36,474 bases of DNA from Clostridia bacterium (GTDB lineage Bacteria > Bacillota > Clostridia > Lachnospirales > Lachnospiraceae): contig JAQXQS010000112.1 of the NCBI GenBank assembly GCA_029101305.1, forward strand, positions 1 to 36,474. The letters are read 5' to 3'. A program made the position numbers and the translations under genes. Below, one piece after another: positions 1-36,474 of the stretch. The notes beneath the pieces were generated by a model that was not told where the DNA came from, did not search any database, and saw only the letters and a list, made by a program, of their open reading frames with translations. Numbering within the stretch: the first letter of the stretch is position 1; each line of letters opens with the position of its first letter.

Positions 1-28
1 GAGCCTGTGAAAAAATCTCTGTAAATTC
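1..28. repeat. IS256 left terminal inverted repeat
   Basis: This end reads GAGCCTGTGAAA and later CTGTAAATT. It pairs with the reverse complement of 1471-1498, with mismatches mainly at positions 3-5 and 13-17. The outer boundary is uncertain because the window starts here. Confidence 0.7.
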
Positions 29-83
29 AACACAACAAAGGTCTTCTATGATAAAATATTAAAATCATAGGAGGCCTTTTATT

Positions 84-1328
84 ATGGCAAACAAAAAGAA
101 AGAAGTTTACAAACCAAAACCAATGACGGAAGGAAAGAGAAATCTTATTCAAGGATTACTCCAGGAGTATGATATCCAATCTGCGGAGGATATTCAGGAT
201 GCATTAAAAGACCTTCTTTCCGGAACGATTCAAGATATGCTTGAAACAGAAATGGATAATCATCTTGGTTATGAGCGTTATGAAAGATCCGGTGAGCCTA
301 ATTACCGTAATGGTAAAAAGGCTAAGACTGTTCGGAGTAAATATGGGGAATTTGAAGTGGATGTTCCGCAGGATCGTCAAAGCTCCTTTGAACCGCAGGT
401 ACTTCCTAAACGCCAGAAAGACATTTCTTCGATTGATGACAAGATCATTTCCATGTACGCAAAGGGAATGACTACCAGGCAGATTTCAGAGACTATAGAG
501 GATATCTATGGATTTGAAGTCAGTGAAGGTATGATATCCGATATCACAGATAAACTTCTCCCACGAATTGAAGAATGGCAAAACCGCCCGTTATCACCCG
601 TATATCCAATCGTTTTCATTGATGCAGTACACTTTTCTGTGCGTGATGATGGTGTGATCAGAAAGCTTGCTGCATATGTTGTCCTTGGAATTAATGAAGA
701 TGGAAAGAAAGAAGTCCTAAGCATTGTTGTCGGGGAAAATGAAAGCAGTAAGTATTGGCTGTCTGTGCTGAATAGTTTAAAGAATCGAGGTGTCCAGGAC
801 ATCCTCATTCTGTGCTCTGATGGATTGACTGGAATTAAAGATGCAATCTCTGCTGCATTCCCTAAAACAGAACAGCAGAGGTGCATTGTGCATATGGTAA
901 GAAATACCCTTAAATATGTCGCAAACAAAGATATGAAAGCTTTTGCGAAAGATCTGAAAACAATTTATACTGCGGCAAACGAAGAAGCAGCCAGAAAGCA
1001 GTTAGAGACTGTAACCAAGAAATGGTCTGTACAATATCCAAGTGCCATGAATCGCTGGCATGATAACTGGGATGTAGTCTCTCCAATCTTCAAGTTTTCC
1101 AAGGACGTGCGTACGGCCTTTTATACCACGAATGCCATTGAATCACTGAATTCCTGCTATCGTAGATTAAACAAGCAAAGAAGCGTATTTCCGAGTTCAC
1201 AAGCACTGATGAAAGCGTTATACCTAGGAACTTTTGAGATCGCAAAAAAATGGACAATGCCGATCCGTAACTGGGGTAAAGTACGTGGTGAACTGGAAAT
1301 CATGTATCCTGATCGGATGATAATATAG
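84..1328 (+). CDS. IS256 family transposase
   Basis: This 414-residue protein is a full-length DDE transposase of the IS256/MULE type (Pfam Transposase_mut). The likely catalytic triad is D180 (FIDAVHF), D246 (CSDGLTG) and E353 (TTNAIESLN). The family's C-x2-H motif is at C267/H270. The N-terminal half (about 1-165) contains the usual DNA-binding helices, including an MTTRQISETIEDIYG helix-turn-helix-like segment. A GGAGG Shine-Dalgarno site lies 9 bases before the ATG. The enzyme acts on the element's own terminal repeats to excise and integrate DNA. No frameshift or stop is present, so it looks functional. Confidence 0.95.
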   Translation: MANKKKEVYKPKPMTEGKRNLIQGLLQEYDIQSAEDIQDALKDLLSGTIQDMLETEMDNHLGYERYERSGEPNYRNGKKAKTVRSKYGEFEVDVPQDRQSSFEPQVLPKRQKDISSIDDKIISMYAKGMTTRQISETIEDIYGFEVSEGMISDITDKLLPRIEEWQNRPLSPVYPIVFIDAVHFSVRDDGVIRKLAAYVVLGINEDGKKEVLSIVVGENESSKYWLSVLNSLKNRGVQDILILCSDGLTGIKDAISAAFPKTEQQRCIVHMVRNTLKYVANKDMKAFAKDLKTIYTAANEEAARKQLETVTKKWSVQYPSAMNRWHDNWDVVSPIFKFSKDVRTAFYTTNAIESLNSCYRRLNKQRSVFPSSQALMKALYLGTFEIAKKWTMPIRNWGKVRGELEIMYPDRMII

Positions 1329-1411
1329 TTCCAAACAGAATGTCAGGAATAAATATACACCCAGATTTTGCTGGATGCTCTTGACATACCAGTTTATTTT
1401 TGCTATTAAAT

Positions 1412-1451
1412 AGACAACGGCTTAACAGCAGAAAGTGCCGTCAAGCCGTCT
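1412..1451 (+). terminator. Hairpin after the transposase gene
   Basis: AGAC-AA-CGGCTT (1412-1423) pairs with AAGCCGTCT (1443-1451), leaving a two-base bulge. The hairpin lies inside the element between the transposase stop and the right terminal repeat. It has no real T-tract, so termination is plausible but not shown. It could also block read-through from outside into the element. Confidence 0.35.
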
Positions 1452-1470
1452 AAATTATCATAGAAGATCT

Positions 1471-1498
1471 CAATTTACAGAAAAAATTTCACACCGTC
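1471..1498. repeat. IS256 right terminal inverted repeat
   Basis: The reverse complement reads GACGGTGTGAAA and then CTGTAAATTG, matching the left end at 1-28. The inner block AGATCTTCTATGATAA (reverse complement of 1455-1470) matches bases about 40-55 on the left. Confidence 0.7.
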
Positions 1499-1585
1499 AC
1501 GCCTGCCAAATAATCTCTTTCATCTATAAATGCTCTGTTCCCGATGGATAAGGCTTTTTTTGCAATGAAACTGTGTATTTATGTA

Positions 1586-2641
1586 TCAAAGGGACTCTAC
1601 TGTCTTCTGTCTATGAATAAATTTTTCCCACGGTTTATATCCCTTCATGTAAGAAAAATCTTCTTCATTTCTGAATCCTTCCATCAATTCTTCTTTCATT
1701 TCTTTGGCATACGAATTTTCAGTATCCCGGAATTTCATGTGTTGATATAATTTTGATTCTCGGAAATCACCCATGGTATCTACGTTCTCCAATAGCTGCT
1801 TTGCTACCTGCAAAGTGCCTTCCACATCTTTTTCGGCAACTACAACATTTAACATTGCTGCACATTCATGATATTTTCCCATATCAAATGCATTGGCTAA
1901 AACACTCATTTTTTCAGCCAGAAATCTTGCATATTCATGTTTGCTTTCCTCAAGAGCCTTGGTGATCATGATGCCAAAAGCCAGATTTAATGTAGTATAT
2001 GTTGTAAAGATTACATCTTCGAGTTTTTCATATGCATCTTCTGTTTTTCCCTGTTCCATATATAACTGTCCCATTTTTACTTTTTTCACAGGGTCATAAT
2101 CGGAAAAATAACGTAGATATTTTTCTGCCATAGCATAATTCTTTTTCCTTAAATAAAAGCCAAACAGGGAATCTGCTGCATGGTGCTGGATCTTTTCCTC
2201 TTCGTCATTCAAAGCTATTTCATACCAGGCATTAATTTGTTCATCGTACTTATCCGGATTATCACATTCACCAATAAGTCTTCGGGAATCGAGCATTACT
2301 GCAATCTGCCAGATCAGCATGTTGCAGTTTGGGTATTTTTTTATAGTATCTACGGCCCACTGATATGTTTTTTCGTAACCTTCCTCAAAAAACATTTTGT
2401 CCATCTTCTGAATAAGTTCTCCGATTTCAAAATCTGTCAATTTTTCCTGAAAAGACAACAGGGTATCAAGAGAAATATGCAGCAGCCTTGCAATAGGTGC
2501 CAACAATTCAATATCTGGCTTGGAGTTTCCATTTTCCCATTTGTTTACTGCCGGGGTAGTAACTCCCAGTCTGTTTGCCATCTCTTCCTGTGTATATCCG
2601 GCTTCTTTTCGGTATTTTTTTATCACACTTCCAATATCCAT
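1586..2641 (-). CDS. XRE-family regulator with TPR-like C-terminal domain
   Basis: This 351-residue protein has an N-terminal Cro/C1 helix-turn-helix (about 5-60): YTQEEMANRLGVTTPAVNKWENG followed by PDIELLAPIARLLHISLDTLL. The remaining 280 residues are helical, with pairs of amphipathic helices resembling tetratricopeptide repeats. Regulators of this build usually bind a peptide or partner protein through the C-terminal part. The start follows AGGAGAG with good spacing. It is divergent from the solute-binding protein gene at 2818, so control of that gene or of itself is possible but unproven. The target is unknown. Confidence 0.85.
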   Translation of the reverse strand: MDIGSVIKKYRKEAGYTQEEMANRLGVTTPAVNKWENGNSKPDIELLAPIARLLHISLDTLLSFQEKLTDFEIGELIQKMDKMFFEEGYEKTYQWAVDTIKKYPNCNMLIWQIAVMLDSRRLIGECDNPDKYDEQINAWYEIALNDEEEKIQHHAADSLFGFYLRKKNYAMAEKYLRYFSDYDPVKKVKMGQLYMEQGKTEDAYEKLEDVIFTTYTTLNLAFGIMITKALEESKHEYARFLAEKMSVLANAFDMGKYHECAAMLNVVVAEKDVEGTLQVAKQLLENVDTMGDFRESKLYQHMKFRDTENSYAKEMKEELMEGFRNEEDFSYMKGYKPWEKFIHRQKTVESL

Positions 2642-2719
2642 TTAAATTCTCTCCTAACAGAAATTCCAAAAGCTTTTGTGACTAAATCATAACAGCATTC
2701 AGGATATAGCACAATTGAA

Positions 2720-2747
2720 TTGTTGTTAATTATCTTTCAGATATTTT
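2720..2747 (+). promoter_or_regulatory. Candidate promoter of the orphan solute-binding protein
   Basis: TTGTTG (2720-2725) is followed by a 16-bp spacer and TATTTT (2742-2747), about 70 bases before the chosen start. The match to sigma-A consensus is only moderate. The region also holds the divergent start of the XRE regulator. Confidence 0.3.
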
Positions 2748-2817
2748 AACTGATGGGAAACTTTTTCAGAACCTTATGCATATTCTAAAATCAGAAGGTC
2801 AAAAAAGGAGTTTCCAC

Positions 2818-3840
2818 ATGAAAAATAGAAAATGGCTCTCGCTAGCGGCAGCTGTGGTTCTTACAGCAACTGCACTTCCAATGACAGTATTTGCTGAAAC
2901 TAAGGACAGCACCGAAGAGAAAAAGCTTACGGAAGTTACTCTGAATGAAGTGGCTCATTCCATTTTTTATGCGCCTCAGTATGTAGCGATTGAAAATGGA
3001 TATTTCCAGGAAGAAGGGCTGGATCTGACACTTGTTACAGGATTCGGCGCAGATAAAACCATGACTGCACTTATTTCCGGAGAGGCTGATATTGGCTTCA
3101 TGGGAGCAGAGGCTTCGATTTATGCTTATCAGGAAGGTGCAACGGATCCTGCCATAAACTTCGCCCAGTTGACCCAGCGAGCCGGAAACTTCCTGGTCGC
3201 CAGAGAGGAAATGCCTGATTTTAAATGGGAAGATCTGAAAGGGCAAAAAGTTCTTGGCGGTCGAAAGGGTGGCATGCCAGAAATGGTATTTGAATATATT
3301 TTGAAAAATCACGGAATCGATCCAGCTACGGATCTTGAGATTGACCAGAGCATTGATTTTGGTTCCACTGCTGCCGCTTTTACCAGTGACATGTCGGCGG
3401 CTTTTACGGTTGAATTCGAGCCTTCTGCAACTGCACTGGAAAAAGAAGGGGCTGGTTATGTAGTAGCTTCCTTAGGTGTAGATTCTGGATATGTTCCTTA
3501 TACTTCCTACAGTGCCAAAACCAGTTTCCTGAATGAAAATCCTCAGATCATCCAGAGTTTTACCAATGCCCTTCAAAAGGGAATGGATTATGTACAGAGT
3601 CATTCTCCTGAGGAAATTGCCCAAGTGATTGCACCACAGTTCCCGGAGACAGATCTGGATACACTTACTACCATCGTTACCCGTTATTATGAGCAGGATA
3701 CCTGGAAAGAGAATCTGGTATTCGAAAAGGATAGTTTTGAACTTTTACAGGATATTCTGGAGAGTGCAGGAGAATTGTCTGACAGGGCAGATTATGAAAA
3801 CCTGGTTACAACTGCATTCGCTGAAGCTGCGATTTCTTAA
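2818..3840 (+). CDS. ABC transporter substrate-binding protein, SsuA/NMT1-like
   Basis: This is a 340-residue secreted binding protein of the NMT1/SsuA/TauA/ThiY fold, a family that binds sulfonates, thiamine precursors or similar small molecules. I chose the ATG at 2818 because AAGGAG lies 8 bases upstream and it is followed directly by a signal peptide (MKNRKWLSLAAAVVLTATAL, then PMTVFA before ETK). The in-frame ATG at 2776 lacks such a site. Recognisable segments are HSIFYAPQYVAIENGYFQEEG near the mature N-terminus and TALISGEADIGFMG. There is no lipobox cysteine, which is unusual for a Gram-positive binding protein. No permease or ATPase gene is adjacent, so the substrate and transporter are unknown. 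Confidence 0.85.
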   Translation: MKNRKWLSLAAAVVLTATALPMTVFAETKDSTEEKKLTEVTLNEVAHSIFYAPQYVAIENGYFQEEGLDLTLVTGFGADKTMTALISGEADIGFMGAEASIYAYQEGATDPAINFAQLTQRAGNFLVAREEMPDFKWEDLKGQKVLGGRKGGMPEMVFEYILKNHGIDPATDLEIDQSIDFGSTAAAFTSDMSAAFTVEFEPSATALEKEGAGYVVASLGVDSGYVPYTSYSAKTSFLNENPQIIQSFTNALQKGMDYVQSHSPEEIAQVIAPQFPETDLDTLTTIVTRYYEQDTWKENLVFEKDSFELLQDILESAGELSDRADYENLVTTAFAEAAIS

Positions 3841-3891
3841 AAAAGTTACTATTTAATGTGCTGGGGAATCGACACCCAGCACATTAAATAG
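3839..3891 (-). terminator. Terminator hairpin shared by convergent genes (short repeat form)
   Basis: A perfect 17-bp stem (3849-3865 with 3875-3891) encloses a 9-base loop. Read on the minus strand it is followed after four bases by six T residues (A-run 3839-3844), so it should end transcription of the LacI gene. On the plus strand it lacks a T-tract. The same arms reappear at 18307-18328 and 18554-18575 around a much longer insert, so the stem also belongs to a dispersed repeat family. Confidence 0.65.
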
Positions 3892-3904
3892 CAAATACCG
3901 TTCT

Positions 3905-4945
3905 CTATGCCTCCACCGCATTCACTGACTCACGAATACACGGAATACATTCAACAAAACAATTCCCATCATCCAGTTCCACCTCTTCTTTTGTCAGAAT
4001 CCCGATAATGATCTGACAGGCTTTATAGCCGATATCGTGGAGCGGAAGAGCCATGGTAGTAAGCGGCGGCTTTTCATAACATGCCATTTCACGGTTATCA
4101 TAGCCAGCCACAGCCACATCCTTCCCCGCATGAAGTCCCAGTTCATCCAGACGGTCATAGGTCCCGCCAGCCATAAAGTCATTCATACAAAAAATAGCCG
4201 TAGCACCTTTTTCCAAAAGGATATCTGTGTTCTCATAACCACTCTGCCGGTCCCAGTCACCATAAGTGACCATATCCGGATCATAGAGAATCCCTCCTTC
4301 GAACAAAGCCTTCTGGTAGCCCTCCAGACGGGACTGGGTATGAATACTCTCCTTCTTCCCTGCAATAACACCAATTTTCCTGTGTCCTCTGGAAACAATA
4401 TAACTGACCAGATCATGGGCACCTTTGATATCCTTCACCACTACAGATGGAATTTTCCCACTGCCAGTAAAACCATAAGCAACTACCGTTGGAATGGGCA
4501 GATCCTCTGGGATAATATCGATCAGGCGCTCATGGGCAGCCACATAAATAATTCCTTCGACCTGCTTTGCCAGAAGCTTCTGGAACTCCTGACGTACAAT
4601 TTCCTTGTGACGGTTATCACGGTAATAATTATCCTGGAATTTCTTATAAAGACGGAGATTTACAAGAAGGATCTGGTAATCAGCTTCCTCACAGTATTCC
4701 GTAATGCCGTCGATAATATCAGGAAGAGCAAAAACTGTCATATCTTCAGCAATAACACCGATACTCCTGGTGTTTTTGGTTTTCAGATTTTTGGCAACAT
4801 AATTAGGCGTATAATTCATCTCGCGAATCACCTTCTCTACACGCTCCCTGGTGGCGTCACCAACGCTGCCTTTATGATTTATAATATTGGAAACAGTCGC
4901 AACTGATACGTTACAGGCTTTTGCAATTTCTTTTATGGTCGGCAT
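3905..4945 (-). CDS. LacI-family transcriptional repressor
   Basis: This 346-residue LacI/GalR regulator has an N-terminal helix-turn-helix (MPTIKEIAKACNVSVATVSN, residues 1-20) and a hinge helix region (YTPNYVAKNLKT, about 48-60). The periplasmic-binding-protein-like sensor domain includes RSIGVIAEDM, GRHKIGVIAGKK-like (RGHRKIGVIAG) and AVAGYDN. The start follows GGAGGGAG. It is the last gene of the arabinofuranosidase/ABC transporter locus. It most likely represses that locus through the CG-centred sites at 11361-11374 and 11424-11452 and is released by an imported sugar. The effector is inferred, not seen. Confidence 0.9.
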   Translation of the reverse strand: MPTIKEIAKACNVSVATVSNIINHKGSVGDATRERVEKVIREMNYTPNYVAKNLKTKNTRSIGVIAEDMTVFALPDIIDGITEYCEEADYQILLVNLRLYKKFQDNYYRDNRHKEIVRQEFQKLLAKQVEGIIYVAAHERLIDIIPEDLPIPTVVAYGFTGSGKIPSVVVKDIKGAHDLVSYIVSRGHRKIGVIAGKKESIHTQSRLEGYQKALFEGGILYDPDMVTYGDWDRQSGYENTDILLEKGATAIFCMNDFMAGGTYDRLDELGLHAGKDVAVAGYDNREMACYEKPPLTTMALPLHDIGYKACQIIIGILTKEEVELDDGNCFVECIPCIRESVNAVEA

Positions 4946-5077
4946 GGAACTTCTCCCTCCGGTTTTCTTATCTGATTACGATAAATATCCAGGGCTTTAA
5001 ACTCCCCATACCAGCATGGGAAGCTTATGGATATCTCTCATTTTTATCAATTCTTTCTATCACAATCTTATCATATT

Positions 5078-5803
5078 TTATTCACAGCTACAATTGCCAC
5101 TTCTTCCGCTTTGTAATTTTTCAAAGGGCTGCAGCACTCTTCGCTCCACGGCCCTATCCACACATGCATATATCACCATCTGGGGAAAAGAAACGCCGAT
5201 CGTAAGCAGCAGAAACAGAGAATATGGTGCCAGAGTCAGCAAAACTCCGCCTGCAATTCCCGCAGTCAGCACAATTACCATACTCATTTTCCATTCCAAT
5301 GCCATAATGAGAAACGTATTTTTCAATAATGCCCACACACCAAGCTCCAACATAGCGGACATTGCAAAATAGTATCCCCCGATAAGTACGGCAAAGATCA
5401 TTACACCGATTCCACATCCGATCAGCACATCATGAGTAGTTCCCTTTCCGAAATTTCCTGCGAGACTGAGTAAATAATAGGAATAAAATCCAAGAGCGCC
5501 GGTGAGCACTCCAGCTGGAAGATTTTTCAGAATATCAGACTTAAATTCTTTCCAGTAATCCTCCAGGGAAAAACCATATCCTACCCGGTAAATTGCTGAA
5601 AGATAACGGTTCAGTGCTGACAATGCAGCCGGAATCGTTACAATTGGAATACAGCATAAAAGAAACAGAACATTTACCACAACCAGTCTGCCGGCATAAT
5701 TCCAGAGTACATACCCAACTCTTTTTACACCGCCTTTTGGCGTTTCTCTCTCCTTATCGTTGTTTCCCTGGTACCAGTCCATAAATCTCTTTGTCAGTCT
5801 CAT
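5078..5803 (-). CDS. YesL/DUF624 family membrane protein
   Basis: This 241-residue protein has about five hydrophobic segments: WNYAGRLVVVNVLFLLCCIPIVTIPAALSAL is split over two, then GVLTGALGFYSYYLLSLAG, IGCGIGVMIFAVLIGGYYFAM, and MSMVIVLTAGIAGGVLL with LAPYSLFLLLTIG. N-terminal motifs such as KRVGYVLWNYAGRL and the segment SALNRYLSAIYR are typical of DUF624, named after B. subtilis YesL. Such genes sit beside plant-polysaccharide sugar transporters, as here. The molecular role is unknown; an accessory role in uptake is inferred from context. AGGAG lies 5 bases before the ATG. Confidence 0.8.
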   Translation of the reverse strand: MRLTKRFMDWYQGNNDKERETPKGGVKRVGYVLWNYAGRLVVVNVLFLLCCIPIVTIPAALSALNRYLSAIYRVGYGFSLEDYWKEFKSDILKNLPAGVLTGALGFYSYYLLSLAGNFGKGTTHDVLIGCGIGVMIFAVLIGGYYFAMSAMLELGVWALLKNTFLIMALEWKMSMVIVLTAGIAGGVLLTLAPYSLFLLLTIGVSFPQMVIYACVDRAVERRVLQPFEKLQSGRSGNCSCE

Positions 5804-5930
5804 ATGCTTCTCCTCAAAATTGCAGCCTGATTACAGCAGCTCTATACACTCCACAAAACATCATTTGCGAACAGTCTCTAGAATCTGCCTCTCCAAAAAT
5901 GACTTTTGCAAATGCATTTTTAACCTCTTA

Positions 5931-5954
5931 CAGGCAGAGCCACCGCCCTGCCTG
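5931..5954 (-). other. Intercistronic hairpin before the YesL gene
   Basis: CAGGCAG (5931-5937) and CTGCCTG (5948-5954) form a 7-bp GC-rich stem between the second permease and the YesL gene. It has no T-tract on either strand, so it is more likely an mRNA stability or processing element than a terminator. Confidence 0.4.
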
Positions 5955-5982
5955 AGAATATAAATGTTAATATTGTTATAAT

Positions 5983-6840
5983 TTAATTTTTCATACCTGT
6001 CAGCACAATTCCTTCCACAAAGCTCTTCTGCCCGAAGATATAGATCACAATACCAGGAAGGATTGTCATAAACGTGGCTGCCAGTGCCACCGGCCAGTTA
6101 GTTCCGAAGGAGCCGGTAAAGTTGGTCAGCGCAATGGCAAAGGTAAATTTGCTCATGCTGTTAATGTAAATGATCTGCTGAAGCAGGTCGTTCCAGATCT
6201 GGATGAACAGCATCATTCCAACTACAACTACCGCCGGTTTGATCGAAGGAACAAGAATGGTCCATAGGATTCTCATTCTTCCAGCCCCGTCAATGGAAGC
6301 TGCCTCATCAAGTTCCTTTGGAATCGTCATCAGAAACTGCCGGATCAGGAAAATGTTGAAAAAACCACCACCTGTTAAGAACGGCAAGATCAGCGGCCAA
6401 TATGTATCACCCAGTCCCATTCCCTTTGTCCAGAAAATATACAGAGGAATCAGGGTTACCATTCCAGGAAGAAGAATCGTGCCAACACAGATGTTGAAGA
6501 TCAGCTTTTTCCCACGGAACCGAAGTCTTGCAAAGGCATATCCGCAGAAGATTGCTGTAATAGTACCAAAGGTAACTGCCGGAATGATAATAGTGAAAGT
6601 ATTCTTAAAATAAGTCCAGTACTCAAAAGTCTCCAGCGCTTTGGAATAGTTTGACCAAAGCCACTCATGAGGAATAAAGGAAGGCGGATACTCATTCAAT
6701 GCCGCCGTGCTCATCAAAGAAGATCGGAAAATCCACCAGATTGGAAGAAGTACCAATGCCGCCAGAATCAGTACAATGAAAAATGCCAGAATGTTAAAGG
6801 CTTTTTCTTTTCGTTTTCTGCTTGCCATTTTTCCAGCCAT
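5983..6840 (-). CDS. Carbohydrate ABC transporter permease (MalG/AraQ type)
   Basis: This 285-residue inner-membrane permease has about six membrane segments, starting with FNILAFFIVLILAALVLLPI. The conserved EAA loop is present near residues 190-210 (LDEAASIDGAGRMRILWTILVP, with EAAxxDGA and the downstream P). The ATPase docks at this loop. The family (CUT1 subfamily) imports oligosaccharides with a second permease. The start lies only 3 bases after the stop of the upstream permease gene, so the two are translationally coupled. No ATPase gene lies in this operon. Confidence 0.93.
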   Translation of the reverse strand: MAGKMASRKRKEKAFNILAFFIVLILAALVLLPIWWIFRSSLMSTAALNEYPPSFIPHEWLWSNYSKALETFEYWTYFKNTFTIIIPAVTFGTITAIFCGYAFARLRFRGKKLIFNICVGTILLPGMVTLIPLYIFWTKGMGLGDTYWPLILPFLTGGGFFNIFLIRQFLMTIPKELDEAASIDGAGRMRILWTILVPSIKPAVVVVGMMLFIQIWNDLLQQIIYINSMSKFTFAIALTNFTGSFGTNWPVALAATFMTILPGIVIYIFGQKSFVEGIVLTGMKN

Positions 6841-6843
6841 TTC

Positions 6844-7761
6844 TCATTCCCCCTCTCCGAAGATCTGCTCTTTCTGTGTCTTAAAGAGTACTGCTGTGAA
6901 AATTCCAACCAGGACAAAGAAAATAACAGAATAAGCAGCTGCATATCCCAGTTTGTTTTTCTTAAATGCATAAAGATAAATAACATAAGACATAAACATG
7001 GACTTTTTGCCAGGACCACCGTCTGTAAGAGCCAGTGCCGGGTTGATAACCTGGAGATGTGTGATCAGGGCAGTCAGCACGTTGTAAAAAATAATCGGGG
7101 AAATGCTTGGAATGGTAACATTCCAGAAACGCTGCCATGCATTTGCACCGTCAATTTCAGCTGCTTCCAGGTAAACCCTTGGTACATTCTGAAGTCCGGC
7201 AAGGAAAACCACGATCAGGTTACCACTGGTCCAGATTGCGATTACCACCAGGGAAGGTACTACCTGGCTGGGACTGTCCAGAAAACGCTGGGGCTTTAGT
7301 CCCACCATTCGAAGGACAAAGTTAAAAAGTCCGAAGTTGCCTTCATATAACCATTGCCATCCCTTGTAAACGCCGATTGCAGGCAAAAGGTATGGAATGA
7401 AGAAAATAGAACGGAATAATGTCCGTCCCCATATTTTCATATTCAGGAGCAGGGCTACCAGAAGTGAATAAATAATAGCACCTACCACAGCAAGAAGAGC
7501 GTACAGAATCGTCGCTTTTATAGAGTCAGCAAAATAAATATCTTTTGTAAAAATACGTTTGAAGTTGTCCATTCCCACAAATTCCGGTGAGGAAAGACCA
7601 TTCCACTTAAATAGACTTAAAACAAATACTGCCAGTGTCGGCAGATAACTAATCAGACTTACTCCAAGGAATGCCGGTATCAGACAGAGATAAGCGGTCC
7701 TTTCTTCTTTTCTACCGGCTCTTGATGTCACTTTCATTTTGTTTTTCTTATTTGCTTTCAT
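6844..7761 (-). CDS. Sugar ABC transporter permease (MalF/LacF type)
   Basis: This 305-residue permease, partner of the MalG-type protein, belongs to the CUT1 family. It has six predicted membrane spans, for example AYLCLIPAFLGVSLISYLP near the N-terminus and VIFFVLVGIFTAVLF near the C-terminus. The EAA loop reads YLEAAEIDGANAWQRFWNVT (about residues 195-215). Its start follows AAGAGGTG. It is separated from the binding-protein gene upstream by 205 bases that contain a strong stem-loop (7784-7838). That arrangement is often used to make more binding protein than permease. Confidence 0.93.
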   Translation of the reverse strand: MKANKKNKMKVTSRAGRKEERTAYLCLIPAFLGVSLISYLPTLAVFVLSLFKWNGLSSPEFVGMDNFKRIFTKDIYFADSIKATILYALLAVVGAIIYSLLVALLLNMKIWGRTLFRSIFFIPYLLPAIGVYKGWQWLYEGNFGLFNFVLRMVGLKPQRFLDSPSQVVPSLVVIAIWTSGNLIVVFLAGLQNVPRVYLEAAEIDGANAWQRFWNVTIPSISPIIFYNVLTALITHLQVINPALALTDGGPGKKSMFMSYVIYLYAFKKNKLGYAAAYSVIFFVLVGIFTAVLFKTQKEQIFGEGE

Positions 7762-7783
7762 GCCCGCACCTCTTAAAAGGGAG

Positions 7784-7838
7784 CTGACCGGTATCTGTCA
7801 GTAATATGAAATAATATCCTTGGACAGTAACCGGTCAG
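7784..7838 (-). other. Stem-loop between binding protein and permease genes
   Basis: CTGACCGGT (7784-7792) pairs with ACCGGTCAG (7830-7838). Inside, a second 5-bp helix (CTGTC/GACAG) follows a two-base internal loop. On the minus strand the stem is followed by CTCCCTTTT. It may be a partial terminator or a 3' end protector of the binding-protein transcript. Confidence 0.55.
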
Positions 7839-7966
7839 TCCAGTTGCTTTTCCTAATTATCCAGCAGATTTTCACTGCTGCTTCATGTTACCTATTAGCA
7901 GTAACTGTTTCGTTCACTATTTTGCTATAAAATAACCAGCACTAGAGTCTGTATGAACGGCTCCGA

Positions 7967-9322
7967 TCAGTCATTGTTCTCAGCAAAGATATCCTGAAGC
8001 TCTTCCAGGTTTTCATTGATTGCTTCTTCCATAGTTTCCTCACCAGCCCATACACTGGAGAATACAGAATCAAGTGTAGCATTAAATTCTTCTGTTCCAT
8101 TTACATAATACCAGGAGGTAGACTGGGCGTTGTTCATAGCATAATCCACTACTGCACTCTTGTACATATCTTTATCCGGATAATTCGGATTGCTGATCCA
8201 TTTGTCTGTTTTCTCCGGATCGGTGTACCAGGAATCCAGGATCGGCATCCATGTTCCAGCCTCGATCAGTGACCAGGAATTCTCTTCCTGATAGTACCAT
8301 TTCAGCCATTCCATAGCTTCTTCCGGATGCTCTGTTGTGGAGAATACAACGTTTGGTCCGCCAGTACAGATGGTAACCTTTTCTTTCATATAAGGCAGAA
8401 CACCTACACCATAATCGAAATCAGCGCTTGGCCCAAGGAAGGTGCCCACATTCCATGCACCATCTGTTGCCATAACTACTTTCTTGCTTCCAAGGGAGGA
8501 TTCAAGAGCATTTGCAGCACTTGTTACAGGAGGTGCACAGTGGTAAACATCTGACAGATCTGCAATTTTCTGGAGTGCTTCTACCGTCTCCGGAGAATCG
8601 ATGGTACACTCGGAGCCATCTTCACTGTAATATCCGCCGCCATTGGATTTTGCCCATACTTCCAGCTGCCATGGCAATGTGTTAATGGTACAGCCGTAAA
8701 TATCTACGTTGTCCGCATCAAAATCAGGATCCAAAGCATTCTTTCCATTGATATCCAGAGTCAGTTTCTGTGCTGTCTGGACAAATGTATCCCAATCCCA
8801 TGCATTCTCAGCATCTGCCGGCGGAGTCACCTCTGCGGGATCGATTCCCTGCTTCTCACAAACCTCTTTCAGAAGATCGTTGTTGTACCAAAGGTTCAGA
8901 ACTTCGTTTGCTGCAGAATATGCAACCGGTGTACCGTCATAGCGGAATGTAAGACAGTCAAGCGGCTTCGCATCACCGTCTCCATACATGGAGCTGATGT
9001 CTGCAAGAAGTCCGTTCTCTGCGAATTTCAGCACGCCGGCCTCACTCATAATACCAGTATCCGGAAGTTCGCCAGCTGTAGCCATGGCATTCAGCTTGGT
9101 AACGTAGGTATCGTGGTCAATCTTAACTACTTCTACTTCAATTTTGTCCTGCTCGCTGTTGAACTTATCAGCAACTGCCTGTGTAGCTGCTGTCTCAGTT
9201 TCATTTCCCCACTGTGCATATGTGATCTTTACTCTGTCACCATCTGCTGCAAAAACCGGAACTGCTGCTCCAACCATCATTGTTCCCGCAAGTAAAATCC
9301 CCAATAACTGTTTTTTCTTCAT
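7967..9322 (-). CDS. Extracellular sugar-binding protein (CUT1 ABC transporter)
   Basis: This 451-residue family 1 extracellular solute-binding protein is the receptor for the two permeases encoded just downstream. I chose the ATG at 9322 because AAGGAG lies 6 bases before it and a signal peptide follows (MKKKQLLGILLAGTMMVGAA, then VPVFA before ADGD). The mature start VKITYAQWGNETETAATQAV is typical of maltose/lactose-type binding proteins, as are GELPDTGIMSEAG and EAMEWLKWYYQEE. It has no lipobox cysteine, so membrane anchoring is not obvious. Given the adjacent GH127 gene, L-arabinose-containing oligosaccharides are the likely ligand. This is inference from context. Confidence 0.92.
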   Translation of the reverse strand: MKKKQLLGILLAGTMMVGAAVPVFAADGDRVKITYAQWGNETETAATQAVADKFNSEQDKIEVEVVKIDHDTYVTKLNAMATAGELPDTGIMSEAGVLKFAENGLLADISSMYGDGDAKPLDCLTFRYDGTPVAYSAANEVLNLWYNNDLLKEVCEKQGIDPAEVTPPADAENAWDWDTFVQTAQKLTLDINGKNALDPDFDADNVDIYGCTINTLPWQLEVWAKSNGGGYYSEDGSECTIDSPETVEALQKIADLSDVYHCAPPVTSAANALESSLGSKKVVMATDGAWNVGTFLGPSADFDYGVGVLPYMKEKVTICTGGPNVVFSTTEHPEEAMEWLKWYYQEENSWSLIEAGTWMPILDSWYTDPEKTDKWISNPNYPDKDMYKSAVVDYAMNNAQSTSWYYVNGTEEFNATLDSVFSSVWAGEETMEEAINENLEELQDIFAENND

Positions 9323-9346
9323 ACTACTTCTCCTTTTCTTAATCTT

Positions 9347-9383
9347 ATTATAACGGCTTTGCCTGGCCGCTGTAAACATTTAC
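9347..9383 (-). promoter_or_regulatory. Internal promoter with overlapping palindrome before the binding-protein gene
   Basis: On the minus strand TTTACA (9371-9376) is followed by an 18-bp spacer and TATAAT (9347-9352), 25 bases before the binding-protein start. The palindrome GTAAAC-ATTTAC (9372-9383) overlaps the -35 box and could be an operator. The promoter lies in the 68-base gap after the GH127 gene, so the transporter could be expressed independently of the hydrolase. Confidence 0.55.
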
Positions 9384-9390
9384 TGTCACA

Positions 9391-11334
9391 TCAAACTCTT
9401 AACTTGTGCCATACCAGCATTTCCCCCTGTCCCCGGTTATTCCACATACAATAGGGAACCGCCTGCAGGGAAACTTCTTCTTTTTCCAGTTTCACACTTC
9501 CGTATAGCTGTTTTTCTTCTGCTGCACCTTTATTCTTCACCCGGATTCCTTTATAAGAAAGTGTAGGAACATTTCCTACCAGTCCCTCTGCCGGGTCTGT
9601 TTCTTCTATAGAAGTGTTCTCTTCTATAAAAATCTCAGAAAGAAATCTGCCGTTTTCTTTTTCCTCCAGACAATATACAAGAGGTCCTTTCATCAAAGCT
9701 GCTTTTCCTGCATCAGCTCTTACCTGGTCGTTTGCTCCCATCCATCTTGGATGCACATGGAAATTCAGACTGATATGAGTATCCCCTGGTGAAATGCTAA
9801 GTCTCTGATAGCCTTTATCCGGATGTATCTCTATGGAAATTCCATTCTGTACACATTCACAGTTCTCACTATACCATGGAATGCGGATATTCAGGTCTCC
9901 TGGTCCTGACGACTGCACCTCGATCAGAACCTTTCCATCCTGCAAAAGTGTGGAATCCATTTTTATCTTCATCCTGCTTTCTCTGATTTCTGCATCTGCT
10001 GTAGAGGAGATAAACTGATTAATATAAACAGCTTCTTCATCTGCCGCATATATGTACTGTCCAAGGGAAGCAAGTGTCCTTCCCACGTTTGGAGGACAAC
10101 AGGCAACTCCAAACCATTTTTGCCTTATCGGTTTCACATGCTCCATATAAGTGTGCTCTGTGCAGAATTCCGGCACCACCTCAAGAGGATTTACATAAAA
10201 ATACCGGTCTCCTGCAATATTGATTCCTGCAAGTACGGTATTGTACAGTGCTTTCTCCACATAATCATAATAAGAAGCATCTCCTGTGATGGCAGCCATC
10301 CTCTGGCCGAACATCATCACTCCGATAGAGGCACAGGTTTCTGAATAATTGGTACTGTTTGGAAGGTCATAATCCGTAGTAAAGCGCTCACGGAAACCGC
10401 TGCTTCCGATTCCTCCTGTAATGTACATCCGTCGTTCTGTCATATTGTTCCAGATTCTAGTGCAGGCCTCCATAAGTTCCGGATTCTCATCCTCCCCTGC
10501 CAGATCTGCCATTGCAGAACACATATACATTTCCCTTACTGCATGTCCAACCGCCTCATCCTGCTCTACCGGAGGCTTATGAGCCTGTGAATATTCCAGA
10601 TCGTATCTCTCGAACTCCGGAAAAAATTCCGGATGTCCTCTTCCCTCAATCTCCGCCTGCAGATAATTGGGATTTTTCCCCCGCTCCTGGATGAAATACC
10701 TCGCCTGCTGAAGATAAAGCTTCTCACCAGTCTCCCGGTAAAGCTTCACCAGGGCAAGCTCGATTTCCTGGTGTCCCGGATAGCCCCGCTTCTGGCCTTC
10801 CCCTGTACCAAATACCCGGCATATAAGATCTGCATTCTTCTTCGCAATAGCAAGGAATTTCTCTTTGCCTGTTGCCTGATGATAAGCAACTGCTGCTTCG
10901 ATCATATGTCCTGCTGTGTACAATTCATGGCCTTCCACCAGGTTCGTCCATTTCTTCGCAGGTGCATTTACGGAAAAATAAGTGTTCAGGTATCCGTCTG
11001 GTTCCTGCGCTTTCCCGATCAGGTCGATAACCTCATCCGCAAGCTTTTCCAGATGACTCCCACGGCCGCCTGCTATGGTGTAAGCAACCGATTCCAGCCA
11101 TTTATAAAGATCTGTGTCCTGGAAAACAACTCCTTTTCTCTCTCCCTTTTCTTCTCCTGCTGCAATGCGGAAATTATGGATACAATAGGTAGGCTCTGAG
11201 TCTTCCAACTGATCATTGAGAATCTTCCACTGATGGGGAATGATTTTTTCGCTTACTTTGTTCACATATTCCCCAAACAAGCTGTCCGTAATCCGGATTC
11301 TTTTCAGATCCAATTGTTTCAAGTGTTTTTTCAT
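9391..11334 (-). CDS. GH127 beta-L-arabinofuranosidase
   Basis: This 647-residue glycoside hydrolase family 127 enzyme (HypBA1-like) removes terminal beta-L-arabinofuranose from arabino-oligosaccharides of plant cell-wall glycoproteins. The family's zinc-thiolate active site is visible: E332 and C334 in SETCASIG, and C412-C413 in ACCPPNVGRT. In HypBA1 the first cysteine of this CC pair is the nucleophile. The N-terminal (alpha/alpha)6 barrel covers about 1-430, followed by beta-sandwich domains. There is no signal peptide, so it acts in the cytoplasm on imported sugars. It is the first gene after the promoter at 11467-11495. Length matches the family. Confidence 0.95.
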   Translation of the reverse strand: MKKHLKQLDLKRIRITDSLFGEYVNKVSEKIIPHQWKILNDQLEDSEPTYCIHNFRIAAGEEKGERKGVVFQDTDLYKWLESVAYTIAGGRGSHLEKLADEVIDLIGKAQEPDGYLNTYFSVNAPAKKWTNLVEGHELYTAGHMIEAAVAYHQATGKEKFLAIAKKNADLICRVFGTGEGQKRGYPGHQEIELALVKLYRETGEKLYLQQARYFIQERGKNPNYLQAEIEGRGHPEFFPEFERYDLEYSQAHKPPVEQDEAVGHAVREMYMCSAMADLAGEDENPELMEACTRIWNNMTERRMYITGGIGSSGFRERFTTDYDLPNSTNYSETCASIGVMMFGQRMAAITGDASYYDYVEKALYNTVLAGINIAGDRYFYVNPLEVVPEFCTEHTYMEHVKPIRQKWFGVACCPPNVGRTLASLGQYIYAADEEAVYINQFISSTADAEIRESRMKIKMDSTLLQDGKVLIEVQSSGPGDLNIRIPWYSENCECVQNGISIEIHPDKGYQRLSISPGDTHISLNFHVHPRWMGANDQVRADAGKAALMKGPLVYCLEEKENGRFLSEIFIEENTSIEETDPAEGLVGNVPTLSYKGIRVKNKGAAEEKQLYGSVKLEKEEVSLQAVPYCMWNNRGQGEMLVWHKLRV

Positions 11335-11360
11335 ATTTGTACCTGCCTTTGCCGATTTTG

Positions 11361-11374
11361 ATTAATCGTTTAAT
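11361..11374 (-). promoter_or_regulatory. LacI-like operator, proximal site
   Basis: ATTAATCGTTTAAT is a near palindrome around CG, read on the minus strand as ATTAAACGATTAAT. It lies 27 bases before the GH127 start codon, close to the ribosome-binding region. It shares the core AAACGATTAA with the site at 11439-11452. Confidence 0.6.
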
Positions 11375-11423
11375 TTCCTTTGTAAAAAATAAAAAACAGG
11401 ATTGATACCATGTTTTTCTTTTG

Positions 11424-11452
11424 TTTTACTCGTTTCTTATTAATCGTTTTAC
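11424..11452 (-). promoter_or_regulatory. Tandem LacI-like operators just after the promoter
   Basis: Two adjacent CG-centred sites read on the minus strand as AAAACGATTAAT (near 11439-11450) and GAAACGAGTAAAA (near 11424-11436). They begin about 15 bases downstream of the -10 box of the GH127 promoter. Binding there would block promoter clearance. The likely binder is the LacI-family protein encoded at 3905-4945. Confidence 0.6.
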
Positions 11453-11466
11453 TTATCTTTGAACTG

Positions 11467-11495
11467 ATAGTACCACGCCAAATGTATTTTGTAAA
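11467..11495 (-). promoter_or_regulatory. Promoter of the GH127/ABC transporter operon
   Basis: On the minus strand TTTACA (11490-11495) is followed by a 17-bp spacer and TACTAT (11467-11472). The start of transcription would be near 11460, giving a leader of about 125 bases that contains three LacI-like sites. Confidence 0.65.
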
Positions 11496-11738
11496 TACCT
11501 ATTATTTTTTTCAGCTATTATTATAGATAATATGCTTGTTTTTTATGGATTATTACTATATTTTCAGTGAAATTAAACGTTTTTTCACATATTAGCATGA
11601 TCTTATATATGGATTCTTGGCTTTTCTATTCCATTTGGTATCAATAAACACTTTGTGAAATTTTCCCAGCAGACGTTTTCTCCAATTTTCTTATTTTCTA
11701 TTTTTCTTTGTTATCCTCTGGTTTTGTCAGACAATTTC

Positions 11739-11747
11739 TGGTATAAT
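11739..11747 (+). promoter_or_regulatory. Extended -10 promoter of the DUF89 gene
   Basis: TGGTATAAT is a consensus extended -10 element (TGnTATAAT), with no good -35 at the expected distance. It would give a leader of about 110 bases. I could not assign the leader to any riboswitch class. Confidence 0.5.
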
Positions 11748-11865
11748 ATGTTTAATTATAATTTTTTTAAGACGCAAGAGGCAAAAGGTATTTTTCCCTT
11801 TACTTAATGTTGTATTTTCATTACTGTGCACAAACTGCCCAGCAACGTAATTTCAGGAGGTACTA

Positions 11866-12765
11866 ATGAAATTAAATTCAAACTGTATGGCCTGTCAGCT
11901 CCGCAAGCAGGAGGCAAAGATTCGTCACTTTGACGATGAAGACAGGAAGAAACAATATATGGAAGAAATCCGTCGTCGTTTTGAGAATCCCAGAGAGGGC
12001 GACTGTGTTCCCAGCATTTCCACAGAGCTGAAGAAATTCTACTGCTCCTTCTGGGGCGTTCCCATGGAAGATTTTGCCCAAATCAACCAGGAATATGACC
12101 AGCTTATGCTGGATCTGGAAGATGACCTTCATTCTACCATCCGCTATTCCGAAGATCCGTTGAAAGCTGCACTGATTTATGCCCGTACCGGCAATTACAT
12201 TGATTTTGCAGCACTTCCCGAGGTCAGTAAGGAGACTGCACTTTTCCTTATAAAGAGCGAAAACAAGGATACACTGGATGAACAGGAATATAAGAACTTT
12301 TGCCAGGATATGAAAGAGGCATCAAATGTTGTGTATATTACCGACAACTGCGGCGAAATTGTTCTTGATAAGATTGCCATCCAGGTTCTGAAAAAAGCGT
12401 TTCCAAATATACGTGTCACAGCACTGGTACGCGGTCTCCCTGCTGGAAATGACGCTACCATGGAGGACGCCGAATTTTGCGGGCTTACAGATATCGTCCC
12501 GGTTCTTGGAAACGGCAGCGATGTGGGCGGAACCTGGTTTCACGGAATCAGCACCCACACACAGGAGCTTTTACAAAACGCAGATGTGATTTTAGCCAAA
12601 GGACAGGGGAATTATGAAACCATGCACGGCTGCGGCCTGAACATCTACTACCTGTTTTTGTGCAAATGTGACTGGTTTCAGAAGCTTTTTCATGCAAAAC
12701 CGCTTCAGGGAATGTTTATAAATGAAAGAAGAGCACCAAGAGAAACTGCTTTTTCGTCAGATTGA
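11866..12765 (+). CDS. DUF89/ARMT1-like metal-dependent phosphatase family protein
   Basis: This 299-residue protein of the DUF89 family includes damage-control phosphatases that hydrolyse reactive sugar phosphates with a divalent metal. The family signature TDNCGEIVLDK is at 159-169, with D160/N161 the likely metal ligands. PAGNDATMEDA is near 192-202 and AKGQGNYET at 244-252. An N-terminal pair CMAC (C7, C10) may bind metal. CAGGAGGT lies just before the ATG. The gene is followed by the ABC ATPase and is divergent from the arabinofuranosidase operon, so repair or clearance of a sugar-phosphate by-product would fit. The substrate is not determined. Confidence 0.8.
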   Translation: MKLNSNCMACQLRKQEAKIRHFDDEDRKKQYMEEIRRRFENPREGDCVPSISTELKKFYCSFWGVPMEDFAQINQEYDQLMLDLEDDLHSTIRYSEDPLKAALIYARTGNYIDFAALPEVSKETALFLIKSENKDTLDEQEYKNFCQDMKEASNVVYITDNCGEIVLDKIAIQVLKKAFPNIRVTALVRGLPAGNDATMEDAEFCGLTDIVPVLGNGSDVGGTWFHGISTHTQELLQNADVILAKGQGNYETMHGCGLNIYYLFLCKCDWFQKLFHAKPLQGMFINERRAPRETAFSSD

Positions 12766-12900
12766 CAAGAAACCGTCCAAAAGTTTGTACGATTCTGCCC
12801 TAGCCCTCCAAAGCCATTTTCGCTATACTAACAACAGATGAAAAAAGCATCGAACGAATTTCGAACATATTAATTAATTGAGTATTTTGGAGGAAAAATC

Positions 12901-14013
12901 ATGGCAAGCTTATCATTACAGCACATTAACAAAACCTACCCGAATGGTTTCCAGGCAGTTAAAGATTTCAACCTTGAAATCGAAGACAAAGAGTTCATCA
13001 TCTTCGTTGGACCATCCGGATGTGGAAAATCTACTACACTTCGTATGATCGCAGGTCTTGAGGAGATCAGCGGTGGTACATTAAAGATCGGTGACAAAGT
13101 TATGAACGATGTAGAGCCGAAGGACCGTGATATCGCAATGGTATTCCAGAACTACGCTCTGTATCCTCATATGACAGTATATGATAACATGGCATTTGGT
13201 CTGAAACTTCGTAAAGTTCCGAAGGACCAGATCGATAAAGCTGTTAGAGAGGCAGCCAGAATCCTTGACCTTGAGAAACTTCTTGATCGTAAACCAAAGG
13301 CTCTTTCCGGTGGACAGAGACAGCGTGTTGCTATGGGACGTGCTATCGTTCGTAATCCTAAGGTATTCCTTATGGATGAGCCTCTTTCCAACCTGGATGC
13401 TAAACTTCGTGTTCAGATGCGTATCGAGATCTCCAAGATCCATCAGAGACTGGGCGCAACAATCATTTATGTAACACATGACCAGACAGAGGCTATGACC
13501 CTTGGTCCCAGAATCGTTGTTATGAAAGATGGTGTTGTTCAGCAGGTTGATACACCACAGCACCTTTATGAGCAGCCAGGCAACCTGTTCGTTGCAGGAT
13601 TCATGGGATCCCCGCAGATGAACTTCCTTGACGCTCAGATCGCAGAAAAAGGCGGCGACCTTGTTGCTAAGATCGGTGAGTATGACGTTGTTATCCCAGC
13701 AGCAAAAGCTAAAGTTCTCAAAGACAATGGCTATGTTGGCAAGACAGTTGTTCTTGGTATCCGTCCAGAGGATATCCATGATTCCCAGATGTTCATCGAG
13801 GCTTCTCCAAGCGCTCCAATGACATCTACCGTTAAAGTTTATGAGCTTCTTGGTGCTGAAGTATTCCTGTACTTCGATGTAAACGGAACTCAGGTTACAG
13901 CACGAGTTGATCCTCGTACAAACTCCAAGACAGGCGATACAATCAAATTCGCATTCGATATGGAGAAATCTCACTTCTTTGATAAAGAGACAGAGCTTGT
14001 TATCTGCAACTAA
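12901..14013 (+). CDS. msmX: Multi-sugar ABC transporter ATP-binding protein (MsmX/UgpC type)
   Basis: This 370-residue ATPase powers CUT1 sugar importers. Walker A GPSGCGKST is at 37-45, the signature LSGGQRQRV at 135-143, Walker B VFLMDEP at 155-161 and the switch histidine at H193 (YVTHDQTEAM). The C-terminal third is the TOBE/MalK-like regulatory domain (GIRPEDIHD). The gene stands alone, without permeases, as B. subtilis msmX does; that ATPase serves several transporters. It probably energises the permeases at 5983-7761, which lack their own. Codons such as GTT, CTT and CGT are frequent, suggesting high expression. GGAGG lies 8 bases before the ATG. The symbol reflects role, not proven orthology. 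Confidence 0.93.
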   Translation: MASLSLQHINKTYPNGFQAVKDFNLEIEDKEFIIFVGPSGCGKSTTLRMIAGLEEISGGTLKIGDKVMNDVEPKDRDIAMVFQNYALYPHMTVYDNMAFGLKLRKVPKDQIDKAVREAARILDLEKLLDRKPKALSGGQRQRVAMGRAIVRNPKVFLMDEPLSNLDAKLRVQMRIEISKIHQRLGATIIYVTHDQTEAMTLGPRIVVMKDGVVQQVDTPQHLYEQPGNLFVAGFMGSPQMNFLDAQIAEKGGDLVAKIGEYDVVIPAAKAKVLKDNGYVGKTVVLGIRPEDIHDSQMFIEASPSAPMTSTVKVYELLGAEVFLYFDVNGTQVTARVDPRTNSKTGDTIKFAFDMEKSHFFDKETELVICN

Positions 14014-14034
14014 TATTTAAGAAGCATGAATTTA

Positions 14035-14066
14035 AGCCTCAGGGGGTTCTCCCCTGGGGCTTTTTT
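14035..14066 (+). terminator. Rho-independent terminator of the ABC ATPase gene
   Basis: GCCTCAGGGG (14036-14045) pairs with CCCCTGGGGC (14051-14060), with one G-T wobble and a loop of about 5 bases. TTTTTT follows directly (14061-14066). This is a canonical intrinsic terminator. Confidence 0.9.
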
Positions 14067-14081
14067 GTGGTATACTATGAG

Positions 14082-14183
14082 CACTTAATGAGCACAAGCC
14101 GGCAGGCGCCGGGCGAATTTAGTGCGAATGCACACCTGGACACTTAATGAGCGCAAACCGGCAGGCGCAGAGCGAATTTAGTG
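14082..14183 (+). repeat. Duplicated 43-bp palindromic unit
   Basis: Two units of 43 bp (14082-14124 and 14141-14183) match at 39 positions. Both start CACTTAATGAGC, contain CCGGCAGGCGC and end GCGAATTTAGTG, so their ends are near-inverted copies. The second copy is enclosed by ACACCTGG (14132-14139) and CCAGGTGT (14185-14192). TACTATGAGC occurs before the first unit (14073-14082) and after the second (14192-14201). The block sits between the ATPase terminator and the PucR-type gene and does not look coding. Confidence 0.8.
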
Positions 14184-14260
14184 ACCAGGTGTACTATGAG
14201 CCCGACTTGAACCACTTGCAAGCGCAAACTTTATTATTTTTCACCCAAAGGAGACCTCAC

Positions 14261-15343
14261 ATGAAATTACTTCAAATTCTCCAGAAATGCCTGGAAGACT
14301 GGCAATCCATCAGTCATCTGGACTTCTGCCTTGTAAATTTAGACAACACCATCTATATCAGCACCTGCGACAGAGCCCTCCCCTCCGAAGAAAAGCTGGA
14401 AGAATTTAAAGAGGACGATGCCCTGTGCATTTCCAATATGAACTGCCGCCTTTACAAAGTTACTGAAAGTCATCAACTCCAATATATCCTCATTGTATGG
14501 GGAAATACAGAAGCCGCTTCCACCATCGGAGAACTGGCTGTGTGCCAGATTGAAAGCCTTCTTACTGCTTATACTGAAAAAAGTGATAAAAATGTATTCA
14601 TGCAGAATCTTCTCCTAGGCTCCTACTCTGAAGTAGATGCCTTTAACCGTGCCAAGAAGCTTCATATTGCCACCACTGTCAGACGGGCTGTTTTCCTTGT
14701 GGAAACCAAGCAGAGCAAAGATGAAAATGCCCTTGCTACCATTCGCAATATATTCTCGGCCAAAACCCGTGACTTTATTACTGCCATTGATGATTCCGGC
14801 ATTATCGTCCTCCGCGAGCTGCAGCCATCTGAAGATTACTCTGACCTGGACGACATTGCCCATATGCTTGTGGATATGCTGAATACCGAGGCCATGACTT
14901 CTGCCTGGGTTTCCTACAGCAATATTGCCGATGATCTCAAGCAGCTTCCAGATGCCTATCGAGAAGCACGCACGGCTCTGGAAGTCGGTAAGATTTTTTA
15001 CACTGGTAAAAACGTTTTCGGATACAACCGTCTGGGAATCGGGCGTTTAATTTATCAGCTTCCTGTGGATATCTGTGAAATGTTTATTGATGAATTTTTC
15101 AAAGAAGAAACCCTGGATTCCATTGATGATGAAACTCTCACCACCATCCGTACCTTCTTTGAAAACAACCTGAACCTTTCCGAAACTTCCAGACAGCTTT
15201 ATGTACACAGAAATACTCTGGTATATCGTTTTGAAAAATTACAGAAAAAATTCGGGCTTGATATCCGGACCTTTGAAGACGCACTCACCTTCAAGCTGGC
15301 GATGATGGTGGTAAATTACATCAAATACAAAAAGTCCGAGTAA
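14261..15343 (+). CDS. PucR/CdaR-type transcriptional regulator
   Basis: This 360-residue protein ends in a PucR-type helix-turn-helix (about 305-355): FFENNLNLSETSRQLYVHRN followed by TLVYRFEKLQKKFGLDIRTF. The middle shows a GGDEF-like/CdaR fold segment (PDAYREARTALEVGK near 245-260). I chose ATG 14261 because AAAGGAG lies 6 bases upstream. An in-frame upstream start at 14147 falls inside the repeat units and has no ribosome site. Proteins of this type activate carbohydrate or purine genes. Its position after the shared ABC ATPase suggests a link to sugar uptake, but no target site is visible. Confidence 0.8.
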   Translation: MKLLQILQKCLEDWQSISHLDFCLVNLDNTIYISTCDRALPSEEKLEEFKEDDALCISNMNCRLYKVTESHQLQYILIVWGNTEAASTIGELAVCQIESLLTAYTEKSDKNVFMQNLLLGSYSEVDAFNRAKKLHIATTVRRAVFLVETKQSKDENALATIRNIFSAKTRDFITAIDDSGIIVLRELQPSEDYSDLDDIAHMLVDMLNTEAMTSAWVSYSNIADDLKQLPDAYREARTALEVGKIFYTGKNVFGYNRLGIGRLIYQLPVDICEMFIDEFFKEETLDSIDDETLTTIRTFFENNLNLSETSRQLYVHRNTLVYRFEKLQKKFGLDIRTFEDALTFKLAMMVVNYIKYKKSE

Positions 15344-15350
15344 AATATTG

Positions 15351-15406
15351 CTGTGACCTTTCGTCAAAAAAGCACCTCGTGGAATGCAACCACTAAACAG
15401 TAACAA
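15351..15406 (+). repeat. Solo copy of a dispersed repeat half-element
   Basis: This 56-base stretch just after the PucR-type stop matches the minus strand of 19691-19747 at 47 of 57 aligned positions with one gap. Both contain CTGTGACCTTT, CACCTCG and GGAATGC. It is a diverged single arm of the foldback at 19691-19840. Both copies lie just after a gene's 3' end or in a gene-gene gap. Confidence 0.7.
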
Positions 15407-15428
15407 TCAATCAACAATCAATTTTTTC

Positions 15429-15459
15429 TTGACTTAAAGTACACTTTAACATGTATAAT
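15429..15459 (+). promoter_or_regulatory. MerR-type promoter of the aldo/keto reductase gene
   Basis: TTGACT (15429-15434) and TATAAT (15454-15459) are separated by 19 bp rather than 17. The spacer carries a near-perfect 16-bp palindrome, TTAAAGTACACTTTAA (15434-15449). Long spacers with a central dyad are the hallmark of promoters activated by MerR-family regulators, which untwist the spacer. No MerR gene lies in this window. Confidence 0.7.
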
Positions 15460-15474
15460 AAAGAAAACAGATTT

Positions 15475-15523
15475 GGCCATAGAGCAATTTCAGGATTCTG
15501 CGTATCCCCTTTGCTCTATGGCC
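15475..15523 (+). promoter_or_regulatory. Stem-loop in the aldo/keto reductase leader
   Basis: GGCCATAGAGCAA (15475-15487) pairs perfectly with TTGCTCTATGGCC (15511-15523), with a 23-base loop. It lies at the very 5' end of the mRNA predicted from the MerR-type promoter and ends 13 bases before the AAAGGAG site. It leaves the ribosome site free and has only a weak T-run after it. A 5' stabiliser is more likely than a terminator. Confidence 0.6.
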
Positions 15524-15550
15524 TGTCTTTCAAGAAAGGAGTATTTCATC

Positions 15551-16666
15551 ATGGATAAAATCAAAAAAAACTTCGGTTTTGGCTGTATGCGTCTTCCTAT
15601 GAAGGATGGCGAAGTAGACAAGGAACAGATGTGTAAAATGGTAGATACTTTCCTGGAGCAGGGCTTCAACTACTTTGATACCGCTCACGGATACCTGGAT
15701 GGGAAAAGCGAGCTTGCCCTTCGAGACTGCCTGACCAGCCGCCACAACCGCAACGAATATATTCTTACCAACAAGCTTACTAATTTCTATTTCAAATCTG
15801 AGGAAGAGATCCGTCCGTTTTTTGAAAGTCAGCTGAAAGCCTGCGGTGTAGACTATTTCGATTTCTACCTTATGCATGCACAGAACGAGGAAATCTTCAA
15901 ATACTTCAAACAACGCCATGCTTACGAGATAGCTCTCCAGCTGAAAGAAGAAGGCAAGATCCGTCATTTCGGAATTTCCTTCCATGACAAAGCAGAAGCT
16001 CTGGACCAGATTCTCACAGAATACCCACAGATTGAAGTTGTCCAGATTCAATTCAACTATCTTGACTATGAGAATCCGGCTGTACAGAGCCGCAAGTGCT
16101 ACGAAGTCTGTCGCAAGCACAACAAGCCAGTACTGATCATGGAGCCTGTAAAGGGTGGCAACCTGGTAAACCTTCCAGAGGATGCGAAACAGGTTCTTGA
16201 CGACCTGCACGGTGGAAGCCCGGCAAGCTATGCCCTTCGCTTCGCAGCTGGATTTGATGGCGTTCTCATGGTTCTCTCCGGTATGAGCAATATGGAGCAG
16301 ATGGAGGATAATATCAGCTTTATGAAGGATTTCCAGCCTCTTACAGAAAAAGAAATGGAAGCCGTTCACAAAGTTGCAGACATTTTCCATCAGAAACATG
16401 CCATCCCATGTACAGCCTGCCGTTACTGTACAGCCGGATGCCCGAAGCAGATTTCCATTCCGGATCTTTTTGCCTGCATGAACGCAAAGAAGGTTTTCAA
16501 TGACTGGAATGCAAACTACTATTACAGCAACGTCCACACTGTACATAATGGAAAAGCTTCCGATTGTATCAAATGTGGTAAATGCGAAAAAGCCTGCCCG
16601 CAGCATCTGCCGATCAGAGACCTGCTGGAAGATGTAGCCAAGGAATTTGAGACTGAGCAGAAATAA
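15551..16666 (+). CDS. Aldo/keto reductase with C-terminal 4Fe-4S domain
   Basis: This 371-residue NADPH-type aldo/keto reductase carries a ferredoxin-like tail. The catalytic tetrad is visible as D43 and Y48 (NYFDTAHGYLDGKSE), K75 (LTNKL) and H109 (YLMHAQ). Two 4Fe-4S motifs follow: C287-x2-C290-x2-C293-x3-C297-P and C339-x2-C342-x2-C345-x3-C349-P. Such fused enzymes are common in anaerobes and may exchange electrons with the Fe-S clusters; the substrate is not known. I chose ATG 15551 because AAAGGAG lies 9 bases upstream; the open frame starts earlier, inside the leader stem-loop. Control by a MerR-type activator suggests induction by an electrophile or aldehyde. Confidence 0.92.
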   Translation: MDKIKKNFGFGCMRLPMKDGEVDKEQMCKMVDTFLEQGFNYFDTAHGYLDGKSELALRDCLTSRHNRNEYILTNKLTNFYFKSEEEIRPFFESQLKACGVDYFDFYLMHAQNEEIFKYFKQRHAYEIALQLKEEGKIRHFGISFHDKAEALDQILTEYPQIEVVQIQFNYLDYENPAVQSRKCYEVCRKHNKPVLIMEPVKGGNLVNLPEDAKQVLDDLHGGSPASYALRFAAGFDGVLMVLSGMSNMEQMEDNISFMKDFQPLTEKEMEAVHKVADIFHQKHAIPCTACRYCTAGCPKQISIPDLFACMNAKKVFNDWNANYYYSNVHTVHNGKASDCIKCGKCEKACPQHLPIRDLLEDVAKEFETEQK

Positions 16667-16678
16667 TAATCCCAGACG

Positions 16679-16724
16679 AAAAAGGTGTGTGAAAAATGAG
16701 TTTCCATTCTTCGCACACCTTTTT
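16679..16724. terminator. Bidirectional terminator between AKR and glpK
   Basis: A 15-bp stem with one wobble (16679-16693 with 16710-16724) starts with five A residues and ends with five T residues. It serves the plus-strand reductase and the minus-strand glpK, whose stop is at 16728. Confidence 0.88.
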
Positions 16725-16727
16725 ATA

Positions 16728-18296
<1,569 letters not shown>

Positions 18297-18306
18297 CACC
18301 ATAATT

Positions 18307-18575
18307 AATTGCTATTTAATGTGCTGGGGAAATGCGGTTCTAACCAGTTGTCGATAACCAGCGGTTTGGCAATGTATATTCACGTAGCCGTGCATTTCAG
18401 GAGCGGTTTTAGTGGAGGCGAGATCCATGACTTACGGAGACTTGGCGCGAAGGCTCTCCTGAGCGTCTTAGTCGTAGTTAGTCATTAGCTTGCCGGAACG
18501 TTGCTCCGCACGGCGGTGAATATACATTGCCAGACTGCGTCCGGGAAACGACGCCCAGCACATTAAATAGCAATT
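18307..18575. repeat. 269-bp nested foldback element, long form
   Basis: The outer arms 18307-18328 and 18554-18575 are perfect 22-bp inverted repeats (core CTATTTAATGTGCTGGG). An inner pair (18367-18383 with 18516-18532) adds 17 perfect base pairs containing GGCAATGTATATTCAC, extended by GCCGTGC/GCACGGC. The centre has smaller hairpins such as ATGACTTA/TTAGTCAT. The outer arms and right flank match the 43-bp hairpin at 3849-3891; the difference is 216 bp bounded by GGGAAA on both sides. It fills most of the 432-base gap between glpK and uppP. No coding frame of note exists in it. The remaining 18576-18659 stretch is T-rich with nothing recognised. Confidence 0.85.
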
Positions 18576-18659
18576 TTCCTTTTTTTCTCTATATGCAAGA
18601 AAAAGCGCCTCCATCCAATTTTCTCCGAATGTCGACGCCCCATTTTCTCTTATAAAATT

Positions 18660-19562
18660 TTATGCCAGTAAAGTCTTACCTACAAAATAAACCAGTACCA
18701 GTGCACCAAGTACGATTCGGTACCATCCAAACGCCTTGAAATCATGCTTCTTGATATATCCCATCAGGAACTTGATTGCAAGGATGGAAACTACAAATGC
18801 AACCACCATACCGATTACCAGGATCAGTACCTCTGTACCAGTAAAACCAAAGCCAAATTTCAGAATCTTCAGAAGGCTGGCTCCGAACATAACCGGAATG
18901 CCAAGGAAGAAGGTGAATTCAGCCGCAACTGTACGGGAAGTGCCCACCAGGATTCCTCCGATGATGGTAGAACCAGATCTGGATGTTCCAGGAATGACAG
19001 AGAGTACCTGGAAACAGCCGATCAGGAAAGCTGTCTTAAAGGACAGATCTTCCAGACTTGTGCACTGCGGCTCTCTGCCTTTGTTATAGTTTTCCACAAT
19101 AATAAACAGAACACCGTAGACAATCAGCGCAATAGCAACAACTACATAATTGTTAAAATGTGCTTCAATGAAATCATTAAATGGAAGTGCAATAATAATG
19201 GTGGGCAGACATGCTACCACAATTTTGAACCACAGCACCCACTTATCCTTATCACAATAGCGCTCCACAAAATTCAAGATCACCTGTGCCCATTTCGGTT
19301 TCTTCGCAATTGCCATCTGGGTTCGTTTCGGAAGCTTCTTTATGTAAAAAGGCCACAGCTTATTCCAGTACAAAACAACAACTGCAAGTATGGCTCCAAG
19401 CTGGATCACAACCAGAAATACGTCCATAAAATCCTGTGACACATTCAGATGAATAAACTCATCGACCAGGATCATATGTCCCGTACTGCTGATGGGGAGC
19501 CATTCTGTAATTCCCTCAACAATACCAAGGAGAATTACCTTTAAAAGTTCGATAATATCCAT
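18660..19562 (-). CDS. uppP: Undecaprenyl-diphosphatase
   Basis: This 300-residue polytopic membrane phosphatase (BacA/UppP) recycles undecaprenyl diphosphate to the monophosphate carrier used for peptidoglycan and surface polysaccharides. Conserved motifs are [18 protein letters not shown] (13-30) and [10 protein letters not shown] with the catalytic-site serine and arginine. About eight hydrophobic helices are present. I chose ATG 19562 because AAAGGGG lies 7 bases upstream; an in-frame GTG at 19580 overlaps that site. A stable hairpin (19592-19621) stands just upstream. The same lipid carrier is used by the sugar transferase at 32215-33618. Alone in its transcription unit. Confidence 0.95.
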
Positions 19563-19591
19563 TTCTACCCCTTTCTTCACTTTAACAAAAT

Positions 19592-19621
19592 GAGGACGGA
19601 GACTTGAACTTCTCCGTCCTC
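19592..19621 (-). terminator. Strong hairpin upstream of uppP
   Basis: GAGGACGGAGA (19592-19602) pairs perfectly with TCTCCGTCCTC (19611-19621). On the minus strand it is followed by ATTTTGTT and then the uppP ribosome site. It could terminate carB transcription or, if uppP is transcribed through it, attenuate uppP. With only about 30 bases to the start codon there is no room for a separate promoter after it. Confidence 0.5.
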
Positions 19622-19690
19622 TTTAGTATATTACACAAAATATCTTTCGTAAACTTGTATTTTGCTTTTTTCGCAAAATTTAGTTTTTGT

Positions 19691-19840
19691 TTATTACTAT
19701 TCACTGATCGCATTCCGCGAGGTGTTTTTTGTGACCAAAGGTCACAGAAAACCCGAGACTTGCGGCGCGAAATCATGCGAAAGCATGATTTCTGTGCATC
19801 GCGAAGCGTGTTGCTGTGAACGGAGTGAACAGTAACCTTT
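19691..19840. repeat. 150-bp foldback element between uppP and carB
   Basis: TTACTATTCACT (19694-19705) pairs with AGTGAACAGTAA (19824-19835), with one G-T pair, enclosing two hairpins. The first is TTTTTTGTGACC/GGTCACAGAAAA around 19725-19751. The second is a perfect 10-bp stem GAAATCATGC/GCATGATTTC closed by a GAAA loop (19769-19792). The left arm region 19691-19747 recurs at 15351-15406. No coding potential is seen. The gap of about 300 bases holds this, the hairpin at 19592-19621 and AT-rich DNA. Confidence 0.75.
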
Positions 19841-19858
19841 TGTTTAACAACTTACTAT

Positions 19859-22800
19859 TTATCTTCTGGCGATTGTCGCAATATCAATCAGGCTCAGCTT
19901 ATTAGCGTCTGTATTCTCAAGGCTGGTTACCAGTGCTTCTGCAGTATCAAGGCTGGTAAGAACATTTACACCAGTCTCGATGGCATTACGTCTGATCACA
20001 AATCCGTCCTTCTGATGCTCAACACCCTGGGATGGGATGTCGATAACCACATCGATCTTATGGCCAAGGATCAGGTCCATAAGGTTCGGTGCCGGCTGCT
20101 CCAGCTTGTTGGTACGGATTACCTTAACACCATGCTCTTTCAGAGTATTGGCAGTTCCTCTTGTAGCATAGATACGGTATCCAAGTGCTTCGAATCTCTT
20201 AGCGATCGGAACAGCGTCCTCCTGCTCCTCAGGTCTTACTGTCATGATCATGTTCTTGTACTTCGGCAGACGGATTCCAGCTCCAAGGAATGCTTTATAC
20301 AAAGCTTCATTGAAGGTCTCTGCAATGCCAAGGCACTCACCAGTAGACTTCATCTCCGGTCCAAGGCTGATATCAGCACCGCGGATCTTCTCGAAAGAGA
20401 ATACCGGCATCTTGATGGCAATGTGTTTTGCCTCTGGCTGAAGACCTGGCTCATAGCCCATATCTTTCAGCTTGTATCCAAGGATTACCTTAGTTGCCAG
20501 CGGTACGATCGGAATACCGGTAACCTTGCTGATGTAAGGCACGGTACGGCTGGAACGTGGGTTCACCTCAATTACATATACATCATCACCCAGCACGATG
20601 AACTGGATGTTGATCATACCAACTACGTGAAGTGCTCTTGCAAGACGCTTGGTGTATTCCGCAATGGTCTCTTTTGCCTTCGCACTGATGGTTCTTGCAG
20701 GGTATACGGAAATACTGTCACCAGAATGGATTCCGGCACGCTCGATATGCTCCATGATACCAGGGATCAGAATATCTTCGCCGTCGCACACTGCGTCAAC
20801 CTCGATTTCTTTTCCCATCAGGTATTTATCAACAAGGATCGGATGCTCCTGTGCGATCTGGTTGATCACACCAATATACTCTTCTACATCCTCATCGCTT
20901 ACAGCGATTCTCATGCCCTGACCACCAAGTACATAGGAAGGACGAACCAGAACCGGATAACCCAGCTCATTTGCTGCCTTTTTCGCCTCTTCTGCGGTGA
21001 ATACAGTGTGTCCCTTCGGTCTCGGGATCTGGCATTTCTCAAGGATCTCATCAAACAGCTCACGATCCTCAGCAGCATCTACATTCTCAGCAGATGTTCC
21101 CAGGATCTTCACACCCATCTTGGTAAGTGCTTCTGTAAGCTTGATGGCTGTCTGTCCACCGAACTGTACAACAGCTCCGTCCGGTTTCTCAATATTTACA
21201 ATGTTCTCAACATCCTCCGGTGTAAGCGGCTCAAAATACAGCTTATCCGCAATATCAAAGTCAGTACTTACTGTCTCAGGATTGTTGTTGATAATAATCG
21301 TCTCATAGCCTTCTTTTGCAAAAGCCCAGGTACAATGTACGGAACAGAAGTCAAATTCAATTCCCTGTCCGATACGGATCGGACCGGAGCCAAGTACCAG
21401 GATTTTCTTCTTATCTGGTGTGGCAATAGCCTCATTCTCTGTACCTTCATCTCCATATACAGAATAGTAATATGGAGTTGCAGCAGCAAACTCAGCTGCA
21501 CAGGTATCAACCATCTTGTAAGCAGCTTTGATGCCATACTCTGCACGGAGATCTTTGATCTCTTCTTCTGTTTTACCTGTCAGACGGGCAATGATGTAGT
21601 CCGGGAATTCCATGCGTTTTGCTTCCAGAAGAAGCTCTTTGGTAAGCTTTCTGTTCTTCAGCGCATTTTCCATTCCTACAAGGATTGCGATCTTATCAAT
21701 GAACCAGATATCGATCTGGGTAATATCATGAAGCATGGACTGCGGCATTCCACGACGGATTGCTTCTGCGATCTTCCAGATTCTGCGGTCATCTACAATC
21801 TCCAGCTCTGCGAGAAGCTCCTCATCTGTAAGCTGGGTAAAATCATAAGACATAAGGCTGTCTACATGCTGCTCCAGGGAACGGATAGCTTTCATAAGAG
21901 CGCCCTCGAAGTTATGGCAGATACTCATAACCTCACCGGTAGCTTTCATCTGGGTGGTAAGGGTTCTCTTAGCTGTGATAAATTTATCAAATGGAAGTCT
22001 CGGGATCTTAACTACACAATAGTCAAGCATTGGCTCGAAGCTTGCATATGTTTTTCCGGTAATGGCATTTGGAATCTCATCCAGGGTATAGCCAAGTGCG
22101 ATCTTAGCTGCAACCTTCGCGATCGGATAACCGGTAGCCTTACTTGCAAGTGCAGAGGAACGGCTTACACGCGGGTTAACCTCGATTACGCAGTACTCGA
22201 AGCTGTCTGGCTTCAGAGCGTACTGAACGTTACATCCACCTGTGATTCCAAGCTCTGTGATAATATTAAGAGCTGATGTACGAAGCATCTGGTATTCTTT
22301 GTCCCCAAGTGTCTGGGAAGGAGCAACTACGATAGAGTCTCCTGTATGGACACCAACCGGGTCAATGTTCTCCATGTTGCAGACAGTAATGCAGTTTCCT
22401 GCACTGTCACGCATTACCTCGTACTCGATTTCTTTCCAGCCTGCGATACAACGCTCTACCAGTACCTCTCCTACACGGGAAAGACGAAGACCGTTCTCCA
22501 GGATCTCACGAAGCTCGTACTCATTGTGAGCAATACCGCCGCCGCTTCCACCAAGTGTGTAAGCAGGACGAAGAACAACCGGATAACCGATGGTGTTTGT
22601 AAATGCAAGACCATCTTCTACTGTGGTAACAACCTTGGAAGCTGCAACCGGCTCACCGATTTTCTCCATGGTATCTTTAAATTCCTGACGGTCCTCAGCT
22701 TTCTTGATTGTCTGGGCTGTGGTACCGATCAGTCTTACATTATGCTCTTTCAGGAAGCCTTTTTCATCCAGCTCCATGGCAAGGTTCAGGCCAGCCTGTC

Positions 22801-23074
22801 CACCAAGGGTAGGAAGAACACTGTCTGGCTTCTCCTTCAGGATCAGCTGCTCTACTACTTCTACAGTAAGAGGCTCAATATAGACACGGTCTGCAATGTC
22901 TTTATCTGTCATAATGGTAGCCGGGTTGGAGTTCAGAAGAACAACCTCCATGCCTTCTTCCTTCAGGGAACGGCAGGCCTGTGTTCCTGCGTAATCGAAC
23001 TCGGCTGCCTGGCCGATGATGATCGGACCAGAACCAATAACAAGTACTTTTTTAATGTCTTTATTTCTTGGCAT
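19859..23074 (-). CDS. carB: Carbamoyl-phosphate synthase large subunit
   Basis: This 1071-residue enzyme makes carbamoyl phosphate from bicarbonate, two ATP and ammonia channelled from CarA, for pyrimidine and arginine synthesis. Two homologous ATP-grasp halves are visible, starting KKVLVIGSGPIIIGQAAEFD (residue 8) and KKILVLGSGPIRIGQGIEFD (about 555). Each contains the NPRxSRSSALASKATGYPIA-type motif. The C-terminal allosteric MGS-like domain (about 940-1071) is present. The ATG shares its A with the stop of carA, so the subunits are translationally coupled; GGAGG lies inside the carA end. Length is normal. Confidence 0.98.
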   Translation of the reverse strand: MPRNKDIKKVLVIGSGPIIIGQAAEFDYAGTQACRSLKEEGMEVVLLNSNPATIMTDKDIADRVYIEPLTVEVVEQLILKEKPDSVLPTLGGQAGLNLAMELDEKGFLKEHNVRLIGTTAQTIKKAEDRQEFKDTMEKIGEPVAASKVVTTVEDGLAFTNTIGYPVVLRPAYTLGGSGGGIAHNEYELREILENGLRLSRVGEVLVERCIAGWKEIEYEVMRDSAGNCITVCNMENIDPVGVHTGDSIVVAPSQTLGDKEYQMLRTSALNIITELGITGGCNVQYALKPDSFEYCVIEVNPRVSRSSALASKATGYPIAKVAAKIALGYTLDEIPNAITGKTYASFEPMLDYCVVKIPRLPFDKFITAKRTLTTQMKATGEVMSICHNFEGALMKAIRSLEQHVDSLMSYDFTQLTDEELLAELEIVDDRRIWKIAEAIRRGMPQSMLHDITQIDIWFIDKIAILVGMENALKNRKLTKELLLEAKRMEFPDYIIARLTGKTEEEIKDLRAEYGIKAAYKMVDTCAAEFAAATPYYYSVYGDEGTENEAIATPDKKKILVLGSGPIRIGQGIEFDFCSVHCTWAFAKEGYETIIINNNPETVSTDFDIADKLYFEPLTPEDVENIVNIEKPDGAVVQFGGQTAIKLTEALTKMGVKILGTSAENVDAAEDRELFDEILEKCQIPRPKGHTVFTAEEAKKAANELGYPVLVRPSYVLGGQGMRIAVSDEDVEEYIGVINQIAQEHPILVDKYLMGKEIEVDAVCDGEDILIPGIMEHIERAGIHSGDSISVYPARTISAKAKETIAEYTKRLARALHVVGMINIQFIVLGDDVYVIEVNPRSSRTVPYISKVTGIPIVPLATKVILGYKLKDMGYEPGLQPEAKHIAIKMPVFSFEKIRGADISLGPEMKSTGECLGIAETFNEALYKAFLGAGIRLPKYKNMIMTVRPEEQEDAVPIAKRFEALGYRIYATRGTANTLKEHGVKVIRTNKLEQPAPNLMDLILGHKIDVVIDIPSQGVEHQKDGFVIRRNAIETGVNVLTSLDTAEALVTSLENTDANKLSLIDIATIARR

Positions 23075-24150
23075 TATTTATTTCCTCCCATCATATCCAT
23101 AAATCTGTCAAACAGGTAACCGGAATCCTGTGGTCCCGGGCATGCCTCCGGATGGAACTGTACGGTGAAAATATTCTTGCCAACGTAAGCCATTCCTTCG
23201 TTTGTACCATCGTTTACATTTACAAATGCCGGATGGGCAATGTTTTTCTCCTCAAGATCCTTGGCATCTACTACATAGCCGTGGTTCTGGGAAGAGATGT
23301 AAACTCTGCCTGTGGCAAGGTCTTTTACCGGATGGTTTCCACCACGGTGGCCATATTTCATCTTATAAGTGTCTCCGCCAGTTGCAAGAGCCATCAGCTG
23401 ATGTCCAAGGCAGATTGCAAAGATCGGAACATCTGAATCGTAAAGCTTCTTTACTTCTTTAATTATAGAAGTACATTCCTTCGGGTCTCCAGGGCCGTTG
23501 CTGAGCATGATTCCGTCCGGATTGTCTGCAAGGATCTCTTCTGCCGGTGTAAGTGCCGGGTAAATCGTCACCTGACATCCACGTTTATTCAGGGAGCGGG
23601 CAATATTGCGCTTCGCACCAAAATCCATAAGTGCAACCTTCGGACCGTCTCCTGGGAGAATCTCCTTCTCACGGCAGGTTACTTTTTCTACTACTTTACC
23701 AGTTGTATATGCTTTTAACTTAGGGAGAATTGTGTCTAAATCATAATTTTCATCTACCGTGATCATACCGTTCATAGTACCCTTCTCACGAAGGATCTTG
23801 GTAAGTGCACGTGTATCAATTCCTGAGATTCCAGGAATATCATGTTTGGTCAAGAAATGCTGAATGGTGTCAACGCTTCTGAAATTGCTTGGAACGCGGG
23901 ATAATTCACGTACGATAAATGCGTCGATCCAGGGTCTTGTGGATTCCTGGTCTTCATAACAGATTCCGTAGTTTCCTATTAATGGATAAGTCATGCATAC
24001 TGCCTGTCCTGCGTAAGACGGATCAGTCATTACTTCCAGATAACCTGTCATGGAAGTATTAAAAACGATCTCACTGATGACTTCCCTTGCAGCACCAATG
24101 CTGGTTCCTGTAAATACATGGCCATCTTCTAATATCAGAAATGCTTTCAT
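23074..24150 (-). CDS. carA: Carbamoyl-phosphate synthase small subunit
   Basis: This 358-residue glutamine amidotransferase subunit releases ammonia from glutamine for CarB. The N-terminal CPSase_sm domain (1-130) includes FNTSMTGYLEVMTDPSYAGQ. The class I amidotransferase domain shows the catalytic triad C247 (AICLGHQ), H333 and E335 (QFHPEACPGP). It is transcribed from the promoter at 24263-24291 with a leader of about 105 bases. No other pyr or arg gene lies nearby, so which pathway controls it is not visible. Confidence 0.98.
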   Translation of the reverse strand: MKAFLILEDGHVFTGTSIGAAREVISEIVFNTSMTGYLEVMTDPSYAGQAVCMTYPLIGNYGICYEDQESTRPWIDAFIVRELSRVPSNFRSVDTIQHFLTKHDIPGISGIDTRALTKILREKGTMNGMITVDENYDLDTILPKLKAYTTGKVVEKVTCREKEILPGDGPKVALMDFGAKRNIARSLNKRGCQVTIYPALTPAEEILADNPDGIMLSNGPGDPKECTSIIKEVKKLYDSDVPIFAICLGHQLMALATGGDTYKMKYGHRGGNHPVKDLATGRVYISSQNHGYVVDAKDLEEKNIAHPAFVNVNDGTNEGMAYVGKNIFTVQFHPEACPGPQDSGYLFDRFMDMMGGNK

Positions 24151-24262
24151 ACAATCTCCCTTTCTGTTGTCTTTTTCTGTCTTAATTTGTAACGGTTCAG
24201 AGCCAGTCGCATTTTGGTGGTTGGTTCCAAACAGTCACCTTAATTTATCCTAAATCTTCAAG

Positions 24263-24291
24263 ATTGTATCACAGCAAAGTTCTTTTTTCAA
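24263..24291 (-). promoter_or_regulatory. Promoter of carAB
   Basis: On the minus strand TTGAAA (24286-24291) is followed by a 17-bp spacer and TACAAT (24263-24268). The leader to the carA start is about 105 bases. It has a weak GTTTGG/CCAAC hairpin but I could not identify a PyrR site or an intrinsic terminator in it. Confidence 0.65.
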
Positions 24292-24303
24292 CAAAATCTG
24301 AGC

Positions 24304-24346
24304 AAAAAAAAATTCTGCCAGGCAAAAAAATATTTGCACAGCAGAA
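24304..24346 (-). terminator. Terminator after tRNA-Leu
   Basis: On the minus strand TTCTGC-TGT-GCAAA and TTTGC-CTG-GCAGAA form an 11-bp stem with a 3x3 internal loop (24313-24346). Nine T residues follow (A-run 24304-24312). It ends the tRNA transcript just before the carAB promoter. Confidence 0.85.
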
Positions 24347-24410
24347 AAAAGCTACTGGATCAGAGCATACAAAATCAAGCTCTTGTATTCGTAACAAAGG
24401 AAAAAAATAA

Positions 24411-24494
24411 TGCAGGAGATGGGACTTGAACCCACACGATCTTGCGACCACAGGCACCTGAAGCCTGCGCGTCTGCCAATTCCGCCACTCCTGC
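24411..24494 (-). tRNA. tRNA-Leu (anticodon CAG)
   Basis: This 84-base gene folds as a class II tRNA. The acceptor stem GCAGGAG pairs with CTCCTGC, the discriminator is A73, and the anticodon stem CAGGC/GCCTG closes loop TTCAGGT with anticodon CAG. The variable arm is GTGGTCGCAAGATCGT-like and the T-arm carries GGTTCAAGTCC. No CCA is encoded. It reads the CUG codon. Its own promoter and terminator flank it. Confidence 0.97.
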
Positions 24495-24534
24495 ATTTCT
24501 TATGTTCCAGCCGCTCTCTCGCGACTGCTTGATT

Positions 24535-24563
24535 ATAATACAACACATTCATCCAAATGTCAA
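24535..24563 (-). promoter_or_regulatory. Promoter of tRNA-Leu
   Basis: A consensus TTGACA (24558-24563) is followed by a 17-bp spacer and TATTAT (24535-24540) on the minus strand, about 40 bases before the tRNA. This is the strongest promoter in the window by eye. Confidence 0.8.
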
Positions 24564-24705
24564 CACTAATTTTCAAAAAAATTTGAAAAATTTTAAATAT
24601 TTATTCTTAGTCCATTTTGGTCTTTTTGGTAATTCGCAGAAAGCCGCAATTTATAATGAACCTTGATACTATTTATATCATACTTTTACACCAGAGAAAT
24701 GAAAT

Positions 24706-24945
24706 ATGACGTACAAAAGAATCAGAGAGCTGCGGGAAGACCATGATTTGAAGCAGGGCTATCTGGCTCACTATCTCAATGTAAGCCAGCGTACCTATTC
24801 GCGGTATGAAACCGGAGAACGAAATATCCCTCTGGATTCCTTATGCCTGATTGCAGATTTCTATAAAGTAAGCGTAGACTATCTGCTGGAGCGTACTGAC
24901 GTGAAGCGCCCGTATCCTGCTCCCCGGCTCTCCCCAAAGGACTGA
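24706..24945 (+). CDS. Small XRE-family DNA-binding protein
   Basis: This 79-residue protein is almost only a Cro/C1 helix-turn-helix: RIRELREDHDLKQGYLAHYL, then NVSQRTYSRYETGERNIPLD and SLCLIADFYKVSVDYLLERT. The order and spacing of helices are typical. It ends in a short proline-rich tail (KRPYPAPRLSPKD). The ribosome site is weak. Targets are unknown. It is convergent with the lspA-like gene, with a bidirectional terminator between them. Such proteins occur in chromosomal and phage settings; nothing else phage-like is near. Confidence 0.85.
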   Translation: MTYKRIRELREDHDLKQGYLAHYLNVSQRTYSRYETGERNIPLDSLCLIADFYKVSVDYLLERTDVKRPYPAPRLSPKD

Positions 24946-24969
24946 GATTGCCTGGCATAACAGCTGGCC

Positions 24970-25007
24970 TGATCTGAAAGCATTATTATGATCTGAAAGC
25001 ATTATTA
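24970..25007. repeat. Perfect 19-bp tandem duplication
   Basis: TGATCTGAAAGCATTATTA occurs twice head to tail (24970-24988 and 24989-25007). The pair is bracketed by ACAGCTGG (24960-24967) and CCAGCTGT (25011-25018), an inverted repeat. It lies between the XRE stop and the terminator. Confidence 0.85.
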
Positions 25008-25035
25008 CCTCCAGCTGTCATGAAGCACAGCTCAG

Positions 25036-25079
25036 AAAACAAAAAGACACCTTACGCTGGTATGGTGTCTTTTTGTTTT
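25036..25079. terminator. Bidirectional terminator between XRE and lspA-like genes
   Basis: A perfect 16-bp stem (25036-25051 with 25064-25079) encloses a 12-base loop. A-runs on the left and T-runs on the right allow termination from both directions. It abuts the lspA-like stop codon. Confidence 0.9.
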
Positions 25080-25561
25080 TACTTTCTGTTTTTGCTTTCT
25101 CTTTTCTGGTTCGGTATCAGGTTCCCAACCGACCACAGAACAGCACCTGCTGCAATGCATGCATCTGACAGGTTGAAAGCGATCTTACGGATTTCTTTCT
25201 TCTTGACGTTCAGGCTTACATAATCTGTGACATAACCCTTATTCCGTCGATCCACATAATTAGACATTCCACCGCCCAGGATCATGGCAAGGCCAGCTTT
25301 ACTAAGCTTATTTCCTCCATGAAGCAGCTGATGCCAGTATTCTCCAGCTACACAGCCAAGCCCGGCAGCTGCCAGTTCCAGACAGTTCTGACGTCCGATT
25401 TTTACCTTTCCCAGAATCCTATCCTTATTATGGCAGTTACGAAAGATCAGCTTTCCTCCCAGCACTTCTTCTCTGCTTCCCTGAAGACGTGTACTGTCAA
25501 TATATTCTTTTATTTTATAATCCAGCAGGAAAATGCCGCTGGCAATTGTCAGGGATAATAT
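25079..25561 (-). CDS. lspA: Signal peptidase II (LspA-like), probable AUA start
   Basis: Signal peptidase II removes the signal peptide from prolipoproteins in the membrane. Catalytic aspartates are visible in KGYVTDYVS (D113) and FNLSDACIAAG (D133), with the family motif SNYVDR between them. The first ATG/GTG in frame is the GTG at 25465, which would drop the first membrane helix. The frame stays open upstream and encodes LSLTIASGIFLLDYKIKEYI, the expected first helix with the LDxxxK motif. An AAGGAGG site lies 8 bases before an ATA at 25561. Starting there gives 160 residues, the normal family length. The ATG upstream (before AAGGAGG) is in another frame. A start mutation or a rare AUA start are both possible. 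Confidence 0.75.
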   Translation of the reverse strand: MLSLTIASGIFLLDYKIKEYIDSTRLQGSREEVLGGKLIFRNCHNKDRILGKVKIGRQNCLELAAAGLGCVAGEYWHQLLHGGNKLSKAGLAMILGGGMSNYVDRRNKGYVTDYVSLNVKKKEIRKIAFNLSDACIAAGAVLWSVGNLIPNQKRESKNRK

Positions 25562-25649
25562 GACTGCTGCCTCCTTTCATTTATAAAGATGTCTGCATAA
25601 GCATACATCATCGTTTACTGCCACAGAATGATTTTTGCAAAATTATTCC

Positions 25650-26240
25650 TTATTCTGCTGTGTTTTCAGATTTTTCCGGTGTTTCAACAGTCTCTTCGTT
25701 TTCAGTGCCTTCTAGGTGTTCGGTCTCTTTTACGTCTCCTGCTTCCTCCACGCTTTCAGCTGTGTTTTCCTCTGCCTCTACAGCCTCAGTTTCCTGTACT
25801 GTCTCAGCATCCGCCTTCTCCTCTTCTGCTGGGGCATCCTCAACTACGTCACCTTCTGCCTTCTCTGGCTCCGGAGTCGGGCATACAGACCCACAGAATG
25901 GACAAAATGCCACGCTCCGGTCAACAGACTTGCCACATGCAGGACATATTTTCTGTCCTTTTAAGCGCGCTGCCATGTCCTGGTATCCGGCAATAATATC
26001 CATATGCTGCTGAATTTCCTCACAAAGCCCCAGAAGCCCTTCCTCCACTTCAGCTCCTTCTTTGTATTTCTCAAAGATCACATTTCCAATGTCTGCCTGC
26101 AGTTTCCGTACCATCTGCTCCTCGCTGGAAATCTTACTTTTGATTTTCTGTGTCTCGTACAGCTGGCCGGCTTTTTTGCCAAGATCCTTGGTCGTCCTTG
26201 TAATCGTGTCACTTAACTCATCAAAAAAATCACGTGCCAT
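25650..26240 (-). CDS. Zinc-ribbon protein with acidic tail
   Basis: This 196-residue protein of unknown function starts at ATG 26240, with AAAGGAG 8 bases upstream. Residues 1-95 are helical and probably coiled-coil (DELSDTITRTTKDLGKKAGQ, then SKISSEEQMVRKLQADIG). A zinc ribbon follows: C99-P-A-C102 and C113-P-F-C116. The last 75 residues are glutamate-rich and disordered (EEEKADAETVQETEAVEAEE). No signal peptide or membrane helix is present. It is 48 bases after clpX in the same direction, so the two may be co-transcribed. Similar zinc-ribbon proteins are common in Clostridia and unassigned. Confidence 0.8.
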   Translation of the reverse strand: MARDFFDELSDTITRTTKDLGKKAGQLYETQKIKSKISSEEQMVRKLQADIGNVIFEKYKEGAEVEEGLLGLCEEIQQHMDIIAGYQDMAARLKGQKICPACGKSVDRSVAFCPFCGSVCPTPEPEKAEGDVVEDAPAEEEKADAETVQETEAVEAEENTAESVEEAGDVKETEHLEGTENEETVETPEKSENTAE

Positions 26241-26288
26241 AATACCGTCTCCTTTACTTATAAAATAGTTATAAAGCCTCAAAGTTAA

Positions 26289-27725
26289 TTACTGCGCAGC
26301 TCCGATCAGCGGAACCTCCTGGCCCCTGAGCAGGATTCTCGGTCCACCTGTTCCTTCAATATATTCTCTGGTGATGATCACCTGGCCAATGCTGTCATCC
26401 TTTGGAATCTCATACATGATATCCAGCATATACTCTTCCAGGATTGCACGAAGTCCTCTGGCTCCGGTGTGCTTTTCCAATGCTTTAGCTGCAATGGCAT
26501 GAAGCGCATCCTCTTCATAATCCAGCTTCACCTCATCCAGGGCAAGTAACTTCTGGTACTGCTTCAGAATGGCATTCTTAGGCTCTTTCAGGATCTGGAC
26601 CAGCATATCCTCATTCAGGCCATCCAGAGTATATATGATTGGCAGACGTCCGATAAATTCCGGGATCATGCCAAATGCGCGAATATCATCTACAGTAACC
26701 TTCTCCAGAATGTGCGGATCATTGTCATATTTATCCTTCAGATCTGCATAGAAGCCAATGGAAGCCTGCTTATTCAGTCTTTCTTTGATAATGTTTTCCA
26801 GATCCGGAAAAGCACCACCACAGATAAACAGAATATTCTTAGTATTTACAGTAACCATAGGAACCATAGCATTCTTGCTGTTCGCTCCCACCGGCACCTC
26901 AACCTCGCTTCCCTCCAGAAGCTTCAGAAGTCCCTGCTGCACAGCTTCACCGCTTACATCACGCTGATTGGTATTTTTCTTCTTAGCCAGCTTGTCTATC
27001 TCATCAATAAAGACAATACCATGCTCTGCCTTCTCCACATCATTGTCTGCAGCTGCAAGAAGCTTGGAGATAACGCTCTCAATATCATCACCGATATAAC
27101 CAGCCTCTGTAAGGGATGTGGCATCTGCAATCGCCAGCGGCACATCCAGAAGTCTGGCAAGTGTCTTAACCAGATACGTCTTGCCACATCCTGTAGGTCC
27201 GATCATCAGCATATTGGACTTCTCGATCTCAATCTCATCCATAGTGTCTGTCGCCACACGTTTATAATGATTGTAAACAGCAACAGACATAACCTTCTTT
27301 GCCCGTTCCTGGCCTATTACATATTCGTCAAGGCTGGCCTTGATCTTATGGGGGGCCGGAATCTTCTTAAGGTCGATTTCCGGCTTGGCATCTTCTTTTT
27401 TCTTCTTTACCTTCTTCGGGCGGGGAATCGCATCCTGAAGACTGCCCAGATTGATCATGCTTACATTGGGCATATTCAGAAGATCATTCAAATTCAGGCC
27501 GTTATTCATCTGATGTGTCATGGTATCAAAGCTCTTCTGCATACAGTCGTTACAGATATGTATATTATTAGGCAGCTCGATCATCTTACCAGCCTGGCTC
27601 TCCGGACGGTGGCACAGAAAACAGAATTTCTCATATTCACTGTCATCCTCATGATCCTCGTTCTGTGTCTCTGTTATATCGCCATCGATGATCTCATCTT
27701 TTTCATCGTTAAAATGATCTGTCAT
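26289..27725 (-). CDS. clpX: ClpX-type AAA+ unfoldase with divergent substrate loop
   Basis: This 478-residue ATP-dependent unfoldase feeds ClpP. It has a C4 zinc finger (C35-x2-C38, C58-x2-C61), Walker A GPTGCGKT (176-183), pore loop GYIG (209-212, usually GYVG), Walker B IVFIDEID (237-244), the ClpP-docking IGF tripeptide (323-325), arginine finger in PEFIGRLP (R360) and sensor 2 GARGLR (421-426). Between zinc finger and AAA domain is a long linker (about 65-130) with a KKVKKKK stretch. The RKH motif expected near 280-290 is absent (ANSKNAMVP). No clpP or tig gene is adjacent. The start was placed at ATG 27725 after GGAAAGGA. It may be a ClpX paralogue rather than the housekeeping copy. Confidence 0.88.
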   Translation of the reverse strand: MTDHFNDEKDEIIDGDITETQNEDHEDDSEYEKFCFLCHRPESQAGKMIELPNNIHICNDCMQKSFDTMTHQMNNGLNLNDLLNMPNVSMINLGSLQDAIPRPKKVKKKKEDAKPEIDLKKIPAPHKIKASLDEYVIGQERAKKVMSVAVYNHYKRVATDTMDEIEIEKSNMLMIGPTGCGKTYLVKTLARLLDVPLAIADATSLTEAGYIGDDIESVISKLLAAADNDVEKAEHGIVFIDEIDKLAKKKNTNQRDVSGEAVQQGLLKLLEGSEVEVPVGANSKNAMVPMVTVNTKNILFICGGAFPDLENIIKERLNKQASIGFYADLKDKYDNDPHILEKVTVDDIRAFGMIPEFIGRLPIIYTLDGLNEDMLVQILKEPKNAILKQYQKLLALDEVKLDYEEDALHAIAAKALEKHTGARGLRAILEEYMLDIMYEIPKDDSIGQVIITREYIEGTGGPRILLRGQEVPLIGAAQ

Positions 27726-27849
27726 AATTATTCCTTTCCAATCTCGTAAAATAGTAATATTCATTTTTATTGTAACATACTTTTCGCTGATTTAGAAATT
27801 AACTTTTTATAAATTACAGGTAATTGTTCTGAATCAGCCTCCCAATACC

Positions 27850-27877
27850 ATAAAAGGGAGCATCCGCTCCCTTTTAT
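27850..27877 (-). terminator. Terminator of the HtrA protease gene
   Basis: A perfect 12-bp stem (27850-27861 with 27866-27877) with a 4-base loop begins at the last base of the stop codon. On the minus strand it ends in CCCTTTTAT, a short T-run. Confidence 0.75.
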
Positions 27878-29547
27878 CACTGGTTACTATCTGGCCTTGC
27901 GCTTAAAGTAACATTTACAGTTTCTTCCTCATATTCTCCGTCATTTAAACGGGCAACCTGAATCTCAATTTCTTCTCCTGCTGAATAATACTGAAGCTTG
28001 TCATTAATATCAGCCTTACTGGAAACCTTCTGCCCATCCAGCTTGGTAATGATATCACTTTTCCGGATTCCAGCTATATCAGCAGCTTCCCCTGGAGCCA
28101 CATACATAACAAACGCACCAGACGGCATATTATACATCTGAATGGCCTCTCTGGAAAGGTCTGCAAATTTGATTCCCAGGTATCCTACCTGTGATTCATC
28201 CGAAACCTTATCCCTGGTCTTCCGGTTCATAAGCTCTTCCAGGATTGGCTGTGCCTTGGAAATAGGAATCGCGTATCCGGTACCTTCCACACTGCTTGAA
28301 GCAATTTTCGCACAGTTAATACCGATCAGTTCTCCCTGCATGTTCAGAAGTGCACCGCCACTGTTTCCAGGGTTAATCGCTGCATCTGTCTGAATCAGGT
28401 CTTCATAGGTATTGGAATCAGACTGGACGGTACGTTCAAGGGCACTTACCCATCCTGATGTTACGGTCTGGCCATAGCCCAGTGCATTTCCAATGGCAAC
28501 CACCTGCTCCCCAACTGCAAGATCATCAGAATTGCCAAGCTGGGCAATTTTGATCTGATCCATGGTTTCCTGTGGAATGTCGCTCTTTTCAACTGCGATC
28601 ACTGCAAGGTCTGTATCTTCATCTGTTCCCTTTATCTTAGCAGAAACGGCACCGTCAATGTTCAGGTCACCATTTCCATTCACATAATTTTCTGTTTCCT
28701 GCTCCGCATTCACTACATCACTTCCAATGAAGCAGACGCTCAGAGTAGTGGCTCCTTCTACTACGTGATTATTGGTAGCGATCAAAAGCTCATCATCATT
28801 CTCACCCACAATGATGCCAGATCCACTTCCTGTGCTTGGATATTCCATTCCGTATCCGAAAAAGCTGCGGATTTCCTGCATGCTTACAGAAGTAATCGCT
28901 ACAACAGAGGGCATTGCCGCCTGGGCAACACCAGCTACAGGCCCTTTCGTATTCGCAACTGCGTCAGCATTGGTGCTGTCACTGGTACTGCTATCTGTAG
29001 TGCTCTCCCCGGTATCTCCAGCTGCAACAAAAGAGGTAAGTGTCTCCGCAGTCCCAACTGTAGCCGGCGTCTCTTTCTTAAAATATTTATCTGACACTAC
29101 ATTCACGGCCTGGAATACAAGTCCTGCAACCAGTCCGAAAAGTACTGCCAGGGTAATAGTATTACCTGCCTTTTTTCCAAAGCCTGACTCTGGCTTCCCA
29201 TCTGTCTGGTGTCTGTGATGTCTGCGTTTTGGTTCTTCCTCTGGTTTTTTCTCCTGTTCATCCACCTGGTAATGTGCATATTTAGGTTCAGAAGATGGTT
29301 CTCCAGCTTCATTTCCTATATTGCTTCCAGCTGTATCTCCAGTGGTATTCCCCGATGTATTCTGATAATTCCTGCCAGAAGCATAATAATTCCCATTATC
29401 TGTATTTCCGGTATTCCCACCATTCCTACTGCTTGTATATTTGTAGTGATAGGTCACATTCTCATTCAAATCCTCTTCGGGGGCTGACTGCTGGGCTGCA
29501 TCATCCGTCTCCTTTGGATCCTGCCCCCAATTCCATTCATCACTCAT
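27877..29547 (-). CDS. Membrane-anchored HtrA/DegP-like serine protease with PDZ domain
   Basis: This 556-residue trypsin-like protease is involved in protein quality control at the cell surface. A hydrophilic N-terminal cytoplasmic region of about 125 residues, rich in Asn, Gly and Glu, precedes one membrane helix (131-151, ITLAVLFGLVAGLVFQAVNVV in two parts). Outside lie the protease domain with catalytic H261 (NNHVVEG), D313 (DTDLAVI) and S396 (NPGNSGGAL), and a PDZ domain (about 455-550). The start was set at ATG 29547 after AGGGAG; an upstream ATG at 29580 lacks a site. It has its own terminator before clpX. Confidence 0.93.
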   Translation of the reverse strand: MSDEWNWGQDPKETDDAAQQSAPEEDLNENVTYHYKYTSSRNGGNTGNTDNGNYYASGRNYQNTSGNTTGDTAGSNIGNEAGEPSSEPKYAHYQVDEQEKKPEEEPKRRHHRHQTDGKPESGFGKKAGNTITLAVLFGLVAGLVFQAVNVVSDKYFKKETPATVGTAETLTSFVAAGDTGESTTDSSTSDSTNADAVANTKGPVAGVAQAAMPSVVAITSVSMQEIRSFFGYGMEYPSTGSGSGIIVGENDDELLIATNNHVVEGATTLSVCFIGSDVVNAEQETENYVNGNGDLNIDGAVSAKIKGTDEDTDLAVIAVEKSDIPQETMDQIKIAQLGNSDDLAVGEQVVAIGNALGYGQTVTSGWVSALERTVQSDSNTYEDLIQTDAAINPGNSGGALLNMQGELIGINCAKIASSSVEGTGYAIPISKAQPILEELMNRKTRDKVSDESQVGYLGIKFADLSREAIQMYNMPSGAFVMYVAPGEAADIAGIRKSDIITKLDGQKVSSKADINDKLQYYSAGEEIEIQVARLNDGEYEEETVNVTLSARPDSNQ

Positions 29548-29699
29548 GTTATGGCTCCCTTCTGTTTCCTTACTGTTCATTTACTTTTCTTGTATGATAT
29601 CAGTTTACCAAGCAATTGTGTTGAAATTGTGATAGATTCTTTAAGAAAAGGTGACGCACTGATACCGTTTATTTCGAAACCTGTCTGCCGTAAAAAAGA

Positions 29700-30617
29700 T
29701 TATTTTTTCCAGTATTCCGGGTTCATCGTGCAAAATAGAATCATACCTTTGGAAAGCTTCTGATATCTTTTTCCAAGAAAATACCCTATATATTTAAAAC
29801 CGCTTTGTCCGATCAGTTTGGGGATCAGCCATACATGCCCGGTTTTTAACAAATAGGCAAAGCTTTTCTTCACAAGGCGCAGTCCTTCCCCTTCTGAAGG
29901 TATTCCCTGAAAAATTTCCGGATGGTCTGCCTGGGAAACTCCCAGGTCAAAGTTCCGGTGAAACTGCTGCCTGCAGGAATAATTGTGGGAATGAATCACA
30001 CAGGCATCTGCTGCATATGCGATTCCATATCCCTGTTTTGCCATAGTCCCCGCATAAATCATGTCTTCGTTAAAAATAGCCTTATTTACAAAGCCTCCAA
30101 TTTTTTCATAAATGCTCTTTTTATATGCGGCGCACACATTCGAGCAGAAATAAGTTTTGATTCCATATACACCTGTATCTTTTTCCCACTTTACAGATGA
30201 CTGTGCCGGATAATTAAAGGATCTGGTGTACTTTTCCAGGTAAGCACAATCTTCTCTTGGCAGCTGTCTGGCATAGGCAGCTCCCACTTTGGGATCTTCC
30301 TGTAATGGGCGGATCAGATTCCGGATCAGGTTTTCGTCTGCCGGAACTGCGTCCTGTGTCATAAACACCATAATATCGGCGTCTGACAGCTTTGCGCCAG
30401 CCCGTCTTGTACCGCCGTGGTCAAATTCTGCTTTGCTAAGATGGGTTACCTCTACTTTCGGAAATTTTGCCTCCCATTCTGGATTCCAGAATTTCTTTTC
30501 CGTATTCATCACAAGAATTTTTTTCACCTCATAGCTTTGTCTGCAAAGTGCTTCCAGCAGTTTTTCAAATTCTGTTCCCGGATGATATGCGGGAATAATG
30601 ATATCAACAGTTTCCAT
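29700..30617 (-). CDS. Family 2 glycosyltransferase (rhamnosyltransferase-like)
   Basis: This 305-residue GT-A glycosyltransferase begins with VDIIIPAYHPGTEFEKLLEAL, a typical GT2 nucleotide-sugar strand. It contains the sequence DHGGTRRAGAKLSDADIMVFMTQDA, whose TQDA carries the DxD-like acidic residues. The C-terminal part (KTYFCSNVCAAYKKSIYEKIGG and FNEDMIYAGTMAKQGYGIAYA) resembles RfbF-type rhamnosyltransferases. It probably adds a sugar, perhaps rhamnose, to a polysaccharide repeat unit. It comes after the LCP gene but is separated from it by a terminator at 30692-30728, so it likely has its own promoter. The sugar is inferred. Confidence 0.88.
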   Translation of the reverse strand: METVDIIIPAYHPGTEFEKLLEALCRQSYEVKKILVMNTEKKFWNPEWEAKFPKVEVTHLSKAEFDHGGTRRAGAKLSDADIMVFMTQDAVPADENLIRNLIRPLQEDPKVGAAYARQLPREDCAYLEKYTRSFNYPAQSSVKWEKDTGVYGIKTYFCSNVCAAYKKSIYEKIGGFVNKAIFNEDMIYAGTMAKQGYGIAYAADACVIHSHNYSCRQQFHRNFDLGVSQADHPEIFQGIPSEGEGLRLVKKSFAYLLKTGHVWLIPKLIGQSGFKYIGYFLGKRYQKLSKGMILFCTMNPEYWKK

Positions 30618-30691
30618 TCTATTCTATCGCCCCTTATTACAAAGTGTGGTTCCTATTTCAAACCCAATCATTTTCCAGCCAATCATTGATT

Positions 30692-30728
30692 AAAAAGGGG
30701 AACCGCTTCCTTTCGAATGGTTCCCCTT
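30692..30728 (-). terminator. Terminator of the LCP gene
   Basis: AAGGGGAACC (30695-30704) pairs perfectly with GGTTCCCCTT (30719-30728). On the minus strand the stem ends in CCCCTTTTTA. It marks the end of the polysaccharide transcription unit that includes the LCP gene. Confidence 0.85.
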
Positions 30729-30787
30729 CATTTATACGACCGTTCATCACCAAGCTTCAAAACGCCCGGTTCTGAACAGTTACCATT

Positions 30788-32200
30788 TTATTCATATCCG
30801 CTTCCATCGTCAAAACCGGAATCTGATGAACCATCATCCCCGCTTCCGTCATAGCCGCCATTGTCATAATCAGCACCGCTATCATAATCGCTTCCACTGT
30901 CGGAATTGCTTCCATCGTTGTAGTCATTACCACTGTCATAATCGCTTCCGCCATTATAATCATTTCCGCTGTCGTAGTCACTTCCACCACTGTAATCATT
31001 GCCACTATAATCACTACCAGAATTGCTTCCACTATAGTCATTATAATCGTAATTTCCGCTTCCATCACCCTGCCATACGATCTCATCTGAGGAACCAGCT
31101 TCATTACTTGCCAGCGGAGCCTGATCTACCAGTGTATCAGCACCACCTACCAGTTCAATGATCTTGGCATTTGCGTCTACAATGTTCTGGGACGGCTGGT
31201 AATTCTCATCTGCGCCGTAGAGGAACTTGTGAAGCTCTTTTACATTCTCTTCAAGGGTATCGGCAACTACCATACTTGCTTTTTTAACATCTGCAAATTT
31301 ATACTTGGATGGGAAACCGGTAGTATCGCTGATATTATACCCCATCAGATTCGGAATCAGGTTGAGAAGCTCTGTCTTGCTGACAGATGTGGAAATCATC
31401 GGGAATACCTCGTCCATAATATTAAAGATCGTAGTCAGCCCGGCTGATTTCGCCTTGTCTACCATCAGGCCGATAACCCGGCGCTGACGCTCTGTACGTC
31501 CCATATCCATACTTGCAGTGTAACGGATACGGCAGTAGGATACGACCTGTACTCCGTTCAGATGATACTCTCCAAGTGTCTCTTCTTCATTTGCAGGTTT
31601 CGGATCTGGAAGTGTTACAGGTGTATAGCTCTTACCGGTTTCTTCTGAAGTCTCTATACAATAATCATTCATAAATACCATTTCTGCATAAGAAAGAGGC
31701 AGGTCAAGTCCACCAAGAGCATCCACTGCTGACACCATCGCATTAAAGTTAACTGTTACATAATCTGTAATATTCAGATCCAGCATCGTATTCAGCATAG
31801 AAATTGCCTGCTCCGGGCCGCCATAAGCATAAGCTGCATTTGCTTTGGTATAGGTGTCATTTCCAATATCAAGCAAAGTATCTCTGTAAATAGAAGCCAG
31901 CTTCACTTCTTTGGTATCATTATTAATACTTGCAATAATAATGGTATCACTGTTCTGGGCATCAAGCGCAGCATTCTTAGAACGCTGGTCTATCGCAAAC
32001 AGTGCATAAGTGGTGTATCCAGACATCTGCGGAGCAGTTACATTTGTAACGATCTTACTTTCATCCAACTGTGGTGTCTCAATCTTGTTCAGTCTGGAAT
32101 CTATCTGTCCATATACATACAGACCGCCGATAAATACCAGCAGACAGATAATTTCCAGAATAAACAAAGCAGTCCTCTTTTTTCTACCAGGTCTTGCCAT
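30788..32200 (-). CDS. LytR-CpsA-Psr (LCP) family cell-wall polymer ligase
   Basis: This 470-residue LCP protein transfers lipid-linked polysaccharide to peptidoglycan outside the membrane. A basic N-terminus and one membrane helix (about 13-33, LFILEIICLLVFIGGLYVYG) precede the LCP domain. Motifs include NSDTIIIASINNDTKEVKLAS with SIYRDTLLDI, DYVTVNFNAMVSAVDALGG and the arginine-rich RIRYTASMDMGRTERQRRV. The final 93 residues are a Gly/Ser/Asp/Tyr low-complexity tail. The start is ATG 32200, preceded by GAAAGGAAAG. It follows the sugar transferase stop by 14 bases, suggesting one operon and a common role in surface polysaccharide attachment. Confidence 0.94.
   Translation of the reverse strand: MARPGRKKRTALFILEIICLLVFIGGLYVYGQIDSRLNKIETPQLDESKIVTNVTAPQMSGYTTYALFAIDQRSKNAALDAQNSDTIIIASINNDTKEVKLASIYRDTLLDIGNDTYTKANAAYAYGGPEQAISMLNTMLDLNITDYVTVNFNAMVSAVDALGGLDLPLSYAEMVFMNDYCIETSEETGKSYTPVTLPDPKPANEEETLGEYHLNGVQVVSYCRIRYTASMDMGRTERQRRVIGLMVDKAKSAGLTTIFNIMDEVFPMISTSVSKTELLNLIPNLMGYNISDTTGFPSKYKFADVKKASMVVADTLEENVKELHKFLYGADENYQPSQNIVDANAKIIELVGGADTLVDQAPLASNEAGSSDEIVWQGDGSGNYDYNDYSGSNSGSDYSGNDYSGGSDYDSGNDYNGGSDYDSGNDYNDGSNSDSGSDYDSGADYDNGGYDGSGDDGSSDSGFDDGSGYE
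30791..31069 (-). repeat. Repeats encoding the LCP C-terminal tail
   Basis: The tail (residues 378-470) is made of YDSG/DYSG-like repeats, including two tandem copies of the 12-residue unit GGSDYDSGNDYN, i.e. 36 bp. The DNA repeats could change copy number by slippage while keeping frame. No membrane anchor or cysteine is in it. Confidence 0.75.
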
Positions 32201-32214
32201 TTTTCTTTCCTTTC

Positions 32215-33618
32215 TCAATACGCATTCTTGTTTACAAATCCTTTAAAGATTGTCATAAACATGATCTTTATATCCAGTCCCACACTCCAGTTTTCAATAT
32301 AATAGAGATCATATTCGATTCTCTTACGGATGGAGGTATCACCTCGGTATCCGTTTACCTGTGCCCATCCGGTCAGACCAGGACGCACCTGATGCTTTAC
32401 CATATATCTTGGAATCTCCTCGCGGAATTTTTCCACAAAAAACGGGCGCTCCGGTCTTGGGCCTACCAGGCTCATATCTCCCTTTAGGATGTTAAACAAC
32501 TGCGGAAGCTCATCAATACTTGTCCGCCGCATAAATTTCCCGATTCCGGTAACTCTGGGGTCATTCTTCACAGTCCATGCTTTCTTCTCTTCTGCTTCCG
32601 GCTGGATCTCCATAGAACGGAACTTATACATCCAGAAAGTCTGGTTATGCAGTCCCACACGCTCCTGACGATAGATCAGCGGCCCCGGGGAAGTCAGCTT
32701 GATCAGGATACACATCACCAGCATAACCGGAGATGCCACTATGATCCCGATGATAGAACCCAAAATATCCATCACTCTTTTTACCATAAAATTAAAAGTA
32801 TTACTTAACGGGACATAGCGTATATTGATCACCGGAAGTCCCAGAATATCTTCTGTATATGGTTTCGTCGGAATAATTTTATTATAATCTGGAATAAACT
32901 TTGTATGCACTCCTGATTTCTCACAAAGTGCTACGATCTCTTCCAGTCGGTAATACTCACTTAAGCCCAGTGTAATCGCAATCTCATCCAGTCTGCTCTC
33001 AGGCAGGATTACGTTCAGATTGGCAATTCTTCCGATCACTTTGATTCCTTTGTACATAGTACCAGAAGCAACATTGTCATCCAGAATTCCTCTCACCACA
33101 TATCCCCACTGGGGATTCTGCAGAATGCGGTCGATGTATTCTTCAGCCGCACGGCTGTATCCCACCAGAACTACCTGTTTCTGATTCAATCCCTTCTTCC
33201 GCATCTTACGGAGGCCATAGAAAATAAGCATTCTGGCTCCCCAGCTTGCAACAATGCAGATACCATAGAACATATACAGCACAGAACGGGAAATATCGCC
33301 CTCTTCAATGGTATACAAAATAAATGTAGTGATCAGAATGCCAAGGGAATTCGCCTTGACAATATTGGACAATACAAGACGTCTTCCCTGCATCCGCATA
33401 GGCTCATACAGAGAAAACGCATGATACAGCAAAATATATGCCGGCAAAATAAAAACCAGCGCAGACATATACTGCTCAAAACTTCTCGCACGCACTGCGC
33501 TTGCCGCAAACGGTCCGATAAACCTCAGTGCCCAGGCAAAGAAATAAGATATTGTAATTACACAGGCATCTACAACAACATGGAGCCGACTGAAATTCTT
33601 CTGATTGTCTCTAATCAA
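32215..33618 (-). CDS. Polyprenyl glycosylphosphotransferase (initiating sugar transferase)
   Basis: This 467-residue enzyme of the WcaJ/WbaP/CpsE type starts a polysaccharide repeat unit by placing a sugar-phosphate on undecaprenyl phosphate. Four N-terminal membrane helices (about 8-125), a Rossmann-like domain (VVLVGYSRAAEEYIDRI, about 145-240), a hairpin helix (DILGSIIGIIVASPVMLVMC) and the catalytic Bac_transf domain are all visible. Key motifs are SPGPLIYRQERVG, MYKFRSM, RRTSIDELPQLFNIL and SLVGPRPERP. The start is TTG 33618, with GAGGTGG upstream. It is followed directly by the LCP gene. Whether glucose or galactose is transferred cannot be told. Confidence 0.94.
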   Translation of the reverse strand: MIRDNQKNFSRLHVVVDACVITISYFFAWALRFIGPFAASAVRARSFEQYMSALVFILPAYILLYHAFSLYEPMRMQGRRLVLSNIVKANSLGILITTFILYTIEEGDISRSVLYMFYGICIVASWGARMLIFYGLRKMRKKGLNQKQVVLVGYSRAAEEYIDRILQNPQWGYVVRGILDDNVASGTMYKGIKVIGRIANLNVILPESRLDEIAITLGLSEYYRLEEIVALCEKSGVHTKFIPDYNKIIPTKPYTEDILGLPVINIRYVPLSNTFNFMVKRVMDILGSIIGIIVASPVMLVMCILIKLTSPGPLIYRQERVGLHNQTFWMYKFRSMEIQPEAEEKKAWTVKNDPRVTGIGKFMRRTSIDELPQLFNILKGDMSLVGPRPERPFFVEKFREEIPRYMVKHQVRPGLTGWAQVNGYRGDTSIRKRIEYDLYYIENWSVGLDIKIMFMTIFKGFVNKNAY

Positions 33619-33801
33619 TCTCTGCCACCTCTGCCTTCTTCACAGCTGTTACGGACAGAATTTCGCCCTGTAACCCATAGCTTCCATCCATTTATCATGA
33701 ATAGCAGCCATTCATTCTGTGACTTTCTCTATCTTATAATAGATAAAACAGAATTGCAACCAATTATTCATACATCAAATGTGAAAAATTAATAAATTTT
33801 A

Positions 33802-34758
33802 TCAGGCAAAAAACCTGTAAAACATATTCCACCACAGTTCCAGCTGGATTCTGGCATATCTTCCCAGATTTCCAAGATGGAATCTGACTTTTTTATGTTT
33901 CCTGCTGATCTGAATACCATTTTTGATTCCAGCCACATACTCTCTTCCCATTCCCTTCTGGGCAAAAAACAAAATCTTCATCCCAAATCCCAGGATCAGG
34001 AAAGGAAGGTTCAGAATGATCTGAAGTGTTGGCATGTTTTTGTAGATCAGATAAATATTATTTCTGGAAGAATACCTGGTTTTAAACTGATTGTACCTGG
34101 AACCACTTGTGCCGCTTCCTACGTGATATACCAGGGCTTTTGGGGCATACCAGTTCTCATAGCCAAAGATTCTGGCACGGTATCCTACATCAATATCCTC
34201 CAGATATGCAAAGTGCTCTTCATCAAAATAACCGATTCGCTCAAAAATTTTCTTACGGTAAATGGCAGCGCCTGCACATGAGGTAAAGATCCGCTCTTCC
34301 TTTTCGTAAGTATGGATATCTTTCCCTTTTCCTCTGGCAAAAGCCCAGCCAAGGGCACAATAATAATTTCCTGCATCATCCAGCTTCTCCCGCTCATGGT
34401 AACGTATCATTCTGGCGCTGCAGGAGAAAGCTTTTTTGTGCCGTTTTATGGAGGCAAGCATTTCCCTTACAAAGCTTTTTTCTATCTCTGTATCATTATT
34501 TAAAAGAAGCACATAAGGTGCCCTCGATGCGTAGATTCCCTCGTTCACAGCCCTGGAAAAGCCAAAATTATCCGGCAATTCCACAATGTGTACCCATGGA
34601 AAATTCCCCATTACAAAAGCAACACTTCCATCTGTGGATCCGTTATCCACAAGAATCGTCTCGAAATTCTGGAAATCCTGCTGCTCCAGGCTGGAAAGTA
34701 CGCCTTCCAGATATGCCATTCCATTATAATTCGGAATAATGACTGATACTTCCTGCAT
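33802..34758 (-). CDS. Family 2 glycosyltransferase (rhamnosyltransferase-like)
   Basis: This 318-residue GT2 enzyme has an N-terminal strand SVIIPNYNGMAYLEGVLSSL, the acidic VDNGSTDGS and LLLNNDTEIE motifs that bind nucleotide sugar and metal, and EDIDVGYRARIFGYE as the acceptor-side catalytic region. A hydrophobic C-terminal stretch (ILNLPFLILGFGMKILFF) may associate with the membrane. It lies 9 bases after the stop of the larger GT2 gene and has AAGGAG just before its ATG, so the two are co-transcribed. It probably builds the surface polysaccharide repeat. Donor and acceptor are unknown. Confidence 0.92.
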   Translation of the reverse strand: MQEVSVIIPNYNGMAYLEGVLSSLEQQDFQNFETILVDNGSTDGSVAFVMGNFPWVHIVELPDNFGFSRAVNEGIYASRAPYVLLLNNDTEIEKSFVREMLASIKRHKKAFSCSARMIRYHEREKLDDAGNYYCALGWAFARGKGKDIHTYEKEERIFTSCAGAAIYRKKIFERIGYFDEEHFAYLEDIDVGYRARIFGYENWYAPKALVYHVGSGTSGSRYNQFKTRYSSRNNIYLIYKNMPTLQIILNLPFLILGFGMKILFFAQKGMGREYVAGIKNGIQISRKHKKVRFHLGNLGRYARIQLELWWNMFYRFFA

Positions 34759-34767
34759 AATGTCTCC

Positions 34768-36474
34768 TTAGTCTTTCTTCTCATTTTTGCCGGTCATGCC
34801 CGGAAGTGGTCTCAAAGAATAATTCCATTTCGTCAGGGACAAATTCTTATTATAATTCGGATCACCTTTTTTCAGAATGTCGATCCAGTTACTTCTCATA
34901 TATTCGATTTCCCGCTGGAACCGTCTTACCTTTGCGTCGTTATTCTCTGCACCGCGGGTCTTGGATTCCATATGGTATAATTTCGCATAAGGATCATATA
35001 CCACCAGATATCCTGCTTTCGTGGTCTTCAGACAAAGATCCACATCATTGAATGCAACAGCCAGTTCTTCTGTAAAACCGCCAACCTTATCAAATGCGCT
35101 GCGCTTCATCATCATACAGGCCGCAGTCACCGCACTCATATCCTGTAAAATCGACGCTTTGTGAAGATATCCGGTACGGTCAGCTGGCATGTCCACAAAC
35201 ATGTGGCCTGCAATTCCGCCAATTCCGATCACGCAGCCTGCATGCTGGATGGTATTGTCCGGATAGATCAGTTTCACACCAACAGCGCCAACTTCTTTCC
35301 TCTGGCATACGCCCAGCATCTCGCCCATCCAGTCTTCGGTAATGATTGTCACATCATTATTAAGGAAAAGAAGATACTCTCCACGGGCATTTTTCACGCC
35401 AAAGTTATTGATAGCAGAATAGTTAAATTCCTTTTTCCAACAGATCAGATGAATTCTGGGATCTGTCGAAATCTTTTTGTAATAGTCAAAGATCTCATCT
35501 GTGGTGCTGTTATTTTCCACAATAATAATTTCATAATTATCATATAAGGTATTCTTCTTAATGGATTCCAGACATTTTTCAAGGGTCTCCTTTTCATCCT
35601 TATTGGGAATGATAATGGAAACCAGAGGATGTCCCTGCACCGGATATTTCACTCTGTAAAATCCAAGATCCGGTGTATGGCTTACTGTGCCCTTTACCCC
35701 TGTTCTTTCAAGGTGGGCCTCGATGGCGCGTTTGCCAGCCTCGAATGCGTACATCTTACTTGCCGGATTGTCTGCCGTGGATGCCTTGTGGGTACGCCAG
35801 TGGTACAAAATCTCCGGTACGTGCACCACTTCCCTGGCTTTTTCCACACAGCGGAAAATAAAGTCATAGTCCTGGGCTCCGTCAAACTCTCTGCGAAATC
35901 CTCCCACTTCTTCCACCAGCTCACGTCTGGCTACGAAAAAGTGACAGATATAGTTATTGGAACGAAGCAGGTCAATATTGAAATCCGGCTTCAGATGCGG
36001 CTGAAAATGCTCATCTAACTCTGCAGTTACTTTATCCTCATCTGTATAGACCACATCTGCATCTTCATGCTGGTTCAATGCGTTTACCACCTCATAAAGG
36101 GCATTTGGTGCAAGAAGGTCGTCATGATCCAGAAGACCAACAAATGCGCCCTTAGCCATAGCAAATGCAGCATTGGTATTCTCTGCGATTCCCTTATTCT
36201 CTGTCAGCTCCTGCCAGCGGATTCTCTTATCTTTCGTGCTGTATTCTTCCAGCACCTTTCTCATAGACTGATCTTCCGGACTTCCATTGGCAATGCACAG
36301 TTCCCAGTTCCCATAGGTCTGCGCTACAAGGGAATCGATCATCTGTCTTAAAAATAATTCCGGGGTACGGTAAGCCGGAACTACCACACTGATAAGAGGT
36401 GAATAGGCAAATCTTTTCTTTCTTTGTTTGTCAAGGACCGTCTGGTCTGGCACATAGGCCGCATACCAGGGACC
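34768..36474 (-). CDS. Two-domain family 2 glycosyltransferase, 5' end beyond the window
   Basis: At least 568 residues with two GT-A modules are visible. The first starts at LISVVVPAYRTPELFLRQMI with LLDHDDLLAP and TDEDKV as acidic motifs. The second starts at LVSIIIPNKDEKETLEKCLE with ENNSTTDEIF and LLFLNNDVTI. A GTG at 36453 could start the protein, but the frame stays open to the window edge and reads GPWYAAYVPDQ, typical of the segment before the first domain in this family. The true start is therefore probably outside the window. Tandem GT2 proteins of this type often add two successive sugars. It is the first visible gene of the polysaccharide cluster. Confidence 0.92.
   Translation of the reverse strand, partial: GPWYAAYVPDQTVLDKQRKKRFAYSPLISVVVPAYRTPELFLRQMIDSLVAQTYGNWELCIANGSPEDQSMRKVLEEYSTKDKRIRWQELTENKGIAENTNAAFAMAKGAFVGLLDHDDLLAPNALYEVVNALNQHEDADVVYTDEDKVTAELDEHFQPHLKPDFNIDLLRSNNYICHFFVARRELVEEVGGFRREFDGAQDYDFIFRCVEKAREVVHVPEILYHWRTHKASTADNPASKMYAFEAGKRAIEAHLERTGVKGTVSHTPDLGFYRVKYPVQGHPLVSIIIPNKDEKETLEKCLESIKKNTLYDNYEIIIVENNSTTDEIFDYYKKISTDPRIHLICWKKEFNYSAINNFGVKNARGEYLLFLNNDVTIITEDWMGEMLGVCQRKEVGAVGVKLIYPDNTIQHAGCVIGIGGIAGHMFVDMPADRTGYLHKASILQDMSAVTAACMMMKRSAFDKVGGFTEELAVAFNDVDLCLKTTKAGYLVVYDPYAKLYHMESKTRGAENNDAKVRRFQREIEYMRSNWIDILKKGDPNYNKNLSLTKWNYSLRPLPGMTGKNEKKD

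Follow-up and report, generated by a model that had tools for sequence, protein, structure and literature searches.

The foldback at positions 18307-18575 of the window, the whole stretch of 36,474 nucleotides from a Clostridia bacterium of the Lachnospiraceae that was analysed, belongs to a real and mobile family of repeats. The family is distributed throughout the Lachnospiraceae and is, as far as these searches go, undescribed. Its members share a conserved unit, an irregular hairpin of ~117 nt (117 model positions), referred to below as the core. We consider it probable that the family represents a dispersed, non-autonomous mobile repeat of the Lachnospiraceae, similar in its working to the REP/BIME repeats and several times larger.

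The window copy contains one core and both outer arms (Table 1). The outer arms form a perfect inverted repeat of 22 bp, while complementarity between the inner arms is 91% across 23 nt. When folded as RNA, the + strand of the 269-bp foldback reached -135.6 kcal/mol versus -80.5 kcal/mol for shuffled sequences (sd 4.5, n = 200). This corresponds to a z score of -12.2 (-10.1 for the minus strand), and none of the 200 shuffles was equally good. No ORF of at least 80 aa in the window overlaps the foldback. The flanking ORFs, both on the minus strand, stop before it (16728-18227) and start after it (18660-19580). One side is occupied by a gene with FGGY carbohydrate-kinase domains, which we take to be glpK, and the other by a gene with a BacA domain, presumably uppP. 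Elsewhere in the window, two direct repeats of 43 bp (14082-14183; 91% alike, spaced 59 bp) sit before and at the start of the ORF at 14147, and degenerate repeats of 20-54 bp lie within an ORF at 30840-31031.

Table 1. Parts of the foldback and the related short hairpin, in window coordinates
Feature	Position	Strand	Remarks
Left outer arm, TTGCTATTTAATGTGCTGGG	18307-18328	+	Terminal inverted repeat of the source-genome subfamily; pairs perfectly with 18554-18575
Left spacer, TTCTAACCAGTTGTCGATAA type	18329-18357	+	Same type in L002, L003, L004, L006 and L025
5' foot (CCAGC) and left arm of inner stem	18358-18383	+	Inner arms 18361-18383 / 18516-18538
Conserved structured core	18393-18508	+	Covariance model R1, 133.9 bits
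Right arm of inner stem	18516-18538	+	23-nt inner inverted repeat
3' foot tag GCGTCCG	18537-18543	+	First 2 bases paired in stem
Right spacer, GGAAACGACG	18544-18553	+	Read from sequence
Right outer arm, terminal inverted repeat	18554-18575	+	Perfect partner of 18307-18328
Short hairpin, core-less deletion derivative of the same repeat family	3846-3894	+	Compare L054 and L025

Compensatory change is widespread in the core. Two-sided changes were found in 18 of 29 pairs in a MAFFT alignment of 25 sequences (A1), and in 26 of the 29 in an alignment of 88 distinct sequences (A2) that were fitted to a covariance model, a procedure which favours the structure. In A2, 96.8% of the cells are paired, as against 80.4% in shuffles and 25-43% with slid partners. 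G·U cells outnumber A·C cells in both alignments (159 vs 30 in A2; 61 vs 6 in A1). Because of this excess, the + strand appears to be the folded molecule, be it RNA or single-stranded DNA; the excess leaves the two undivided, since single-stranded DNA also tolerates G·T. A symmetric 3x3 loop, C-GNA-G / C-GNA-G, recurs by eye in the middle of the core, and the asymmetric internal loops of the core persist across genera. In one genome, G006, another hairpin of ~85 nt (TTTGAAAATCC...) interrupts or replaces, by eye, the 3' part of the core (L073, L075, L077, L079), entering it at differing points, and thus hairpins are nested within hairpins there.

The copy number and spread of the family were estimated with covariance model R1, which was built from 25 cores and gives lower bounds, as only part of the candidates were scored. 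In the source genome of the window, 27 core matches were found; a BLAST search with the whole 269 bp yielded 42 matches there, fragments included. The best copies of this genome share 94-97% identity with the window copy and are set in different flanks. In the genus, 19 of 64 genomes carry the core, with 1 to at least 57 copies each. Carriers made up 35 of 397 genomes (33 of 334 genera) in a family-wide draw, 3 of 295 in an order-wide draw and 2 of 348 in a phylum-wide draw. The two in the last draw belong to the same family, and no core match lay outside the Lachnospiraceae in those 348 genomes. A core-pattern scan of named genomes matched at least 116 stretches, those listed including Blautia schinkii DSM 10518, Blautia parvula NBRC 113351, Dorea, Acetatifactor and Lachnospiraceae MAGs. 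Distant blastn searches gave no match among 72,556 plasmid and 50,697 phage records, nor did the exact core pattern match viral contigs. At gathering scores, the covariance models of Rfam 15 detected only a tRNA in the window and nothing at the foldback; the sole sub-threshold hit (E 1.2) adjoins the foldback rather than covering it. No account of this element was found in the open-licence literature at the level of titles and abstract beginnings. At 12 of 30 BLAST loci, the match starts no more than 14 bases from the beginning of a contig or stops no more than 2 bases from the end of one; the repeat thus marks breaks in the draft assembly. For annotators of common gut bacterial genomes it is a sequence to be masked, and Rfam would gain a new entry if it is an RNA.

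The window copy had been regarded in the initial annotation as an occupied version of the hairpin at 3849-3891, in which a small palindromic element was inserted into the loop of another palindrome. The coordinates and matches given for the two loci were accurate in the details checked: positions 3864-3894 and 18543-18573 agree at 29 of 31 positions, i.e. with two differences, the long form has exactly 216 bp more, and GGGAAA is found at 18327-18332 and 18543-18548. The description as a small, non-coding, modular palindromic repeat stands as well, but the short form cannot be taken as the unoccupied site. Three short forms (3846-3894; L054, at C189:4020-4081; L025, on C71) have three differing junctions. 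The left part of L054 is exact in L002 and its right part exact in L013, the overlap being a 9-nt direct repeat, GAAACCGCG. By eye, the junction of 3846-3894 is consistent with GGGAA, and that of L025 is GGCAAT; the left and right occurrences of these two repeats were in part read from different long copies rather than from a single one. When short direct repeats flank a hairpin, deletion between them is a classical outcome of slipped mispairing. Since the junctions differ, the short forms appear to be separate internal deletions, and the 3.8-kb hairpin is a deletion derivative rather than an empty site. That a 216-bp palindrome entered the loop of an older one, with the 3.8-kb copy as the empty site, is accordingly very improbable. 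The GGGAAA at both borders would suit such an event, but the left GGGAAA is missing from the other long copies listed, and these borders do not coincide with the limits of the segment shared with other copies and species. In addition, the outer arms are confined to the source genome among 64 congeners and the core is family-wide, a distribution that argues against a core lodged secondarily in a pre-existing outer palindrome.

The outer arms of the window copy are a local feature. An 18-mer of the arm, allowing up to 2 mismatches, has 14+16 matches in the source genome and 0-2 matches, the background level, in each of the 63 other genomes of the genus. Cores lacking these arms are found in L026 of the source genome and in other congeners, whose matches to the arm do not exceed background; conversely, the three short forms have the arms but no core. 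Outer arms (median length 33.5 nt over 90 elements) match within a copy and differ between copies, as was evident when the pairing energy of a copy's own arms was compared with that of swapped arms. Of the 47 B. schinkii hits, 44 were usable; for these, the energy was -136 kcal/mol for own arms vs -76 for swapped ones, and the own arm was the best partner in all 44. The corresponding values were -83 vs -60 kcal/mol in G014 (19 of 26), -73 vs -52 in the source genome (4 of 12) and -91 vs -74 in G002 (7 of 12), the preference being weak in the latter two. By eye, kinship among the G014 arms can still be recognised, and their drift is compensated; copies within G450 or within G569 have nearly unrelated sequences in mid-stem and keep both stem ends. 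The element in L407 (G379:C44) has an outer arm of 132 bp that is 97% complementary, and the stretch folds at -262 kcal/mol.

The feet of the stem carry short tags, none of which is universal. Of 111 elements, 53 have the motif CGT[ACT]C near their 3' foot, compared with 26 of 328 control windows, and 20 of 43 genomes or groups have at least one instance. It was not found at the foot in the other 58 elements; the count of 53 is low, because the foot finder over-extends past a second outer inverted repeat (e.g. in L001 and L400). In B. schinkii (L340-L369), CGTAG precedes the 5' foot in 19 of 21 copies vs 4 of 21 controls, at an upstream distance of 20-115 nt from the core. GTAG was absent from the 5' foot in all 24 G014 copies and all 6 source-genome copies tested. 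At the position of the 5' foot and left arm, G014 and certain source-genome copies have, by eye, CCAGTNCACAGC.

Two further candidate traits of the element borders were rejected. In L402 (G569:C14), the left arm lies over the 3' end of an ORF, which suggested that each insertion might build its outer stem by copying the host flank in inverted form. This possibility was looked into over 90 elements. It fails for L402 itself, because other G569 copies share the arm, so that the element would have supplied the gene end. The number of 10-mers shared with a copy's own vs other flanks was 2.73 vs 3.17 in B. schinkii (41 records, some from the same pair), 0.50 vs 0.33 in G569 (n = 6) and 1.90 vs 0.27 in G014 (n = 10), the last being driven by two copies. 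The element in L402 apparently contributes the terminal codons, stop included, to a frame of 378 aa that lies upstream, and L190 and L191 also overlap ORF ends. The other candidate was a tandem array at the border. By eye, tandem repeats of roughly 18-68 bp adjoin elements of G014 (L241, L242, L247, L252, L253, L261), and in several of them the repeated unit starts with the 3' tag of the element (GCGTMCG), followed by flanking DNA. An array lay within 200 bp of 9 of 12 elements in a 392-kb sample of G014 vs 12% of random points in element-free gaps; in B. schinkii, the figure was 4 of 23 vs a control of 12%, and five loci tried in the source genome yielded one array, far from the element. As they are strong in G014 and not so in B. 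schinkii, such arrays appear to be lineage-specific rather than a general trait.

Neighbouring elements have a strongly preferred arrangement. Among 189 listed elements, entered by hand with G014, G338, G006 and some other genomes left out, 32 pairs of neighbours are no more than 2 kb apart; 29 of these are inverted (-+), with 5' ends inward and 3' feet outward, two are (--), one is (++) and none is (+-). Both (--) pairs are in the source genome, where L022 resembles an inversion of one core between inverted arms. Fuller copies of that genome (C145, L015) hold two cores in inverted orientation; the order in C145 is arm, tail, core (-), spacer, core (+), and the copy is truncated where the contig ends. 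In the light of these fuller copies, the 18.3-kb copy is itself probably reduced. All 12 cores in the 392-kb sample of G014 are single. The B. schinkii pairs have different outer repeats of about 25 bp (by eye). The interiors of 16 such pairs are dissimilar and mainly non-coding; frames of more than 90 aa occur in 3 of the 16 (L349, L360, L364), L360 having in addition an HTH-like frame of 72 aa (named by eye), and no protein common to the 16 interiors was seen. At L126 5614-6039, also in B. schinkii, a NUDIX-like frame of 142 aa (named by eye) is located between inverted elements in the manner of cargo.

In at least 39 congeners, counted among the genomes in which both genes were matched, the matching ends of glpK and uppP are 13-148 bp apart, as compared with 387-483 bp in the window; the window copy is thus extra DNA between the two genes relative to these congeners. 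When ten congeners were aligned, the gene ends aligned and the spacers did not, so that an empty site at the level of single bases is not available. No target-site duplication was visible by eye in the flanks of the listed source-genome copies. The orientation of copies relative to genes follows no clear rule (n = 71; 25 ++, 15 --, 11 -+, 7 +-, 10 at edges and 3 in ORFs; background gene gaps, 48, 41, 28 and 16 in the same order). At two positions (L097/L101 and L130/L153), elements have the same neighbour genes in different species. Either an old insertion or a hotspot fits these positions, the flanks being too diverged to tell the two apart.

The search for a mover yielded none. Neighbouring ORFs (at least 120 codons, stop to stop) at 144 loci were clustered, and the 25 largest clusters, judged by eye, contained no mobility gene and resembled transporters, regulators and housekeeping genes. 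Y1_Tnp was not found in the drafts of G014 (97% complete, 33 copies), G338 (90%), G003 and G006 (both 81%), and only as fragments in G000 and G325 (B. schinkii). RVT_1 was likewise not found in the drafts of G353 (94% complete, 9 copies), G350 (90%, 5 copies), G019 (92%, 4 copies), G003 and G006. Absence from several carriers is strong, though not final, evidence against either as the general mover, as a gene such as Y1_Tnp may be missed in any single incomplete draft. Nor did an arm pair enclose a transposase gene among 64 arm matches of the draft source genome, judged by position, and seven contexts, although transposons often collapse at contig ends. Given that the terminal repeat is, within the genus, confined to the source genome and that Y1_Tnp and RVT_1 are absent from several carriers, the signal common to carriers would be the folded core.

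Several other explanations have to be weighed against a mobile repeat. The covariation of the stems may be purely mutational: when replication switches templates, one arm is copied over the other, and the complementarity that results needs no function. Hairpin deletions and core inversion are typical of replication through palindromes, and both deletions and an inverted core (L022) were encountered here. Arms that differ between copies and match within a copy also fit such a process, which is known to generate and mend hairpin stems (PMC8794818); for that reason, the covariation of the outer arms was not taken as proof of function. Yet template switching is expected to erase the asymmetric loops of the core, which persist across genera, and the excess of G-U over A-C is unexplained by it alone. 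As a full account, we regard it as possible though doubtful; it may well explain the outer stems, in which case it would coexist with the mobile-repeat explanation.

A dispersed functional RNA, with the core acting in trans or in cis as a structured RNA under selection and being spread by duplication, would account for compensatory change throughout the family, for conserved G-U pairs and their excess over A-C, and for the two positions of conserved gene order. Such an RNA is hard to reconcile with the patchy distribution at the genus and family levels and the wide range of copy numbers, the lack of a clear rule of orientation or position relative to genes, the 39 congeners without room for the element at the window site and the lack of an Rfam match, and we deem it unlikely. 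Somewhat less likely still is a conventional MITE, in which a DDE transposase supplied in trans cuts the 18-22-bp terminal inverted repeats and the core is a passenger. The perfect outer arms of the window copy and the other outer repeats of the B. schinkii pairs are what a MITE would have, but the arm is at background in the rest of the genus while the core is family-wide, cores of G014 lack such arms, and neither a target-site duplication (by eye) nor an arm pair around a transposase gene (by position in the draft source genome) was seen.

If the family is a dispersed mobile repeat, a folded single strand, either lagging-strand DNA or an RNA copy, would be recognised, and an enzyme encoded elsewhere would read the core and the feet. 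The full unit may be the inverted pair, from which single-core and core-less forms would arise through deletion between short direct repeats; in the source genome, terminal inverted repeats of 18-22 bp would now bound the unit. A bolder proposal, which we put forward tentatively and consider rather unlikely, is that the family stands for a new class of structure-addressed mobile DNA, whose transposition signal is a large folded strand with conserved internal loops, whose outer stem is free in sequence, and whose enzyme belongs neither to the Y1 transposases nor to the reverse transcriptases. If this is true, inverted pairs that bracket unrelated DNA, such as the NUDIX-like and HTH-like frames of B. 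schinkii, could move genes.

Among known systems, integron attC sites are comparable by description, as they are recognised as folded single strands with a stem sequence that is free between conserved feet, and BOX repeats are likewise short, non-coding and folding. The same likeness, again of description and not of sequence, extends to ERIC, RUP, Correia and YPAL (reviewed in PMC2229807). The GTAG REPs, BIMEs and REPINs that go with RAYT (TnpA_REP) share inverted pairs, intergenic dispersal and a strand-specific hairpin with the present family, and the CGTAG of B. schinkii copies is a further resemblance. Unlike them, our elements are large, the 24 G014 and 6 source-genome copies have no GTAG, and several carriers have no Y1_Tnp, with mere fragments in B. 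schinkii (G325).

The CGTC-tagged REPs offer a second comparison. REPs measure 20-40 bp, and the CGTC type has stems of 8-9 bp and loops of 4-5 nt (Di Nocera et al. 2013, PMC3733652). Neisseria dRS3 and Rickettsia RPE-4 and RPE-6 are included, and that paper lists the repeats in five phyla, without Firmicutes among them (PMC3733652). They occur mostly as HH dimers with the tags outside, their clusters are reiterated together with flanking DNA and they have no dedicated transposase (PMC3733652). The present family has a similar palindromic body with a CGTC-like motif at one foot (53/111), its neighbour pairs are HH dimers in 29 of 32 cases, and no dedicated transposase was found for it. In contrast, its elements measure at least 200-300 nt, their conserved core is irregular, and the motif is 3' on the G-U-favouring strand, whereas a passage of PMC3733652 implies the opposite side, with a CCA tail at the far end. 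Because size, stem and polarity differ, we do not file the family under the CGTC REPs. By analogy, the closest published kind nevertheless appears to be the tagged REP superfamily, and the family would work like a member of it. Our verdict is that it represents a much larger REP/BIME-like variant; a new principle would be involved only if the mover turned out to be new. For the CGTC-type palindromic repeats, the question of the mover was not settled in 2013 (PMC3733652). The present family offers a far larger and unmistakable structural signature than those repeats, and since it is present or absent among sister species, at 1 to at least 57 copies per genome, its mover can be sought by co-occurrence.
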